From assembly GCF_000021745.1 (NCBI RefSeq), contig NC_011666.1:3437001-3501000 (forward strand): a stretch of DNA of 64,000 nucleotides, given 5' to 3'. The stretch comes from Methylocella silvestris BL2 (lineage in GTDB: Bacteria > Pseudomonadota > Alphaproteobacteria > Rhizobiales > Beijerinckiaceae). The position numbers and the translations under genes were made by a program. Under the pieces are notes generated by a model, which was not told the DNA's origin, ran no database searches, and worked only from the letters and a program-made list of their open reading frames with translations. Below are positions 1-64,000 of the stretch, one piece after another (the stretch's first letter is position 1; each line of letters begins with the position of its first letter).

Positions 1-124
1 CGATCTCGAGGGCGACCTGCGTCGAAAGGCTCTTTTCGGTGAGGAGCTCGGCATGCGCCGGAGCCGCGAGCCCGCAGCCGACGAGAGCCGCAGCCGCAGC
101 GTGCTTTAACAATCTTGATGTCAT
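1..124 (-). CDS. Secreted HbpS/GlcG-like (DUF336) protein, truncated by window edge
   Basis: Only the first 41 codons are inside the window. They start at the ATG at 124 and read leftward off the edge. The translation begins with a clear signal peptide (basic residues, then an Ala/Leu-rich core ending near APAHA), followed by ELLTEKSLSTQVALEI. In my experience that opening is typical of secreted haem-binding HbpS/GlcG (DUF336) proteins. The rest of the domain cannot be seen, so the family call is a guess from the N-terminus alone. It points the same way as the peroxiredoxin gene at 160-714, which ends 35 bases upstream of it. Confidence 0.45.
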   Translation of the reverse strand, partial: MTSRLLKHAAAAALVGCGLAAPAHAELLTEKSLSTQVALEI

Positions 125-159
125 GATTTCCCCTGCTTCACAGCTGTTCTGATTGTTCA

Positions 160-714
160 TCACTGGGCGTGTTGCTCACGCCATTTGCGCACGACCGCAA
201 GCGTGTTCTCGATGTGCTTTTCCGGCGCGGAATCGGAGTAGGCGTAGATGATTTTTCCGTCCGGATCGATGACATAGGATATTCGGTCGGACACCGTCTC
301 GCCTGACGCCGTCGGCGCTGTGCGGACCGCATCGTAGGAGCGAATGACCGCGAGATCGGGATCGGCCGCGACCGGAAATTTGTCGCGGCATTCCTCGGTG
401 GAGAATTTGCGCTGCGTCTCGATCGTGTCTTTCGACATCCCGATCAAAGTCGCCCCCGCCTCAGCGAAACTCTCCGCCGCTTCCGCGAAATCATGCGCCT
501 CGATGGTGCAGCCGCGCGTGAAGGATTTCGGGTAGAAATAGAGAACGACCGGACCTTTGCCGAGCGCCTCGAAGAGGGAGAAGGTGAAATCCTTCCCCCC
601 AACGGCGGCTTTGGCTGTAAAGCCCGGCGCGGAATCGCCCGCCTTCAAGGCCGCGAAAACGGGCGTCGCGAACAGGCCCGTCAACACCAACGCCCACGCC
701 AATATGCGCTTCAT
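160..714 (-). CDS. Secreted peroxiredoxin (AhpC/TSA, BCP-like)
   Basis: A thiol peroxidase of about 184 residues, predicted to reduce peroxides in the periplasm. The start at 714 is chosen because it gives a clean signal peptide (MKRILAWALVLTGLFATPVFA) and has a purine-rich AGAGGGAAA stretch just upstream; an upstream extension would only add basic residues before the signal. The peroxidatic cysteine is C69 in the motif PKSFTRGC, matching the family pattern PxxxTxxC. A second cysteine, C109, could resolve the disulfide. BCP/PrxQ enzymes are usually cytoplasmic, so export is notable but well known in Proteobacteria. It lies on the same strand as the rhodanese-like and hydrolase genes, which suggests an oxidative-stress or envelope maintenance group. 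Confidence 0.85.
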   Translation of the reverse strand: MKRILAWALVLTGLFATPVFAALKAGDSAPGFTAKAAVGGKDFTFSLFEALGKGPVVLYFYPKSFTRGCTIEAHDFAEAAESFAEAGATLIGMSKDTIETQRKFSTEECRDKFPVAADPDLAVIRSYDAVRTAPTASGETVSDRISYVIDPDGKIIYAYSDSAPEKHIENTLAVVRKWREQHAQ

Positions 715-844
715 GGATCGTTTCCCTCTCTTGCTGGCCGCCGCTCGCTCGCGCCGTAGGTTCAAAGATGCCGCCTAACGATGGGCCATCGCCTGTCTAC
801 ACGCGAAGTCTTGTAGCGGCCGGAGGCTGCCTATGAATTCCGCC

Positions 845-1321
845 CTAGCGCTTTTCGGCCTCGGCGGTGTTTGAGGGGCGCGGTTCGATCTTTGTCAAAC
901 TCCCGCCCTCCGCCTCATAAGTTTGCGCGCCCAGCGCCCCCGCGACCTTGAAGCCATGGGCGGTAAGAAAATCCGCCGCGACGCCAGACCGGCCCGAATG
1001 GTTCGAGACCGTAACGATGGTTCGATCCTTCGGGATGTAGGCGAGACTTTTCTCAAGATCCTTCGCCTGGATGCTGAGATAGACTGGCAGCCCGCCGATC
1101 GCCGTCAACTCGTCCGGTCGCCGAAGGTCGATAATGAGCAGGCTCTCGGGCTGCGCCAGGAGCGCCTCGAATTCCGCTCTTTTCAACTGCGGCGATTTGG
1201 ATTTGTACTCGGCCGCCGGCGCCGGCTTTGCGGCAGGAGCGGTCTTGGCGTCCTCGGCCGCCCATGCGAGCGACGATCCGAAAGTAGCGGTCAATACGAG
1301 GGGAAGAAGTAGCTTTCGCAT
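845..1321 (-). CDS. Secreted rhodanese-like domain protein lacking catalytic Cys
   Basis: A protein of about 158 residues with a signal peptide (MRKLLLPLVLTATFGSSLAWA), an Ala/Pro/Lys-rich linker, and one rhodanese fold from about residue 47. The strand LLIIDLRRPDEL and the later VTVSNHSGRSG loop are typical of the fold. In active rhodaneses the loop carries cysteine at the first position of CxxG(x)RS. Here asparagine (N107) sits there, so sulfur transfer is unlikely and the domain probably binds an anion or a partner. Three in-frame ATGs occur (1327, 1324, 1321); an AGGA upstream fits the last two best. It follows the hydrolase gene after 55 bases on the same strand. Confidence 0.8.
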   Translation of the reverse strand: MRKLLLPLVLTATFGSSLAWAAEDAKTAPAAKPAPAAEYKSKSPQLKRAEFEALLAQPESLLIIDLRRPDELTAIGGLPVYLSIQAKDLEKSLAYIPKDRTIVTVSNHSGRSGVAADFLTAHGFKVAGALGAQTYEAEGGSLTKIEPRPSNTAEAEKR

Positions 1322-1376
1322 CATCATGATCCTGTGGTTAAAAGCGCCGGCGAAAAAGGCGAGAGCTCCGCTTGCG

Positions 1377-2267
1377 TCAGCCCGCCAGGTGGGCGTGGAA
1401 GAAAGCAATGGTGCGATCCCACGCCAGCTTTGCGGCGGCGGCGTCGTAGCGCGGCGTGGTATCATTGTTGAATCCATGTTGGACGCCTGCGTAGATAAAA
1501 GCCTGATAGTTGATCGCGTTGGCTTTTAGAGCAGCCTCAAAGGCCGGCCATCCCGCATTGATTCGTTCGTCCGCGCCCGCGTAATGGATGAGAAGCGGCG
1601 CCTTGATCTTGGCGACGTCTTCCGCAGGGGGCTGCGCTCCATAAAATGGCACCGCGGCGGCGACGTCCGGCTCATGCGCGGCCAGAAAATTGGCGACGCC
1701 CCCGCCGTAGCAAAATCCCACGACGCCCACCTTGCCGTTTCCGTCGGACAGGGCCTTCAGCGCGGCGACCGCCGCGATGAAATCATTGCGCGTCTTGGCC
1801 TGATCGAGCTTCTGGAAGAGGTCGCGCGCCTTGTCTTCATCGCCGGGATAACCGCCAAGAGGCGTCAGGGCGTCGGGAGCGAGCGCAATGAAGCCGTCGA
1901 CAGCGAGCCGTCTCGCAACATCTTCTATATGCGGATTGAGGCCGCGGTTTTCGTGAACCACAAGAACTGTCGGCGCCTTGCCATTGATATGGGCCGGCTT
2001 TGCAAGATAAGCGCGAATGGTGCCGTAGCCCTGGGGAGACGCGATGTCGATGAAGCTCGTCGCAATGCGCGAATCGTCCTTGGCGATTTGCTGGGCCTCG
2101 GCGAAGCGTGGATTCAGCGCCTCGAGCAACGCCGCCGCGCCAACGCCCGCGACGGCGTATTTCGACGCGCCCACCAGAAAGGCGCGGCGGCTGGCGAGAC
2201 CGTGCACATAGAGATCGAATAATCTCAACACCTCCGGATGAAAGTCGCTTGCGGTGCGCCGGGTCAC
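1377..2267 (-). CDS. Dienelactone hydrolase family protein, Tat-type signal
   Basis: An alpha/beta hydrolase related to carboxymethylenebutenolidase, about 296 residues. The likely start is the GTG at 2267, preceded by a strong AAGGAGAG ribosome-binding site; a TTG at 2333 would lengthen it without an obvious site. A twin-arginine-like segment (ASRRAFLVGASKYAVAGVGA) lies near residue 30, so export in the folded state is likely. The catalytic triad is visible: the cysteine nucleophile in GFCYGGG, the aspartate in GADERI, and the histidine in QHGFNN. The substrate cannot be read from sequence; many such secreted homologues are generic esterases. The rhodanese-like gene follows downstream. Confidence 0.85.
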   Translation of the reverse strand: MTRRTASDFHPEVLRLFDLYVHGLASRRAFLVGASKYAVAGVGAAALLEALNPRFAEAQQIAKDDSRIATSFIDIASPQGYGTIRAYLAKPAHINGKAPTVLVVHENRGLNPHIEDVARRLAVDGFIALAPDALTPLGGYPGDEDKARDLFQKLDQAKTRNDFIAAVAALKALSDGNGKVGVVGFCYGGGVANFLAAHEPDVAAAVPFYGAQPPAEDVAKIKAPLLIHYAGADERINAGWPAFEAALKANAINYQAFIYAGVQHGFNNDTTPRYDAAAAKLAWDRTIAFFHAHLAG

Positions 2268-2710
2268 GGAATCTCTCCTTCGTATCGGATCGCGCGCATC
2301 GGATTGCGTTTGCGTCGAAGCGGGTTGTGGCAAGACGGGTCAAAAGCAGCGGAGCCTGCTCGGCTGAACGTGTGTGACGTCGGCGCCGCGTCCCATTTTT
2401 TTAGGACGACGCGTCCCGCGCGTCAATTGACAATTCGATAATTTTAGTAGGAATATAGCCTCGGCAAAAGCGCGGGAATACTGTTCTACCAAGAGCGGAT
2501 TTGCTGCGGGAAATATTCTCAACAATCGATCAACTGAGTCGGGTGATTCGTGCAAGCTCAGTTTGATCCCTTCGTTCGCCGGCGGCTTTGAAGCGACGCC
2601 GGATGTCCCAGAAGACGACGCCCGGGCGATGGTCCGGCGTGACGCCTCGGCGCCGCGCATTTGGGAACAGCTCGCAAGGCGCTCCGAAACAGTCTCTATC
2701 GAGGTAAGCA
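2268..2710. other. Intergenic region between divergent genes
   Basis: About 440 bases separate the hydrolase gene from the DUF1549 gene. An AT-rich patch around 2420-2460 contains TTGACA at 2427-2432, with GAATAT 18 bases further on, which could be a weak promoter for the DUF1549 gene. I see no convincing gene or hairpin here. Confidence 0.3.
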
Positions 2711-5089
2711 ATGAAGAAAGTGACTTTGCAGAAGGCGTCCCTGGCGCTGGTGATCGGCCTCTCGGCCGCAGCCGCGGCGGCGGATGACAAGCCGATCCAG
2801 AACGAGCAACGGGCGGCGGGCGAAGCGGCGCCGGCGCCGCCGGCCGCCAGTCCGGAGACAGTGGCGGCGAGCGCTCCAGCGCCGGTCTCCCGTTTGCCCT
2901 ATGGTTGGCGGCCGATTCAGCCTCCGGCGATTCCAGCCGTGAAGGACGCCGGATGGGCGCGTACGCCGATTGACGCGTTCATTCTCGCGAAGGTCGAAGA
3001 CAAGGGCCTGAAGCCTTCGCCCGACGCCGATCGCGCCGCCTTCATACGCCGCGCGACGCTCGATGTTTGGGGACTGATCCCCACGCCCGAACAGGTTGCG
3101 GCGTTTGTGAACGATCCCGCCCCTGACGCTTATGAGAAATTGGCGGACAGGCTGCTCGCCTCGCCGCACTACGGCGAGCGGCAGGCGCGCTTCTGGCTCG
3201 ATCTTGCGCGCTACGCCGACAGCGCCGGCTTTCAGACAGACCAGACCCGTTCGGAGATGTGGCGCTATCGCGATTACGTGATCAACGCGTTCAATCAGGA
3301 CAAGCCCTATTCGCGCTTCGTTCAGGAGCAACTGGCGGGAGACGAATTGGCGCCCGGCGATCAGGACGTCCTCGTCGCCGCAGGTTTCCTGACGGGTTAT
3401 CCAGACAATTACAATTCACGCGATCTGGTTCAAAGAAAGTATCAGATCACCACCGACATCACCGACACGGTCGGGCAAGCCATTCTTGGAACGACAGTCG
3501 GCTGCGCGCGCTGCCACGACCACAAGACCGATAAGTTCTCGCAGAAGGACTATTATTCTCTCCAGGCGTTCTTCGCCAATACGAATGAAGTCAACAAGGT
3601 TCCGGCCGCGAAGGGGCGAATCGAGCAAGAGTTTCAGGCCCAGCAGGCCAAATGGGACGAGGCGACCAAGGACATCCGGGCGCAGCAGGCGGCGCTGCTT
3701 GATCCCGTCAAGGACAAAGCCTGGAAATATCATAAGGAGCGTTACCTTACCGACAGCCGCGATGCGATCTTCAAGCCGGAGGGCGAGTGGACGCCGCTGG
3801 ATCGCTGGATCAATCATCGCCTCGCCAATGTCACGACCGAAGCCGACTACGCAGCCTATCTGCGTGACGCGGCGGAGAACAAGGACAACCCCGATCACAA
3901 CCAGGAAGCCGAAGAGCGCTGGCAAAAATACAAGAAGCTTTCGGAGGATTTGAAAAAATTCCAGAAACTCAAGCCGGCGAAGGGCTCTGACACCTACACG
4001 ACTGTGTCCGAGCTCGGACACGCTGATGCGCCGCCCACCTTCATTTTGTTCGGCGGCAATCATGAGCGACCGGTGTCCGAGGTTCAGCCGGCCTTTCCAG
4101 CGGCGCTGACTGACCAAAATCCGACGATCGTTCCGACGACAGCCTCCTCGGGGCGCCGAACGGCGCTGGCCAACTGGCTCGTCAGCCCGCAAAATCCGCT
4201 GACCGCGCGCGTTTTCGTCAATCGCGTCTGGAACGAATATTTTGGCAAGGGCATCGTCGTCACGCTGAGCGATTTCGGCAAGGCGGGGGAAAAACCGACC
4301 AATCCTGAGCTGCTCGATTTCCTCGCGAATAATTTCGTCAATGCGCAGGGCTGGAGCGTCAAGAAGCTGCATCGGCAGATTCTGCTTTCGAGCGTCTACC
4401 GGCAGTCGTCCGCCTATCGCGAAGATGCGCATGCGGTCGATCCTGATAACAAGCTTCTTGCGGTATTTCCGCGCAAAAGGCTTGAGGCGGAAGTCATTCG
4501 CGATTCGATCCTTGTCGCTGCGGGCAAGCTTGACGAGACGGTGGGCGGTCCCAGCGTATTCCCGCCAGCGCCGGCGAACCTCAACGCTGGAAACCTCTGG
4601 GAGGTCTCGAAAGATCCGCGTGATTTCAACAGACGCAGCCTCTACATCTTCACGCGCCGCAGCGTTCCCTACCCCCTCCTGTCCTCATTCGACATGGCCT
4701 CGTCCCAGCAGGTCCACAGCAAGCGCGACGTGACCACGACGCCGCTGCAGGCGCTCACGCTGTTCAACAGCGACATTGTGTTTTCATGGTCGCAAATGCT
4801 GGCGGGCCGGGTGATGCGGGAGGCCGGAACAGATCCCCTTGCCGGCATAGATCGCCTCTATCAAATCCTGTTCGGGCGCAATCCGGACGAGGCCGAGAAG
4901 GCGACCCTCCTCGCGTTTCTGATCAGTCACGAAAAGGTTATCAGGGCCAAGGCGGAAGACGGGAAGTTCTCGGTCGCGATTCCGATCGGCCTGACCGACA
5001 CGCAGACGCTTGATCCTATACGCGCGGCGACTTTCGTCGACCTCGTCCACGTCGTCGTCAATTCCAACGATTTCATCTACCGGTTCTGA
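2711..5089 (+). CDS. DUF1549/DUF1553 (PSCyt2/PSD1-type) secreted protein
   Basis: A 792-residue protein with a signal peptide (MKKVTLQKASLALVIGLSAAAAA) and an Ala/Pro-rich linker. The first large domain (about 75-280) has the DUF1549 hallmark segments FIRRATLDVWGLIPTP and RQARFWLDLARYADS, plus CARCHDHKTDKF, a CxxCH that could hold haem. The DUF1553 part (about 480-780) contains TARVFVNRVWNEYFGKG and the PLQALTLFNS segment. These domains are abundant in Planctomycetes, almost always next to a DUF1501 gene, as here. The haem domain PSCyt1 often found at the N-terminus is absent. Biochemical function is unknown; I infer a periplasmic complex with the next gene, 29 bases downstream. Confidence 0.85.
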   Translation: MKKVTLQKASLALVIGLSAAAAAADDKPIQNEQRAAGEAAPAPPAASPETVAASAPAPVSRLPYGWRPIQPPAIPAVKDAGWARTPIDAFILAKVEDKGLKPSPDADRAAFIRRATLDVWGLIPTPEQVAAFVNDPAPDAYEKLADRLLASPHYGERQARFWLDLARYADSAGFQTDQTRSEMWRYRDYVINAFNQDKPYSRFVQEQLAGDELAPGDQDVLVAAGFLTGYPDNYNSRDLVQRKYQITTDITDTVGQAILGTTVGCARCHDHKTDKFSQKDYYSLQAFFANTNEVNKVPAAKGRIEQEFQAQQAKWDEATKDIRAQQAALLDPVKDKAWKYHKERYLTDSRDAIFKPEGEWTPLDRWINHRLANVTTEADYAAYLRDAAENKDNPDHNQEAEERWQKYKKLSEDLKKFQKLKPAKGSDTYTTVSELGHADAPPTFILFGGNHERPVSEVQPAFPAALTDQNPTIVPTTASSGRRTALANWLVSPQNPLTARVFVNRVWNEYFGKGIVVTLSDFGKAGEKPTNPELLDFLANNFVNAQGWSVKKLHRQILLSSVYRQSSAYREDAHAVDPDNKLLAVFPRKRLEAEVIRDSILVAAGKLDETVGGPSVFPPAPANLNAGNLWEVSKDPRDFNRRSLYIFTRRSVPYPLLSSFDMASSQQVHSKRDVTTTPLQALTLFNSDIVFSWSQMLAGRVMREAGTDPLAGIDRLYQILFGRNPDEAEKATLLAFLISHEKVIRAKAEDGKFSVAIPIGLTDTQTLDPIRAATFVDLVHVVVNSNDFIYRF

Positions 5090-5118
5090 GCAGCCGCAGT
5101 TTAGGAAGGAATAGAGTC

Positions 5119-6567
5119 ATGAGAAACCATTCGCGGCGGGAGCTGCTTTTCAACACGATCTATGGCGCAGGCGGGCTGACGCTCGCCGCCTACATGCCGG
5201 GGGGCGGCATCTTCGCGACGCCGGCGCTCGCCGCGACGCTGGGCGATCCCCTTGCGCCGAAGCAGCCCCATTTCGCGCCGAAGGTGAAGTCGGTGATCTG
5301 GCTGCATATGGACGGCGCGCCAAGCACGATCGATCTTTTCGACTACAAGCCGGATCTCATCAAACTGGCGGGCCAGGAGCCGCCTCCGTCCTTCCTTCAG
5401 GGCATCAAGACGAGCACGCAGGGCGGCGTCGGCAAGCTCTTCGCTTCAAATCGGAGCTGGAAGCAATATGGCGACAGCGGCGCATGGTTCTCCGATCTTG
5501 TGCCCAATCTCGCCGAACATGCGGACAAGATCGCCTTCATCAAATCCTCGACGACGATCGGCGCCACCCACGATATTTCGATCCTGAAGCTCAACACCGG
5601 CGATACGAGTCCCGGCAGGCCTTCCCTCGGCGCCTGGGTCACTTATGCGCTCGGCTCGGCCAATCCGGATCTGCCAGCCTATGTCGTGCTCTACAACGGC
5701 AAGAAGGAGCCGACAGGAGGGTCGGTCAACTGGAGCTCAGGCTTCCTCCCGGCGGTGTATCAAGGCACCGCATTCCGGCCGGGCGGATCGCCAATTCTCC
5801 ATTTGGACCGTCCCGAATTGATCGGACTCGCCGAGCAGCGCGATGATCTCGATCTGTTGAAGCGGATCAACGAACAGCGCGCGGCGCTTCATCCGGAAGA
5901 CACTGAACTCCAGGCGCGTATCCGATCCTACGAGCTCGCCTACCGCATGGAGGCGACGGCGCCGGAGGCCGTCGATCTCGCCAAGGAGAGCGACGCGACG
6001 AAAGCGCTCTATGGGCTCGACGATCCCGTCACCAAGGATTACGGCACCAGCCTGTTGCGGGCGCGCCGCCTGGTGGAGCGCAATGTGCGATTCGTCCAGG
6101 TGGTCTCGGGGCCGCTCGAACTGCCCGGCGAGGAACAGCCGATCAATTGGGACGCCCACCGCGATCTCGAGAAGAATCACTCCGCTCACGCGCGGACGGT
6201 CGACAAGCCAATCGCCGGCTTGCTCGCGGATCTGAAATCACGTGGGCTGCTCGACGACACTCTAGTGGTGTGGACGTCCGAATTCGGACGCACCTCCTAT
6301 GGGCAGAGCGGCAATGGGCGCGACCACAATCCGTGGGGCTACACGCAATGGATGGCCGGCGGCGGCGTCAAGGCGGGCTCGACCTTCGGCCAGACGGATG
6401 AAATCGGCCTGCAGTCGGTCGGCAAGAAGGTTGACACCTATGATCTCCATGCGACCGTTCTCCAGCTGCTTGGCCTCGATCATCTGAAGACGATCTTCCT
6501 GAGGGCCGGCCGCGCGGAGCGCCCCACGGTCGTCTATGGCGAGGTCGTCAAGGAGTTGCTCGCCTAG
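5119..6567 (+). CDS. DUF1501 family protein with Tat signal
   Basis: A 482-residue protein of the DUF1501 family, which is related to the alkaline phosphatase/sulfatase fold. The N-terminus has a twin-arginine-like motif (SRRELLFNTIYGAGG) and a hydrophobic stretch, so Tat export is likely. The family features are the WLHMDGAPSTIDLFDYKP segment, which resembles metal-site strand 1, and LVVWTSEFGRTSYGQ followed by GRDHNPWGYT near the C-terminus. A good AGGAAGGA ribosome-binding site precedes the ATG. It forms a two-gene unit with the DUF1549 gene, and a hairpin at 6604-6627 closes the unit. No substrate is established for the family. Confidence 0.87.
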   Translation: MRNHSRRELLFNTIYGAGGLTLAAYMPGGGIFATPALAATLGDPLAPKQPHFAPKVKSVIWLHMDGAPSTIDLFDYKPDLIKLAGQEPPPSFLQGIKTSTQGGVGKLFASNRSWKQYGDSGAWFSDLVPNLAEHADKIAFIKSSTTIGATHDISILKLNTGDTSPGRPSLGAWVTYALGSANPDLPAYVVLYNGKKEPTGGSVNWSSGFLPAVYQGTAFRPGGSPILHLDRPELIGLAEQRDDLDLLKRINEQRAALHPEDTELQARIRSYELAYRMEATAPEAVDLAKESDATKALYGLDDPVTKDYGTSLLRARRLVERNVRFVQVVSGPLELPGEEQPINWDAHRDLEKNHSAHARTVDKPIAGLLADLKSRGLLDDTLVVWTSEFGRTSYGQSGNGRDHNPWGYTQWMAGGGVKAGSTFGQTDEIGLQSVGKKVDTYDLHATVLQLLGLDHLKTIFLRAGRAERPTVVYGEVVKELLA

Positions 6568-6603
6568 CGGTTCGATTTCAAGACTTGCTGTTCGTTGACG
6601 CGG

Positions 6604-6627
6604 CGCCGGAAGCGATGTCTTCCGGCG
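6604..6627 (+). terminator. Hairpin terminator after DUF1501 gene
   Basis: A perfect 9-bp stem (CGCCGGAAG / CTTCCGGCG) with a six-base loop sits 37 bases after the DUF1501 stop and is followed by TTCGCTTT. It probably separates the DUF pair from the cytochrome c' gene. Confidence 0.6.
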
Positions 6628-6703
6628 TTCGCTTTAGAGAGGATGCGCCGGCGCGCGCTGCAGAGACGTCGAGTGCCCTCCGGCGTTGTGAAGGAAACAA
6701 TGA

Positions 6704-7111
6704 ATGAGTCGTAGGTTGATTATTTTCGCTGCGGCGTGCGCGGCGATTGTGAGCGCGTCTGCATACGCTGCACATCGTGACATCGATCTGAAAGATTATG
6801 ACGACGATCTGATGCGCGATCTCGACAAGACAATCAAATATTTCGAGCCAGACATCACGGCGGGCAACGCCGATGGCGCGCTCGAAGACGCCGGCATTCT
6901 TCAAGACGGGTTCAAATATACCGAAAAATACTTTGCAAAGAAAGGAGATGCGGAGGATGCGGTGAAGATCTCACGGGACGGTCTCGCCTACATCGAAGCC
7001 GCCATGAAAGCGCTTCAGAAGAATGATTTTGCGGCGGCGGCCGAGGCCGCGCGCGGGGCGGCCGCGACTTGCCGCGCGTGCCACGACATCTACAAGCCTC
7101 TCAAGAAATAG
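6704..7111 (+). CDS. Cytochrome c' family protein (small)
   Basis: A 135-residue periplasmic protein with a signal peptide ending near SAYAAH. The mature part is mostly helical, and the single haem motif CRACHDIYK lies near the C-terminus. Four-helix cytochromes c' have the haem motif at this end, which supports the call. Several acidic positions occur early (DLKDYDDDL). An AAGGAA ribosome-binding site lies eight bases before the ATG. A second cytochrome c' (8369-8887) and a cytochrome b561 (7386-8183) lie downstream on the opposite strand, suggesting a small electron-transfer set with the DUF1549/DUF1501 proteins. Confidence 0.8.
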   Translation: MSRRLIIFAAACAAIVSASAYAAHRDIDLKDYDDDLMRDLDKTIKYFEPDITAGNADGALEDAGILQDGFKYTEKYFAKKGDAEDAVKISRDGLAYIEAAMKALQKNDFAAAAEAARGAAATCRACHDIYKPLKK

Positions 7112-7116
7112 AAGCC

Positions 7117-7140
7117 GCGATCGCGGGCGCCGGCGATCGC
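7117..7140. terminator. Possible hairpin after cytochrome c' gene
   Basis: Two copies of GCGATCGC (7117-7124 and 7133-7140), a self-complementary octamer, flank an eight-base GC-rich spacer six bases after the stop codon. They can pair as a hairpin, but no T run follows, so factor-independent termination is uncertain. Confidence 0.35.
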
Positions 7141-7385
7141 CAACCGCCAGCATTTGCGCCGCTGCATGTCTGGCGTAACGGCCGCGCTCATATGTTGAAT
7201 TTGATCTGGAGCTGTGGTTTGCGCCACTCTCCCTGCGCGGAGCCTTCCGGGTGTTCGCGCAGATCTTCCTGAATTTTGGAGCCAACAGGCTGGGGCCGCA
7301 AGCGCGGTTTAGGCCGGCCGCAATATATCGGAAGAGACGTTCGCAGCTCAGGACTGCAGGATCAGGCGCCGCCGCCGCCGTTCTT

Positions 7386-8183
7386 CTAGAACGCGTCGTC
7401 GATCGGCGCAGGGGCGTAGCTGACGACCAAGGCGAGCGCGGCGCCAAGGGATACGATGAGGATCGCTGCGAGCCAGCCGCGCGACGTCGCGATTTCCTCA
7501 TCCGCTGCGACGTTGTCGCGAGCTTTCTTTCCCGTGAACATCGCCTTTATGATGTCCGGCTGCTCAAACCGTTTGTGAATGACGACCGCTAGAATATGAA
7601 GACCGATGGCGGCTGCGATCCAATAGAAGATGCGCCTGTGCGCGGACGTCAGGAGAAGGCTTAAGTCCTTGGTCACATAGCCGGCCAGCGGGCCCGTGTT
7701 GAAGATTTCGTCATTGCTGAACAGCCCGGCGACAGCCTGGGCGCCAAGACCACCCAACAACAGAATGACCATCCAGGCGCCAAGCGGGTTGTGACCGGCA
7801 AAGCGCGCCCCGCTTCCGCGCGCGAGATTGGCGGCGTAGCGGACCGTGGCCGCCGGACCTTTGAGAAAGCTACGAAACAACGCGTGTTTGGTGCCGACGA
7901 ATCCCCAAACAATGCGGAACGCGACGAGCACGAGGACCGTGTATCCGAACCAGACATGATATTTGAAATAGGAGACGCCAAGTCTGTTGGTGACGAAGGC
8001 GCCGACGATTGCGCCCACGAGCGTCCAATGGAACACGCGCACGGGAAAATCCCACACGCGCCGCTCGTTCCGCGGCCGCTGCTCGATGGCCTCAGCGGCC
8101 GGAGCGATGAGGCCTTGGTCGCCGAGGAGATCTGGCGCGTCAAGGACGTCTGGCGTTTCGACGAATTGATTGCTGGCGCTCAT
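7386..8183 (-). CDS. Cytochrome b561 family membrane protein
   Basis: A 265-residue inner-membrane dihaem cytochrome b. After a polar N-terminus of about 45 residues come four main membrane segments carrying likely haem-ligand histidines: VFHWTLVG, FKYHVWFGY, SAHRRIFYW and GLHILAVVIHKR. A fifth hydrophobic segment closes the protein. Proteins of this group often transfer electrons between quinol and a periplasmic cytochrome c; the partner here could be the cytochrome c' encoded upstream on the same strand (start 8887). The C-terminal extension after the haem core is Ala-rich and not conserved to my eye. Confidence 0.85.
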   Translation of the reverse strand: MSASNQFVETPDVLDAPDLLGDQGLIAPAAEAIEQRPRNERRVWDFPVRVFHWTLVGAIVGAFVTNRLGVSYFKYHVWFGYTVLVLVAFRIVWGFVGTKHALFRSFLKGPAATVRYAANLARGSGARFAGHNPLGAWMVILLLGGLGAQAVAGLFSNDEIFNTGPLAGYVTKDLSLLLTSAHRRIFYWIAAAIGLHILAVVIHKRFEQPDIIKAMFTGKKARDNVAADEEIATSRGWLAAILIVSLGAALALVVSYAPAPIDDAF

Positions 8184-8368
8184 AGCTGATCTCTGACCGG
8201 GCGCTTCGGACCGGCGCTGATCCCAACGTCAGGAAGCGCGGTGTGAGGGGCTTCGCCGGCAGCTCTGAATTTTGCCTGGGGCCGCGCGGCGAGCCGAGTT
8301 AGACGTTATGGTGAATACAAGCTTGGGGGCCCGCCCGGGCAAAACACGGCGGCGTGTCCGGCGGCGCG

Positions 8369-8887
8369 CTATTTGACCTTGAAGGCGTCGTGACAAGCCT
8401 TGCAATCCTGTCCAACCGCGGCGGCGGCGGTTTTGAACGCGTCCGTCGGTCCCTTATCCTGTTCATTCACTTTTTGCAGGGCAAGGATATGGGTCTGGAA
8501 GTTCTGGAGCTTTGTCTCGAAGTCGGCGCGCTCGGTCCAGATCTCCGGTTTTGCCTTGGTCTCCGGCTCGCCGAGATTGGAGACCTCCGGGAATGCGTCA
8601 TCGGCAAATTTTGAGAGGAAGACGACGCGCGCGATGCTCTTGTCGACCAATGCGGCGTCGTAGGGCGTCGAGCCTTTGAGGATCGCGCCAATTGGCCGGA
8701 AGCTGGCGCCGACCAGCGTGAAAATGGCTTTGCGCGTTTCGACGGCCTGCCGGCCCGGGCTGGGGCCCGCCGCCGCTCCCGCCGCTGGCGCCGTCTGCGA
8801 ATTCGCCGACAGGGCGAAGCTGACGCCAAGAGCAAGCGTTACGCCTGCCGCGGCTATCTTTGAGGTTAATCCGAACTTCGGGCTCAT
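8369..8887 (-). CDS. Cytochrome c' (class II cytochrome c)
   Basis: A protein of about 172 residues with a signal peptide (MSPKFGLTSKIAAAGVTLAL, cleaved before about residue 30), a four-helix body, and the C-terminal haem motif CKACHDAFK. Class II cytochromes c' bind haem exactly there. The start at 8887 is preferred over one 51 bases upstream because it gives a normal signal peptide. It precedes the cytochrome b561 gene on the same strand with 185 bases between, so the two may be cotranscribed. Roles of the family include nitric oxide binding and electron transfer; the sequence does not decide between them. Confidence 0.85.
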   Translation of the reverse strand: MSPKFGLTSKIAAAGVTLALGVSFALSANSQTAPAAGAAAGPSPGRQAVETRKAIFTLVGASFRPIGAILKGSTPYDAALVDKSIARVVFLSKFADDAFPEVSNLGEPETKAKPEIWTERADFETKLQNFQTHILALQKVNEQDKGPTDAFKTAAAAVGQDCKACHDAFKVK

Positions 8888-8958
8888 CCCGGTTGTATCC
8901 TTGTTGTCTGAAGTTATGCGGCGCCTGATGATCCGCATCCCGTTGTGAAAACGATTTC

Positions 8959-9399
8959 TTAAGGCGTCGCTTTGATTGCGGCGCCGGACGATTCCGACAC
9001 CAGCGCGACCTTGACGTAGCCCGCCGAATTGATGAGCCCCATGATTTCGATAACCTTGCCATAGGAAACGGATTTGTCGCCGCGCACGTGAATGCGGCGC
9101 TCCTTGCTTTCCGCGTTTTCGCCGAGCACCAGAATGAGCTCGTCGGCTGCGACTTCCCGCTGATCGACGAAATATTTGCCCTCTGAGTTGATGCTCACGG
9201 CGATCGGCTGCTTCTGATCGACCAGCGGCTTCGTCTGCGCCTTTGGAAGGTCGATCGGAACGCCTGTCGCCATCATCGGCGCCGCCACCATGAAGACGAT
9301 CAGCAGGACGAGCATCACATCGACGAGGGGCGTCACATTCATGTCGCTCATGGGCGGCGCATCGAAGTCGCCGTCGTTCTTACGCAGCGCGAAGGCCAT
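8959..9399 (-). CDS. exbD: ExbD-type biopolymer transport protein
   Basis: A protein of about 146 residues forming the ExbD part of the proton-driven ExbB-ExbD motor for TonB. It has a short cytoplasmic N-terminus, one membrane helix with the essential aspartate in TPLVDVMLVLLIVFMVAAP, and a periplasmic domain with the typical IDLPKAQ segment. The ATG at 9399 has GGAG upstream and overlaps the end of exbB by 20 bases, so translation is likely coupled. It is last in the order tonB, exbB, exbD. Confidence 0.93.
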   Translation of the reverse strand: MAFALRKNDGDFDAPPMSDMNVTPLVDVMLVLLIVFMVAAPMMATGVPIDLPKAQTKPLVDQKQPIAVSINSEGKYFVDQREVAADELILVLGENAESKERRIHVRGDKSVSYGKVIEIMGLINSAGYVKVALVSESSGAAIKATP

Positions 9400-10123
9400 T
9401 GCGGTCTCCTTTCTTGGAGAGTTGACGGGAAAGCTCAACCTCGAACACGCCAATGAATGCGTTGAGGCGCTTGCCATATCTGCCGATGTCGGCGCCGATG
9501 CGATTGTAGAAGACAACCGCCGGTATGGCTGCGACGAGACCGAGCGCGGTGGCGAAGAGGGCCTCGGCGATGCCGGGCGCCACAACGGCGAGGCTCGTGT
9601 TGTTCGACGCGGCGATGCCCTGGAACGAGGTCATGATGCCCCAAACCGTTCCGAACAGGCCGACGAAAGGCGCGACGGCGCCGATCGTCGCGAGACCCGG
9701 CAGGCGGCTCTGCAGATGATCGAGCGCATTGATGCTGGCCAATTGTCCGACGCGGTGCACCCGCTCCTGAAGGCTGTCGCGCTGTCCTTCCGATTGGGTC
9801 AGCTCGGCGGAGCGGCTATGCTCCTCCACCATCGCCTTGTAGACGGTTACGAAGGGGTCGGTTCCCGCAGCCTGCTGGAAGCTTTCGGCGACCGAGGCGA
9901 TCGGCAATCCAGCCTGTATGCTCGCGATCAGTTTGTCGGCGCGCTTTTGCAGCAGATGCAGGCGAATGAGCTTGTCAAAAATGACCGCCCAACCCCAGGC
10001 CGAAGCCAAGATGAGGATGATCATGACGCTCTTCACGATCGTGTCTGACTGTGAGAATAATTCGATCGGGGACAGGCCGTGTGAGGCCGCCGCGGCGGCC
10101 GCGGCGTCGATTGGATCCGCCAT
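9380..10123 (-). CDS. exbB: ExbB/TolQ-type motor protein
   Basis: A 247-residue inner-membrane protein of the MotA/TolQ/ExbB family. Three membrane segments are visible at about residues 25-50, 140-165 and 180-205. Between the latter lies the conserved [17 protein letters not shown] region. An AAGGAGAG ribosome-binding site precedes the ATG. With ExbD it uses the proton gradient to energise TonB; the client is probably one or both TonB-dependent receptors in this window. Confidence 0.93.
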
Positions 10124-10174
10124 CGTGAAGCTCTCCTTAATATTTGGGCAAGGGTGATGAATGAAGCCTGCGGC

Positions 10175-10951
10175 TCATCGGAAGACGATGGCGCCGGAGA
10201 GGGATGCGGGACGCGCCAGGCCCGTGGCGGGGAATGGCGCCGCGCGGGACAGCGCCTGCGCCGCCGCCGTGTCGAACGCCGCGTTGCCCGAACGTGAGAG
10301 GCTTTGCGACATCACGGCGCCGGATGGCGATATGACGATGTGATAGGCGACGCGGGCCGATTCATGCCTCGCGAGAGCGGCGCGGGGAACGACGCCGGCG
10401 GCCGCGCGGGAGATGCGGGCGTGAACCTGATTGGCGTAGCCCGACGCGATCGCGTTGGGCGGGACGATCGCCGGCCCCGCGCGGGCCGGCGCCGGCGGTT
10501 GAGCGACATGGGTCGGCCGCTCGACTGGCTTGCGTTCGACCGTTTTTGGCTTTGGCTTCGGCGGCGGAGGCTTTGGCGCCACAGGCGCGACCGCGGGCTC
10601 CTCGGCGACGGGCGGGGGCGGTTCGTCGGGCGGGGGCGGCTCGGGCGGCGTTTCAGCCGCGACCGGCGGCTCTTCCACAGGCGGCGGCTCCTCAACCGGC
10701 GCAGGCGGAACTTCCGGCGGCAGCATGACCAGTTCGACGGCGTCCTCCTGCACGGGCGGCGCCGGACGCGCGGTGTAGAGAGCGACGGAGCCAAGAGCCA
10801 ACGCGTAGAGCGCGATCGCCGCCGCCTGCGCAGGATATGACGGCCTGGCGGGGCGCAGGGTCAGAATGGACTGGGCGCCTTTGGCGTTGTCCTGCGGCGA
10901 TGGTTCGAATGCGTCAAAACCTAGAGGGGCTGTTGCGAGAGCTGAGCTCAT
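10175..10951 (-). CDS. tonB: TonB energy transducer
   Basis: A 258-residue TonB. It has a cytoplasmic N-terminus, one membrane anchor (about residues 42-60, AAAIALYALALGSVALY), a long Pro/Glu-rich then Pro/Lys-rich periplasmic spacer (about 70-150), and a C-terminal TonB domain from about residue 170 with VAYHIVISPSGAVMSQSLSRSG. This layout is diagnostic. It is the first gene of the tonB-exbB-exbD unit. A motif shared with two other promoters of this module lies upstream (see 10991-10999). Confidence 0.93.
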   Translation of the reverse strand: MSSALATAPLGFDAFEPSPQDNAKGAQSILTLRPARPSYPAQAAAIALYALALGSVALYTARPAPPVQEDAVELVMLPPEVPPAPVEEPPPVEEPPVAAETPPEPPPPDEPPPPVAEEPAVAPVAPKPPPPKPKPKTVERKPVERPTHVAQPPAPARAGPAIVPPNAIASGYANQVHARISRAAAGVVPRAALARHESARVAYHIVISPSGAVMSQSLSRSGNAAFDTAAAQALSRAAPFPATGLARPASLSGAIVFR

Positions 10952-10990
10952 ATCGGTGATGATCCTGTCCGGGCCCGCTCGGGGCAGTTC

Positions 10991-10999
10991 AATAGTCTA
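10991..10999 (-). promoter_or_regulatory. Candidate operator shared by tonB, XRE-cupin and receptor genes
   Basis: On the minus strand this site reads TAGACTATT. It lies 40 bases before tonB in an AT-rich patch, between tonB and the divergent Rrf2 gene. Related sequences occur before the XRE-cupin gene (TTGACTATAT, 11868-11877) and before the TonB-dependent receptor (TAGACTTTAT, 12923-12932). A shared iron- or Fe-S-responsive site for the adjacent Rrf2 protein is possible but unproven. Confidence 0.3.
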
Positions 11000-11205
11000 T
11001 AAATCTAGTAGTTTGATGGTCAAGCTATTTTTGAGCCGCAGGCTGAATCGGGGCCTTGGCCGGCGCGGCGGGAGCCGCGGCGACAGGGCTGAATTTGCAG
11101 GAATTTCCAATATCTCTTAAGGGTTATCGCGCGCCGCCGAGGCGTGGCGGCAGGGGCCGGCGTCCCGCTGCGCCAGCGGCGCACTAACCCCTTCCAGGGC
11201 GCCAT

Positions 11206-11640
11206 ATGCTGTCGAATAAAGGAAAATATGGCCTGAAGGCGTTGATACATTTGGCGGTCTTTGAGGGGCCATGCCTTGCCGCCGATATCGCCGCCCACAA
11301 TCAAATTCCACGCAAATTTCTCGACGCCATTTTGCTTGAGCTGCGAAAAGCCGGCATCCTTAACAGCAAGAAGGGCAAGGGCGGCGGCTATCATCTCGCG
11401 CGCCCGGCAGACAAGATCACCGCTGGCCAGATCATCCGTATCCTCGACGGGCCGCTGGCGCCGATCGCCTGCGCCAGCCGCACGGCCTATCGGAAATGTC
11501 TGGATTGCCCGGACGAAGAGGCCTGCGCCGTGCGCGATCTGATGCTGGACGTGCGCGACTCGATGGCGCTCATTCTTGACCGCACGAGCATCGCCGCCCT
11601 GAGCAAGCGGGGAAATCGCGACAACTTGCCGCTTCGCTAG
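11206..11640 (+). CDS. Rrf2 family regulator with clustered cysteines
   Basis: A 144-residue winged-helix repressor of the Rrf2 family. The N-terminal KGKYGLKALIHLA and the recognition region IPRKFLDAILLELRKAGI followed by SKKGKGGGYHLAR are characteristic. Four cysteines follow in the order C-x8-C-x2-C-x5-C (about residues 91-109), a pattern consistent with an Fe-S or redox sensor. It is transcribed divergently from tonB, so control of the TonB system by iron or redox state is a reasonable inference. It is not close enough to IscR or RirA for me to give it a name. Confidence 0.88.
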   Translation: MLSNKGKYGLKALIHLAVFEGPCLAADIAAHNQIPRKFLDAILLELRKAGILNSKKGKGGGYHLARPADKITAGQIIRILDGPLAPIACASRTAYRKCLDCPDEEACAVRDLMLDVRDSMALILDRTSIAALSKRGNRDNLPLR

Positions 11641-11690
11641 ATCACGATGATCTTGGAATCCAAGCGATCCAAATCGTGAATGTGATCGAT
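11641..11690. repeat. Dispersed intergenic palindromic element, copy 1
   Basis: Directly after the Rrf2 stop, an imperfect palindrome containing GATGATCTTGGAATCCAAG and GATCCAAATCGTGA resembles the perfect palindrome at 16346-16376. Similar elements are scattered in Hyphomicrobiales genomes in my experience. It may also act as a transcription end. Confidence 0.45.
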
Positions 11691-11867
11691 CGAACACATT
11701 GGAGCGTGATGTCGTCCTGAAAAGCCTTGATGCTTTTCGGCGCCGTGATCGAGCGCGCAAAGGCTTGGAGCGCCCGACACACAAGCCAAAAATTCATAGG
11801 TCGAGGCGTTTGCGAGCTTGACCGGCCGTCATTGATCAGCCTTTATTCGATTAGTCCATAAAATCGA

Positions 11868-11877
11868 TTGACTATAT
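11868..11877 (+). promoter_or_regulatory. AT-rich promoter/operator before XRE-cupin gene
   Basis: The stretch from 11850 to 11882 contains TAGTC (11852-11856), its inverted copy GACTA (11870-11874) and TATAAT (11877-11882), which overlaps the first ATG. TTGACTATAT at 11868-11877 resembles the sites near tonB and the receptor gene. Confidence 0.35.
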
Positions 11878-11880
11878 ATA

Positions 11881-12522
11881 ATGAATAGCGCGCCAGATGA
11901 AATGAAGGTCAAACGCCGCTCCGCCGCCGACGCCCGCGCTCCGTCTCCCCCGACGGATTTCGGATTGAGCATCAGCGAGCGCCTGCGCCTTCTCATGCAG
12001 CGCAAGGGCCGCTCCATCGAAGCGCTCGCCGCCGCCTCTGGCCTTGCCAGAAACAAGCTCGACGCGGTCGCTGCGGGGGAGGCCGCTCCCACCATCAACC
12101 TTGTGTGGAAGATCGCGAATGCGCTCGGCGTCCCGTTCGGCAGCCTGGTCGCCGCGCGCAAGCGGGGCGGAAACATCGTGCTGCGCAAAGCGACGGAGAA
12201 GGTCTATTTCTCGAACGATGGGCGTCTCACCTCGCGCCCGCTGCTTCCGCATGACTGCAAGCGGCTCGTCGAATTCTACGAGATGACGATCGCGCCCGAT
12301 TATGTGGCGCGGTCGGAGGCCCATGGCGCGGGGACGCTCGAAAGCCTCGTCGTCGTTCGCGGAGAGGTGGCGATCGTTGTCGGAAAAGAGGCCTCCCAAC
12401 GCCTTAAAGAAGGGGACGCCATGACCTTTGAGGCCGATGTTCCCCACAGTTATCACAACCTCGGATCGACCGAGGCGCTTCTTTATCTCGTCATGTCCTA
12501 CGTTAATTTGGCGAGTTTCTAG
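11881..12522 (+). CDS. XRE family regulator with C-terminal cupin domain
   Basis: A protein of up to 213 residues. A helix-turn-helix of the XRE type covers about residues 30-85 (LSISERLRLLMQRKGRSI through IANALGVPFGSL), and a cupin sensor domain covers about 120-210, with GTLESLVVVRGEVAIVVG and a histidine in ADVPHSYHNLG. This architecture is typical of MerR-independent small-molecule-responsive repressors. The first ATG overlaps a TATAAT-like box, so the ATG at 11902 or a later one may be the true start. It sits between the Rrf2 and receptor genes. Confidence 0.85.
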   Translation: MNSAPDEMKVKRRSAADARAPSPPTDFGLSISERLRLLMQRKGRSIEALAAASGLARNKLDAVAAGEAAPTINLVWKIANALGVPFGSLVAARKRGGNIVLRKATEKVYFSNDGRLTSRPLLPHDCKRLVEFYEMTIAPDYVARSEAHGAGTLESLVVVRGEVAIVVGKEASQRLKEGDAMTFEADVPHSYHNLGSTEALLYLVMSYVNLASF

Positions 12523-12995
12523 AGCGTCGTGCAGCCAAGCGGACGCATTTTCCTCGCCAAGATGCGCAAATTAACAAATCGGGATCATCTGGCCCGCGCA
12601 CCGCGCCAAGCCGGCCAAAGGTCGATTCGTCCGGCGGCAGGCGGTCGATTGCAATTGGCTTCGCGTCGCCGAAGCCGTGGATGACCGACCTCATATTCAG
12701 CTCTCGTGTTCAATCCGGCGCCCTGCGCGAGCCCCCGACTCCCTTCCCCGCCGTCTGACGATATGGAACCTCCGAGACCGGCAAGGAATGCGCCCGCAGT
12801 TAAATTCTCGCGGAGGCGGATTCTGGAGAAGGTTTCGGTCGGCCTGCAACAGCGCTGTGACTTTTTTGCAAGAGCCCCTTTCCAACGCAGCCGGAAGGGA
12901 CACTATAAATTGACAAAATTGGTAGACTTTATCAGTTTCTAGCCCGGAGCTTCGCTATGGCCAACACGGCCGCGTAAGCGAAACGGAGCGCAATA
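12523..12995. other. Intergenic region before TonB-dependent receptor
   Basis: No convincing gene is visible in these 473 bases. The right half is AT-rich around 12900-12945, with TTGACA at 12910-12915 and TAGACTTTAT at 12923-12932, the third copy of the motif shared with the tonB and XRE-cupin promoters. GGAG lies before the receptor ATG. Confidence 0.4.
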
Positions 12996-15443
12996 ATGAA
13001 GACAACAACCCTACCGCCGCCTGTGTCGCGCGTCGGCATTCCCCTGTTGCTGGCCATCGCGGCGTCGTCAGGCGCGTTCGCGCAAACGGCGCAGCCCGCG
13101 GCCGAAGCCCATGTCGAAGACGTCGTGGTGACAGCTCCAGCGGAACCCGAGTCGAGCGATGTCGCAGCCTTCTCCGAAAAGCAGGCGACGAAATATCAGG
13201 AGACGCCTCAGGCTGTGACGGTCATCACCGAACAGCAGCTTCAAAATCTTCAGATTACCAATTTGCAGGGCGCGCAAAAACTCGCGCCGAGCCTGAACTA
13301 CAAGTTCAGCAATGTTCGCAATCTGACCATCAATATCCGCGGCTTCGGCGCCGCCTCCTCCGACGCCACGGACGCCATCTTCGGCGGCGTGCCGATCTAC
13401 ATAGACGGCGTCTATCAGCCGCGTCCGGGCCAGGCGGTTTTCGACGTGCCAGATCTCGTCGGCGTTGAAGTGCTGAAAGGTCCGCAAGGAACCTCAGGCG
13501 GCCAGGACAGCACGGGCGGCGCGGTCAAACTGACGACGGCGCTGCCGAGCTTCGTCACACAGCAGCTCGTCGAGGCCTCATATGGCAGCTACAACCAGGT
13601 GCAGTTCAAAGGCAGCGCCACCGGCGCGATCGCTGGAAGCGACAAATTCGCGTTCCGGCTGGCTGTCTTCAGCAATGACCACGAGGGCTATGTCCAGAAT
13701 TACGGCGGATATGGCGGTCAGAACTACAATGACTGGCATTCCAAGGGCGCGCGCGGCCAAATCCTCTACCAGCCCGACGAGAATCTCTCGGTTCGGCTGA
13801 TCTTCGACTATTCACACGTCAATCAGGTGTGCTGCCGCGAAGTGCTGGCGGGCGTCGCGACGCAGCGCGCGAATGGCGCAATCGTCGCGAACAATTTCTT
13901 CCAGCGCGCGGGCGCAGTCGGCTTCACCTTGCCGATTCCCTTTGCCGGGCCTCAGGACTATTTGCTGGCGCGCAACGGATATCAGCAGACTGCGCAGGAA
14001 ACCTATGGCGCCGCCGCCAACATCAACTACACATTCAACGGATTTAACCTCAGCTCCATCACCTCGTTCCGCGGATGGGATTTTCATCCGAACAACAGAA
14101 GCAATGTCGGAACGATGGATCTCATTACGAATACCAACGGACATATCACTCAACGGTCGGTGACGCAGGATCTCAAGCTCACGCTGCCAAAATCAGACAC
14201 TTTCGATGGCTTCTTTGGCGTATTCTATCTCTATGAGCAGCTTTATGATTGGGGCCTGACGACCTATGGCTCTAACGCGGGCGCCTTTTACGGGGCTCCC
14301 GGCAATTCAAGGGCGCTCAACAACGCAATATATAATTTGCTCGGACGGCAGACCTACGACAATCCGCAAACGAACGAGGTCGCTCCCTATGTTCAGGGGA
14401 CATGGCACGCAACGCCAGAGCTCGATATAACCGGCGGCGCGCGCTATTCCTACTACGACAAGACCTCCTTGTTTCGCCAGTATCGTTTCAGCAGCCTCAA
14501 TCTGTCCGGATTTACCGCCGCGCAGCGCGCGACGGCGATTTCCGCGCTAAATTCATTCATCGGCGCCGACAATCAATTCAGCGCCGATACGAATCACAGC
14601 TTCTTCTCGGCGCTCGCATCGGCAAGCTACAAGTTTACGCCGGACGTCTACGGCTACGTCACTTATGCGAGGGGCGGCCGCGACGGAGGCCCCAACCCTT
14701 CAGCCAATTTACCGACGGGTACGCCGACGACCGTGCTTCCGGAGTCGGTCGATAGTTTTGAAACAGGCGTCAAAGCCCAGTTCCTCGATGGCCGCCTGCT
14801 GACGAACGTCGCCGCCTTTGCGATGGTCAACCACAATTACATCACGAATTTCTCCCGCTTGTCGGCCTCCGGATCGACGATAAGCTATCTTGCCAACGCC
14901 GACAGCGCGATCTCGCGCGGCTTCGAGGCCGATATCCGCTACCAGCCCTTTGAGGGCCTCAGCACCTATGCGTCGGTCACCTATGACGACGCCTATTATG
15001 GATCGTTCGACAAGGCGCCATGCCCTTATGAACTCGCTCTCACCAGTCAGACCACCTGCAGTCTGACAGGACGGCGTCTTTCCCTGACGCCAAGATGGGC
15101 GGCCGCAGGCGGCGCAGAATACAGCCGCAATCTCGGTCAGGTTCTCGAAATTCTTCCAAAACCTCTGGTCGGCTATATCGGCGCGGATGTCACGTTTCAG
15201 ACCAGCACCTACTCGAACACGGACGATTCGATCTACAGCGTCGTGCCGTCCTATGCGTTGCTCAACTTGCATGCCGGTTTCAAATTCGACGACGGCAGCT
15301 GGGATCTGGCGGCTTGGGTCCATAACGCGGCAAACCTTCACTACTGGACCAATGTTTCCGCGACGGTTCTGCCGGGCGGGCTGATCGGCGGCAATGTCGG
15401 CGACCCTCTCACAGCGGGCGTCACCTTGCGGGCCAAGCTTTGA
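12996..15443 (+). CDS. TonB-dependent outer-membrane receptor (first)
   Basis: An 815-residue receptor. A signal peptide ends near GAFAQ, and a TonB-box-like VEDVVVTAP follows. The plug domain (about 60-180) contains QETPQAVTVITEQQLQ, NLTINIRGFG and the end motif GVEVLKGPQGTSGG. The rest is a 22-strand barrel ending in the aromatic-rich C-terminus TAGVTLRAKL, somewhat unusual because the last residue is leucine rather than aromatic. The ligand cannot be read; the linked TonB motor, Rrf2 and cupin regulators favour iron chelate or haem uptake. A cysteine pair (VCCREV) sits in an extracellular loop at about residue 280. Confidence 0.92.
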   Translation: MKTTTLPPPVSRVGIPLLLAIAASSGAFAQTAQPAAEAHVEDVVVTAPAEPESSDVAAFSEKQATKYQETPQAVTVITEQQLQNLQITNLQGAQKLAPSLNYKFSNVRNLTINIRGFGAASSDATDAIFGGVPIYIDGVYQPRPGQAVFDVPDLVGVEVLKGPQGTSGGQDSTGGAVKLTTALPSFVTQQLVEASYGSYNQVQFKGSATGAIAGSDKFAFRLAVFSNDHEGYVQNYGGYGGQNYNDWHSKGARGQILYQPDENLSVRLIFDYSHVNQVCCREVLAGVATQRANGAIVANNFFQRAGAVGFTLPIPFAGPQDYLLARNGYQQTAQETYGAAANINYTFNGFNLSSITSFRGWDFHPNNRSNVGTMDLITNTNGHITQRSVTQDLKLTLPKSDTFDGFFGVFYLYEQLYDWGLTTYGSNAGAFYGAPGNSRALNNAIYNLLGRQTYDNPQTNEVAPYVQGTWHATPELDITGGARYSYYDKTSLFRQYRFSSLNLSGFTAAQRATAISALNSFIGADNQFSADTNHSFFSALASASYKFTPDVYGYVTYARGGRDGGPNPSANLPTGTPTTVLPESVDSFETGVKAQFLDGRLLTNVAAFAMVNHNYITNFSRLSASGSTISYLANADSAISRGFEADIRYQPFEGLSTYASVTYDDAYYGSFDKAPCPYELALTSQTTCSLTGRRLSLTPRWAAAGGAEYSRNLGQVLEILPKPLVGYIGADVTFQTSTYSNTDDSIYSVVPSYALLNLHAGFKFDDGSWDLAAWVHNAANLHYWTNVSATVLPGGLIGGNVGDPLTAGVTLRAKL

Positions 15444-15498
15444 TAGGCCCCAAGCCGCAATTTCCTCTTTCGAACTCTCATATCCCTGGAGAATAGAA

Positions 15499-16221
15499 AT
15501 GTTTAAGACTCCCTTGTCGGCTTTGGCCGGTCTGCTCGCGCTCGCTGGTCCCTCCCTTGCCGCTGAGCCGCCGCCATCGCCTCCGCCCTTGACCTGGGCC
15601 GGATTTTATCTCGGCGGTCAGGTCGGCTACGGTTGGGGTTCCGATTCCGGCAATGTGACCGGCGGCTTCCCCCTATCGCCGACGATACAGACCGCCTCAA
15701 CTTCGACGCAGACGCAAGGAGCGATCGGCGGCGCGCATATCGGCAACAATTGGCAGATCCAGAATTTCGTGATTGGCCTTGAAGGAGACGTCAACGGAAC
15801 GACGCTGTCGAAGATGTCGACGCCGCTCTTCAACAATTTGTACTTTCCCTATACGCAATCGCCGGTGCAGGGAACGGTTCGCGGTCGCCTCGGCTACGCC
15901 TTGGATCGCACGCTGCTCTACGCGACGGGAGGTCTCGCTTACGGTTGGATTCACAACGACTACAATATCTTTGGAAGCAGGAGCAGTTTTTCGACGACCA
16001 AGGCGGGCTGGACGATCGGCGGAGGCGTCGAATTCGCCGTCAATGACAATTGGTCGGTGAGGGCAGAGTATCGCTACACAAGGTTCGGCTATTTTAGCGA
16101 TGGGCCGATCGCCTATCCGACGGTATCCCAGAGTCATAGCTCGACGCAGAACCAGCTTCAGGTCGGCTTCAGCTACAAATGGCCGCCCCTCGCGCCCGCA
16201 GCCGTCGTCGCCAAATATTGA
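15499..16221 (+). CDS. Omp25/Omp31-like outer-membrane beta-barrel protein
   Basis: A 240-residue porin-like protein of the family common in Hyphomicrobiales. It has a signal peptide (MFKTPLSALAGLLALAGPSLA), a Pro-rich start, then the family hallmark LTWAGFYLGGQVGYGWG and an eight-stranded barrel with GRLGYALDRTLLYATGGLAYG. It ends in LQVGFSYKW plus a short tail, so the aromatic closing residue is just inside the end. The start at 15499 has GGAG upstream. It follows the receptor by 55 bases and may be cotranscribed; it probably stabilises the outer membrane. Confidence 0.9.
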   Translation: MFKTPLSALAGLLALAGPSLAAEPPPSPPPLTWAGFYLGGQVGYGWGSDSGNVTGGFPLSPTIQTASTSTQTQGAIGGAHIGNNWQIQNFVIGLEGDVNGTTLSKMSTPLFNNLYFPYTQSPVQGTVRGRLGYALDRTLLYATGGLAYGWIHNDYNIFGSRSSFSTTKAGWTIGGGVEFAVNDNWSVRAEYRYTRFGYFSDGPIAYPTVSQSHSSTQNQLQVGFSYKWPPLAPAAVVAKY

Positions 16222-16345
16222 AAGGGACATTGCCCAGAGCATCAAGCGTGAGTACGCGCGGCGGCAGGAGGGCCTAACCTTTGCTGCACTGCGGAATCGG
16301 CGAACTCCAGACAAAGTTGCGGCGTTCGTCTCAAGTTAAATTACG

Positions 16346-16376
16346 ATGATTTTGGATTGAAATTATCCAAAATCAT
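16346..16376. repeat. Perfect intergenic palindrome (dispersed element, copy 2)
   Basis: Arms ATGATTTTGGAT and ATCCAAAATCAT (12 bp, perfect) enclose a seven-base loop. The element lies between the converging Omp25-like and septation-protein genes, where it could end transcription from both sides. Related, less perfect copies lie at 11641-11690 and 44690-44735. Confidence 0.65.
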
Positions 16377-16430
16377 AAATGGCGATCAATTCCCGGTGTT
16401 CGAAGCATCCTGCCGAGCGAGCCTGTTTCC

Positions 16431-17147
16431 TCAAAAATGCTCGGGGGCTTTGGCGGCTTCTTCTTCGTCGAGCCGGTTGCGCATGATGAAAGGCAGCTGG
16501 GCGAAGGTGAACAAAAGCACCAGGATGAACAGGCCCGGGAATTTGAAGGCGACCCAGACGTCGGTGGATTGCGTGCGCCAGACGATCTCATTGAGGCCAG
16601 CCAGCACGAGGAAAAATCCGGCCCAGCGCCAGGTCAGCAGCCGCCAGCCACGCTCGCTGAGGCTCATGGCATGGTCGAACAGGATCGGCAGCACGGGGCG
16701 GCCGATCGCCATTCCGATCAGCAGCGCGGCGCTAAAGCAGATGTAAAGAATCGTCGGCTTCATCTTGATGAAGGTCGCGTCGTGCAAATAAAGCGTCAGC
16801 GCGCCGAAGGCGATGGCCAGCGCCGCGGTGATCAGCGGAACGGCCGGAATGCGCCGCGTCATTGCATAGGAAATGACGAGCGCCACGAGAACGGCGACGA
16901 TCAGCACCAAGGTTGCGGTAAAAAGACCCGCCTGCTCGCCCGCCAGCAGCGCGGGCGGTAAAAACGGCGCGACCAGGGGATGAAACAGCTGCGGCCGCGC
17001 ATTGGCGAAGAAGAACAGAGCCAAGGGCCCGATTTCGAGGCCGAGCTTCAGCCACGGATTTGGATGCGCGGGGCGCGTCGCGCCAGCCTTTGGATGGCGC
17101 TGATCGGAAAGCGGCTTGGGCATTTCGTTCATACGTCCGGGATCCAT
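16431..17147 (-). CDS. YciB/septation protein A family membrane protein
   Basis: A protein of up to 238 residues with five to six membrane segments. The segment LKLGLEIGPLALFFFANAR and the later TRRIPAVPLITAALAIAFGALTLYLHDATFIKMKPTI region match the family known as intracellular septation protein A (YciB). The end region has the conserved NEIVWR and STDVWVAFKFPG. The family has a role in envelope integrity and cell division in some Gammaproteobacteria. The start could be at 17147, 17132 or 17123; ribosome-binding signals do not settle it. The gene stands alone between converging and diverging neighbours. Confidence 0.88.
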   Translation of the reverse strand: MDPGRMNEMPKPLSDQRHPKAGATRPAHPNPWLKLGLEIGPLALFFFANARPQLFHPLVAPFLPPALLAGEQAGLFTATLVLIVAVLVALVISYAMTRRIPAVPLITAALAIAFGALTLYLHDATFIKMKPTILYICFSAALLIGMAIGRPVLPILFDHAMSLSERGWRLLTWRWAGFFLVLAGLNEIVWRTQSTDVWVAFKFPGLFILVLLFTFAQLPFIMRNRLDEEEAAKAPEHF

Positions 17148-17825
17148 TGAATTTCACACTGGCTGCAATTTAGAGCATGCGCGCGAAAAAAAGGAGTTTT
17201 TTCCTATCGTCTGATTTGCAGCGCAAGCGAGCTTACGGTTTCAGCAGGCACCGCCAGTTTGGAAAAGCCAGCGCAGAACCGTCGGCGATCATGGCGCGTA
17301 GCGGCTTGACGGCGCCCTTCGGGAGTTTCGTCAGACGCTCTCGTAAGGAAATTCTCTCAAATAATAGTCCAATAGTCTTCCAGGAAACATAGATTTGTTC
17401 CTGTGCTCTTTCGTTAAGCTGGCCAAAATTAAGTCCCCGTTAGATTTGCAAGTCCTGTGAGACTTGAACCGGGAGCGTCTAGCGTTAATATGAAGCGTAT
17501 TACCTTATAGGCGGCGCTGTTGGCGTTACCTCGCTGAGTGTCCGTTTGGAAAAAACCCGATTTCTTGCAAAGCGCTCATGGTGAGGAGGCTCCCCCTGAA
17601 AGCATCCTCTCATCCCGAGCTTGTCGAAGGGCGACATGCCATCCCTCACGAGATGGCTCCTCAGGATGAGGAGAACCCAATTTCCAAACAGCCGCTGAAG
17701 AAAGGCGACATTGGCCCAACCCGGCGCCTCAAGGAGGCTGGCATGGTTTGTCCTCGCGTTCTTGGTCGATCGCAATCGGCGGCGCTCATTGGCTTGAGGA
17801 CCTGCAACTGTCGCGTGATCCGGCG
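17148..17825. other. Long intergenic region
   Basis: About 680 bases with no gene I can support. AT-rich tracts at 17340-17500 may carry promoters. A palindromic repeat occupies 17575-17671 and is listed separately. Confidence 0.4.
17575..17671. repeat. REP-like imperfect palindromic repeat
   Basis: The outer arms CTCATGGTGAGGAGGC and GGCTCCTCAGGATGAG are near-inverse copies, and the interior holds CATCCCGAGCTTGTCGAAGG. Repeats of this composition are scattered between genes in many Hyphomicrobiales genomes. It is probably a mobile intergenic repeat without its own gene. Confidence 0.6.
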
Positions 17826-18446
17826 ATGAAAGTGTTGCTTGTCGATGATCATATTGTCGTCCGCGAAGGCGTGCGTCGCTTGCTGTCGGTCTTCGTGGAG
17901 TCGGTCGAGCTGCTCGAAGCTGGAACGACGCTCGAGGCCTTGTCGATCTATCGCTCCACGCGTCCCGATATAGTCATTCTCGATCTCAATCTTCCGGGAA
18001 CTGGCGGGCTCGAGCTGCTGAAGCGGCTGCTGATCGAAGATCCAAGAGCGCGCGTGCTGATCTTCTCGATGCACACCGTGACGCTCTATGTTGCGCGCGC
18101 GCTGCAGTCCGGCGCGAGAGGCTATATCAGCAAAGGCGCCAGCGCCGAGGAGTTCGTCGAGGCAATTCACCAGGTGATGGGAGGCGGCCGCTATATCGAA
18201 CGCGAACTTGCGGCCGATCTCGCGCTCAATGTTTTTGGCTCGCAAGATCCGGGCAAGTCGCTTTCGGCGCGTGAACTTGACATCATGCGCCTTCTCGCCA
18301 AAGGCAAAAGCCTTTCGGCGATCGCCGACACGCTCGGCGTTTCCTACAAGACCATCGCCAACACGTGCACGGCGATGAAGCACAAGCTTCTCGTTCAGCG
18401 CACCAGTGATTTGATCCGACTCGCCGTTGAGATGCACGCTTCTTAG
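17826..18446 (+). CDS. LuxR-type response regulator, MoxX-like
   Basis: A 206-residue NarL/LuxR response regulator. The receiver domain has the acidic pair D7-D8, the phospho-acceptor D53 in IVILDLNLPG, S81 and K103. A LuxR helix-turn-helix follows at about 145-205 (LSARELDIMRLLAKGKSLSAI, then VSYKTIANTCTAMKHKL). It sits convergent to the end of the xox gene group. Its likely partner, an HisKA_3 kinase with a LapD/MoxY-type sensor, is at the other end of the block (28200-29561). In Paracoccus, MoxX and MoxY regulate methanol oxidation; by that precedent I infer control of xoxF here. It is preceded by a long repeat-bearing intergenic region. Confidence 0.88.
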   Translation: MKVLLVDDHIVVREGVRRLLSVFVESVELLEAGTTLEALSIYRSTRPDIVILDLNLPGTGGLELLKRLLIEDPRARVLIFSMHTVTLYVARALQSGARGYISKGASAEEFVEAIHQVMGGGRYIERELAADLALNVFGSQDPGKSLSARELDIMRLLAKGKSLSAIADTLGVSYKTIANTCTAMKHKLLVQRTSDLIRLAVEMHAS

Positions 18447-18507
18447 CGTGATCTTCAGGAGCGGCAGGCGACTCCTTTTAAACTCCTCCGATCCGCCCTC
18501 GTTCGCT

Positions 18508-19491
18508 TCAAGGGCTGATCGCAATGCCCCAAGGCAAACGGCCGACGGGAACGGATCGCACGACTTTCAGATTATCAACGTCGATCACCGACAGATCGTT
18601 GGTCAGTCCGTTTGCAGCGTAAAGCGTCTTGCCGTCCAGGTTTAGCGCGAGCTGCCAGACGCGATCGCCGACCAGCAGATATTTTATAACTTTCAAGCTC
18701 GCTACGTCGATCACCGCGACCCGGTTGGCCCGGCCGAGCGCGACGAACGCAAGCTTGCCGTCGAGACTGAACCGAAGACCCACAGGCGAGATCAGCTCCT
18801 TCCGTATTCCGGCCACTTCGAAATTGATCTTGTGCTTGACCACATGCTCGTCGGAATCAATGATCGCGACCGTCCCCCCCACCTCCGACGTCACCCACAC
18901 CTCTCTGCCGTCGTGGGTATATTCTGCAATGCGCGGACGTGTATCGACAAGGACATTGGCGACGACCATCCGCGCCGACGCGTCGATGAAATGCGCCATG
19001 CTGGTCGACTCCGAGACATCGACAATGGTTTTGCCGTCGGCGCTGACGGCGAGGCCTTCAGGCTCGATGCCGACTGGAACCTTCGCTAGAACTTTTCCGG
19101 TCTCGCGCTCCAGCATCGTCACCATGGAATCATCTTCATTAGAGACGTAAATGATGTCTCCTTTTGGCGACAGCGCCAGCGTCTCGGGATCCGGTCCGGC
19201 ATCGATCGTGCGCGATACTTCGAGCTTATCCGCGTCAATGACCGAGATGTCGCCGGAATCGCCATTGCAGACGAGCACTTCACGCCCGTCAGGGGTAATG
19301 ACAATGCCGCGCGGACGCTGTCCGACCGGAATCGTCTTGATCGTCGACAAACTGACGCCGTCGAGGACGGTGATCGTGTTATCGCGCTCGTTGCTCACGA
19401 AGATCCGGCTGGCCCACGCCGCGCTGCTTGCGGCCGAGAGGCAGATAAAGGCGCCGGCAACGCAAAGAAGCCTTATTGAGCGAAATGACAT
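18508..19491 (-). CDS. PQQ-associated YVTN beta-propeller protein
   Basis: A 327-residue secreted beta-propeller. A signal peptide (ending near SSAAWA) is followed by about seven repeats of the YVTN type, such as SNERDNTITVLDG, GDSGDISVIDADKLEV and NGLTNDLSVIDVDNLKV. Proteins of this length next to PQQ dehydrogenases form a recognised group, the PQQ-dependent catabolism-associated beta-propeller proteins. Its function is not known; a chaperone, scaffold or cofactor role is possible. Its ATG overlaps the end of the substrate-binding gene by 19 bases, so it belongs to the xox operon. The companion ABC ATPase and permease genes that usually follow are absent. Confidence 0.87.
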   Translation of the reverse strand: MSFRSIRLLCVAGAFICLSAASSAAWASRIFVSNERDNTITVLDGVSLSTIKTIPVGQRPRGIVITPDGREVLVCNGDSGDISVIDADKLEVSRTIDAGPDPETLALSPKGDIIYVSNEDDSMVTMLERETGKVLAKVPVGIEPEGLAVSADGKTIVDVSESTSMAHFIDASARMVVANVLVDTRPRIAEYTHDGREVWVTSEVGGTVAIIDSDEHVVKHKINFEVAGIRKELISPVGLRFSLDGKLAFVALGRANRVAVIDVASLKVIKYLLVGDRVWQLALNLDGKTLYAANGLTNDLSVIDVDNLKVVRSVPVGRLPWGIAISP

Positions 19492-20726
19492 TTCGTCTCC
19501 GGCTCGTCATATCCGAGGGTGTCAGTGAAGAATTTTGGATGCAGGAAGCCATCCTGTGGCGATATCGTGACTACCATTAGAGCGCTGGCCAGAAGGACCG
19601 GCTGTCGCAGCTGCTGATCCCAGCGACGGAATGTCAGCGCCTGCCCCTTGAAACCCGCTACTCCGAACGCGTCGGAGCGTAGGAACTCGGCCAGATCCAC
19701 CGGATTTGCTTTTCCGGAGCGAATGACCGCTTCGCCGATGGCGCGAACCGCCAGCCATCCGGCATAGTCGCGCTCGGTCATTTTGCGATGCGCCGCGAGT
19801 TCAAAGCGATGCTGCATCTGCAACGCCGAATATTCCTGAAACGCCGGATGCCAGGCGACCGGAGATAGTCCCTGCGTGCCGACGATCGGCCGCGGCTCAA
19901 ATGTGTTGTAAGGGAGATAATCGCCAAAGAGGTCGGCCGAGTCAGCGACAATCACCACATCGTGAGCCGGCGCGCCCTGCGTCGCCAGCGGCATTTGTGT
20001 CGCGATCTGTTGGTAGCCGGTGTCCACGCGGCGCGACCCGGCGTCATAATTATAGGCCCGATCCTCGACGACCTTGCCGCCGAAGCGGGACGCCGCACGA
20101 TGGATGTCGGCGGCAAAGGCGGCGTCTTCGGCGCTCGGCCCGTGCAGAACAAACCATCGCCGCCAGCCTTTCTTCGCCAGATATTGCCCCAGGGCGTCGG
20201 CTCGCATCGCCGTGCTTGGCAGAATGTGAAAGACATTCCGTGCGCATTTCCCCTGCCGCAACGCGTCGTCGCTGGTATGTATGTCGAAGATAAGCGCATG
20301 CTGGGCGGCGGGAGCATTGGCCAGCGCTAGAAGATCCGGCGCGTTGAGGTCGGCGACCACCACGCTATATTTGTCTAGAAGGCCATGCGCCTTTCCCGTG
20401 ACGTCGGCGCCTCGCTCAAGCGTGACGACGTCCATGGCAAATGAAAATCCGAGGAATTTTCCGGTGATGTTGATCTCGCCTAGCGCCAGAAGCGCGCCCG
20501 CTTTGCCATCGTCTCCAGGCTGACTCTGCAATAAAGACAAATATTCGGCCTTCGGATAATCCCCCGCCAGGTACAGGATCTTTATCTCGCTGGAGGCAGG
20601 CGGCGCGCTGGCGTTTTCCGGCTGGTCAAGCGCAAAAGCAGGTCCTATGTCGATTGACAAGCAAAGCCCTCCGCAAAGCAGCGCCGCGACAAAGGCGCCC
20701 TCTAAACGCAAGCGCCGAAGCCTCAC
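19473..20726 (-). CDS. PQQ-associated periplasmic substrate-binding protein
   Basis: A protein of about 417 residues resembling branched-chain amino acid type binding proteins, of the group found with PQQ-dependent alcohol systems. After a signal segment (about residues 10-32) come EIKILYLAGDYPKAEYLSLL, HALIFDIHTSDDALRQG and a C-terminal ISPQDGFLHPKFFTDTLGYDEPE, all familiar from that group. The GTG at 20726 overlaps the stop of xoxG as GTGA, so translation is coupled to xoxG. No ABC permease or ATPase lies nearby, so it may act as a stand-alone periplasmic factor or with a transporter encoded elsewhere. Confidence 0.87.
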   Translation of the reverse strand: MRLRRLRLEGAFVAALLCGGLCLSIDIGPAFALDQPENASAPPASSEIKILYLAGDYPKAEYLSLLQSQPGDDGKAGALLALGEINITGKFLGFSFAMDVVTLERGADVTGKAHGLLDKYSVVVADLNAPDLLALANAPAAQHALIFDIHTSDDALRQGKCARNVFHILPSTAMRADALGQYLAKKGWRRWFVLHGPSAEDAAFAADIHRAASRFGGKVVEDRAYNYDAGSRRVDTGYQQIATQMPLATQGAPAHDVVIVADSADLFGDYLPYNTFEPRPIVGTQGLSPVAWHPAFQEYSALQMQHRFELAAHRKMTERDYAGWLAVRAIGEAVIRSGKANPVDLAEFLRSDAFGVAGFKGQALTFRRWDQQLRQPVLLASALMVVTISPQDGFLHPKFFTDTLGYDEPETKCHFAQ

Positions 20727-21295
20727 CAATTCACCCGTTTTTGAGACCCTCTGTACAATGTGCGAAGATAGGCCAACAGCTCGAAGAGCTGTTCATCACT
20801 TTGGATGAGTTGGCCGAAGGGCGGCATCGGACCAACAATATTCTCCATGCCGACGCGGATAAATCCTTTTTTCTGTAAGCCGTCCGACCCGAGCGTGATT
20901 AGACGAAACAGCGTGTCATCGTCGCTTCCGTACACCCAGGTTTCATTGGTCAGGGGCGGACACATGCCGCCGCCGCCATTTCCGCCATGGCAACCTGGGC
21001 AGCCCATACCCTGAAATACGGCTTTGCCGGCTTCGATCTTATCGGCCTGCCCGGTATAAGGATTGTTGATGGTAGCCAACGGCGCCGCCGCGACGACGTC
21101 CGCCGGCGTTTTTCCCGTGACCTCTGATTTCGGAAGAAGCGCGGAGGGGCTCTTCTCGGGATCGGCTAAGGAAGGCTGACGCTGGTTCGCAGGTCCTGCA
21201 GGCGCGGCCTCGCTCGCCGGCGCCGCTGGATCAGCTCGGGACGCCGCGCAAGCGAACGCCAAGGTCGCGGCGACAAGCAACAGCTGCCTCATCAT
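20723..21295 (-). CDS. xoxG: Cytochrome c, XoxG-like electron acceptor
   Basis: A 190-residue monohaem cytochrome c, the expected electron acceptor of XoxF. It has a signal peptide ending near ASRADP, a Pro/Ala-rich linker, then the haem motif CPGCHGGNGGGGMCPPLTNE and the likely methionine ligand in VGPMPPFGQL. The segment WVYGSDDDTLFRLITLGS is shared by cytochromes cL/XoxG. GGAGAGGAGG lies before the double ATG. It lies 65 bases after xoxJ and overlaps the following gene, so the order xoxF-xoxJ-xoxG-binding protein-propeller forms one transcription direction. Confidence 0.88.
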   Translation of the reverse strand: MMRQLLLVAATLAFACAASRADPAAPASEAAPAGPANQRQPSLADPEKSPSALLPKSEVTGKTPADVVAAAPLATINNPYTGQADKIEAGKAVFQGMGCPGCHGGNGGGGMCPPLTNETWVYGSDDDTLFRLITLGSDGLQKKGFIRVGMENIVGPMPPFGQLIQSDEQLFELLAYLRTLYRGSQKRVNW

Positions 21296-21359
21296 TTACA
21301 ATCCTCCTCTCCGGTGAGTTTGGTAAAGCGACCCGGCGGTAAGACGCGGCGCCGGCGTC

Positions 21360-23105
21360 TCATTTCGTCGAGGTCTTGGCGAAGAGATCGAGCATCCGCG
21401 CCGCCGACGTCCCGCCGTTCTTGACCGCGATCTCGCGCGCTGTTTCGCCATCTGAGCTTTTCATGTCGGCGGCAGCCGAGGCCTGAATCAAAAGGCCGAT
21501 CATCGGCGCATTGTCGCGCGCAGCCGCGATCATTAGCGCCGTCACGCCATCGACGCTGACCGCGTTCACATTTGCGCCCTTGGCGATGAGCGCGCGCGCG
21601 ATCTCGACCGAATTCAAGGACTGCGTCAGTTTCTGGACGCGGCTCTCCGGCGGCGGCTCGCTCGCCGCGATCATCAACGGCGTTATCTTCTTGGCGCCGA
21701 CAGGTTGATCGACCTTCGCGCCGCTATCGACCAGGGCTTTGGCCGCATCATATTTCTTTTCCTCGATCGCGACAGCAACCGGCGTGAACCCGCCGGGCGC
21801 CGACGCCTCCACATTTGCGCCATGCGACAGCAGCAATTGGATCCCGGGCGCGTCGTTGCGCAGGATGGCGTGCAGCAGCGGCGTCCATCCGTCGCTGTCC
21901 GCCGCCTCGACATCGGCGCCATGATCGAGAAGAAATTCCGTCGTCGAAAGCGCTCCGAGGCGAACGGCCGCGGTCAATGGCGTGTAGCCCTGAGGATCCC
22001 GCTTGTTTATGTCGGCGCCTTTACCGAGCAAATACTCCAGCCGCTTATTGTCCGACGCCAACACAGCATTATCGAATTCGCCGTCGACGTCGGCGCCGTC
22101 GGCCAGCCAATCGTCGAGCTGTTTGCGCGTGACTGCGGGCCTCTCCCGGCGCAGTTTCTCCATCTCCTCGGCGGAAACCATCGGCGCGGTATAGATTCCA
22201 TGCGCCTTTATCGTTCCCGGCACGAGGCAATCCGAGCATTCCACGAGGGGCACGCGATAATCCTCGAGGATTTTCCGGATTTCATCCTTGTGCGCATTGA
22301 GAGCGTTTTCGATAGCGTATTTGGCGATCGCATCTGTCTTGCGCACGCCAATGGCGATATCGAATTCCATCGGAATGACATCGTCCATCAGATTGGTCGG
22401 CTGGATCGCCAGCGGCGCGCCTTGCGCGAGCGCCCAGCCCGCAAAGGGTCCCCACACCGCCGCGACGTCGAGCTTTCCGTCGGCGACCTCCTGGACTTGA
22501 CGCCACGGCTGATGCTCCGGCGTCAGATCGCCGTCATGAGAAACCTCATGAACGTGGACATTGTTGACGACGCCATGATCGGCGAGCGACTGACGCGCCG
22601 CGGAGAGTTCGTAGACTCCAATCTGAAGCGTCTTCAACCGCGGATCGGAGAGGCCTTTGAAGTCATAAGCGCGATCCTTGCGCGAGGCGAAGACATAAGT
22701 GCTCCGGTACAGCGGAAAGGTCGTCAGCGCGGATTCATAGCCCGCCGGCACATTCATCAATATATCGCAGTCATTGGTGTCGAAGGTCTGGCGCGTCATG
22801 CCCCGTTCGATATAGGGGCGCCAGAAGTAGGTCGCCCTCGTCCCAAGCGCCTTTGCGATGACGTTTGCGATTTTATTCTCGAGTCCTTCTTCCGCCAGAT
22901 TCGAGAATGGCATGTTTCCCGGATCGCCGCAGACTCGAAACGACGAGAAATGCGCCTTGCGCGCGGCGGCTTTCGCGGCGTCGCGCTCGATCTGGCTGAA
23001 TTCTTCGAAAGGCTTGTTGTTGGGCGCCGCCTGAGCCAGCGCGCGCGACGCTGGCAAGCCCGCCAACAACGCGCCAACAAGGGCGGGAGAGATCAAAGCT
23101 TTCAT
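21360..23105 (-). CDS. xoxJ: XoxJ-like periplasmic protein fused to ankyrin repeats
   Basis: A 581-residue secreted protein. After a signal peptide (ending near RALAQ), residues about 55-310 form a solute-binding-protein-like domain of the MxaJ/XoxJ type: FRVCGDPGNMPFSNLAEEG at the start, DCDILMNVPAGYE, and the closing VECSDCLVPGTIKAHG. MxaJ/XoxJ is thought to assist methanol dehydrogenase maturation or activation. From about residue 335 to 575 there are six to seven ankyrin repeats, with consensus bits such as GYTPLTAAVRLG, FLLDHGADVEAAD and DGVTALMIAAARDN. XoxJ proteins are usually about 280-300 residues, so the repeat half is an added module. The start at 23105 is chosen for its signal peptide although its ribosome-binding site is poor. 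Confidence 0.88.
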   Translation of the reverse strand: MKALISPALVGALLAGLPASRALAQAAPNNKPFEEFSQIERDAAKAAARKAHFSSFRVCGDPGNMPFSNLAEEGLENKIANVIAKALGTRATYFWRPYIERGMTRQTFDTNDCDILMNVPAGYESALTTFPLYRSTYVFASRKDRAYDFKGLSDPRLKTLQIGVYELSAARQSLADHGVVNNVHVHEVSHDGDLTPEHQPWRQVQEVADGKLDVAAVWGPFAGWALAQGAPLAIQPTNLMDDVIPMEFDIAIGVRKTDAIAKYAIENALNAHKDEIRKILEDYRVPLVECSDCLVPGTIKAHGIYTAPMVSAEEMEKLRRERPAVTRKQLDDWLADGADVDGEFDNAVLASDNKRLEYLLGKGADINKRDPQGYTPLTAAVRLGALSTTEFLLDHGADVEAADSDGWTPLLHAILRNDAPGIQLLLSHGANVEASAPGGFTPVAVAIEEKKYDAAKALVDSGAKVDQPVGAKKITPLMIAASEPPPESRVQKLTQSLNSVEIARALIAKGANVNAVSVDGVTALMIAAARDNAPMIGLLIQASAAADMKSSDGETAREIAVKNGGTSAARMLDLFAKTSTK

Positions 23106-23140
23106 CGCGGAGAGAACCGTTCGCCACTGAAAAAGAAAAA

Positions 23141-23176
23141 ACACCCTGCTCAGTGCTCGGGGAGCGAGCAGGGTGT
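23141..23176 (-). terminator. Terminator after xoxF, in the xoxJ leader
   Basis: A perfect 11-bp stem (ACACCCTGCTC at 23141-23151, GAGCAGGGTGT at 23166-23176) with a 14-base loop. Read on the minus strand it is followed by TTTTTCTTTTT. It lies 24 bases after the xoxF stop and about 35 bases before the xoxJ ATG, so it should stop most transcripts after xoxF and let a fraction reach xoxJ and xoxG. Confidence 0.85.
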
Positions 23177-23199
23177 CCGGAGGAGGAACGGGATGTGTG

Positions 23200-25095
23200 C
23201 TAGTGGGCTGTGGCCTCCTTGTCCGGCACTCGGAACGTATAGAGGGCGCCGCCCTGCGGGATCTTGTTCAGTCCGATGACCTTGGTCAGAGCCGTCGAAC
23301 CGATCGCGCCGAACTTGTCTTCGAGATCGAGGCCCGCCACCGCCGGCAGGCCGATCCAGCCGCCGATGCCCGCGAACACCGAGATATATTCATGGCCCTT
23401 GATCTTGTAAGCGATCGGGTTGCCGATGATGCCGGAGCCGAGCTTGCGCTGCCAAAGCACTTTGCCGTTATCGCGGTCGACGGCGCGGAAGTCGCCGTTA
23501 AGGCTTCCGTAGAAGACGAGGCCGCCCGCCGTGTTCAGCGTGCCGCTCCAGTTCGGATAGGCGTCCGGGACCTCCCAGGCGGTCTTGCCGGTCAGCACGT
23601 CGAACTTCTTGAGCTTGCCCGTCACTCCCGGCTTTTCCGGATACATGTAGACATTGGCGAAGACATAAACCGTGCCCTGCTGCGTATGGGTGCGGGCCTG
23701 GGGCTCATCTTCCATGCACCAATTGTTCGTCGGCACATAGAAATTGGTTGGATCCTTGGGGTCGACCGAAGCCGGCTGCTGATCCTTGCCGCCCATCGCC
23801 GAGGGACAGGCCTGCGTGTTGACGCCGATCTTGAAGGGTGAGTGCTCCGGCACCTTGACCGGCCGTCCGGTCTTGAGATCGACTTTTTCGGCCCAGTTTA
23901 CGGTGACGAATTTGTGGGCGCGCAGGAGATTGCCGTCTGTCCGATCGAGGACATAGGCGAAGCCGTTGCGATCGAAGTGCACAAGCGCCTTGACGGGCTT
24001 GCCGTCGACATTCGGCATGTCGACAAGGATATTCTCGTTGACGCCGTCATAGTCCCATTGATCGAAAGGCGTCATCTGGTAGGCCCAGACGACTTCGCCG
24101 GTGTCGACCTTGCGGGCGAAGATCGTCATCGACCATTTGTTGTCCCATTTGCCTGAATTGCATTCCGCATCCGTGTCGGCGCCGCAACGCGTCGTCGGGC
24201 TCCAGTTCCCCGGGTTGCCGGTGGAGGCGTAAACAAGGCCGAGCTCGGGATCATAGCTGTACCAGGCCCAGGGCGACCCGCCGCCACGCTTCCACTCGTC
24301 GCCGGGATAGCTCGAGAGGCCGATATCGTGGCCATAAGTCCCATGTTCGGGATGCGCCTTGTTGGTGTCGGGGGTCAGGCAGACGTCCTTGTCCGTCCCA
24401 TTGCTCTGGCACCGCCAGGCGAGGTCGCCGGTCGCGAGGTCATAGGCTTCGAGCCGTCCGCGCGCAGCGAATTCATCGCCGCCGAAGCCGACGATCACCT
24501 TGTCCTTGGCGATCAACGGCGCGCTCGTCACCGTCTCGCCATGTTCGGGAAAGGCGTGCTTGACGACCCACAATTCTTGGCCGGTCTTGGCGTCGAGCGC
24601 GATGAGGAAGCCGTCCAGCGTGTTGAACAGCAGCTTGCCATCGGCGTAGTTCACGCCGCGGTTGACCACGTCGCAGCAGGCGCGCGGCACGGCGGACACA
24701 TCGCGATCGGTCCCCTTGTTGTAGGACCAGACCTGAACCGGATTGTCGGGGTCCGAAAGATCGAGCGCCTGCACGATGTTCGGCCAAGCGCTGACGAAAA
24801 ACATCATCGGCTTTCCGCCGACGTCGACAACGACTGGCTGCCCTTCGTGTCCGCGCAGAGCTCCCGAGGATTGCGACCAGGACATCTGAAGATTGCTGAC
24901 GTTGTCCTTGTTGATGTCCTTCAATTCGCTGTGACGCTGCAGGCCGAGATTTTGCCCCATCCCCGGCCAGAGATCCGGATTCTTGCTGTTCTTTATGATT
25001 TCTTCATCGGAGCCGGCCCAGGCGGCGCCCGACAGCGACGCCATCGCCAAACCGGCGAAGGCCGCGCGCCACGGTAAACTTTTCCGTAAATTCAT
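23200..25095 (-). CDS. xoxF: Lanthanide-type PQQ methanol dehydrogenase large subunit
   Basis: A 631-residue periplasmic quinoprotein oxidising methanol (and perhaps formaldehyde) with PQQ. Signal peptide MNLRKSLPWRAAFAGLAMASLSGAAWA. Hallmarks are the adjacent cysteines C140-C141 (RACCDVVNRG) over PQQ and the metal/catalytic motif WDYDGVNEN with D348 and D350. The second aspartate marks XoxF; calcium-dependent MxaF has alanine there. An insertion with CGADTDAEC and a longer loop before it (TPDTNKAHPEHG) separate it from the common XoxF5 form of Methylobacterium, so it is probably another XoxF clade. The start at 25095 has GGGAGGAG. No small subunit (mxaI) is near. A dedicated terminator follows. 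Confidence 0.95.
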   Translation of the reverse strand: MNLRKSLPWRAAFAGLAMASLSGAAWAGSDEEIIKNSKNPDLWPGMGQNLGLQRHSELKDINKDNVSNLQMSWSQSSGALRGHEGQPVVVDVGGKPMMFFVSAWPNIVQALDLSDPDNPVQVWSYNKGTDRDVSAVPRACCDVVNRGVNYADGKLLFNTLDGFLIALDAKTGQELWVVKHAFPEHGETVTSAPLIAKDKVIVGFGGDEFAARGRLEAYDLATGDLAWRCQSNGTDKDVCLTPDTNKAHPEHGTYGHDIGLSSYPGDEWKRGGGSPWAWYSYDPELGLVYASTGNPGNWSPTTRCGADTDAECNSGKWDNKWSMTIFARKVDTGEVVWAYQMTPFDQWDYDGVNENILVDMPNVDGKPVKALVHFDRNGFAYVLDRTDGNLLRAHKFVTVNWAEKVDLKTGRPVKVPEHSPFKIGVNTQACPSAMGGKDQQPASVDPKDPTNFYVPTNNWCMEDEPQARTHTQQGTVYVFANVYMYPEKPGVTGKLKKFDVLTGKTAWEVPDAYPNWSGTLNTAGGLVFYGSLNGDFRAVDRDNGKVLWQRKLGSGIIGNPIAYKIKGHEYISVFAGIGGWIGLPAVAGLDLEDKFGAIGSTALTKVIGLNKIPQGGALYTFRVPDKEATAH

Positions 25096-25218
25096 TAGCT
25101 CCTCCCAAGGCGTCACGAAATCATCGGCATTGTTTTATCAAAGCGACTCTCTCGCTTTGCTGCCCTCGATCCGAACGACCGGAACAGTAGCGCAATCCAA
25201 CAAGGGCGATAGAGCCGG

Positions 25219-25248
25219 TTTTCCCGAAAAATCGGGAAAATATTCCCG
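25219..25248. promoter_or_regulatory. Alternating TTCCCG half-sites between xoxF and receptor genes
   Basis: A perfect inverted repeat (TTTTCCCGA at 25219-25227, TCGGGAAAA at 25232-25240, four-base spacer) is followed at once by a third half-site, TATTCCCG (25241-25248). The three half-sites alternate in direction. The site lies 124 bases upstream of the xoxF start and is a good candidate for binding of the MoxX-like regulator. Confidence 0.5.
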
Positions 25249-25407
25249 CCGGCAAGACCACGGTTGCTTTTCTGACAAGGGACGCGCTCGGACCCAACTC
25301 GCACGAAAACAATGGCCAAGCCGAATCCAAAAAGGGCGCCCGATCTGATCAAAGGCAGTCATTTAAGATCGATATCAATCAACAATGTATGCTACCCGGT
25401 CCGGAAG

Positions 25408-25438
25408 GGAATAATCCTGCGGCGAGAAGGATTATTCC
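25408..25438. promoter_or_regulatory. 11-bp hyphenated dyad upstream of receptor gene
   Basis: GGAATAATCCT (25408-25418) and AGGATTATTCC (25428-25438) are perfect inverse copies with a nine-base spacer. They lie about 220 bases before the preferred GTG start of the TonB-dependent receptor. It could be an operator, or a hairpin in a long 5' leader; no T run follows. Confidence 0.5.
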
Positions 25439-25660
25439 ATCGCTGCGCGGGCCAACATCTCGCGCATGAATGACTTGTCCACGCCTATACGTTTTGATCG
25501 TAATATAATTGCAACTCCCTTTATCCAGAATTTGAAATCGTCTTTTTCGGCGTTGCGCTTGAAAGACGCTGCATTAACGTTCTATCGCCCTATCAAGCGC
25601 CGGCAAGGAAAGCCTTCTTCCACAATGCTGGCGCCAGAACGAAACCGGAAGGAAAGTCTC

Positions 25661-28084
25661 GTGGACGCCAGAACAGCTAGGTCGTTCATTGTCGCCTCGG
25701 CGGTCGGCGGCGCTGCGATTATCGGCGCGGCTCAAGCCCAGGACGGCGACGGAAACACCCTTGTATTGCCGGACGTTATTGTTGTGTCGCCGACGCCGGT
25801 GCCAGGCGCGAGCAGCATCGACAAAGACAAGGTTCCCGCATTCGTATCGACTGTGACGTCGCAGCAATTCGAGGATAAGAAATCTCCCGCTGTCGCGGAT
25901 GCGATCACGGCCCATGTGCCGGCGGCGATAGGGATCAACGTCGACGGGACCGACCTCTCCCCGGATCTGTTTTATCGCGGCTTCGACACGTCCCGCATAT
26001 CGGGGACGGCGCAAGGACTCGCTGTTTATCAGAATGGCGTGCGCATCAACGAGGCGTTCGGAGACAGCACAAATCTCGATCTTATTTCTCCGATCGCGAT
26101 CGACCGCGTCGACGTCTTTACAAACAATCCGATCTTCGGATTGAACGCGCTCGGCGGCGCCATCAATTTTACGATGAAGAACGGCTTCACCTATCATGGC
26201 GGCGAGGCTCAGGTTCTCGGCGGCTCATACGGGCGCCTTTACGGCAGCGTGCAATATGGCAAGCAGGTCGGCGACTACAGTATTTATTTCGCGACCGACG
26301 CTTTGCGCGATGATGGCTATCGCCCCTTCGGAGCGCAAAATCTGCAACGCGCTTACGCCGATCTCGGCTACCGCACGCAGGATTCCGAATTCCATGCGAT
26401 TGGCGCCTTCAGCCGCACCTGGCTCGGCGTTCAGGGCACCACGCCCCTGGTGCTCGTAGACCAGCAGTATAACTCCGTTTTCACGACGCCGCAGACGACC
26501 AATAATCAGGCGGGTCTGGTTCAGATTACCGGCCGTTTCGACCTGACGCCGACATGGTCCCTGGCGAGCAATTTCTATTACCGTCAGTTCGACCAGTATC
26601 ACGTCGACGGCAACGACGCCGATATCGCGAACTGCGGCGATCAGGGGGGCACGGACGGCAACGCCTGCCTTTCCAACGATGGCGCATTCTTCGGCCACAA
26701 TCCGAACGATTATCAATTCACCAATCACGGCCAGCCGATCCCGTTCCTCGGCGACGACTTCCCCTATGGAACGACCGCCTTCACCGCCACGCATACGCAG
26801 ACATTTGGCGCGCAGGAGCAGCTGACAAACAAGGACAAGCTCTTCGATCACACCAATTATTTTGTTGTCGGCGGCAGCGTCGACCAGAGCTATACGCATT
26901 TCTCGTCGACGACGACGCTCGGTCAGCTTGATCCGAGTTTCCAGAATTTGTTCACGGGCTTTCCGGGCTCGCAAGCCGTTCTCCAGACCGAAGGCAATGT
27001 CGGCTTCGCGCCGGTCTGGGTGCATGGATCGGCGACCTATTTTGGCCTTTTTGCCCTCGACACCCTGAACATCACCAATGAATTCGCCGTAACGGCTGGA
27101 GCAAGGTTCAACGTCGCCAATATCGGGCTTTCGGACGTCAGCGGCCAGTCTCCCGACCTCAACTCCAATGCCAGCTATAATCGCATCAACCCGGTCGTGG
27201 GTTTCACCTACACGGCCTCGCCGGCCTTGACCTTCTATGGCGGCTACTCTGAAGCAAACAGGGCGCCGACGCCGCTCGAAAGCCAGTGCTCCAACCCGGC
27301 GCTGCCTTGCGTTCTCGAGACCGCGCTTGTATCAGACCCGCCGCTGCAGCAGGTCGTCTCGCACACCTTCGAAGGAGGCGCCCGCGGCACGCTGACGATA
27401 CCAAATGGCTACGGCACATTGGTTTACAACGCCGGCGTATTTCATATCACGAGCACCAATGACATCGTCAACGAGGCGAGCGAAATCTCGGGGCAGGGAT
27501 TCTTTACCAATGTGCCGGAAACCTTGCGGCAGGGCGCGGAACTTAGCCTTCAGTATAACTATGGGCCGGTGAGCCTTTACGCCAATTACGCCCATGTTGA
27601 CGCGACTTATCAATTCAACGGCACCTTCTCGTCTCCGAATAATCCTTTCGCTGACGACGACGGTAATATTTTCGTCCGGCCGGGCAATCGCATTCCCGGC
27701 ATTCCGAGCAATCTCGGCAAGTTTGGCGTGACCTATGCCGTGACCCCGCAATTCAAGGTGACGGCGGAGGCGGTCGTCGTCGGGGACCAGTATTACACGG
27801 GCGATGATTCCAATCTCAATCCGAAGCTTCCCGCTTACTATTATGTGAATCTGCGGGCCACATATCAGGCGACCGAGCAAATCCAGCTGTTCGGATTGAT
27901 CAACAATGTGACCAATCACAGATACGCGACATTTGGAACGTTTTACGGTACCGACACGAGCGGCGGGAATGTCAACGCCACTCTGTTCAACAATAATCCG
28001 GAAAATGGCGGCATCGGCGACGCGCGAGCGGTGACTGTGGCGCAACCTCTGTCGGTCTACGGCGGATTCAAAGTTACTTTTTGA
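25661..28084 (+). CDS. TonB-dependent receptor linked to xoxF; candidate metal uptake
   Basis: An outer-membrane receptor of about 807 residues. The preferred start is GTG at 25661: it has GGAAGGAAAG upstream and gives a normal signal peptide (DARTARSFIVASAVGGAAIIGAAQAQ). An open frame continues upstream to 25466 but lacks a signal there. The plug domain has DVIVVSPTPVPG (TonB box region), LFYRGFDTSRISGTAQGLAVYQNGV split across the plug, and LNALGGAINFTMKNG. The barrel closes with VYGGFKVTF, a classical aromatic end. A loop near residue 315-340 is rich in Asp, Asn and Gly with two cysteines. Placement opposite xoxF suggests uptake of lanthanide or a metallophore, as for LutH in Methylobacterium; this is inference. 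Confidence 0.9.
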   Translation: MDARTARSFIVASAVGGAAIIGAAQAQDGDGNTLVLPDVIVVSPTPVPGASSIDKDKVPAFVSTVTSQQFEDKKSPAVADAITAHVPAAIGINVDGTDLSPDLFYRGFDTSRISGTAQGLAVYQNGVRINEAFGDSTNLDLISPIAIDRVDVFTNNPIFGLNALGGAINFTMKNGFTYHGGEAQVLGGSYGRLYGSVQYGKQVGDYSIYFATDALRDDGYRPFGAQNLQRAYADLGYRTQDSEFHAIGAFSRTWLGVQGTTPLVLVDQQYNSVFTTPQTTNNQAGLVQITGRFDLTPTWSLASNFYYRQFDQYHVDGNDADIANCGDQGGTDGNACLSNDGAFFGHNPNDYQFTNHGQPIPFLGDDFPYGTTAFTATHTQTFGAQEQLTNKDKLFDHTNYFVVGGSVDQSYTHFSSTTTLGQLDPSFQNLFTGFPGSQAVLQTEGNVGFAPVWVHGSATYFGLFALDTLNITNEFAVTAGARFNVANIGLSDVSGQSPDLNSNASYNRINPVVGFTYTASPALTFYGGYSEANRAPTPLESQCSNPALPCVLETALVSDPPLQQVVSHTFEGGARGTLTIPNGYGTLVYNAGVFHITSTNDIVNEASEISGQGFFTNVPETLRQGAELSLQYNYGPVSLYANYAHVDATYQFNGTFSSPNNPFADDDGNIFVRPGNRIPGIPSNLGKFGVTYAVTPQFKVTAEAVVVGDQYYTGDDSNLNPKLPAYYYVNLRATYQATEQIQLFGLINNVTNHRYATFGTFYGTDTSGGNVNATLFNNNPENGGIGDARAVTVAQPLSVYGGFKVTF

Positions 28085-28093
28085 ACCTGGTCT

Positions 28094-28119
28094 GCGGCGC
28101 GGCTCTGGGGCCGCGTCGC
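28094..28119 (+). terminator. GC-rich hairpin after receptor gene
   Basis: GCGGCGCGGC (28094-28103) and GCCGCGTCGC (28110-28119) pair at nine of ten positions with a six-base loop, ten bases after the stop codon. There is no T run, so termination may be partial and the kinase gene downstream may be read through. Confidence 0.45.
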
Positions 28120-28199
28120 AATTGCCGTGTTAGAGGGTCTGCGCTCAGTTCGATGTTTAAAGATGTGCTGCGATTGTCTGGCCCGCTCTGAGGCTTTCC

Positions 28200-29561
28200 A
28201 TGTCGATCCAAAGCCGCCTGGTCGCATCCCTTACCATCGTCCTGATTGTGAGCCTCGCCTTTGGCTCTGCGCTCACCTATGAGCATGTCCTCGATAAGGT
28301 TCGCACGGAGATGCAGGCGGCCATGTCGGTCGGCTTGCATACGGCCGGCAACGCCGTCGACGATCGCGAGGAGGCGATTGATCCCGCGAAGCGGCTGCGG
28401 CTGGTCGTTGATGATTTCAACGGCGACCGGCATTTGCGCGCGACGCTTTTCGGGCCTCATGGCGAGGTCCTCGCGCGTTCGCAGTTGCTGGCGCCAGATG
28501 ACCCGGCGCCAAGCTGGTTCTACCGTCTCGTCACAGCGGCAGAGCCGCTGCGGACGCAGCTCGACCTGCCGTTCGCGTTTCATTCCATCGGCGGCATGAC
28601 GCTTGAGGCCGACCCCCATAATGAGGTGGCAGAGGCCTGGAGCGATTTCCGCCTCACCCTGATCATCATGGCGGTTTTCTTTACCCTGGTCCTTGCGCTG
28701 GCGTTCTGGACCATCCGGACGGCGCTGAGCCCGTTGCGCGACGTATGCGACGCCTTTTCCGGGATTGGCGGCGGCGACTATGCGACGCGCGTCGCGCCTT
28801 TGGCTTATCGAGAGCTTGAGCCGCTTCGATACGGATTCAATATCATGGCGGCGCGGCTTGAGGGGATGACCACGCAGAACCGCGCGCTGCATGAGCAGAT
28901 TGTCAATGTGCAGGAGGAAGAGCGCGCGGAGCTGGCGCGCGATCTGCACGACGAGGTCGCGCCGTTTCTATTCTCGGTCGGCGCGGACGCCGCGATGATC
29001 CGGCAGTTTCTTCAGACGGGGATGGGCGACCAGGTCGGCCCCCGCGCGGACGCGATCTCCGACGCGGTGCGTCATATGCAGAGGCATTTAAGGGACGTTC
29101 TGCGCCGCCTTGCCCCCGGCGCCTTGCTGGATCTCGGCCTTGCCGGCGCGATTGACAATCTGATCGGCTTCTGGAAAGCGCGGCGCCCCGAATTATCCTT
29201 CGGCGTAGACGTCACGGAAGAGCGAATAGGGCTGCCGCTCGACGCTGTCGTCTTTCGCGTCGTTCAGGAAAGTCTCAGCAATGCGATACGGCATGGCCAG
29301 CCGGCAAGGATCGATGTGCGGATAAAGATCCTTGAGCAGCGGATCCGAATCGTCGTGGAAGATGACGGCAGCGGCTTTTCGAAGGATCGGGGGCCGAACG
29401 GGTTTGGACTTGCCGGCATGCAGGAGCGTGTCCGTTCGGTCGGCGGAGTTGTGACCATTCGCAATCGCGCATCCCGCCAAGGCGTGATTGTCGAGGCCGA
29501 CATTCCGATTGGCGGTAAATCGAGCCTGGAGCGCTCGGAGGCATCGAGCATTTCGGCATAA
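28200..29561 (+). CDS. HisKA_3 sensor histidine kinase, MoxY-like
   Basis: A 453-residue membrane kinase of the NarX/DegS type. Membrane helices lie at about residues 8-26 and 150-172, enclosing a periplasmic domain of about 120 residues that resembles the LapD/MoxY N-terminal domain. A HAMP-like linker follows (LSPLRDVCDAFSGIGGGDYATRV), then the phospho-accepting H250 in ELARDLHDEVAP and the ATPase boxes VVQESLSNAIRHG, EDDGSGF and GFGLAGMQERV. The kinase follows the receptor by 115 bases on the same strand. No response regulator is adjacent; the LuxR-type regulator at 17826-18446 is the likely partner, as in the Paracoccus MoxXY pair. Confidence 0.9.
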   Translation: MSIQSRLVASLTIVLIVSLAFGSALTYEHVLDKVRTEMQAAMSVGLHTAGNAVDDREEAIDPAKRLRLVVDDFNGDRHLRATLFGPHGEVLARSQLLAPDDPAPSWFYRLVTAAEPLRTQLDLPFAFHSIGGMTLEADPHNEVAEAWSDFRLTLIIMAVFFTLVLALAFWTIRTALSPLRDVCDAFSGIGGGDYATRVAPLAYRELEPLRYGFNIMAARLEGMTTQNRALHEQIVNVQEEERAELARDLHDEVAPFLFSVGADAAMIRQFLQTGMGDQVGPRADAISDAVRHMQRHLRDVLRRLAPGALLDLGLAGAIDNLIGFWKARRPELSFGVDVTEERIGLPLDAVVFRVVQESLSNAIRHGQPARIDVRIKILEQRIRIVVEDDGSGFSKDRGPNGFGLAGMQERVRSVGGVVTIRNRASRQGVIVEADIPIGGKSSLERSEASSISA

Positions 29562-29920
29562 AGGCGCTGGTCGATAAGGGTCCGCCGTCAAACGAGCCAG
29601 ACAGGGACCGCGAGCGCTGTCGGGAGCCAGCGAAAGTCAAGCGGAAGCAGAACTTGCGGCCCTCACGGCGTCAAAGCCAACAGGCCGTTGCTGGCTAATT
29701 TACTTCCTAACCGTAGCAAAGCTTGGGCGCTGTCCAAGCGAAATCTCATGTAAATCACAACCAATACGGGCAAATATTTTTGCAGTGCAGTAAAAATCAA
29801 ATAAAACTGTGCCGCGATGAAACAAAAAGGAACCAGATTAACTTTGGCGACGTTATTGAGCTACTACAACCCGACCGAGTGGGTTTAGAAATATTTATGA
29901 ACCCCTGAAGGGCGGCTTCA
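29562..29920. other. Intergenic region, no gene seen
   Basis: About 360 bases, becoming AT-rich from 29690. I see no conserved gene, hairpin terminator or repeat. Promoter elements for the small membrane protein at 29921 probably lie in the AT-rich part. Confidence 0.35.
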
Positions 29921-30205
29921 ATGTATATTCTCTCACTTGCAGCTTTAATATTTGGAATTATCCTCGGTTGCAATTTTAAAGCCTACATCCTCGTTCCGTC
30001 ATGCGCGCTCGTAGCCATCGCCACGGTCTTGGCCGCCACTTTCGCGGGAGAACGTTTTTCTCACGCTGCATTATACGCCGCGCTCTTTCTGACGCTCCTG
30101 CAGATTGGTTATCTCATCGGAATCGTTGGCTGGTCCACCGCTGCAAAGCTCCAGAGGCGCAGGTCTGAACGAGCATTGCCCGCGCTGAATGCGCCTGCAG
30201 CTTAG
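29921..30205 (+). CDS. Small three-helix membrane protein, function unknown
   Basis: A 94-residue protein with three hydrophobic segments (about residues 3-20, 22-42 and 50-72) and a short basic C-terminal tail with QRRRSERALP. AAGGGCGG lies just before the ATG, and a strong terminator follows, so it looks like a monocistronic real gene. Small proteins of similar build are common in Hyphomicrobiales; I do not recognise a family with a known role. Confidence 0.65.
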   Translation: MYILSLAALIFGIILGCNFKAYILVPSCALVAIATVLAATFAGERFSHAALYAALFLTLLQIGYLIGIVGWSTAAKLQRRRSERALPALNAPAA

Positions 30206-30262
30206 CGGTCAGGCCTCCCGGAGGGGCGCGGCGTTCCCCGACATACCCCATCCCTTTTTGCA

Positions 30263-30292
30263 AAACGGGAGCCGTACAACCGGCTCCCGTTT
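30263..30292 (+). terminator. Strong factor-independent terminator
   Basis: A perfect 12-bp stem (AAACGGGAGCCG / CGGCTCCCGTTT) with loop TACAAC, ending in TTT, lies 57 bases after the small membrane protein gene. Confidence 0.8.
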
Positions 30293-30584
30293 AAGCATTG
30301 CGCGCCCGCCAGCCAAAGCAGCCGGCGCGCGGCCGCGATGCGATAGGGTCCTGGATGGACGGTTTAGGCGAGGTTGGCGCGAATCATGAGGTCATTCGCA
30401 AGCGCTCCGCCGCTGTGCCCGTGAGCGCTGCTGAGCTCAGTCGAGATCAGCCGTCATTTTCGCCGCGTCCGCGAAAAATAGAGCCAAACACGCGCAACTA
30501 ACAACTACGAAGTGCGTTTATTCATCACATATCATGATGACGCCTCGCTCGCAGCGCCTAGGGCCTGCTCGTCGAAAGCTGTCG
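30293..30584. other. Intergenic region, nothing recognised
   Basis: About 290 bases between the terminator and the next small gene. An AT-rich patch at 30480-30540 may hold a promoter. No repeat or gene stands out. Confidence 0.3.
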
Positions 30585-30914
30585 ATGGGAAATAAAATGG
30601 CTCAGGACTTGATCCAATTCATTGCGCGCAAACCGAATTTGGCAATCGACCCCGATTTACAGAGTTACCTTGACGACCATTTGATTCCGGGTTGGCGCCA
30701 GGCTCTCGTCAGCATCGGGATCAAAGCCGAGAATGGCGACGCTGATGCTGCGAAAGTCGCCAGCGCCATGACCGCCTGGGTCGCCGCTTTATGCCGCAAG
30801 CGAAACAGAAAAAGCCGCAGGGCTAAGTTGGTTGGCGCGGGTCTCAACGTGATTTCGATGGCCAAGTTTCAAGCGGCTCGAGTTCTAGTTTCGGAGAGAA
30901 GCCATGCAGTCTAA
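30585..30914 (+). CDS. Hypothetical protein
   Basis: A protein of about 109 residues if started at 30585; ATGs at 30534 and 30597 are alternatives, and none has a strong ribosome-binding site. It is soluble, with an N-terminal MAQDLIQFIARKPNLAIDPD segment, an Ala-rich helix and a very basic patch (CRKRNRKSRRAK). I do not recognise the family. Its end overlaps the next small gene by 11 bases, which argues that both are real and cotranslated. Confidence 0.5.
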   Translation: MGNKMAQDLIQFIARKPNLAIDPDLQSYLDDHLIPGWRQALVSIGIKAENGDADAAKVASAMTAWVAALCRKRNRKSRRAKLVGAGLNVISMAKFQAARVLVSERSHAV

Positions 30915-31098
30915 CCAGCCGACCCGCATCATCATTCCTCTCTCAGCGTTCGACGATGACGCGCGCGACGGCGTGCTGAACGCCTGCATCCGCGATTTCT
31001 GCCGTCTCAGAGGCGTCGCCCGGTCCGAGATCATGCTTCGTGAGGTCATATCGATTTCCGGCGTTGAGACAGCCGAGATCACCATCGCGGCGCATTGA
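30904..31098 (+). CDS. Small hypothetical protein
   Basis: A 64-residue soluble protein (begins MQSNQPTRIIIPLSAFDDDA) with a GGAGAG ribosome-binding site, overlapping the preceding gene by 11 bases. Two cysteines occur in NACIRDFCRLRG. No family is recognised. The good ribosome-binding site and overlap support translation. Confidence 0.55.
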   Translation: MQSNQPTRIIIPLSAFDDDARDGVLNACIRDFCRLRGVARSEIMLREVISISGVETAEITIAAH

Positions 31099-31266
31099 GC
31101 GTCATAGTCATCCAGACGCTGTGGCCGCCTGCCTCCGATGAATTGATCGAGGCGGTCCCGATAAAATGATCTTATCTTGACTGACGGCATTCAGTCCGCC
31201 TAGCGCCGACCTCAAGCGAGGTGAGGCCGCGAAAGCAGGGTGACCGGCTTGCGTCGGCGATATAAA

Positions 31267-31278
31267 GGGTATATGCCC
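31267..31278. promoter_or_regulatory. MarR-type operator before marR gene
   Basis: GGGTATATGCCC, a near-perfect 12-bp palindrome, ends five bases before the ATG of the MarR gene. An almost identical site (GGGTATCTGCCC, 31698-31709) precedes the MFS gene, so both genes probably answer to this MarR protein. Confidence 0.65.
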
Positions 31279-31283
31279 GTATT

Positions 31284-31682
31284 ATGGCTTCGGAATGCTA
31301 CTGCACATCTCTTCGCCGTGCGACGCGAAAGGTCGCCGCGCTCTATGACGCGGCGCTGGAGCCGGTCGGCGTGAACATCGCCCAATTCGCGCTTCTGCGC
31401 TCCGTCGCCCGCAGCGAGCCGGTCGATCTGACCGAGCTTGCCCGGCGCACCGAGCTCGATCGCTCGACGATCGGCCGCAATGTGCGGGTGCTGGAGCGAA
31501 TGGGGCTCCTGCAACTCGGGCGTGGCGAGGATCAGCGAGAGGCGAGCGTGTCGATCACGGAGCACGGGCGCCGCGTGCTGGAGGACGGCGCCCCGCTGTG
31601 GGGCGGCGTGCAGCGCATGCTCGAGGATCGTATCGGTGACGGCGCGGCGCGCGAATTGCGGTCTGTCCTGAACAATCTCTAA
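31284..31682 (+). CDS. MarR family transcriptional regulator
   Basis: A 132-residue winged-helix regulator. The core has VNIAQFALLRSVARSEPVDLTELARRTELDRSTIGRNVRVLERMGLL, with the wing GRGEDQREASVSITEHGRRVL, typical of MarR. Two cysteines near the N-terminus (ECYC) might sense redox state. It lies 45 bases before an MFS transporter gene, and both have the same palindromic operator, consistent with a repressor that regulates itself and the exporter. Confidence 0.9.
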   Translation: MASECYCTSLRRATRKVAALYDAALEPVGVNIAQFALLRSVARSEPVDLTELARRTELDRSTIGRNVRVLERMGLLQLGRGEDQREASVSITEHGRRVLEDGAPLWGGVQRMLEDRIGDGAARELRSVLNNL

Positions 31683-31697
31683 TTTTTGTCCTATTAC

Positions 31698-31709
31698 GGG
31701 TATCTGCCC
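31698..31709. promoter_or_regulatory. MarR-type operator before MFS gene
   Basis: GGGTATCTGCCC, flanked by C and G to extend the symmetry, lies 18 bases before the MFS start and matches the site upstream of marR at 11 of 12 positions. Confidence 0.65.
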
Positions 31710-31727
31710 GCAGACGGAGGCTGAAGA

Positions 31728-33057
31728 ATGACCCTCGCGAATGAGACGCCTGCGCCGCCGCCCGCGGCAACATCGCCCCTGGCGGCGGCGCTTGCGCGGC
31801 GCGGCGTCCACTATGGTTGGGCCGTCGCCGCGGCGACCTTCCTGACGATGCTGGTGACTGCGGGCGCCGTCGGCGCGCCGGGCGTGCTGATCGGGCCACT
31901 GCAAAAGGAGTTCGGCTGGGCGACCGCTGACATCTCCACAGCGCTCGCCGTCCGGCTCATCCTGTTTGGGCTCATTGGCCCCTTCGCCGCCGCTTTTATG
32001 AACCATTTCGGCCTGCGGCGGGTCGCCGCCGCCGCCTTGACGCTGATTGCTGTCGGCGTCCTCGGCTCTTTCGTGATGACAAAGCTTTGGCATCTTCTCT
32101 TGTTTTGGGGCGTGATGGTCGGCGTCGGCACAGGCCTCACCGCCATGGTGTTCGCCGCGACCGTGGCGACGCGCTGGTTTTCGGCCCGCCGGGGGCTGGT
32201 GCTGGGCCTGCTGACCGCCAGCGCCGCGACAGGACAATTGGCGTTCCTGCCGCTGCTTGCCGAGCTCACCGAAACGATCGGCTGGCGCGGCGCGCTCGTC
32301 TTCGTGCTCGCGGCGCTGCTGCTGGCGGCGCTCGCGGCGCTCGTGCTGATGCGCGACTGGCCCGCCGACGTCGGCCTTGCTCCCTATGGGGCGAGCGCCG
32401 TCGTCCCCGCCGCCCGCCGAGCCGGCAAGTCTCGGCTTCATGCTAGCGTCGCCCTTGCTCGCGCTGAAGGAAGCGTCGCGCTCGCACACATTCTGGGTGC
32501 TGTTCGGCGCCTTCTTCGTCTGCGGCGCCAGCACCAACGGCCTCGTCCAGACGCATTTTATTTCACTGTGCGGCGACTATGGCATGGCTGCGGTGACGGC
32601 GGCGAGCGTGCTCGCGATGATCGGCGTGTTCGACTTCGCAGGCACCGTAGGCTCGGGCTGGCTCTCCGACCGCTACGACAGCCGGTGGCTGCTGTTCTGG
32701 TATTATGGCCTGCGCGGCCTTTCGCTGCTGTATCTGCCCTTTACCGATTTCACCTTTTACGGCCTGTCGCTGTTCGCCGTGTTCTACGGCCTTGACTGGG
32801 TCGCGACGGTGCCGCCGACGATCAAGCTCGCGGCGGATCGCTTCGGCGACAAGGCCAACCTCGTCTTCGGCTGGATTTTCGCCGGCCACCAGCTCGGCGC
32901 GGCCTCCGCCGCTTATGGCGCGGGTTTCAGCCGCACCGCTTATGCGAGCTATCTGCCGGCGTTCTTTGTCGCTGGCGCGCTCTGCCTCGTCGCCTCGGGT
33001 TTCGTGCTCACCCTGCGCGACGCCCGCCTGTCGATGCGCGCGCGTGTCGCGGCTTGA
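31728..33057 (+). pseudogene. MFS transporter interrupted by a frameshift
   Basis: Two overlapping frames together encode one MFS transporter of about 440 residues. The first (from the ATG at 31728) carries the N-terminal six helices, with YGWAVAAATFLTMLVTAG and WFSARRGLVLGLLTASAATGQ, up to MRDWPADVGLAPYG. The second resumes with LGFMLASPLLALKEASRSHTFW and runs to 33057 with the C-terminal six helices. The frames join within 32385-32430, where one extra base in a C run (for example CCC at 32413-32415) would explain the break. It is either a recent pseudogene or an error in the sequence. Substrate unknown; MarR control suggests efflux of a small aromatic or drug-like compound. Confidence 0.85.
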
Positions 33058-33075
33058 GGCGGTCCTCAACGCAAA

Positions 33076-33104
33076 GCGGCCCGGAGCGTGAAGCTCCGGG
33101 CCGC
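33076..33104. terminator. Bidirectional hairpin between MFS and aceA
   Basis: A perfect 12-bp stem (GCGGCCCGGAGC / GCTCCGGGCCGC) with loop GTGAA lies between two converging genes. It has an AAATCG flank but no long T run in either direction. Confidence 0.7.
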
Positions 33105-33136
33105 AAATCGCTCGTCTCGATTTTAGAGCCGGCTTG

Positions 33137-34765
33137 TTAGCCGAACTGGTTCATCGTGTTGTGCGCGCCGCCGGCCTTCAGCGCCGCCTCGCCGGCGAAA
33201 TATTCCTTGTGATCGTCGCCGAGGTCCGAGCCCGCCATGTTCTGATGTTTGACGCAGGCGATGCCCTGACGGATCTCCTGACGCTGAACGCCGAGGACGT
33301 AGCCAAGCATGCCCTGCGCGCCAAAATACTCCTTCGCCAGATTGTCGGTGGAGAGAGCGGCGGTGTGATAGGTCGGCAGCGTGATGAGATGGTGGAAAAT
33401 GCCCGCCCGCTTCGCGCCGTCCGCCTGGAAGGTGCGGATGCGCTCATCGGCTTCGCTGGCCAGAGGCGTGCCGTCATAATCGACGCTCATGAGAGCGGCG
33501 CGATCATAGGTCGACACGTCTTTGCCTTCCGCCTTCCAGGCGTCATAGACCTGCCAGCGGAAATTCAACGTCCAGTTGAAAGACGGCGAATTGTTGTAGA
33601 CGAGCTTGGCGTTGGGGATCACCGCGCGGATGCGGTCGACCATGCTGGCGATCTGCTCGACATGGGGCTTTTCGGTCTCGATCCACAAAAGGTCGGCGCC
33701 GTTCTGCAGCGAGGTGATGCAGTCGAGCACGCAACGATCGGCGCCCGTGCCGGAACGGAACTGGTAGAGGTTGCTGGCGAGGCGCTTCGGCCGCAGCAGC
33801 TTGCCGTTGCGGTTGATGATGACGTCGCCATTATGGGCGTCGCCGGGCGCGACTTCCTCGCAGTCGAGGAAGGAATTGTACTGGTCGCCCAGATCGCCCG
33901 GCGCATGGCTGACGGCGATCTGCTGGGTGAGGCCGGCGCCGAGCGAATCGGTGCGGGTGACGATGATGCCGTCTTCGACGCCAAGTTCAAGGAAGGCGTA
34001 GCGGCAGGCGCGCACCTTAGCGAGGAAGACCTCATGCGGCACGGTGACTTTGCCGTCCTGATGGCCGCACTGCTTTTCGTCGGACACCTGATTTTCGATC
34101 TGGAGCGCGCAGGCGCCCGCCTCGATCATTTTCTTGGCGAGGAGATACGTCGCCTCGGCGTTGCCGAAGCCGGCGTCGATATCCGCGATGATCGGGACGA
34201 CATGCGTCTGATGGTTTTCCGCAGCCGCCAGCAGCTCCTGCGCCTTGGCCTTGTCGCCAGCCTTGCGGGCGGCATCGAGGGCGCGGAAAATGCCGCCGAG
34301 TTCGCGGGCGTCGGCCTGACGCAGGAAGGTGTAAAGCTCTTCGATCAGGGCCGGGACCGAGGTCTTTTCATGCATCGACTGGTCGGGCAGGGGGCCGAAT
34401 TCCGACCGCAGCGCAGCGACCATCCAGCCGGACAGATAGAGATAGCGGCGATCCGTCGTGCCGAAATGCTTCTTGATCGAAATCATCTTTTGCTGGGCGA
34501 TAAACCCGTGCCAGACGCCTAGCGACTGGGTGTAAAGGGCCGAATCGGCGTCATAGGCGGCCATGTCTTTGCGCATGATCGCGGCGGTATATCTGGCGAT
34601 GTCGAGGCCGGTCTGGAAGCGGTTCTGCAGACGCATGCGGGCCACAGCTTCGGGATCGATGCCGTCCCAGGTTCCCTTATAGCTCTCGATGAGCTGCTTC
34701 ACCTCTGTGATATTTTTTTGATAATCACCCGGTTGCGCCGTCTTGATCGGGCCTTGATAGGTCAT
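33137..34765 (-). CDS. aceA: Isocitrate lyase (long form)
   Basis: A 542-residue enzyme cleaving isocitrate to glyoxylate and succinate. The catalytic loop reads SDEKQCGHQDGKV with C233; the shorter enterobacterial form has KKCGH, and the KQCGH variant is typical of the 530-540 residue type seen in Pseudomonas. Other signatures are PIIADIDAGFGNAEAT (Mg-binding region), RTDSLGAGLTQQI and YNNSPSFNW. In this organism it would serve the glyoxylate shunt during growth on C2 compounds or glyoxylate handling in the serine cycle. It is divergent from a ScfR/RamB-type regulator, which commonly controls it. Confidence 0.96.
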   Translation of the reverse strand: MTYQGPIKTAQPGDYQKNITEVKQLIESYKGTWDGIDPEAVARMRLQNRFQTGLDIARYTAAIMRKDMAAYDADSALYTQSLGVWHGFIAQQKMISIKKHFGTTDRRYLYLSGWMVAALRSEFGPLPDQSMHEKTSVPALIEELYTFLRQADARELGGIFRALDAARKAGDKAKAQELLAAAENHQTHVVPIIADIDAGFGNAEATYLLAKKMIEAGACALQIENQVSDEKQCGHQDGKVTVPHEVFLAKVRACRYAFLELGVEDGIIVTRTDSLGAGLTQQIAVSHAPGDLGDQYNSFLDCEEVAPGDAHNGDVIINRNGKLLRPKRLASNLYQFRSGTGADRCVLDCITSLQNGADLLWIETEKPHVEQIASMVDRIRAVIPNAKLVYNNSPSFNWTLNFRWQVYDAWKAEGKDVSTYDRAALMSVDYDGTPLASEADERIRTFQADGAKRAGIFHHLITLPTYHTAALSTDNLAKEYFGAQGMLGYVLGVQRQEIRQGIACVKHQNMAGSDLGDDHKEYFAGEAALKAGGAHNTMNQFG

Positions 34766-34859
34766 TTGCGTCTGCCTTGTTCAGTCGAAGACATTTGTGA
34801 GGCACCCCTACCACAGCAAATCCCTCTCTGTGCAGAGGGAGCGAAGCAAAGATGTCATA

Positions 34860-34890
34860 CTTTACAAAAAATGATTGTAATGATGTAAAG
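34860..34890. promoter_or_regulatory. Candidate regulator site between aceA and scfR-like gene
   Basis: CTTTACA (34860-34866) and TGTAAAG (34884-34890) are inverse copies in an AT-rich patch of an otherwise GC-rich region. Nested within are TACAA (34863-34867) and TTGTA (34875-34879). The position between two divergent genes suggests an operator or overlapping promoters. Confidence 0.45.
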
Positions 34891-34952
34891 ATTGTACATG
34901 GAGCGCGAGGCCAGCAAACGCAGAGCCTTCGAAACAGCGCGGAGCCTCTAAA

Positions 34953-36371
34953 ATGCCCAATGTCCGCCCCGTCTTTATGGGGCCCCGCCTGCGCCGGCTG
35001 CGCCGGGATCTTGGCCTCACTCAGGCTAATATGGCTACGGATCTCGATATTTCAGCCTCTTATGTCGCCTTGCTGGAGCGCAATCAGCGCCCCTTGACCG
35101 CCGACATGCTGCTGCGCCTCGCCCGCACTTATAAGATCGACATGAGCGATCTCGCCGGAGACAGCGCCGCCGAATATACCGGCCGTCTTCAAACCGTCCT
35201 GAAAGATCCGATGTTCTCGGACATCGATCTGCCCCCGCTCGAAACCGAGGACGTCGCCACCAGCTACCCCGGCGTCACGGAAGCGCTGCTGCGGCTTTAT
35301 TCGGCCTATAAGGAAGAACAGCTGGCGCTGGCCGATCGCGGCGCCGAGAGCCGTGGCGGCGCAGACCGGGGCGCGGATGCGCCGGACCCTGTCGCTGAAG
35401 CCAGGCGCTTTCTCGCTGCCCGCCGCAATAGTTTTCCGGGCCTCGACAACGCCGCCGAGCGCCTCGCCCAGACCGTGAGCGGACGCGCCGGCGTCATCGG
35501 CCATTTGCGCGCCCGGCACCATCTGGGCGTCCGGCGTCTGCCCTCCGAGGTCATGGTCGGTTCAACGCGGCGGCTCGACCGCCATCGCGACGAGATCCTG
35601 CTCGACGATTCGCTGGACGCGGCAAGCCAGACCTTCCAGCTGGCGCTTCAGTTGATCTATCTCGAAATGTCGGACGAGATCGACGCCGTGCTGCGGGAAG
35701 GCAGCTTCGCCACGCAAAGCGGCGAGCGCCTGACGCGGCGGGCGCTGGCGAGCTACGCCGCCGCCGCTTTGATCATGCCCTATTCCGCCTTCGCCAGGGC
35801 GGTCGAAGCGCGGCGCTACGATGTCGAGGCGCTGGCGCGCCAGTTCGGCGCTAGCTTCGAGCAGACCGCGCATCGGCTGACCACGTTGCAGAAGCCGGGG
35901 CAGGAGCGGGTGCCGTTCTTTTTTATCCGGGTCGATCCGGCCGGCAATGTGTCGAAGCGGCTGGACGGCGCCGGCTTTCCCTTTGCCCGCCATGGCGGCG
36001 CCTGCCCGCTCTGGTCGATCCACAATGTGTTCCGCACGCCGCGCCAGATCGTCACCCAATGGCTGGAATTGCCCGACGGTCAGCGGTTCTTCTCGATCGC
36101 CCGCACGGTGACGGCCGGGGGAGGCGCCTATGGCGCGCAGCGCGTCGAGCGCGCCATCGCGCTTGGCTGCGCCGCCGAACACGCCGGCCAGCTGATTTAT
36201 ACGCAGGACCAGCCGGACTTCAGCGCCGTTGCGGCGACGCCAATCGGCGTCACCTGCCGTCTCTGCCACCGCACCAATTGCACCGCGCGATCGGCGCCGC
36301 TGATCGGCCGGCAGGTGCTCCCCGACGATTACCGTCGCGCCAGCGCGCCTTTCGGCTTTTCGGACAGTTGA
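34953..36371 (+). CDS. ScfR/RamB-type XRE regulator of short-chain fatty acid metabolism
   Basis: A 472-residue regulator with an N-terminal XRE helix-turn-helix (about 8-65, GPRLRRLRRDLGLTQANMAT), an IrrE-like DUF955 middle part (about 220-290, RRALASYAAAALIMPYSAF), and a C-terminal ScfR domain with many cysteines (GGACPLWSIHNVFRTPRQI, then CRLCHRTNC). Members such as RamB control isocitrate lyase, acetate and propionate genes. The cysteines may bind a metal or Fe-S cluster. GGAG lies eight bases before the ATG. Divergent placement from aceA supports direct control. Confidence 0.9.
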   Translation: MPNVRPVFMGPRLRRLRRDLGLTQANMATDLDISASYVALLERNQRPLTADMLLRLARTYKIDMSDLAGDSAAEYTGRLQTVLKDPMFSDIDLPPLETEDVATSYPGVTEALLRLYSAYKEEQLALADRGAESRGGADRGADAPDPVAEARRFLAARRNSFPGLDNAAERLAQTVSGRAGVIGHLRARHHLGVRRLPSEVMVGSTRRLDRHRDEILLDDSLDAASQTFQLALQLIYLEMSDEIDAVLREGSFATQSGERLTRRALASYAAAALIMPYSAFARAVEARRYDVEALARQFGASFEQTAHRLTTLQKPGQERVPFFFIRVDPAGNVSKRLDGAGFPFARHGGACPLWSIHNVFRTPRQIVTQWLELPDGQRFFSIARTVTAGGGAYGAQRVERAIALGCAAEHAGQLIYTQDQPDFSAVAATPIGVTCRLCHRTNCTARSAPLIGRQVLPDDYRRASAPFGFSDS

Positions 36372-36471
36372 CGCGCCGCTGTTCGGCGGCAAGCTGAACC
36401 GTGACGTGACAGCCGGCGTTTTCGTCACTATCGGTGATTTCGCGACGCGAAAATTTTATGGGGAGGCGCGA

Positions 36472-37239
36472 ATGACGCTTTGGGCGCGGATCGACTATGG
36501 CGGCCAGGCCCGCATCGGCGTCGTCGAGGGAGACGCCATCTTTCTCCATGAGGGCGATCTGTTCGACAGCGGCGCGGCGACCGGCGAGATCGTGCCTGTG
36601 GCCGAGGCGCATTGGCTGACGCCGACCTCGCCAACCAAAATGGTGGCGCTGTGGAACAATTTTCACGCCGCGGCGGAAAAGAACGGTTGGGCGATTCCGG
36701 CCGAGCCGCTCTATTTCATCAAGACGCCCAACTCCTTCAACGCCCATGGCCAGCAGATCCGGGCGCCTGGCGCTTATGACGGCCGCGTCTTCTACGAGGG
36801 CGAACTCGGCGTCGTCATCGGAAAGACGTGCACGGCTGTCCCTGTTGAGTCCGCCGGCGAATATATTTTTGGCTACACCTGCGTCAACGACGTCACTGCG
36901 CTGGAGCTGCTGCAACGCGACCCGTCCTTTCCGCAATGGACCCGGGCCAAGAACTTCGACACCTTTGGCGTGTTTGGCCCTGTAGTGGCGACCGGGCTCG
37001 ATCCGATGGCCTTGAGGGTCCGCACATTGGTCAATGGACGCGAGCGGCAGAACTATGGATTAGATGATGCGATCTTTGCGCCGGCGGAGCTGGTCAGCCG
37101 CATCTCGCATGACATGACTCTGGAGGCGGGGGACATCATCGCCTGCGGCACGTCGCTTGGCGTGTTGCCGATGAAATCCGGGACCACGATCGAGGTTGCG
37201 ATCGACGGCGTCGGCGTGTTGCGCAATCAATATGTGTAA
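36472..37239 (+). CDS. Fumarylacetoacetate hydrolase family protein
   Basis: A 255-residue FAH-family hydrolase or isomerase. The start at 36472 is chosen because GGGGAGG lies just before it. The family core has KTPNSFNAHGQQIRAP, then FYEGELGVVIGK, whose glutamates bind the divalent metal, then GYTCVNDVTALELLQRD and ARAKN-like TRAKNFDTFGVFGPV. Related enzymes act in aromatic or ureidoglycolate catabolism, or as oxaloacetate decarboxylase; sequence alone does not choose. It follows the ScfR-like gene by 100 bases on the same strand. Confidence 0.88.
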   Translation: MTLWARIDYGGQARIGVVEGDAIFLHEGDLFDSGAATGEIVPVAEAHWLTPTSPTKMVALWNNFHAAAEKNGWAIPAEPLYFIKTPNSFNAHGQQIRAPGAYDGRVFYEGELGVVIGKTCTAVPVESAGEYIFGYTCVNDVTALELLQRDPSFPQWTRAKNFDTFGVFGPVVATGLDPMALRVRTLVNGRERQNYGLDDAIFAPAELVSRISHDMTLEAGDIIACGTSLGVLPMKSGTTIEVAIDGVGVLRNQYV

Positions 37240-37264
37240 ACGCTACACGGATCGATCGCGCCGC

Positions 37265-38344
37265 CTACAAGCCGAGGCTCAATTGGAGCGTCTCGCTCTC
37301 CTGCGCGAAATCCAGCGAGGACAATGACACGCCGAGAAGCCGGACGCCCTTGTCGCAGGGAAACAGCGGGGCGAGGAGATCGAGGCTTTGGCGTTCGAGC
37401 TCGGCGCGCGTCGCAAACGGCGTCATGCCGGTCCGGCTCCGGGTGATCTGCTGAAAATCGGCATATTTGACTTTGAGGGTCAGCGTGCGGCCATGCGCGC
37501 CCGCGGTCTCGCAATGGCGCCAGACCTTGTCGACGATCGGTTCCATCGCCTCGCGCGCCGCTTCAAAGGTGAAGAGATCGGCGAAAAATGTGTTTTCGGC
37601 GCCGACGGATTTCCGAATGCGATGGGCGCGAACCGGCCTTTCGTCGACGCCGCGCGCGACGCCATAATAATAGGGTCCGGCTTTGCCGAATTGCTGTTGC
37701 ATGAAGGCCAGAGACTGCGCCTTCAAATCGAACCCGGTCTCGATCCCAAGCCGCTTCATCTTGGCCGCGGTCGCCGGACCGACGCCATGAAATTTTCGCA
37801 CCGGCAACGGCTCGACAAAGGCGGGCCCCATCTTCGGCGTGATCACAAACAATCCGTCGGGCTTGCGATGATCCGAGGCGAGCTTGGCCAGAAACTTGTT
37901 GTAGGAGACGCCGGCGGACGCTGTGAGATTCGTCCGCTCGCGGATTTTCGCGCGGATCTGCTGCGCGATCTCGGTCGCCGACAGGGCGCCATTCAGAGTT
38001 TCGCTCACATCGAGATAGGCTTCATCGAGCGATAGGGGCTCGATGATCGGCGTATATTCGGCGAAGATCGCGCGCATCTCGTCCGAGACCGCGCGGTAGA
38101 CGTCGAAACGCGGCTTGACGAAAATCAGCTCGGGACATTTCCGTCGCGCCGTGACCGAGGGCATCGCCGAGCGCACGCCGAATGCGCGCGCCTCATAGCT
38201 TGCCGCGGCGACGACGCCCCGTTGGCTCGAACCGCCGACGGCGACCGGCTTGCCGCGAAGCTCCGGATTGTCGCGCTGTTCGACCGATGCGAAAAAGGCG
38301 TCCATGTCGATATGGATGATCTTGCGTCGCTGTGCGGGCTCCAT
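37265..38344 (-). CDS. dinB: DNA polymerase IV (Y family)
   Basis: An error-prone translesion polymerase of about 359 residues. The N-terminus has IIHIDMDAFFASVEQRDNP, with the catalytic aspartate and adjacent residues, and the second site is LDEAYLDVSE. GVSYNKFLAKLASDHRKPDG and the helix-hairpin-helix KFHGVGPATAAKMKRLGI follow, and the little-finger domain ends the protein. The start at 38344 fits the usual family length; an upstream frame of 76 more codons looks non-coding. The C-terminal clamp-binding motif QLSLGL is visible at the very end. Confidence 0.94.
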   Translation of the reverse strand: MEPAQRRKIIHIDMDAFFASVEQRDNPELRGKPVAVGGSSQRGVVAAASYEARAFGVRSAMPSVTARRKCPELIFVKPRFDVYRAVSDEMRAIFAEYTPIIEPLSLDEAYLDVSETLNGALSATEIAQQIRAKIRERTNLTASAGVSYNKFLAKLASDHRKPDGLFVITPKMGPAFVEPLPVRKFHGVGPATAAKMKRLGIETGFDLKAQSLAFMQQQFGKAGPYYYGVARGVDERPVRAHRIRKSVGAENTFFADLFTFEAAREAMEPIVDKVWRHCETAGAHGRTLTLKVKYADFQQITRSRTGMTPFATRAELERQSLDLLAPLFPCDKGVRLLGVSLSSLDFAQESETLQLSLGL

Positions 38345-38505
38345 GATCAGATCCTGAATCGGCAGGCCGGCCGCCATTTTAGATGATGAGCCGGCCCGAT
38401 CAACCGGGAGCCGGCGGCCGAGCCTTTTGCGAGCTATGGCCGAACGGAGCGTTCGACCCCGCAAAATCGACTGTCGAATCCACTTTGATCGGGTGACTCG
38501 GAGTT

Positions 38506-39198
38506 TCAGGCGTCGGCGGTTTCCGCGATTCTGCTCAAAACTTGCAGACGGCAGACAAGCGTCTTGCCGCACCGCCGGATCGCGCCATGCTCCTCAAGAA
38601 CGCCAAAGGCGACGTTCACTTTCGGCCGGCTGGCGCCGATCAATCCGCCGATCTCGGACTGCGTGATCTGCAGCGTCAGCTGCATTTCGCCGCAAACCGG
38701 TCCGCCGGCGGTCAAGAGACGCAGGAGAAGCCGCGCCAGCCGCGCCTCGACCCGTTGCAAGGCCAGCGTCTCCAATTGCTCGCTTGTGTCGCGCAGGCGC
38801 CCGCAGAGAAACTGGATAACGCCCATCGCCATCGGGGGGCGGCTTATCAACAATTGGTTCAAGTCGGCGCGGCCGAGCGCGAAGGCTTCCGAAGCGCAAA
38901 GAGCGGTCACGTCGGCGCTGCGGCGGCGATTGTCGAGGACGCCGATCTCGCCGATCGTGTCGCCGGGGACGGCGATCCGGAATGCAAGCTCGCGTCCTTC
39001 GACCGAACAGACCGAAATGCGCAGCTGGCCAGCGGTCACCAGCAACACTTCGTCCGCCGGGTCGTTGCGTTGAAAAACGAGCCGCCCGGCGTCAAAGCGC
39101 CGTCGGCGCAGCAAGGGCGCGAGCGCGGCGCTGTCGGCGGCGTCGAGAAGACCGAACAGGGAAAAACGCGCCGTGTCGGGTGGAGGCGGCGGAACCAT
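38506..39198 (-). CDS. Crp/Fnr family transcriptional regulator
   Basis: A 230-residue regulator. The N-terminal cyclic-nucleotide-like beta-roll (about 15-130) includes FDAGRLVFQRNDPADEVLLVTAGQLRI and VPGDTIGEIGVLDNRRRSADVTA. The C-terminal winged helix (about 150-225) has LQITQSEIGGLIGASRPKVNVAFGVLEEHGAI. Four-cysteine Fnr-type Fe-S ligands are absent, so it is not an oxygen-sensing FNR. The cAMP-binding pocket is plausible: GEIG and the RRSA pair resemble the phosphate-binding cassette. An adenylate cyclase gene lies 1 kb away (40215), so cAMP signalling is possible. The ATG at 39198 is preferred to the TTG at 39210. Confidence 0.9.
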   Translation of the reverse strand: MVPPPPPDTARFSLFGLLDAADSAALAPLLRRRRFDAGRLVFQRNDPADEVLLVTAGQLRISVCSVEGRELAFRIAVPGDTIGEIGVLDNRRRSADVTALCASEAFALGRADLNQLLISRPPMAMGVIQFLCGRLRDTSEQLETLALQRVEARLARLLLRLLTAGGPVCGEMQLTLQITQSEIGGLIGASRPKVNVAFGVLEEHGAIRRCGKTLVCRLQVLSRIAETADA

Positions 39199-39393
39199 GA
39201 TGGCTCTCAAACTGAGACGGGCGCCTCGACCCTTGCCGTCACGCGGATCGCAGGACGGTGGAAGGCGGAAATTATAGCAAAACCTTCATCACTCGCTAGA
39301 GCCTCTGCATCGCGCCGAAGCTCTGGCGACAATTGCTTCTTGAACAATGGCAAGCGGCCGGACGCAAAGACGCTCCGGCCGCTGTCGCCGCCT

Positions 39394-39993
39394 TTATTTG
39401 AGTTGGAACAAGGGGCCCTTGGCGACCGGGAAGGCGTCTGTGTTCAGAACCTGAATCCCAGCCTTGTGGACGCCGTTGAACGGAGTGACGGCGTCGGAGC
39501 AATTGGCCTTTTTGGCGTCTTGCGGCGAATTGAACCACAGGCCGAGATGATAGGTGTGGATCGGCGCGGTCTTGACTCCCACCGTCGCGTCGGGGAAGGG
39601 AGGCGTCAAATGCACCTGCGGCGGCGGCGTCACGGCCCCGGGCGAGACAATGAAGGTCTCGACATTGAAGCGACCGACGAAATTGCCGACGCCGACGCCT
39701 TTGTCGTCGGTGACGATGTCGCCGACATACCAGGCTAATCCGAATGGCGCGTTCGGGACCTGAATTGTGAACAGGTCGAAATCCGTGTTCGGCGGCAGGC
39801 CGCGAACGAGAACTTCAAGATTTTCGAAATCGCCAAAGCTGTGGTCGATGACGGTGGCGCGCGCATTTTTCAGGCAGGTCGCGGCGCCCGGCGAGGGCTC
39901 CATGGTGAAGGTGATTGTCTGCGACGCCGGGGCGGCGACGGCAGGAGTGAGCAATGCAAGCGCCGCGGCGGCGGCAAATCCAAGGGTTTTCAT
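39394..39993 (-). CDS. Secreted protein of unknown function
   Basis: A 199-residue exported protein with a signal peptide (MKTLGFAAAAALALLTPAVA) and GGAG before the ATG. The mature part is beta-rich, with the segments FENLEVLVRGLPPNTDFDLFTIQVPNAPFGL split by short polar stretches, and ends in PLFQLK. Three cysteines occur in total. I do not recognise a named domain. Similar proteins occur in soil bacteria as far as I can tell, but no function follows. It stands alone between the Crp and cyclase genes. Confidence 0.8.
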   Translation of the reverse strand: MKTLGFAAAAALALLTPAVAAPASQTITFTMEPSPGAATCLKNARATVIDHSFGDFENLEVLVRGLPPNTDFDLFTIQVPNAPFGLAWYVGDIVTDDKGVGVGNFVGRFNVETFIVSPGAVTPPPQVHLTPPFPDATVGVKTAPIHTYHLGLWFNSPQDAKKANCSDAVTPFNGVHKAGIQVLNTDAFPVAKGPLFQLK

Positions 39994-40214
39994 ATCAGGT
40001 CTCCAGTGTTGGGTATCGAGGCCCTGATCATCCCTCGCCCTGGTCCGCGCCGCTGTTCCCCCGGGAACAGGTCTGAAAATTCACCATTCTCTGCTGTTCG
40101 CGCGCTCTCAAATCGAACTAATCGCCGGGCTTTATCTGTTTGCGTTGGCCTGGCGCGCTCGCGTCGGCGTCATAAAATTCCGACGCGCCCAATCGGCGAT
40201 GCTATTCAGCAGAC

Positions 40215-42155
40215 ATGAAGCGCATGTCGTTCGCCTCCGCCGCGCAGATCGCCGGCGCCGTCGTCCTCCTCGCCGTCGGGGCGCTTTGGGCGATCGACGT
40301 CGGCGGCGTCCGGAGCGTCCTGCGCGAAAACGCGCTTGATCTGGAGCTGCCCTTTTCGGATGCGACGCCGGGTCAACCCCTTGTGGTCATCGACATCGAC
40401 AGCGACGCGTTGCGCCGATACGGCCCCTGGCCATGGAGCCGCGCGCTGCTTGCCCGCCTTGTCGACGCGCTGTCCGGCGCCGGGCCGACCGTCATTGGGC
40501 TCGACATGCTGCTGGACGGCGAGGACAGGTTATCGCCGGCGGCCGTCGCCCGGCGTCTCGCCGCTGAGACAGGCCGCGCCGACCTTGCCGCGATCGCGCG
40601 CGAGCTCGACGATGGCGACGCCGAACTCGAGCGGGCGCTTACGCTTGCGCCCTCCGTGCTGGGCGCTGTCTTGTCGCAGGAGCCGGGAGCGCCCTACCGG
40701 GGCGGGGCGCCCGTTCTGGCGCGCGGCGCGCCGCGTCTGCCGGACATCTGGCGCGCCACGGCGATGATCGGTCCGATGCCGGCGCTGGCCGCCGCCGCCG
40801 CCGGCGTCGGGCTCATCGTCTTCGAAAATGATCCAGACGGCGTCGCGCGCCGCACGCCACTGCTGGCGCTCGCCGGCGGCTCGCTCGCGCCCGGCTTCGC
40901 CGTCGAGGCCACGCGGGTCGTGCGCGAAGCGTCGACATTGATCATCGAAGCTGCGCCGATGCGCCTGCAGATAGGCGATCGCGCCGTCGCGCTGGGGCCG
41001 GACGCCAGCCTGCGCTTTCGCGCATCGCCGCCGGAGGTCTGGAAGCGGCGCACGCTGTCGGCCGTCGATATTCTGGATCGGCGCTTTGACGCCGAGCGGA
41101 TTCGAAACGCGATCGTTCTTGTCGGCAGCAGCGCGCCGGAAGTCGGTATTCTCCGCCGCACCGCCGAGGCCGAAGCCGCGCCGGCCGTGCAGATCGAGGC
41201 CGACGCAATCACGACGCTGATGTCGGGAGCGATTGCGACGAGGCCCTCCATTCTCGCGCCGATCGAGACGACCGGCGCGGCATTGCTCGGGCTGCTTGCG
41301 ATCGCCGCCGGAGCCTGGCTCCGGCCGATGCGCGGGCTCGCCGTGGTCGCTGGATTGCTCGCATGCTGGATCGGCCTCGCCGCAGCGCTCCTGCACTGGG
41401 GGAATCTGGCGATGGATCCGGCGGGTCCGCCGGCCTTGGCGGCGCTGCTCTTTACAGTTTCCGCTCTGGCCGGCGCCATCCGAACGGAGCGCCGCGAACG
41501 GCGCCTGCGCGGCCGATTTGAACAGCATCTCGCCCCCGCCATCGTCGCGCGCATCGTCGCCAGCCCCGACGCCTTGCGCCTTGAGGGCGAAACGCGCGAA
41601 GTGACGGCGATTTTCACCGACATCGAGGGCTTTACGGCCATGTCGGAGCGAGCGGCGCCGCGCGATCTGATCGCCCTTCTCGACGCCTATTTCCAGATGC
41701 TCGCCGACATCATCGTCGAACATGGCGGCATGGTCGACAAGATCGTCGGCGACGCGATACACGCGCTATTCAATGCGCCGCTCGATCTGCCCGATCATCC
41801 GCAGCGGGCCGTCGCATGCGCGGTCGCGCTCAGCAAAGCCTGCGCGGCGTTTCGGATCCGCCCGGAGGCGCGAGCGCTCGGTCTTGGCCGCACGCGGATC
41901 GGGCTTGAGACGGGTCCCGTGATCATTGGCGACGTCGGCGGCAAGCGTAAACTTGACTATACGGCGCATGGAATGGCGATCAACACGGCGGCCCGGCTTG
42001 AAGCGGCGAATAAGGAGCTCGGAACGACGATCTGTATCGGTCCGATCGCCGCCGCGCGGCTCGCGCCCGGAACCGTGCGTTCGATCGGCCGGCTGAAGAT
42101 TCGCGGCCGCAGCGAAGAGATCGAGGTGTTTGAGCCGGCGCCTAGTAAGTGCTGA
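40215..42155 (+). CDS. CHASE2-domain adenylate/guanylate cyclase
   Basis: A 646-residue membrane enzyme making a cyclic nucleotide. One N-terminal membrane helix (about 10-28) is followed by a periplasmic CHASE2 sensor domain (about 50-340, with VVIDIDSDALRRYGPWPWSRALLARL). Three more membrane helices come next (about 350-420), then a class III cyclase domain (about 455-630) with VTAIFTDIEGFTAMSE (metal-binding Asp) and VDKIVGDAIHALFNAP. The substrate-specifying residues cannot be assigned safely by eye. CHASE2 cyclases are often encoded beside FecR-domain proteins, as here; the two genes overlap tail to tail by 14 bases. Confidence 0.92.
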   Translation: MKRMSFASAAQIAGAVVLLAVGALWAIDVGGVRSVLRENALDLELPFSDATPGQPLVVIDIDSDALRRYGPWPWSRALLARLVDALSGAGPTVIGLDMLLDGEDRLSPAAVARRLAAETGRADLAAIARELDDGDAELERALTLAPSVLGAVLSQEPGAPYRGGAPVLARGAPRLPDIWRATAMIGPMPALAAAAAGVGLIVFENDPDGVARRTPLLALAGGSLAPGFAVEATRVVREASTLIIEAAPMRLQIGDRAVALGPDASLRFRASPPEVWKRRTLSAVDILDRRFDAERIRNAIVLVGSSAPEVGILRRTAEAEAAPAVQIEADAITTLMSGAIATRPSILAPIETTGAALLGLLAIAAGAWLRPMRGLAVVAGLLACWIGLAAALLHWGNLAMDPAGPPALAALLFTVSALAGAIRTERRERRLRGRFEQHLAPAIVARIVASPDALRLEGETREVTAIFTDIEGFTAMSERAAPRDLIALLDAYFQMLADIIVEHGGMVDKIVGDAIHALFNAPLDLPDHPQRAVACAVALSKACAAFRIRPEARALGLGRTRIGLETGPVIIGDVGGKRKLDYTAHGMAINTAARLEAANKELGTTICIGPIAAARLAPGTVRSIGRLKIRGRSEEIEVFEPAPSKC

Positions 42156-42786
42156 GCATCGCGTCATTGGCGCGTTCGAAAGGCCAGCGCCGCATCGCCG
42201 AAGGCTTGTCGCCGGGCCGCTTGACGTCGGTTCCTTCGCCGGCGGTCAGCCGCAGCGTCACGCCGCCCGCGGTAAAATCGACGATTCCGCGCTCGACGAA
42301 GACGCCGAATGTCCCATTGCTCGGCCCCGCGAAAAATCGCGTTCCGCGCACGGCGATAAGGCCGAATGGAGAGCGCAGGCGCAGGTCGATCGGGCCCGCT
42401 TTTTCATCATGGTCGACGACCACCGGCCCGGAATCGAAGGTCAGTTCGCCGCCGGCATTGGCGAGAAACTTGTCGACGCGCAGCCGCGTATTTGAGCCGA
42501 GACGCACGCGCGTCGCGCTGCCGAGCAGCATGACGAGCCGCGCCGTCGCGCTGGTGCTGACAAGATCGCCGACAAAAATATCGGCGCCGGCTGTGAGCGG
42601 ACGCGTTGCGCCGCGAATCTGCGCATTGGCCTCGCCGACGGAAGTTTCAACGAGGCCGACCGAACCGGCGGCGAAAGCGGCCGAGGCGCAAGCGCTTGCG
42701 CAGGCGAGCCCTCCCAAAAAGCTGCGGCGATCCGCCAAAAGCGATGCGGAAGATCGTTGCGACGGGCGCGTTGAGAGGGTCTTCAC
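42142..42786 (-). CDS. FecR-domain protein with Tat-like signal
   Basis: A 214-residue protein starting at a GTG. The N-terminus has DRRSFLGGLACASACASAAFA, a twin-arginine-like signal. A FecR domain follows at about 65-165: GATRPLTAGADIFVGDLV, ARLVMLLGSATRVRLGSNTRLRV and RSPFGLIAVRGTRFFAG. FecR domains in such stand-alone proteins are thought to sense or bind in the periplasm; here the linked CHASE2 cyclase is the likely partner. A weak ribosome-binding site makes the exact start uncertain. Confidence 0.88.
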   Translation of the reverse strand: MKTLSTRPSQRSSASLLADRRSFLGGLACASACASAAFAAGSVGLVETSVGEANAQIRGATRPLTAGADIFVGDLVSTSATARLVMLLGSATRVRLGSNTRLRVDKFLANAGGELTFDSGPVVVDHDEKAGPIDLRLRSPFGLIAVRGTRFFAGPSNGTFGVFVERGIVDFTAGGVTLRLTAGEGTDVKRPGDKPSAMRRWPFERANDAMLSTY

Positions 42787-43109
42787 CGCAAAAACCTATC
42801 GAACGCGGTATTAGGCGTCAATAGATCCGCCCGATTCGCCGGGGCATGACGATCCGGCGTCGTCCCGGCGCCGATCAATCCTCATGAAGGTCCGCCAAGA
42901 TGCCGAAATGGCCTCCGCGAAAAGTTAGGATATAAGCGAGGGCGTCGCGGCCTTCTTTGGTGTTGCGGCCGAAGGCGCGATTTCACCGGGCGCAAGGCTG
43001 GCCACAGCTTAAACCGCGATTGCCTTGATCGCGCTCAAGCTTACGCCGGTCCGAGCCGCCTATCGTCCTTCGCCGTAAATCTCAAAGCCGCTAATTGGAG
43101 GAAATCTCA
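42787..43109. other. Intergenic region, nothing recognised
   Basis: About 320 GC-rich bases between divergent genes. I see no gene or clear promoter. GGAGG at the right end belongs to the cytochrome gene. Confidence 0.3.
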
Positions 43110-43457
43110 ATGCTCGTTTCTATGCCGCCATCGCGCCTTGGGCGCAGCGCTGTCGCCGGCTTTGCACTCCTGATGGCGGTCTGCGGCGCGCCGATTCCTC
43201 CGGCCTTTGCGGCGGATGCGGCGAAGGGCGAGATCATCGCCAAGCGCTGGTGCGCGACCTGCCATGTGACCGCGCCCGACCAGACGACGTCGAACACGGA
43301 GGCGCCAAGCTTCGCCTCGATCGCCGCGCGGACGACTTCGCCGAACTCACTCAAGGCGTTCCTTGCCGATCCGCACCCAAGAATGCCAAATATGAGTCTG
43401 ACCACGGACGAGATCGCCGACATCGTCGCCTATCTGATGAGTCAGCGCCAGCCGTGA
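43110..43457 (+). CDS. Small monohaem cytochrome c
   Basis: A 115-residue periplasmic cytochrome c of class I. Signal peptide (ending near PPAFAADA), haem motif WCATCHVT, and methionine ligand probably in PRMPNMSLTTDEI, close to the C-terminus. The ATG at 43110 has GGAGG eight bases upstream and gives a proper signal. It is 139 bases from the transglutaminase gene. The electron partner cannot be told from sequence. Confidence 0.88.
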   Translation: MLVSMPPSRLGRSAVAGFALLMAVCGAPIPPAFAADAAKGEIIAKRWCATCHVTAPDQTTSNTEAPSFASIAARTTSPNSLKAFLADPHPRMPNMSLTTDEIADIVAYLMSQRQP

Positions 43458-43596
43458 GGCCCCGTTTGGCGCGCGTCGGAACCGTCAGCCTTCATCCTTC
43501 TAAAAATCTTTGCATCGAAATGCGACCGTAGGCGTTGCCATTTCGGTTCGGCGTTCACGCCGGCGGCCCTGCGATTGCCAGGAGGGGGAGAGACGA

Positions 43597-44457
43597 ATGA
43601 AGCTGAGGCTCGGATGCGAGCTGGCCTATAAGGTCCTCGCGGAGACGGTGTTTATCTTCAACGTCGAGGTCGCTTTTCTGCAGCGGCATCTGAATCTCAA
43701 GGATCAGCTGCTGTTCAACCCGCCTCTTCCGTACCGGACTTATCAAGTCCCGGATCTCAGGAATCGCTATACGCAGATCGTCGCGCCCGTCGGCGATCTT
43801 CATCTGTCCTATTCGGCCGAGGTCGAACTCGACATCTGCCGCGTCGACCCGGCAGGCGTGCATGAAATGCCGGTCAAGAATCTGCCCCTCGACATTCTGC
43901 CCTATCTGCTGCCAAGCCGCTTTGTGCCGTCCGATGAACTGGCGACCTTTGCGATGCGGGAATTCGGCGCCTTTCCGCATGGCCACCTCCGCGTCGAGAT
44001 GATCTGCGGCTGGATCTACAACAACATTGAATATCGTCGCGGCAGCAGCGACGCCAAAACGACGGCGACCGAAGTGCTCATCCAGCGCGCTGGCGTCTGC
44101 CGCGATTTCGCCCATCTTGGCATCTCGTTTTGCCGGGCCCTTGGCATTCCCGCGCGCTACGTGACCTGTTACGCTTACGGTCTTTCGCCGTCCGATTTCC
44201 ACGCCGTGTTCGAGGCCTATCTCGATGGCCACTGGTGGCTGTTCGACGGCACAAGGCAAGCCGCGCTCGACGGCCTCGTGCGCATCGGCATCGGCCGCGA
44301 CGCCGCCGAAGTCGCTTTCGCGACGCCGTTCGGGCTGATTGAGCCTGGCCCGATCAAAATCTGGATCGAGAGGACCGATGGGATGATGGAAACCGGTCCG
44401 CGAACGACGGACGCCATCCGCACCGAAGAGGACGCCCCTCATGCCGGCGCCGGGTGA
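43597..44457 (+). CDS. Transglutaminase-like cysteine protease family protein
   Basis: A 286-residue protein with an N-terminal beta-sandwich region (about 1-130) common to bacterial transglutaminase-like proteins and a catalytic domain with the triad in AGVCRDFAHLGISFCRALGIPARYVT (Cys), DFHAVFEAYLDGHWWLFD (His, Asp). The start at 43597 has GGAGGGGGAG upstream; there is no signal peptide, so it is likely cytoplasmic. These proteins are widespread in Hyphomicrobiales, often near circularly permuted ATP-grasp genes, but none is seen here. Substrate unknown. Confidence 0.9.
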   Translation: MKLRLGCELAYKVLAETVFIFNVEVAFLQRHLNLKDQLLFNPPLPYRTYQVPDLRNRYTQIVAPVGDLHLSYSAEVELDICRVDPAGVHEMPVKNLPLDILPYLLPSRFVPSDELATFAMREFGAFPHGHLRVEMICGWIYNNIEYRRGSSDAKTTATEVLIQRAGVCRDFAHLGISFCRALGIPARYVTCYAYGLSPSDFHAVFEAYLDGHWWLFDGTRQAALDGLVRIGIGRDAAEVAFATPFGLIEPGPIKIWIERTDGMMETGPRTTDAIRTEEDAPHAGAG

Positions 44458-44689
44458 CGTTTTGCCGCGCCGTCCAGTGAGGGCCACCGCCGGAGGAGAC
44501 CGGCGGCCAGCGGCGGACTTGGCTTTTGCACAGACGCCCTGCGTCGATCTGACGCTGATGGCGCCGGATCCGCTGCGAGGGCAGACGGGCGCCTCGTCGG
44601 CTACAGAAACGCGCTTCAGCTTCTGCATGCCGGTCGGCTAAGAGCGGGAACCTCAAGTCGGCCCAGCGTCCGAAATAGTTTGAATTAAT

Positions 44690-44735
44690 TGCGTTTTACA
44701 ATCTGGATTGAGTCAATTCAAAATCATCGCGATCT
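44690..44735. repeat. Dispersed intergenic palindromic element, copy 3
   Basis: An imperfect palindrome with CAATCTGGATTGAGTCAATT and CAAAATCATCGCGATC resembles the elements at 16346-16376 and 11641-11690. Confidence 0.4.
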
Positions 44736-44737
44736 GG

Positions 44738-44968
44738 CTAGTGATGCGTTTCATTTGCCGAAACGAACGTCCGCGAACCCCATGACTTGACGAAGTCAGC
44801 GGTCTCCAGAAGCTGCGTTTGCAGTTCCTTGAGCGCAAATAAGTCGAGACATTCGGCTGATCCTGGAGCGATCAGGCCTGCATCATAAAGATACTGTAGT
44901 CGATCCATCTTTATGGAGAGTTTCCTCAAGATAAATGGAGGAACTGTCATCGCTGCGGGCCTTGTCAA
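44738..44968 (-). CDS. Small hypothetical protein in AT-rich region
   Basis: About 76 residues if started at the TTG at 44968, which has AGGAG seven bases upstream; an ATG at 44950 is an alternative. The sequence (LRKLSIKMDRLQYLYDAGLI then ALKELQTQLLETADFVKSWG) looks like an amphipathic helical protein. I do not recognise it. Codon use is less GC-rich than its neighbours, in line with the AT-rich stretch around it, so foreign origin is possible. Confidence 0.4.
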   Translation of the reverse strand: MTRPAAMTVPPFILRKLSIKMDRLQYLYDAGLIAPGSAECLDLFALKELQTQLLETADFVKSWGSRTFVSANETHH

Positions 44969-45046
44969 TAATCGTCTCCTGTGGGGAGGTTGAAAATCTC
45001 CCGCAATAATATATGTTCTCGTGTTGACTTTTCTATAGTTAATCAA

Positions 45047-45687
45047 AACGCTAAAATAAGCAACAGGAAATTATATAGACATAGGTCTGCTGCAATATTG
45101 ACGAATATGGACATTCAATAGTTAGAATAATTCGTCGCTTACTCCGGAGCTGTATCGAAAGCGGGGTCTTGAAAAGCTTGGAGCGCCTTGTCCGTAAGGG
45201 GTTTAGTAGATCTCTGGCGGCGCGGGAAGGGCGCAGCTTTGCCGGCGCTACATCCCGCCGCTTGATTCAATCTGGATCACAATATTCCAGCGGAACGAAC
45301 TCACGCGCGCGATTGGCAGGGGGTGAGCTTCCGATCAAATCGGAGTGACGCGCAAAAGGGAGCGCCATCAGGAGTAGCTACACAAGGTTGTAATTTTCAT
45401 CTATGGCAAGCATTTATTGTCAATACCAGCTAAGCGCTATATAATAACCTCATGCGAAGGCCACTGATCCGCCGTTTTGTCGACTTATGTTCACACGAAG
45501 CTCAATGAATGCGGGGGGCGTCGCCTGCGATCTGTTCTGCAACTCAAATCTGTCCCCATCGTTCAGCAACAATCCGCGGTGGCGCCTCGCTGGAAAGCAA
45601 GACGGCCAGCAGAAGCTAAAACGATGCATTCACCTTTCGTCGTGATAGTCTAGGCCGTGCGCCAATCTTTAGAATGGGTCTATCTCC
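45047..45687. other. AT-rich intergenic region
   Basis: About 640 bases, AT-rich at 45000-45140 and 45390-45460, with no gene, terminator or repeat that I can support. With the flanking small hypothetical genes it may be a remnant of inserted DNA. Confidence 0.35.
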
Positions 45688-46299
45688 GTGCAAATCTGGC
45701 ATTTATTGTTTTCCGATGCTGGGAGCGGCTTGATCTATCTAGCGATCCTGGCGGGATCGATCGGCGTCGGATCGTATCTATACTATCGTCGAAGCGGCCC
45801 CCTTCGCGCCGATGGCGAGAAGCCGCTGACCCTGTTCCCAGATAAATTGACCATGAACGTGGAGGGCGGCAGCCATGTTCGGTCCTTGACTTTCTATGGG
45901 GTCAACGCGTCCGCAAAGCATGTGCAGATCAAATGCGCGATCATCACATCGGCGCTCACGGAAACTTCCCTTCCCCTCGAAATAGAAACGCGGCCCGTCG
46001 TCGGCGATCCTGTTGCGTCAGCCTCGTCGAAGCTGGTTTCCGCCTCCTGGGCAGGGGCGGCCAGCTCGCCCATTCCTCCGGGCGCCCGGATTGTGCTGAT
46101 CGCCAAGTTTAATGCGCCTCTGGGGCTGACATTCGAAGACTTCATCGATGCGTGGGGCCAATTCATGCTCGATATCGAAGATGAGTCACATCGATACGAA
46201 CTGGCTTTCACCGAGAAGCATCTCGCTGTCTTCCTATCAGGAGCGAGAAGACTGGAAGCAATAACGAAGGTGGCGGCAAGTCATAAATCAATGTCGTAA
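45688..46299 (+). CDS. Hypothetical membrane-anchored protein
   Basis: A 203-residue protein starting at GTG. One membrane helix near the N-terminus (SGLIYLAILAGSIGVGSYLYY) is followed by a beta-rich domain of about 160 residues (KLTMNVEGGSHVRSLTFYGV, ARIVLIAKFNAPLGLTFEDFI). No family is recognised. It lies alone in the AT-rich stretch, and no good ribosome-binding site is seen, so the start is uncertain. Confidence 0.55.
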   Translation: MQIWHLLFSDAGSGLIYLAILAGSIGVGSYLYYRRSGPLRADGEKPLTLFPDKLTMNVEGGSHVRSLTFYGVNASAKHVQIKCAIITSALTETSLPLEIETRPVVGDPVASASSKLVSASWAGAASSPIPPGARIVLIAKFNAPLGLTFEDFIDAWGQFMLDIEDESHRYELAFTEKHLAVFLSGARRLEAITKVAASHKSMS

Positions 46300-46437
46300 C
46301 GATCGCGAACAGTCTCTCTCGCTTTGTTGCAACGCTCTTCGGAATGAATCGAGTTCAAAATCAAAAATGCCGTCGATTCTAAAAAACTGGCGCGGCAATG
46401 CAGGCGGAAAACCGAGCCGCTGCGTTTTCTTCTCCCG

Positions 46438-47685
46438 CTAAAACCACGCGTCGGGTAAAATCGGCATCGCTCCCGCGATAATTGTTTGCGGCGGCATCGG
46501 CAGCGATAATTTGTAGGATAGAAGCATCGGCATCAAAGTGATCGGCTCCGTCGTGCGGATCGCGATCACGCGCCCTGCCGAGAAAACGATTCGAGCCTCC
46601 GGCGGCGGGCTTGCCGGTTTTTGCGCGTCCGCCGATTTTGACGCGGCCTGACCGCGCAGCACCATATCCGGGCAGCCGCCCTTGCGGGCGCAAAGGCCCC
46701 GGGCGGGCGTCAAAACCTCGTCGATTCCGGCATAGGCCAGCGTTTCCGGACGGCTGACCATGCCCAGATCGGCGCCTTTGCGCAGCAGCGCCGTGAAATA
46801 AGGATTCTGTCCTCCGTCGGAATAGACGGTGCGGACCGCGGCGCTGCCGAGGCCGATATAGGAGGCGATCCGCTCCTGTTCGCGCGTGCGGCGATCGAGG
46901 GCGAGCGCCTCATTCGCCGGATCGCTTGAGGGCGCGAAGACATAGCGGCCGTTGACGACGCCGACGCCGAGCTCTTCGCCCGTCGCCTCGAAACGGTCAA
47001 AACCCTCCTTCAACTGGCGCCAGAAGCCGATGTTGGGATCGGCGCGATAGCGCGCCAAGTTCTGCGCCGTCATTTTGAACGGATAGGCCTGGAACTGGAA
47101 GGCGTTCTGTCCGCCGCGCAGCGCCTCGCGCGCGAGAGCGAAAATCTCGGCGACGCCCTTGTCGGTCATGGCGTAGCAACCGGCCGAAGAGCAGGTGCCA
47201 TGCACCATCAGCGCCGATCCAGAGGCGCCATGCGCCTTGTCATAGGCGTTGGGAAAGCCCGTATCGAAGGATAGATAATAGGCCGAATTGGGATTCATCT
47301 GCCGCGGTCCGACCGAATAAAACCCTTCGGGCGACTGGCGGTCGCCCTGGGCGACCTTCGGGCCGAGCTTGCCCGACCAGCGGCAGATCGGAAAGCTCTT
47401 TAAGAATACATAGCGCCCGCTGCGATTGCGCTTCCAGACCTCGATCTCCGATTCTTTCTTGAAGGCCCGCATCAGGATTGGCGCATCCGGCGTTGTGTCG
47501 CGCGCCTCCATCAGCGCGAGGGTCGCGGCCGGAATGGGCTGTTCGCTCTTGGGGGACGCCCCGGCGGGCGGGGCGGCAAAAAGTAGCGCAGCCAATAGGA
47601 GCAAGACCCGAACAGCGGCGGGGAGGGCGCCGAGCGGCGGCGCGCTCAGAGCCGCAAGGTACTTCGTTCCGAGGCGCGATTGCAT
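46438..47685 (-). CDS. L,D-transpeptidase (YkuD/YafK family), secreted
   Basis: A protein of about 415 residues with a signal peptide (VRVLLLLAALLFAAPPAGA). The L,D-transpeptidase domain (about 65-220) shows RSGRYVFLKSFPICRWSGKLGPK, then the active-site motif HGTCSSAGCYAMTD with its catalytic cysteine. The domain belongs to the YafK-like branch, which cleaves or forms links between peptidoglycan and proteins. The C-terminal 190 residues have no recognised fold and are followed by a Pro-rich tail. The ATG at 47685 gives a proper signal; 57 upstream codons in frame look non-coding. Confidence 0.88.
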   Translation of the reverse strand: MQSRLGTKYLAALSAPPLGALPAAVRVLLLLAALLFAAPPAGASPKSEQPIPAATLALMEARDTTPDAPILMRAFKKESEIEVWKRNRSGRYVFLKSFPICRWSGKLGPKVAQGDRQSPEGFYSVGPRQMNPNSAYYLSFDTGFPNAYDKAHGASGSALMVHGTCSSAGCYAMTDKGVAEIFALAREALRGGQNAFQFQAYPFKMTAQNLARYRADPNIGFWRQLKEGFDRFEATGEELGVGVVNGRYVFAPSSDPANEALALDRRTREQERIASYIGLGSAAVRTVYSDGGQNPYFTALLRKGADLGMVSRPETLAYAGIDEVLTPARGLCARKGGCPDMVLRGQAASKSADAQKPASPPPEARIVFSAGRVIAIRTTEPITLMPMLLSYKLSLPMPPQTIIAGAMPILPDAWF

Positions 47686-48021
47686 CCGATAACCCGCCGC
47701 TTTTCCATCCCGCGCCGCTGCGCCCGCCAATCGAAAACTTGGTTCATCTTTGCGGCGGCAATGCGGACAACCGGAGGCCGCAAACCGATGAAATCTAGCC
47801 GCCCCATGGTTAATCGTCCGATAACGGGCCGGCCCTAGGCTGTCCTCTCGCGCCATCCCGCGGATCGCGAGAAAACAGCGAATTTCACTGCCGGCGCCCT
47901 TCCGCGCCGGCCCGAATCCCTCGACAATCGCAGCGCGTCAGGCGGGCGGCCGCGACCGGCGCTCTTGCGGGCAAGCGGGCGTCCGTGGTCAAAGGCGCAA
48001 AGTTCGGGTTTGGCGGGTCGC

Positions 48022-49398
48022 ATGCTTGGTTCAGTAATCGCGTCGCATCTGGCGATGATCGTCGGGGTCGTCATGACCATCGTCATCGTGCCGAAGCTGG
48101 CGCGGCAGCGGCGCTCGGCGGCGAGCACCACCGCCTGGCTGATGGCCGTCCTGCTGATTCCCTGGGTCGGCATTCCGGCCTATCTCCTGTTCGGCGGCCG
48201 CAAGCTCGGCGCCGCTCTGATGCTGAAGCCGCCGCTCGCGACTGCCGCGCCCGCCGTCAGGCTTCCGCCGGGCGAGGCTGGAGCGAACCTTCTGCTGCAG
48301 AGCTACGGACTTCCGCCGGCACGGGGGGGCAACAAATTCGCGCTCTGCGCCGACGGCGTCGAAATCTATCGAAATTTCATCGAGGTGATCGAGAGCGCCA
48401 ATCGGCGCGTCCATATGGCGAGCTTCATCCTCCACACTGACAGGGTCGGGACAGCCGTCATCGAGGCGCTCGCGCAGCGCGCGCGCTGCGGCGTCGAGGT
48501 GAAGCTGCTGCTCGACGGCTTTGGCTCCTTCTCGACCTCGAAGCGGGCGCTCGATCCGCTCCTGCGCGCCGGCGGCGAGGCGGTGTTTTTTCTGCCTGTC
48601 GGTTTGAAGACCTTCACGCGCACCAATCTGCGCAATCATCGCAAGATGCTTATCGCCGACGATTCTCGCGCGATCGCGGGAGGGGCGAATGTGGCGACGG
48701 CCTATATGGGGCCGGAGCCCGACCCGAAGCGCTGGCGCGATCTCTCCTTTCTGATCGAGGGGCCGGCCGTGCGCGACTATGCGTCGATTTTCGCCGCCGA
48801 CTGGCGCTTTGTCACCGGCCGCGCCGTCGATCCGCCGCCCCATCCCGCCGCCGCCGCGGGCGAGGCGGTGGTGCAGATCGCGGCCTCGGGCCCTGACGTG
48901 CCGGGCGATCCGGTCTATGCGGCGATCGTCTCCGCCGCTTTCTCCGCGCGCTGGCGGCTGTGGATCGTCACCCCCTATTTCATCCCGCCAGACGGTCTGG
49001 CCGGCGCGCTCGCGCTCGCCGCGCATCGAGGCGTCGACGTCCGGATCTACGTGCCGGACCCGTCGAACCATTTCATCGCCGATCTGGCGCGCGGCCAGCC
49101 GCTGCGAGATGCGGCGGCGGCGGGCGTCAGCGTCATCCGCTTTGTCGGCGGCATGGTGCACGCCAAGATTCTGGTCGTCGACGACGGGCTCGCCATGGTC
49201 GGCTCGGTCAATATCGATCCGCGCAGCCTGTTTTTGAATTTCGAGGCGAACGCTGTCGTCTATGGCCGCGCGGAGGTGCTGGCGGTCGCCACCTGGATCG
49301 AGATGCTGGGCGACGAGACGAGAAAAGGCGTCGCGCCGGTCTCGGCCTTCCGCGACGCGATTGAGGGATTCGCCCGCACGCTCGATCCGCTGCTGTAA
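48022..49398 (+). CDS. cls: Cardiolipin synthase / phospholipase D family
   Basis: A 458-residue membrane enzyme. Two N-terminal membrane helices (about 5-25 and 38-58) are followed by two PLD domains, each with an HKD motif: NHRKMLIADDSRAIAGGANV and VHAKILVVDDGLAMVGSVNI. This matches bacterial cardiolipin synthases (ClsA-like), which join two phosphatidylglycerols. The ATG at 48022 is preceded by GGCGGG and starts just before the first helix. It is followed by a separate dehydrogenase gene after 50 bases. Confidence 0.9.
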   Translation: MLGSVIASHLAMIVGVVMTIVIVPKLARQRRSAASTTAWLMAVLLIPWVGIPAYLLFGGRKLGAALMLKPPLATAAPAVRLPPGEAGANLLLQSYGLPPARGGNKFALCADGVEIYRNFIEVIESANRRVHMASFILHTDRVGTAVIEALAQRARCGVEVKLLLDGFGSFSTSKRALDPLLRAGGEAVFFLPVGLKTFTRTNLRNHRKMLIADDSRAIAGGANVATAYMGPEPDPKRWRDLSFLIEGPAVRDYASIFAADWRFVTGRAVDPPPHPAAAAGEAVVQIAASGPDVPGDPVYAAIVSAAFSARWRLWIVTPYFIPPDGLAGALALAAHRGVDVRIYVPDPSNHFIADLARGQPLRDAAAAGVSVIRFVGGMVHAKILVVDDGLAMVGSVNIDPRSLFLNFEANAVVYGRAEVLAVATWIEMLGDETRKGVAPVSAFRDAIEGFARTLDPLL

Positions 49399-49448
49399 GG
49401 GCGAGCCGGCGCCGCGCGAGGCCACATCTTCGGAGCAAGGAGCTATCG

Positions 49449-50405
49449 ATGAAAATGATCCTTGAGGGGAAACCCTTTCAGGACGAATTGCAGGCTGTCG
49501 CAGCCCGCCACAACGTCCAGTTGGTCGTGGCCAACAGCCTCGCGGAATTTATTCGGGAGCTACCGGACGCCGATGCGCTGTGGACCGACCCCACTGTTTA
49601 TGACGCCGACCGTGCCGAAGCGCTCAAGCGCAACGCCGGGCCGCTCAAATGGATTCAATTGAAGAGCGTGGGGTTTGACGCGATCGAGCGTTTCGGCGCG
49701 CCGGAGGGAGTCGTCGTCGCCAACGCGGGGGACGCCTATGCGCCCTTCGTCGCCGAACATGCGCTCGCCTTGCTGCTGGCGCTGTTTCGCCGCTTGCCCG
49801 ACGCCCTTGCGCGCGGCGCCCGACATGAATGGGATCAGGCGATCGGCTCGCAGATGAGATTGCTCGACGAGGCTACGGTGACGATTTTCGGTTTTGGCCA
49901 GATCGGCCGGCAGATCGCCGCGAGGCTGCGCCCTTTCGGATCGCGCATCATCGCGGTCGATCGGGCGGGAAGGCCCGAGCCGCTCGCCGACGAAATGCTC
50001 TCCGACGAAAGACTTGTCGAAGCGCTAAAAATCAGCGACGCGCTCATTGTTGCTGCGCCTTTGACGCAGAGCACGCGCCGTACGATTGGCGCTATGGAAC
50101 TCGCTGCGCTGCCGCCTCACGCCGTGGTCGTGAATATCGCCCGCGGCGAGATCATCGATTCGAACGCCCTTTTCGACGCGCTGGAACGGGGCGTCATCGC
50201 CGGCGCCGGCCTCGACGTTACAGATCCAGAGCCGCTGCCGTCCGATAATCCGCTATGGGCGCGCGCCAACGTCATCATCACGCCGCATGTCGCCGCGATG
50301 GGCGGTGCGCTTCCTTCGCGCCGGCTCGCGGCGATCATCGAGCGCAACCTCGTTCACTTCATGAAGGGCGAGGAGCTGGAGCATCGCGTTTCGGCGAAGG
50401 ACTGA
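49449..50405 (+). CDS. D-isomer-specific 2-hydroxyacid dehydrogenase
   Basis: A 318-residue NAD(P)-dependent dehydrogenase. The Rossmann core begins ATVTIFGFGQIGRQIAARL, and the catalytic residues are the arginine in VVNIARGEIID, the glutamate in DVTDPEPLP and the histidine in IITPHVAAM. AAGGAG lies before the ATG. Members act on glyoxylate, hydroxypyruvate or phosphoglycerate. Hydroxypyruvate reductase is a serine-cycle step in methylotrophs, but this sequence is closer to generic glyoxylate/hydroxypyruvate reductases and the exact substrate is open. Confidence 0.88.
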   Translation: MKMILEGKPFQDELQAVAARHNVQLVVANSLAEFIRELPDADALWTDPTVYDADRAEALKRNAGPLKWIQLKSVGFDAIERFGAPEGVVVANAGDAYAPFVAEHALALLLALFRRLPDALARGARHEWDQAIGSQMRLLDEATVTIFGFGQIGRQIAARLRPFGSRIIAVDRAGRPEPLADEMLSDERLVEALKISDALIVAAPLTQSTRRTIGAMELAALPPHAVVVNIARGEIIDSNALFDALERGVIAGAGLDVTDPEPLPSDNPLWARANVIITPHVAAMGGALPSRRLAAIIERNLVHFMKGEELEHRVSAKD

Positions 50406-50430
50406 CGCCGACGCAGTCCCCTGCCGGCGG

Positions 50431-52863
<2,433 letters not shown>

Positions 52864-52874
52864 GCGATCCTCTA

Positions 52875-53276
52875 TCAGATGATTTTGCGTAGCACGATGG
52901 CGAGGCAGCCGTTCTGCATCGAAGGCTGCCTGACTTCATAGCGCCCTGGCGGCAGCGGCACTGTTCGTTCGAAGCGCCCCTGCGGCAGTTCCAGCCGGTG
53001 AATTTCGGCCGTCCGGAACTCCGGCGGCAACAGGCGTTCGCCCGCGATCACCAATGCGCCATTCTCGATCGTCACCCTTATGTCTTTCGGATCGACGCCG
53101 GGCAGCGCCGCGAGCGCAAGCACTTCGCGCTCCGTCTCGACGAGATCGACCGGCGGCTCCCAATTCGGCCGGCGGCTTTGGCTGGACGCCAGCTGAAACA
53201 GTTGGCGGTGCAGGCGGTCGGCCCGGGTGAGAACGTCGACCGCGTCGGACCACATCCATGCCCGCGCGTCCTTCAT
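52875..53276 (-). CDS. Hsp20/alpha-crystallin family small heat-shock protein
   Basis: A 133-residue small chaperone. The alpha-crystallin domain (about 42-130) has PPVDLVETEREVLALAALPGVDPKDIRVTIENGALVIAGER. The usual C-terminal I-x-I motif is not obvious. An in-frame extension to 53744 has no family likeness, and GGAGG lies before the ATG at 53276, so that start is preferred. It is immediately upstream of lon, giving a chaperone-protease unit. The product probably holds unfolded proteins for Lon. Confidence 0.87.
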   Translation of the reverse strand: MKDARAWMWSDAVDVLTRADRLHRQLFQLASSQSRRPNWEPPVDLVETEREVLALAALPGVDPKDIRVTIENGALVIAGERLLPPEFRTAEIHRLELPQGRFERTVPLPPGRYEVRQPSMQNGCLAIVLRKII

Positions 53277-53520
53277 GCGAAATCCTCCATCGGCGCGGCC
53301 GAGGAGAGCGGCCCGCCTTCGCCTTGCATGAGGACGTATTACGCCGCGCGCGCCTTTGGCGCAAACCAAGCGGCGGCGGGGCCATGGCGGGAGCCCTGCG
53401 GTGCCCGGGCCGCGGCCGCCAGAAATCGTCGATCGCGGCGTTTTCATGCGCTTTCGGCGCGCGCGCTGGTGTGGTCCAATGCGGCAATCCTGCCGGCCGT
53501 TAAGGGAGCCGCCGCACCTC

Positions 53521-54900
53521 ATGACGCCGCTTCGCTCCCTCATCTTGTTTTTTTTCATCGCGGCGACGGCTTTCGCAGCCGTCGCCGCTTCTGCGCCCAA
53601 ACCGTGGCGGGGCGCACTATATGGCGCGGCTGCGTATATTCCCGACCTCAACAAGCCGGCGCGCGCGGCTTTCATCATCAACACGACCCCGGCGGCGGCG
53701 ACAAACGAGGATTCCGACTGGCTCGCCCTTGCGGCGCAATTCAATGCGCTCGTCCTGTCGATTCCGATCGATTACACGAAGCCCGACGCCGGCGCGCAAA
53801 GAATCCTCGACACGCTTGCGGCCGGATCGCGCCTGTTCGTCGATCATCCGGAGATGAAAAATCTCGGCGTTGTGCTGTTTGGCTTTTCGGCGGGCTCGGC
53901 CGGCGCCGCGCGCGCGGCCTCAAGCCCGCTTTTGTCCAATCCCGATCCGGACAAACCGCCGCAGCGCGTCCTGGCGGTGATCAATCTCGACGAGATCGAC
54001 GGGGGGGCCTATGAGGCGCCGATGTCGACGCCGCAATTGCTTTTGTCGGATGCAGGCGATCAGTTCGGCGGACTCCTGACCCCGGTCGAATCGTCAAATC
54101 CGCCGATTTCGCACGACGCCTATGTGCGCAAACGCGCGAATGGCGGGGCGCCGATCACCGTGGTCAATGAGCCGGGCCATTTTCACGGCGGCGCGCGCTA
54201 TCGCTACCGCAACAGGGTCGACTACGGCTTCATGCGGATCTGGCTCGAGGAGGTTTTCAAAGCGCGGCTGCCGCCGGAGCCGCCGGTCGCCGCGCCGGCG
54301 CTCGCGCCAAATTGGCGCGGCCATTCGGGCTGGCTTGGCGCCTACGACGTCGCGACGAACACCGCGAGCTTGCCATGGGGTGATGATGAGCGCATGGTCA
54401 ATGTCGAGATAGCGCCGCGCGCGGATTACTCGGGCGATCGTCCGTTCATCTGGCTGCCGAGCGAGCGCGCTGCAAAAATCTGGCGAACCTATGCGGTCGA
54501 GGGCGTTTTGCCGCCGCGCGAGCCAGACCGGCCCTTGACGGCGACCGATGCTTTCCTTCGCCCCGGCGACGACGTCAAGAACGGCAAGCACGACATGCGT
54601 CTTCCGCCTTTTTCCGAGCCAGCGCGCGGGGCGGCCCCGATCGAGCGGCTTCGGTGCGATCTCGCGCCCGCCGGGACGGGGGCGGTCCTGATCGCATTCG
54701 ACCGCGCCATTGTCTCGGGCGAGGCGAGCGTCGAAGGCGTCGCCAAATCCGACGGGCCGCCACAAGTCTGGTCGAATGTCATGATTGTCCCGCTGAAGGC
54801 GGGGGTCGGCGCGGGGTCGCTCAAAATCGCTTTGAGCCATATCCCGCCAAAAGACGGTGGCGCGCCGATCGATTTCACGCTTGCCGCAGCCTGTCAGTAA
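53521..54900 (+). CDS. Secreted alpha/beta-hydrolase-like protein
   Basis: A 459-residue exported protein. Signal peptide MTPLRSLILFFFIAATAFAAVAA, then an alpha/beta hydrolase-like domain with the nucleophile elbow GFSAGSAGAARAAS and a late histidine in NEPGHFHGGARYR. From about residue 270 a second region of unknown fold follows, ending in a beta-rich segment. It may be a secreted esterase. The start at 53521 removes an unlikely N-terminal extension of 55 residues. The gene lies alone between hsp20 and the DUF7007-like gene. Confidence 0.75.
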   Translation: MTPLRSLILFFFIAATAFAAVAASAPKPWRGALYGAAAYIPDLNKPARAAFIINTTPAAATNEDSDWLALAAQFNALVLSIPIDYTKPDAGAQRILDTLAAGSRLFVDHPEMKNLGVVLFGFSAGSAGAARAASSPLLSNPDPDKPPQRVLAVINLDEIDGGAYEAPMSTPQLLLSDAGDQFGGLLTPVESSNPPISHDAYVRKRANGGAPITVVNEPGHFHGGARYRYRNRVDYGFMRIWLEEVFKARLPPEPPVAAPALAPNWRGHSGWLGAYDVATNTASLPWGDDERMVNVEIAPRADYSGDRPFIWLPSERAAKIWRTYAVEGVLPPREPDRPLTATDAFLRPGDDVKNGKHDMRLPPFSEPARGAAPIERLRCDLAPAGTGAVLIAFDRAIVSGEASVEGVAKSDGPPQVWSNVMIVPLKAGVGAGSLKIALSHIPPKDGGAPIDFTLAAACQ

Positions 54901-55166
54901 CATTTTGAATTTGCAGCAATTTTTTGTCGCCCGAATGTGCGTTCGGTCGGAAAGCGCTTCGGGGCGCGTCGCCCCTGCCATCCGAAACGCTCCCGGCAAT
55001 CGCATTAAATTCGAGCGAGGCGAGAAAGCTGCGCTTAGGCGGCGCCGATTTATGCTTCGGCGGCGTTAAGCATGGGCGCGCTCCGGCCGATTAAGCGGGG
55101 CCGCCCTTTTTTAACGCGCGAAGAATTGGCATTGGCGCCGCCTGACAGGCGACGCGGAGATTTGCG

Positions 55167-55925
55167 ATGAGTCATATTACATTGGATCCAGGTGATCTGT
55201 TCGCCGTTCCGGCGTCAAGCCCCAGGGACATGCGCGGCCCGAGAGTGGGTCCGCAACCCTCGCTGTGGGATAAATTGCTGCGCCGGCCCGCGCCGGCGCC
55301 GTCAGCTTCCCCCTGGGGGACGATCACCGAGGCCCATGAGATCGCGCCGGGCGTCATGTGGTTTCGCGCCAACGCGCGGAGCGGCTACAGGCTGTCGCCC
55401 CGCCGGCAGAAGGCGCTGCCGCGGTCGATGCGGACCGTAGACGGCTGGTATGAAGACACCACCGAATGGGCCGCCGTCGCAGTCGTTTTCGCAAACATCT
55501 TTGACGAGATGCCTGCGGGCGGCGAGGCGAGCGGCCGCTCTCTCTATGAACTTGGCAAAGAAACCCTCAAGCACTGGAGGCCGGAAGCCTTTGAGGGCTG
55601 GTTCGAAACCAGCCTTGACATGGATGAGATCTGGTCCTTGCCGGTCATGCGGTTTCACCGGCTGCACGCGGATCGCTGGATGGCGCTCGGCTCCTTCCAT
55701 GCGTCATACGGCTATGTGATCGAGGCCGGCGGTCCGCGCCCTCATGTGCGCGCCAAACGCGGCGGCGATCCGCCTTATGGCGCGGTCACAGGTTTGCCGC
55801 GCGCGGAAATCCGCCGCTTCGCCGTCGAGGTCGGCGAACTTCATCAGGGACGCGGCAAACCCTTTCTGATCGATCCCGACCGCCACGCGGAAATCGCCAT
55901 TGAGGAAGACGCGGTTTTGGCGTGA
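55167..55925 (+). CDS. DUF7007-like hypothetical protein
   Basis: A 252-residue soluble protein. The middle holds SPWGTITEAHEIAPGVMWF, then SGYRLSPRRQKALPRSM and VDGWYEDTTEWAAVAVVFANIF, an order that I associate with DUF7007, a family found in Hyphomicrobiales on plasmids and integrated elements. C-terminal segments such as HRLHADRWMALGSFHASYGYV are familiar from the same family. GGAG lies before the ATG. Its function is unknown; no other mobile-element gene surrounds it, so it may be a stray or domesticated copy. Confidence 0.65.
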   Translation: MSHITLDPGDLFAVPASSPRDMRGPRVGPQPSLWDKLLRRPAPAPSASPWGTITEAHEIAPGVMWFRANARSGYRLSPRRQKALPRSMRTVDGWYEDTTEWAAVAVVFANIFDEMPAGGEASGRSLYELGKETLKHWRPEAFEGWFETSLDMDEIWSLPVMRFHRLHADRWMALGSFHASYGYVIEAGGPRPHVRAKRGGDPPYGAVTGLPRAEIRRFAVEVGELHQGRGKPFLIDPDRHAEIAIEEDAVLA

Positions 55926-55997
55926 TCCGCGCGCGCCGCCTGGCTCTTTGCCGGAAGCTGCGCTCCAAAAATTGAACCACACGTCAAGCGTCACCTC

Positions 55998-57470
55998 ATG
56001 TCTGGAACCGATCAATTCATGGCCAGTCTCGCCTCGCATATCACGCAGACAAGGGACGCCCCGACGATCTCGGCGCCGGTCTTCACCGGGCTGGTACGGA
56101 CGCTCGACGTGTTGCTTTTCCTCGTCGCCGCGGCGATTGCGGACACCTGGCTTGGCGGCGTCTTTGAGACGCAATTGCAGGGGCCGCTGATGCTGGCGGC
56201 CATCATCGGCGCCGGCGCGGGAAGCATGGTTCTCACATCCGAGGGCGTCTACGCCATCGAGCGCCTGCGCCGGCTCAGATTGCAACTCTGGCCGATTGTG
56301 AAGGCGGGGACCCTTGCCGGGGCGGCGGCGATCATCGGCATCTTTTTCGTCGGCGCGGAGACGCAGGCGCCGCGCGCCTTTCCCTTCGTTTTCGCTTTTG
56401 CAGCGCTGCTGCTGCTGGCCGGGAGCCGCGTCGGCCTCGCCATGCTGATGACGCGCTGGACTCTCGCCGGCCGCTTTCGTCGGCGGATAGCCGTCGTCGC
56501 GGTCAGCGAGTTCAGCCGCGAGTTCATTGAGCGGCTGCGGGCGGAGCCGGATGATTTTGAGATTGCGGGCGTCTATGACGATCGTCTACGCTCCGGCCGC
56601 GTGCCCGGCGTTCACGCCAATGTCGTCGTGCGTGGCTCCGTCGCCGATCTCGTCCGCGACAGCCGGGCGGAGCGAATCGACGTGATCGCCGTCGCTTTGC
56701 CGCTCGGCGCGGCGCAGCGGATCGCCGATGTCCTGGAGCAATTGAGCAGCACGGTCGCCGACGTCTGCCTGACGGCAGATCTCGCCGGCCTTGCCTACCA
56801 CGGACATCAGTTCGGCGCCGTCGGCGCCAATCCGGTGATCGCCATCGGCGAAAACCCGATGAAGGACTGGAGCGCCGCCAAGAAGATGTGCTTCGACTAT
56901 GCGGCGGGGATTATTGCGCTCGTCATTTTATCGCCGCTGCTCGCCGTTCTCGCTCTTGCCGTCAAGCTGGACAGCCGCGGGCCGATCTTGTTCCGGCAGC
57001 CGCGTCTTGGCTTCAACAACCGCATGTTCGTCTGTTACAAATTCAGAACAATGTATGCAGATATGACGGATGTCATGGCCGACAAGCAGACGACCCGCGA
57101 CGATCCGCGCATCACCCGCGTCGGGCGATGGATGCGCAAGCTTAGTCTCGATGAATTGCCGCAGCTGCTCAATGTGTTGAACGGCACCATGTCGCTTGTC
57201 GGACCGCGGCCGCACGCGCCGAACACAAAGGCGGCCGACCGACTTTTCGCCGATGTGGTGCAGAAATACGCCCTGCGGCATCGGGTCAAGCCCGGCATCA
57301 CGGGCTGGGCGCAGGTCAATGGCTGGCGCGGCGAGACGGCGACCGTGGAGCAGGTCGAAAATCGCGTGCGATGCGACCTTTTTTATATCGACAATTGGTC
57401 GGTGGTGTTCGATCTCAAAATCGCCGTCATGACTGTTTTAAGGGAAATCCGCAGCCAGAATGCGTTTTGA
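55998..57470 (+). CDS. Exopolysaccharide priming sugar-phosphate transferase
   Basis: A 490-residue membrane enzyme that attaches the first sugar phosphate to undecaprenyl phosphate. Four N-terminal membrane helices (about 28-130), then a CoA-binding-like cytoplasmic domain (about 150-280, IAVVAVSEFSREFIERL), then one membrane helix and the catalytic domain (about 300-485) with PRLGFNNRMFVCYKFRTMY, LDELPQLLNVLNGTMSLVGP split as usual, and RPHAP. This is the WcaJ/PssY-like architecture. No other polysaccharide genes lie within the window, so this may be a stand-alone copy. The start could also be the ATG at 56025. Confidence 0.92.
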   Translation: MSGTDQFMASLASHITQTRDAPTISAPVFTGLVRTLDVLLFLVAAAIADTWLGGVFETQLQGPLMLAAIIGAGAGSMVLTSEGVYAIERLRRLRLQLWPIVKAGTLAGAAAIIGIFFVGAETQAPRAFPFVFAFAALLLLAGSRVGLAMLMTRWTLAGRFRRRIAVVAVSEFSREFIERLRAEPDDFEIAGVYDDRLRSGRVPGVHANVVVRGSVADLVRDSRAERIDVIAVALPLGAAQRIADVLEQLSSTVADVCLTADLAGLAYHGHQFGAVGANPVIAIGENPMKDWSAAKKMCFDYAAGIIALVILSPLLAVLALAVKLDSRGPILFRQPRLGFNNRMFVCYKFRTMYADMTDVMADKQTTRDDPRITRVGRWMRKLSLDELPQLLNVLNGTMSLVGPRPHAPNTKAADRLFADVVQKYALRHRVKPGITGWAQVNGWRGETATVEQVENRVRCDLFYIDNWSVVFDLKIAVMTVLREIRSQNAF

Positions 57471-57488
57471 CGGTGTATGCCGCCGACG

Positions 57489-57782
57489 TTAGGTCGGCGG
57501 GGCCGGCGCGAGTCGCGCCGCGGCCTCGACCCGCCAGCGGATGGTGAGCGCCTGCGTGGACGCCGCGCCTTCATCTGCTGGAATCAGGAGAACGAGCGGG
57601 CGCTGGACGAAAGCCGCAGGGGCCCTTGCTTTCGTCTGGGCGGCGTTCGGCGATGCATCAAAACGAAAATTTGAAGATCCCGCATTCAGGGCGCGGGCGC
57701 TCACCGGGAACTGCGCCTGCGCGCGGCCCCTTGCATTGTCCAGCGGTTGGCGCTGACGTTCGAAACGAATGGTTGCTCTCAT
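57489..57782 (-). CDS. Small hypothetical protein
   Basis: A 97-residue basic, Ala-rich protein (MRATIRFERQRQPLDNARGR). A GGAG nine bases before the ATG and its place 36 bases after another small gene support expression. I do not recognise a family. Competing open frames on the plus strand look worse by codon use. Confidence 0.45.
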   Translation of the reverse strand: MRATIRFERQRQPLDNARGRAQAQFPVSARALNAGSSNFRFDASPNAAQTKARAPAAFVQRPLVLLIPADEGAASTQALTIRWRVEAAARLAPAPPT

Positions 57783-57818
57783 CGGAATCTGCTCCGTATC
57801 GTTTCATCTCCGCGCCGA

Positions 57819-58010
57819 TCAGCGCGGCGGCGACATCTCGACCCTGGCGCTTTCTCCGAATTTTTTATGTTGGATCCCCACGCCGGCATAAAGAAGGCCG
57901 CTCATGATGGCGACGACGGCGCCGAAGGCGGCCAGCCAGGCGCAGGCTTCGCGCCAGCATAGAATGCTCGCAAAAGAAGGCCCTGCGATTATTTGTGCGC
58001 GCTGATTCAT
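57819..58010 (-). CDS. Small single-helix membrane protein
   Basis: A 63-residue protein with one membrane helix (WLAAFGAVVAIMSGLLYAGVG). The ATG at 58010 has GGAG upstream, inside the last codons of the preceding small gene, and the start overlaps that gene's stop as ATGA. Such coupling suggests a real short operon. Function unknown. Confidence 0.55.
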   Translation of the reverse strand: MNQRAQIIAGPSFASILCWREACAWLAAFGAVVAIMSGLLYAGVGIQHKKFGESARVEMSPPR

Positions 58011-58237
58011 GCTTTGCACTCCAAAAGCCGTCTTCGTCGACTTACAGGCCATATATTTTGCAGATCAGCCAAAATAAATGCAAAACAAACAAGATTGTAT
58101 TCAGTAATTAGATAAAAAAATTCCTGCGCATCTGCTGGAAAATGCGCAGGAACGAGAACATCGGGAGGTATTAAAAGCGATTTGCGAGCATATTTGTTCC
58201 AGCACTCGCGATCAAAAAATCCAGTAATCGCCTGCAT
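58007..58237 (-). CDS. Small hypothetical protein, coupled to next gene
   Basis: A 76-residue protein of low GC coding (starts MQAITGFFDREC) with a hydrophobic stretch near residues 42-60. Its stop TGA overlaps the next start in ATGA. The ribosome-binding site is weak, so the true start may differ. No family recognised. Confidence 0.4.
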   Translation of the reverse strand: MQAITGFFDRECWNKYARKSLLIPPDVLVPAHFPADAQEFFYLITEYNLVCFAFILADLQNIWPVSRRRRLLECKA

Positions 58238-58625
58238 CGACGCCAGTGATCATTTCGAAATCAAGAGAACCGGCAGACGACTCGGGCGGCGTCGCAACCC
58301 TTGAAGTCGCCTATCGATCTTCTTTCATTCTTATGACCGGTCGACGTCGAAGTCTTTGTGCGAAATCTCACCTGACGAGACCGGGCGCTCCCGCAGGACG
58401 AGACAATCGCCGATCAACAGAACCTCGGCGAGCGTAACCCTTGCCGTTCACGCCCCGCTTGCGTATGCAGAGAGGCGTGTCATTGTTTCTATTGATCGAG
58501 GACCAGCAGGCCATTCGCCGCCCCGCAGGGCTCGCTTGACGGCGACAATTCAGATCGTAACTGCGCGGCCGCCATGCGTCCTTAGGACGTCCTTACCTTA
58601 TTCTTAACTTGCAGGCGGGACGTAG
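58238..58625. other. Intergenic region, nothing recognised
   Basis: About 390 bases between divergent genes. No gene, hairpin or repeat is apparent. A short AT-rich patch at 58575-58610 may be the promoter of the regulator gene that follows. Confidence 0.35.
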
Positions 58626-61600
58626 GTGCGGATCGAAAGGCGTCAGAAAGGGGAGAAGGTGCCGCGGCTGTCCTTCGATGGGTTTGTTCTCGACGCCGCG
58701 AACGCTTTGCTCTGGCGCGGACAGGAACGCGTCGCGCTGGCTCCGAAGCCTTTCGGCGTGCTGTGCTATCTGGTTGAACGCGCTGGCGAACTTGTCACCA
58801 AGGACGAGCTTCTCGACACCGTCTGGAACAATCTTCACGTCACCGAATCGAGTTTGAGCGTGTCCATCAACGCCTTGCGCCTGGCGCTCGGCGACGATAG
58901 CAAGGCGCCGCGTTTTGTCGAGACGGTGACGCGGCGCGGCTATCGCTTTATCGCGCCGGTCTCCGTCGAGACCTCGGTCGAGCCGCAGGAGGCGCCGCGC
59001 GCAAGAGCTCCGGCGCCGATCCGGCCGCCGCGTCCGCATTGGTGGGTTGGCCGCGAAAGCGCGCTCGCAAGCATGGAGCAATGGTTCGAGCAAGCGGTGT
59101 GGGGGCGCCGCCAGACCGTTTTCATTACCGGCGAGGCCGGCATCGGCAAGACCACCTTTGCGGAAATGCTGGTCGACCGACTCGCCAATCGGGAGGTTGG
59201 AGTTCTAATCGGCCGCTGCATCGAGCATTTCGGCACGGATGAAGCCTTTCTTCCGCTAAATGAGGCGTTGTCCGACGGCTGCGCCGGCCCGGACGGCGAT
59301 TTTCTGCTGCAAACGCTGCGGGATTATGCGCCGACCTGGCTCGCCCAATTGCCGGGGCAGATCGAAGGCCGCGATCCCGCCGCCCTGAAAAGCGAGACCT
59401 TCGGCGCCTCGCGCGAGCGAATGCTGCGCGAATTCTGTGAGCTGATGGAAGAGCTTAGCAAGGATCGCCCCTGGCTCATCGTGCTTGAGGATCTGCACTG
59501 GAGCGACTACGCGACGCTGGACGTGCTGTCTCGCTTCGCCCAGCGCGGCCAGGACGCGGCGGTCATGGTCGTCGCGACCTATCGGCCGATCGACGTCGCT
59601 GTCGGCGGTCATCCGATGCGCGCCGTCCATCAGGAATTGCAGATTCACGGCCGCTGCTCGGAAATCGCCCTTAACAAATTGTCTCACCCCGAAGTCGAGC
59701 GCTATCTCGCCCTGCGGCTCGGCGACGCCGAACTCGCGCGCTCGCTGGCGCCGATGGTGCTACGGCGCACCGGCGGCCATCCTTTGTTTGTCGTGTCGCT
59801 CGTCGATTATTTCATCGATCAGGGCGAGCTCATCGCGGCGCCAGAGGGTTGGCGGCTCGCCCCGGCAAGACCGTCTCGCAGGAGGGCATGCCGCGCGACC
59901 TGCATGAAATGATCGCGCGGCAGATCGACCGCCTGCCCGCCAACGAGCAGCGTCTGCTGGAAGCTGCGAGCGCGATCGGCGCGGAATTTTCCGCCGCCGC
60001 GGTCGCCGGCGGCATGGGCAAGGAGCCTGAGGAGGTCGAACTCGCCTTCGAAGAGCTTGCGCGGAAGGGCCAGGCGCTGAGCGCGGACGGGATCTCCGAA
60101 TGGCCCGATGGGACGGTCGCCGGGCGCTACGCCTTTTTGCACGCCCTCTACCAGGAAGTTCTTTACGACCGGCTTTCGCCGGCCCGCCGCGTCATGCTGC
60201 ACCGGCAATTGGGGGCGACGCTCGAACGCGGATATGGCGCGCGGACCTCGGAAATCGCTCCCGTGCTTGCTCTGCATTTCGAAGAAGGCCGCGATTTCGC
60301 GCGCACGGTGCGCTATCTCGCCGAAGCCGCCGACGGCTCGACCCGGCGCTTCAGCAACCAGGAGGCGGCGACCTATTTGACGCGCGCGCTGAGTCTCGTC
60401 GAGCGCCTGCCCGCCGGCGAGGATCGCCTGTCGGCCCGCCTCGATCTTCTTAACAAGCGCGGCTGGGCGCGCCGTTCGGCCGGAGATCTGCCGGGCTCGC
60501 TCGCCGATATTTCAGTCATGGTCGTCTGCGCTGCCGAGGCGGGTCAGCCCGCTGTCGAAGTCGCCGGACTGATGGATCTCAGCCGTTTCTGCCTCTATGT
60601 CGAGCGCAGCCGCTGCCTCGATCTGGCGCGGCAGGCTGTCGTCAAGAGCGAGGCGCTGGACGACGAAGTCATGAAAGCCCTTATCCGCGGCAACAGCTCC
60701 AATCTCAGTCTTCTGCTGGAGGGCTGGAGCGCCGAGCAGGCGGAGATCTGCTATGAGGCAATGCGGATCACCGCAAGCTCCAAGGATCCGCGCATCGTCC
60801 TGCGGCGATGCTCAATCGATATGGTGTTGCAGTATCTCACCTCGAACTATCGGGCTTGCTGCGCCGGAACCGCGGTCGCTCAGGCGATGGCCCAGGCGAT
60901 CGGCGACGTCTATCTCTTCGCCATTTATAATATGCTGGAGGCCTTCGCCTATCTTCACCTTGGCGAATGGCGTCAATTGCTGCAGAGCGCCAGCGCGGCG
61001 TTGGCGATGAGCCAGAGGAACGCCAATAAACAGGCGGCGGCGCTGGGCGAATTTTCGATCGCATGGCTGCACGCGGAGGCGCTCGACTTCGCCGGGGCAA
61101 AACGGCGCGCCGAGGCGGTCATCGACGCCGATATCGAAAAGAATCCCTTCAACTTTTTTTTGGGGCGGAATCTGCTGCTCAAGGCCGCGGTTGGCCTTCG
61201 CGACTATGACGAGGCGAAGGCCCAGCTCGAAGCGATCCAACGCAAGATCGACGTCGAGGGCGTCTCGATGGACACCTCGTTTTATCCGCATCATTATTTC
61301 TGCGTCTGCCGCTACTGGCTGGAAATCGGCGATCTGCCGCGCGCGCGGGAGGAGGCGCTAGGGCTCAACGCTTACGCCTCGCCGCAGCGGGAGCAGACTT
61401 ACCTCGCGCTGTCTCACAGTATTCTTGGTGAAATCGCCGCGCTCGAAAACGCGCCGGAGGAGGCCGCGGCGCATTTCGCCAAGGGCGTCGAGATCGTCGA
61501 AGCCGGGGAGGCGCCGCTCGCCGCCTGGCGGCTCTATCTGGCGTTCGCTGGCTTTCATCAGACGACCGGCGACGCCGGCGCGGCGGCGGCGCTGAAAGCG

Positions 61601-61798
61601 AAGGGCGAGGCCATCGTCAATCGCCTTGCCGGCATGTTCGACGAGCGCCATCCGCTGCGCGCCAGCCTGCTTGAAAATTACGAGGCGGAAGCGCGGCGCG
61701 CGCCGCTCAATCCGGAAGTTCCGCCAAATCTGCCGGCTCGACGCGCGGACGCGCATTCTTCTCGTGGCGGAAACGGCTCGAGTCCTCATAAACCTTGA
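58626..61798 (+). pseudogene. Winged-helix/AAA ATPase/TPR regulator, split by a frameshift
   Basis: Two overlapping frames make one large regulator of about 1,057 residues. The first (GTG at 58626 to 59912) encodes an OmpR-type winged helix (PKPFGVLCYLVERAGELVTK, RRGYRFIAPV) and an AAA_16 ATPase with Walker A TGEAGIGKTTFAEML and Walker B WLIVLEDLHWSD. The second continues with REDL-like MPRDLHEMIARQIDRLPANE and runs to 61798 through TPR-like helices. The join is at the C run 59860-59863 (four Cs): one more C restores WRLAPGKTVSQEG across the break. It is either a fresh frameshift or an error in the sequence. Such proteins resemble adenylate-cyclase-linked regulators; ligand unknown. Confidence 0.85.
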
Positions 61799-62795
61799 GG
61801 CGAAGCCGCATAATGGCGCCGAGCGGCCGGTGCGCAGCAAGTCCGCGCCACGGCGTGAAGGAGAGCAAATCATCCGCGTAGACTTGCCGATCGGCGCTAT
61901 AGGCGTCCTGCGGTCCAAGCGTGATCTTTGCGACCCCCTGCGGCGGCGAAAGCGCGTCGGACCATTCGACCGAAGCGTCCTCCACCGGCATTTGCGCAAG
62001 GTCGACGCAAAGCTGCGCTTGCAGCTCATATTCGGCGGTCTTGGTCTTGAAGAACTCGACAACAAGATCGCGAAGGTTCGAGTCGGTGCTATCGGCGCGC
62101 ACGCCGGTCAGCGCGCGAACAGACTCGGACAAAGGAGCGGCTCTTAGCTTGGCGATATAGTCGCCGAAACGGAGCGCCGCCATGGAGTGGAAGGTTTCAC
62201 CCAGAATGTGGTTCGGCGGCGCCGCCATCGCCTTCAATAGAGTTGGCGGCGGCCCGGCGACGGACGTCCATGCGGATTTCAGGAGGCGCCCAATCTCATT
62301 GGACACTCTCAAAAACTCATCTGGCGAATTGTCCGCTTTTTCGATCAAGCCTTGCACGCTGCGATATTGCGCCGGAGTGCCGAAATAGGTGGTGCTGTTG
62401 ACGAGCAGAATGTCCTGATTGCGCGACGCGTCCGCGGCATCGAGCTTTGGTCCTTCGACTCCCAAAACCTTGATCGCCATGCCGCAATTGGACGGCGCGC
62501 GATCGCTGTGAATTTTGCCGGGGGCAGTCGAAAAGCGCACGATGATCGGATAGGTCTTCGGCTCTGCGAACAGGCCCTGCCGCAGATGCTGCGGCAGATT
62601 ATCATAGACTTTCAGCTCGCCCTTCAGCACGCCATGACTCTTGGCGTGCGCCTGCCGCACCGCATGGCGATAGCTCTCGAAGGTCGCTTGGCCGGCGGCC
62701 GCCGCCTTCTCGAGGATCTGCCCGATCACGGCGTCTTCGTCACCAGCGACGACCTCAACGCCGTCACTGTAAGGAACATAGGGAGGGTTCGGCAT
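61707..62795 (-). CDS. Catalase-like haem protein (y4iL-like)
   Basis: A 362-residue protein of the catalase-like haem superfamily, shorter than true catalases (about 480-750). Recognisable parts are SHGVLKGELKVYDNLPQHLRQGLF, YPIIVRFSTAPGKIHSDR and the later DILLVNSTTYFGTPAQYRS. These match the y4iL-like branch of rhizobia. The usual catalase histidine is not where I would expect it, so peroxidase or fatty-acid hydroperoxide chemistry is as likely as catalase activity. The ATG at 62795 is preferred; a longer frame to 62900 adds unlikely residues. Its end overlaps the regulator gene by 92 bases tail to tail. It is divergent from a multihaem cytochrome gene at 63005. Confidence 0.82.
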   Translation of the reverse strand: MPNPPYVPYSDGVEVVAGDEDAVIGQILEKAAAAGQATFESYRHAVRQAHAKSHGVLKGELKVYDNLPQHLRQGLFAEPKTYPIIVRFSTAPGKIHSDRAPSNCGMAIKVLGVEGPKLDAADASRNQDILLVNSTTYFGTPAQYRSVQGLIEKADNSPDEFLRVSNEIGRLLKSAWTSVAGPPPTLLKAMAAPPNHILGETFHSMAALRFGDYIAKLRAAPLSESVRALTGVRADSTDSNLRDLVVEFFKTKTAEYELQAQLCVDLAQMPVEDASVEWSDALSPPQGVAKITLGPQDAYSADRQVYADDLLSFTPWRGLAAHRPLGAIMRLRLKVYEDSSRFRHEKNARPRVEPADLAELPD

Positions 62796-63004
62796 GGGCT
62801 TGCCAGTTGAAAAAAAGAGATCGACAATAGCTAGGTCATAGCAACTCAAAAGCGTCAAAACGCCTGCATGTATTTCACCACCGAATCCATTTTGAATCAA
62901 CCAGCGCTGTCGCTGGCCCGTCTTCCGGGAAATCTGCCACCTGAGCGAGCGGGGCGATCAAACGGAGGCGGCCGATCGGGCGCGCACATTTTCAAGGTAT
63001 CGCC

Positions 63005-64000
63005 ATGAGCCTGTCAGCGCGCATTTTAGCGCCCGTTCACATCCTTCGCTTCGTTGCGGCGATTTCCGCCTGTCTTGCCGGCCCCTACGCGGCTCAGGCG
63101 AAGGATCGTCCCCTAGTCTGGATCGACCAGGGCAAGGATTGGGAGCAGGTCAGAACCGCTTTCTACAGCCAAGATCAGGGCTCACGGATGATCCCGCTCG
63201 CCTGGATCAAGGCGTTGAAGCGCGCCGACGGCGGCTCGTTTCTGGAAGGTGGCCTGGCGCGCTATGGCTATCTGCCAAATCCTGAAAATGCCGATGGTTT
63301 GCCGGTTGGATTCCACACCGCCGAGTTCGATCACGTAAATTATGTAGGGATGACTTGCGCCGCGTGCCACACGCGGCAGATTTCCGTCGGGGAGAAGGAT
63401 TACCGGATCGACGGCGGACCAGCGATCGTCGATTTTCAGAGTTTTCTGATGGACGTTGATGCGGCGGTGGGCGCTGTACTTGCAAACGAGCCGGCCTTCG
63501 CCGAATTTGCCGCCGCGGCGCTCGGCCCCGGCGCGCGCGCCGAGGCGATCGCCGCCTTGCGCGCGCAAGTCACCGATTGGTATTACTCCTATCATACATT
63601 GATGTCGATCGCGCTGAAGGACGTGAACTGGGGCTATGGCCGTCTCGACGCCGTCTCGATGATTTTCAACCGCCTGACCGGGCTCGATCTCGGGGCCTCG
63701 CCACACTATGTGATCAAAGACAACATCAAAAAGGCCGACGCGCCGGTGCGCTATCCCTTCCTGTGGAACGCGGCGAAACAGGACAAGACGCAATGGCCGG
63801 GATTTTCCGACAATGGCAGCGATCTTCTTGGCCTGCCGCGCAATCTGGGCGAAGTCTTTGGCGTTTTCGCCATCTTTCACCCGCAGCCGAATGCGCCGCG
63901 ATTCCTGAAATATGATTATGTCGCGAATAATTCCACGAATTTTGACGGTCTGACCGAACTTGAAACCTATATGAAGACGATCGGGCCGCCGCGCTGGCCT
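63005..64000 (+). CDS. Di-haem cytochrome c peroxidase/RoxA-like protein, truncated
   Basis: The first 332 codons of a large secreted cytochrome run off the right edge. A signal peptide (ending near YAAQAK) is followed by a haem motif MTCAACHTRQ at about residue 117-122, then a mainly helical region with VNWGYGRLDAVSMIFNRLTG and FLWNAAKQDKTQWPGFSD. This arrangement is like large di-haem proteins related to cytochrome c peroxidase and RoxA rubber oxygenase. The second haem motif would lie beyond the window. AAGGT precedes the ATG. It is divergent from a catalase-like gene; both may act on peroxides or lipid substrates. Confidence 0.8.
   Translation, partial: MSLSARILAPVHILRFVAAISACLAGPYAAQAKDRPLVWIDQGKDWEQVRTAFYSQDQGSRMIPLAWIKALKRADGGSFLEGGLARYGYLPNPENADGLPVGFHTAEFDHVNYVGMTCAACHTRQISVGEKDYRIDGGPAIVDFQSFLMDVDAAVGAVLANEPAFAEFAAAALGPGARAEAIAALRAQVTDWYYSYHTLMSIALKDVNWGYGRLDAVSMIFNRLTGLDLGASPHYVIKDNIKKADAPVRYPFLWNAAKQDKTQWPGFSDNGSDLLGLPRNLGEVFGVFAIFHPQPNAPRFLKYDYVANNSTNFDGLTELETYMKTIGPPRWP

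Follow-up and report, generated by a model that had tools for sequence, protein, structure and literature searches.

Comparison with relatives indicates that a sensor kinase gene and a response regulator gene, situated ten kilobases apart at the two ends of the published xoxF1 cluster of Methylocella silvestris BL2, encode one cognate pair, an xoxF1-linked relative of MoxYX/MxaYB. The best explanation, which we consider rather probable, is that the two form one two-component system, separated in M. silvestris, acting on one switch in the middle of the block. Features of the block are given below; positions are those of the window, i.e. the whole stretch of 64,000 nucleotides that was analyzed.

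17826..18446, + strand: NarL-type response regulator, receiver and LuxR-type DNA-binding domain (Response_reg and GerE); likely partner of the kinase 28200-29561
18508..19491, − strand: PQQ-associated beta-propeller protein (TIGR03866 above cut-off)
19473..20729, − strand: PQQ-associated ABC substrate-binding protein, Msil_3146 (TIGR03863 above cut-off)
20723..21295, − strand: xoxG1 cytochrome c (Cytochrome_CBB3/Cytochrom_C)
21360..23144, − strand: xoxJ1, fusion of a periplasmic binding protein and ankyrin repeats (TIGR03871 and Ank above cut-off)
23200..25116, − strand: xoxF1, PQQ methanol dehydrogenase with DYD motif (TIGR03075 above cut-off)
25221..25226, no strand: third half-site, TTCCCG, of the candidate operator
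25233..25248, no strand: candidate operator CGGGAA-N4-TTCCCG, between the divergent xoxF1 and receptor genes
25466..28084, + strand: TonB-dependent receptor (Plug and barrel above cut-off)
28200..29561, + strand: MoxY-like sensor kinase (periplasmic domain, HAMP, HisKA_3, HATPase_c)

Domain profiles located xoxF, xoxJ, xoxG, the two PQQ-associated genes and the TonB-dependent receptor gene inside the block, as the first-pass annotation had it; the match of xoxG1 to TIGR03872 was sub-threshold (45.6 of 147.8 bits). In the available text of PMC9291206 the beta-propeller protein is described as a LutB homologue, Msil_3146 as a LutA homologue and the receptor as a LutH homologue; the cytochrome is named XoxG1, and the xoxF1 product is assigned to clade 1, its metal being left open by the authors. 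The DYD motif of XoxF1, with the extra Asp, is present, and WDYDG was invariant in all six aligned sequences. The start codon of xoxF1 is at 25116 or 25095. The true start of the receptor is probably near 25625, inside the listed ORF, because homology begins near residue 54; the kinase gene lies 115 bp downstream of the receptor gene. The listed ORF of the regulator starts at 17748 (TTG), but its aligned relatives begin at 17826. By count of locus tags, the two local two-component proteins are probably Msil_3144 and Msil_3151. Ankyrin repeats in XoxJ1 were absent from the earlier annotation. A literature search on xoxJ with ankyrin repeats found no publication; a paper followed up from another search (ankyrin and methanol dehydrogenase in methylotrophs) was not about this fusion.

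The BL2 genome encodes five HisKA_3 kinases and 12 GerE proteins. Each of the other four kinases has a regulator adjacent to it; the window kinase and the window regulator are left over, with no partner beside either, which bears out their earlier description as orphans at opposite ends of the block. We also looked through the BL2 genome for a closer MoxY homologue with a cognate regulator of its own beside it, and found none. The mirror tree analysis included the window kinase, the 91 kinases (of 103 distinct ones in the loci covered) that have a neighboring regulator, and eight of the 12 GerE proteins (the window regulator and seven others; four failed a similarity or length filter). The window kinase and regulator gave r = 0.92 vs at most 0.13 for the seven other regulators; by rank correlation the margin was smaller, 0.67 vs 0.53. 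All four known pairs used as controls were recovered, with a close runner-up in one case (0.84 vs 0.78). In the maximum likelihood (ML) tree, built from the 84 kinases (of 103) that had at least 330 aligned residues, the window kinase belongs to a clade of 21 rows with support 100/100; BL2 MxaY is outside it.

Gene order was compared in 22 loci: the 21 clade rows and G007 (L140), the latter absent from the tree. The regulator adjoins the kinase in 20 of these; the pair is split only in BL2 and in M. silvestris TVC (G008 = L198), where the split is the same. This xoxF is carried by 15 of the 22 loci; the receptor lies within 1 kb in six loci (three of them without this xoxF), and four loci, which count against the association, have neither nearby. 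Given adjacency in the clade and the mirror-tree pairing, the ten-kilobase gap is, as gene order tells it, a rearrangement within M. silvestris and not a general design. Thus, the pairing across ten kilobases proposed at first pass holds, as a cognate relationship, but the distance reflects the history of one species. A tblastn search of the flanking sequence in BL2 and TVC gave no relics of a tandem duplication, i.e. no pieces of the regulator after the kinase or of the kinase before the regulator; leaving aside the terminal 3′ parts of the two kinase genes, the best E-value was 0.13.

Separated kinases were seen beyond the clade as well: 12 of the 103 distinct kinases had no regulator within 600 bp, some of them owing to contig-end cuts or a broken regulator. 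In G001 an MxaY-side kinase (C1:1787276) and a regulator (C1:1801598), which may or may not be partners, are 13 kb apart.

The regulator has the receiver and GerE domains expected for the MoxX/MxaB type. In the kinase both core domains, HisKA_3 and HATPase_c, were above cut-off, and comparison with PDB, where structural matches fell on kinase cores, put the core in the DesK class. The LapD_MoxY_N match was weak (17.7 bits vs a cut-off of 25); this profile was above cut-off in BL2 MxaY and in two of four further members of the clade that were searched with it. A structure model of the kinase (mean pLDDT 81, pTM 0.42) served for domain layout only. The periplasmic domain spans about residues 30–150; R77, H78, E142 and W147 are among the residues conserved in the sensor domain, and E142 may be the counterpart, offered here without claim, of E147, the residue of a constitutive MxaY mutant of Methylomicrobium buryatense (PMC5018670). 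The ML tree places the kinase outside the branch of MxaY from mxa clusters; on this phylogeny it is a sister branch and not MxaY itself. The name ‘MoxY-like’ is given by resemblance.

A palindrome newly described here, CGGGAA-N3/4-TTCCCG, has a single perfect copy in the BL2 genome, in the gap that separates xoxF1 from the genes for receptor and kinase. Across other genomes its occurrences cluster in front of xoxF, kinase and receptor genes. We considered 51 of 52 named loci, none of them used for motif discovery (TVC, having contributed to that discovery, was set aside), and found 18 matches in 38 kb of xoxF, kinase and receptor promoters vs 15 in the other 887 kb, the 18 not being independent as several Hyphomicrobium loci are closely related. 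The 58 permuted control motifs had at most two matches in the same promoters. No enrichment was seen at mxaF-like promoters (4 of 16, a value reached by 11 of 59 permuted controls) or at four xoxF5 promoters. Eight of the ten kinase-promoter matches among the 51 loci precede distant kinases (24–32% identical); therefore, the palindrome may be a site for a wider regulator family including MxaB.

At one mismatch the palindrome was not found in four of the 22 clade loci (G009, L199, L224 and G035), nor before the isolated BL2 regulator gene; the xoxF of L199 is cut. A wider BL2 regulon did not emerge: sites with at most one mismatch were no commoner than in the backward control (28 vs 32 per strand for N4; 14 vs 23 for N3), and with counts not above control we claim no further BL2 targets. 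Two-mismatch sites upstream of BL2 mxaF and of a second receptor are leads only. A literature search on MxaB/MxaY operators, judged by title, gave nothing relevant.

In M. silvestris lanthanum raises xoxF5 and lowers mxaF. To our knowledge, an mxaY mutation is the sole lead on the regulator of this response, and we know of no footprint or phosphotransfer of the local pair. Literature searches turned up no mutant in either of the two local genes, hence control of the block by the pair is inferred. The XoxF1, XoxG1, XoxJ1, substrate-binding, beta-propeller and receptor proteins were all lowered by lanthanum, and the xoxF1 transcript was 24-fold down; the biological role of XoxF1 is left open by the authors in the text available (PMC9291206). 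Since the published proteins of the block fall together, the block is supported as one regulon, lanthanide-repressed. The earlier proposal of one regulon for enzyme, electron transfer and receptor has thus gained this joint response and a palindrome in the divergent promoter, with the qualification that the response is repression.

How could one switch serve the whole block? In M. silvestris the segment with receptor and kinase would have changed places with that of the regulator and xox genes, parting the pair. With lanthanide scarce, the kinase would be active and the regulator phosphorylated; the regulator would bind CGGGAA-N4-TTCCCG between xoxF1 and the receptor gene and activate both divergent transcripts, xoxF1-xoxJ1-xoxG1-lutA-lutB and receptor-kinase. 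Lanthanide would switch off the kinase, and expression of the entire block would drop. The pairing, the split and the conserved palindrome are borne out by genome comparison, and joint lowering by lanthanum is the published part of the explanation (PMC9291206); we infer phosphotransfer, binding of the palindrome by the local regulator, activation rather than repression, operon limits and the lanthanide signal.

In a published model xoxF1 and the receptor gene are, like mxaF and xoxF5, under the control of MxaY/MxaB (Msil_0484/0485); on that view the role of the local pair would be a different or a minor one. The lanthanum difference at the xoxF1 promoter was minor and non-significant in an xoxF5-deletion strain with truncated mxaY, a loss of response that fits control by MxaY; however, as the same strain also lacks XoxF5, the effect of MxaY is not isolated, and the authors state that their data do not prove the connection (PMC9291206, in the text available). 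MxaB falls with lanthanum like XoxF1 (PMC9291206), the recognition helices of the local regulator and MxaB are partly alike, and one of the two-mismatch sites is at mxaF. Yet neither mxaF-like nor xoxF5 promoters showed enrichment of the palindrome, MxaY is outside the clade travelling with xoxF1, and xoxF1 retains a dedicated pair nearby. Linkage itself is no proof of function, since next to mxaY of M. buryatense lies a regulator that has no part in the switch (PMC5018670). Altogether, we regard control by MxaY/MxaB as unlikely, though worth serious consideration.

Far less probable is that the split pair of M. silvestris is uncoupled, its members being decaying leftovers or having new partners. 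Such a fate would agree with G009, which lacks this xoxF and where the kinase match starts only at residue 86, and with G006, where the regulator is broken into two frames. In BL2 and TVC, however, both genes are full length (kinase 92%, regulator 97% identical), phosphorylation and ATP-binding residues are intact, and the palindrome has been retained.

A single system acting on the block, our preferred reading, has several known counterparts. MxaY/MxaB of M. silvestris resemble the local pair in type, being a kinase and a NarL-type regulator next to methanol dehydrogenase genes, with a published link to the lanthanide switch, but they form a separate branch (kinase 31%, regulator 40% identical to the local pair), and their genes are adjacent, in the mxa cluster, without the receptor. 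In Paracoccus denitrificans MoxX/MoxY (MxaX/MxaY) are likewise a regulator and a kinase beside methanol oxidation genes; likened by description, they serve mxaF and share one operon, and the kinase is dispensable (PMC5018670). Therefore, the first-pass statement that the two act together was too strong: the regulator MxaX is required for mxaF expression, while MxaY is not. MxaY and the orphan MxaB of M. buryatense, both in the lanthanide switch, are non-adjacent like the local pair; unlike the local kinase, and again by description, this MxaY has another, uninvolved regulator adjacent. Without lanthanum mxaF is raised and xoxF lowered in M. buryatense (PMC5018670), whereas xoxF1 of M. silvestris is high. 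PedS2/PedR2 of Pseudomonas, a kinase and a LuxR-type regulator responding to rare earths, are in a PQQ dehydrogenase cluster that shares with the local block genes for a substrate-binding protein and for a PQQ-associated beta-propeller protein; the likeness is by description, and in contrast to the local pair their genes are adjacent and the enzymes are the alcohol dehydrogenases PedE/PedH (PMC12997753).

The case shows that a two-component pair ten kilobases apart can be recognized through comparison of relatives. One could go further and see in the pair an old separate MoxYX-type branch dedicated to XoxF1 and a LutH-like receptor, with a one-palindrome lanthanide-starvation regulon; this we offer tentatively, as a possibility of some weight rather than as the expected outcome. 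A dedicated pair and a 16-base candidate operator make control of enzyme and receptor directly testable. If the proposal is true, lanthanide exhaustion would bring on the enzyme together with its electron carrier, lanthanide handling in the periplasm, uptake at the outer membrane and the sensor itself; such a lanthanide-starvation regulon would explain the repression of XoxF1 by lanthanum and would join mxaF and xoxF5 as a third arm of the switch.

The gene content named in the first-pass annotation was found to be right for every gene. The block is the xoxF1 cluster, Msil_3146-3149 with its neighbours; its order and the places of the BL2 methanol dehydrogenase genes fit the available text of the M. 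silvestris BL2 description, in which the legend of Fig. 2 names sensor kinases and regulators as parts of the MDH clusters (PMC9291206). We saw five methanol-dehydrogenase-like genes in the BL2 genome; a 473-residue kinase adjoins the mxaF-type gene, which also agrees with that description. At the block itself, 115 bp lie between receptor end and kinase start, and the regulator gene is isolated.

The XoxJ of the block (21360-23144) carries ankyrin repeats in its C-terminal half. This fusion is widespread: 52 of 52 named loci (L198-L249), from Hyphomicrobium, Methyloceanibacter, Methylotenera, Methylophilus and others, match through the repeat region. To our knowledge periplasmic proteins seldom carry an ankyrin domain; no mention of 'xoxJ' and 'ankyrin' together was found in the open-access literature searched.

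A NarL-type regulator adjoins four of the five HisKA_3 kinases of the BL2 genome; once these four are matched to their neighbors, the kinase (28200-29561) and the regulator (17826-18446) at the two ends of the block are left over, and the earlier description of both as orphans stands. Across its clade the kinase adjoins the regulator in 20 of 22 loci (in one of these, in the relative G006, the regulator is broken in two frames), while 9.76-9.78 kb separate them in BL2 and in M. silvestris TVC. Adjacent orthologues were seen in the relatives G014 (kinase 72% and regulator 84% identical, genes overlapping) and G009 (72 and 82%), as well as in a Beijerinckiaceae MAG (L199), in G023 and G045, and at Hyphomicrobium and Chthonobacter loci. 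An ML tree of 84 kinases placed the block kinase in a 21-member clade (support 100/100), with MxaY, the BL2 kinase of the mxa cluster, outside. A mirror tree of 91 adjacent pairs gave r = 0.92 for kinase and regulator versus r ≤ 0.13 for the kinase and seven other regulators of the BL2 genome (by rank correlation, 0.67 versus ≤ 0.53); the control picked the true partner for all four known BL2 pairs. That kinase and regulator form a cognate pair is well supported by these comparisons.

The order in G014 is receptor-kinase-regulator followed by the xox block in opposite orientation; in BL2 it is regulator, xox block, receptor-kinase. Thus, the receptor-kinase and regulator-xox segments swapped places; of the clade loci compared, only those of the two M. 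silvestris strains show this rearrangement, which separates the pair. A duplication relic, sought in connection with the split, was not found; in G014 a transposase gene precedes the receptor by ∼0.9 kb. In G009, a relative that lacks this xoxF, the match to the kinase does not start until residue 86, and the adjoining regulator matches over nearly its whole length (L132 15649-17342); the sensor part of the kinase seems to have been lost along with xoxF1.

Alignment of the xoxF1 upstream regions of BL2, TVC and G014 revealed a single strongly conserved element, CGGGAA-N4-TTCCCG; roughly one helical turn from it lies a third half-site. Positions in the BL2 window are:

25233-25248, candidate palindrome upstream of xoxF1
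25221-25226, third half-site

In 51 named loci without a role in its discovery (some closely related to one another), allowing one mismatch at most, there were 18 matches in 38 kb of xoxF, kinase and receptor promoters versus 15 in the remaining 887 kb; by length, 1.4 promoter matches are expected, and 58 permuted half-sites gave a maximum of 2. Eight of the ten matches before kinases stand before distant ones (24-32% identical), therefore the palindrome is probably shared by a broader family of regulators. Receptor-family promoters were enriched (8/20, reached by 0/59 permuted controls); mxaF-like promoters (4/16 with up to two mismatches, reached by 11/59 controls) and xoxF5 promoters (1/4, reached by 14/59) were not. 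The perfect palindrome has a single copy in the BL2 chromosome, in the xoxF1/receptor region, and one-mismatch copies occur there at background level only. A copy lies within 12 kb of the kinase in 18 of 22 clade loci; at one mismatch none was found in G009, L199, L224 and G035, and at the second kinase locus of G045 (L192) the copy is not upstream of the kinase. No description of the palindrome was found in the open-access literature.

Several similar sites were seen elsewhere. A variant, CGGGCA-N3-TGCCCG, 78 bp upstream of another same-family BL2 kinase (L145 position 5315, BL2 ∼2466315), may be bound by a paralogous regulator. A two-mismatch palindrome precedes a second BL2 receptor, which shares 52% identity with that of the block (L149 position 7237, BL2 ∼1041237), and a perfect one, CGGGAACTACTTCCCG, precedes another PQQ dehydrogenase gene in G045 (C7 ∼644919, L293). 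The BL2 receptor upstream region also holds an inverted repeat, GGAATAATCCT / AGGATTATTCC (25408-25438), not conserved in TVC.

Among the 22 clade loci, xoxF (at least 64% identity) is present in 15; in 6, receptor and kinase are no more than 1 kb apart; and 4 have neither xoxF nor the receptor. In the relatives G001, G006 and G007 the best dehydrogenase matches to the block XoxF are only 47-49% identical; same-group kinases there adjoin a same-family receptor (83% identical to the block receptor in G001), divergently and with a palindrome between. This arrangement indicates that the kinase-receptor link is kept even without xoxF1. In G001 (L138 8929-18710) the same-clade kinase-regulator pair is divergent from the receptor, and CobW and CobN genes follow the regulator; it is possibly a metal-uptake unit without xoxF.

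The published response to lanthanum, in the available text, is a 24-fold decrease of xoxF1 transcript and a 6-fold decrease of xoxF1 promoter activity; XoxF1 and XoxG1 proteins each fell 7-fold, XoxJ1 62-fold, and the substrate-binding protein, the beta-propeller protein and the receptor 3-5-fold (PMC9291206). The earlier proposal of one regulon for enzyme, electron transfer and receptor is therefore borne out as to a joint response, its direction being downward with lanthanum (PMC9291206); as a whole the interpretation is partly supported, and the underlying observation, two-component genes bracketing the block, is confirmed. No mutant of the local pair was found in the open-access literature. 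Two warnings for reading that pair come from the accessible part of another study: mxaF expression in Paracoccus does not require the kinase MxaY, and the switch of M. buryatense uses a regulator other than the one adjoining mxaY (PMC5018670).

The block kinase has a DesK-class core with intact ATP-binding motifs, and its phosphorylated histidine, H250, is conserved in 103 of 103 kinases; the LapD/MoxY-like sensor domain is sub-threshold in it and over the cut-off in two of four other clade members scanned. Most likely, the kinase would be active at low lanthanide, the phosphorylated regulator would sit on the palindrome and turn both divergent transcripts on, and lanthanide would turn both off; here pairing and palindrome come from comparison, the joint response is published, and the remainder we infer.
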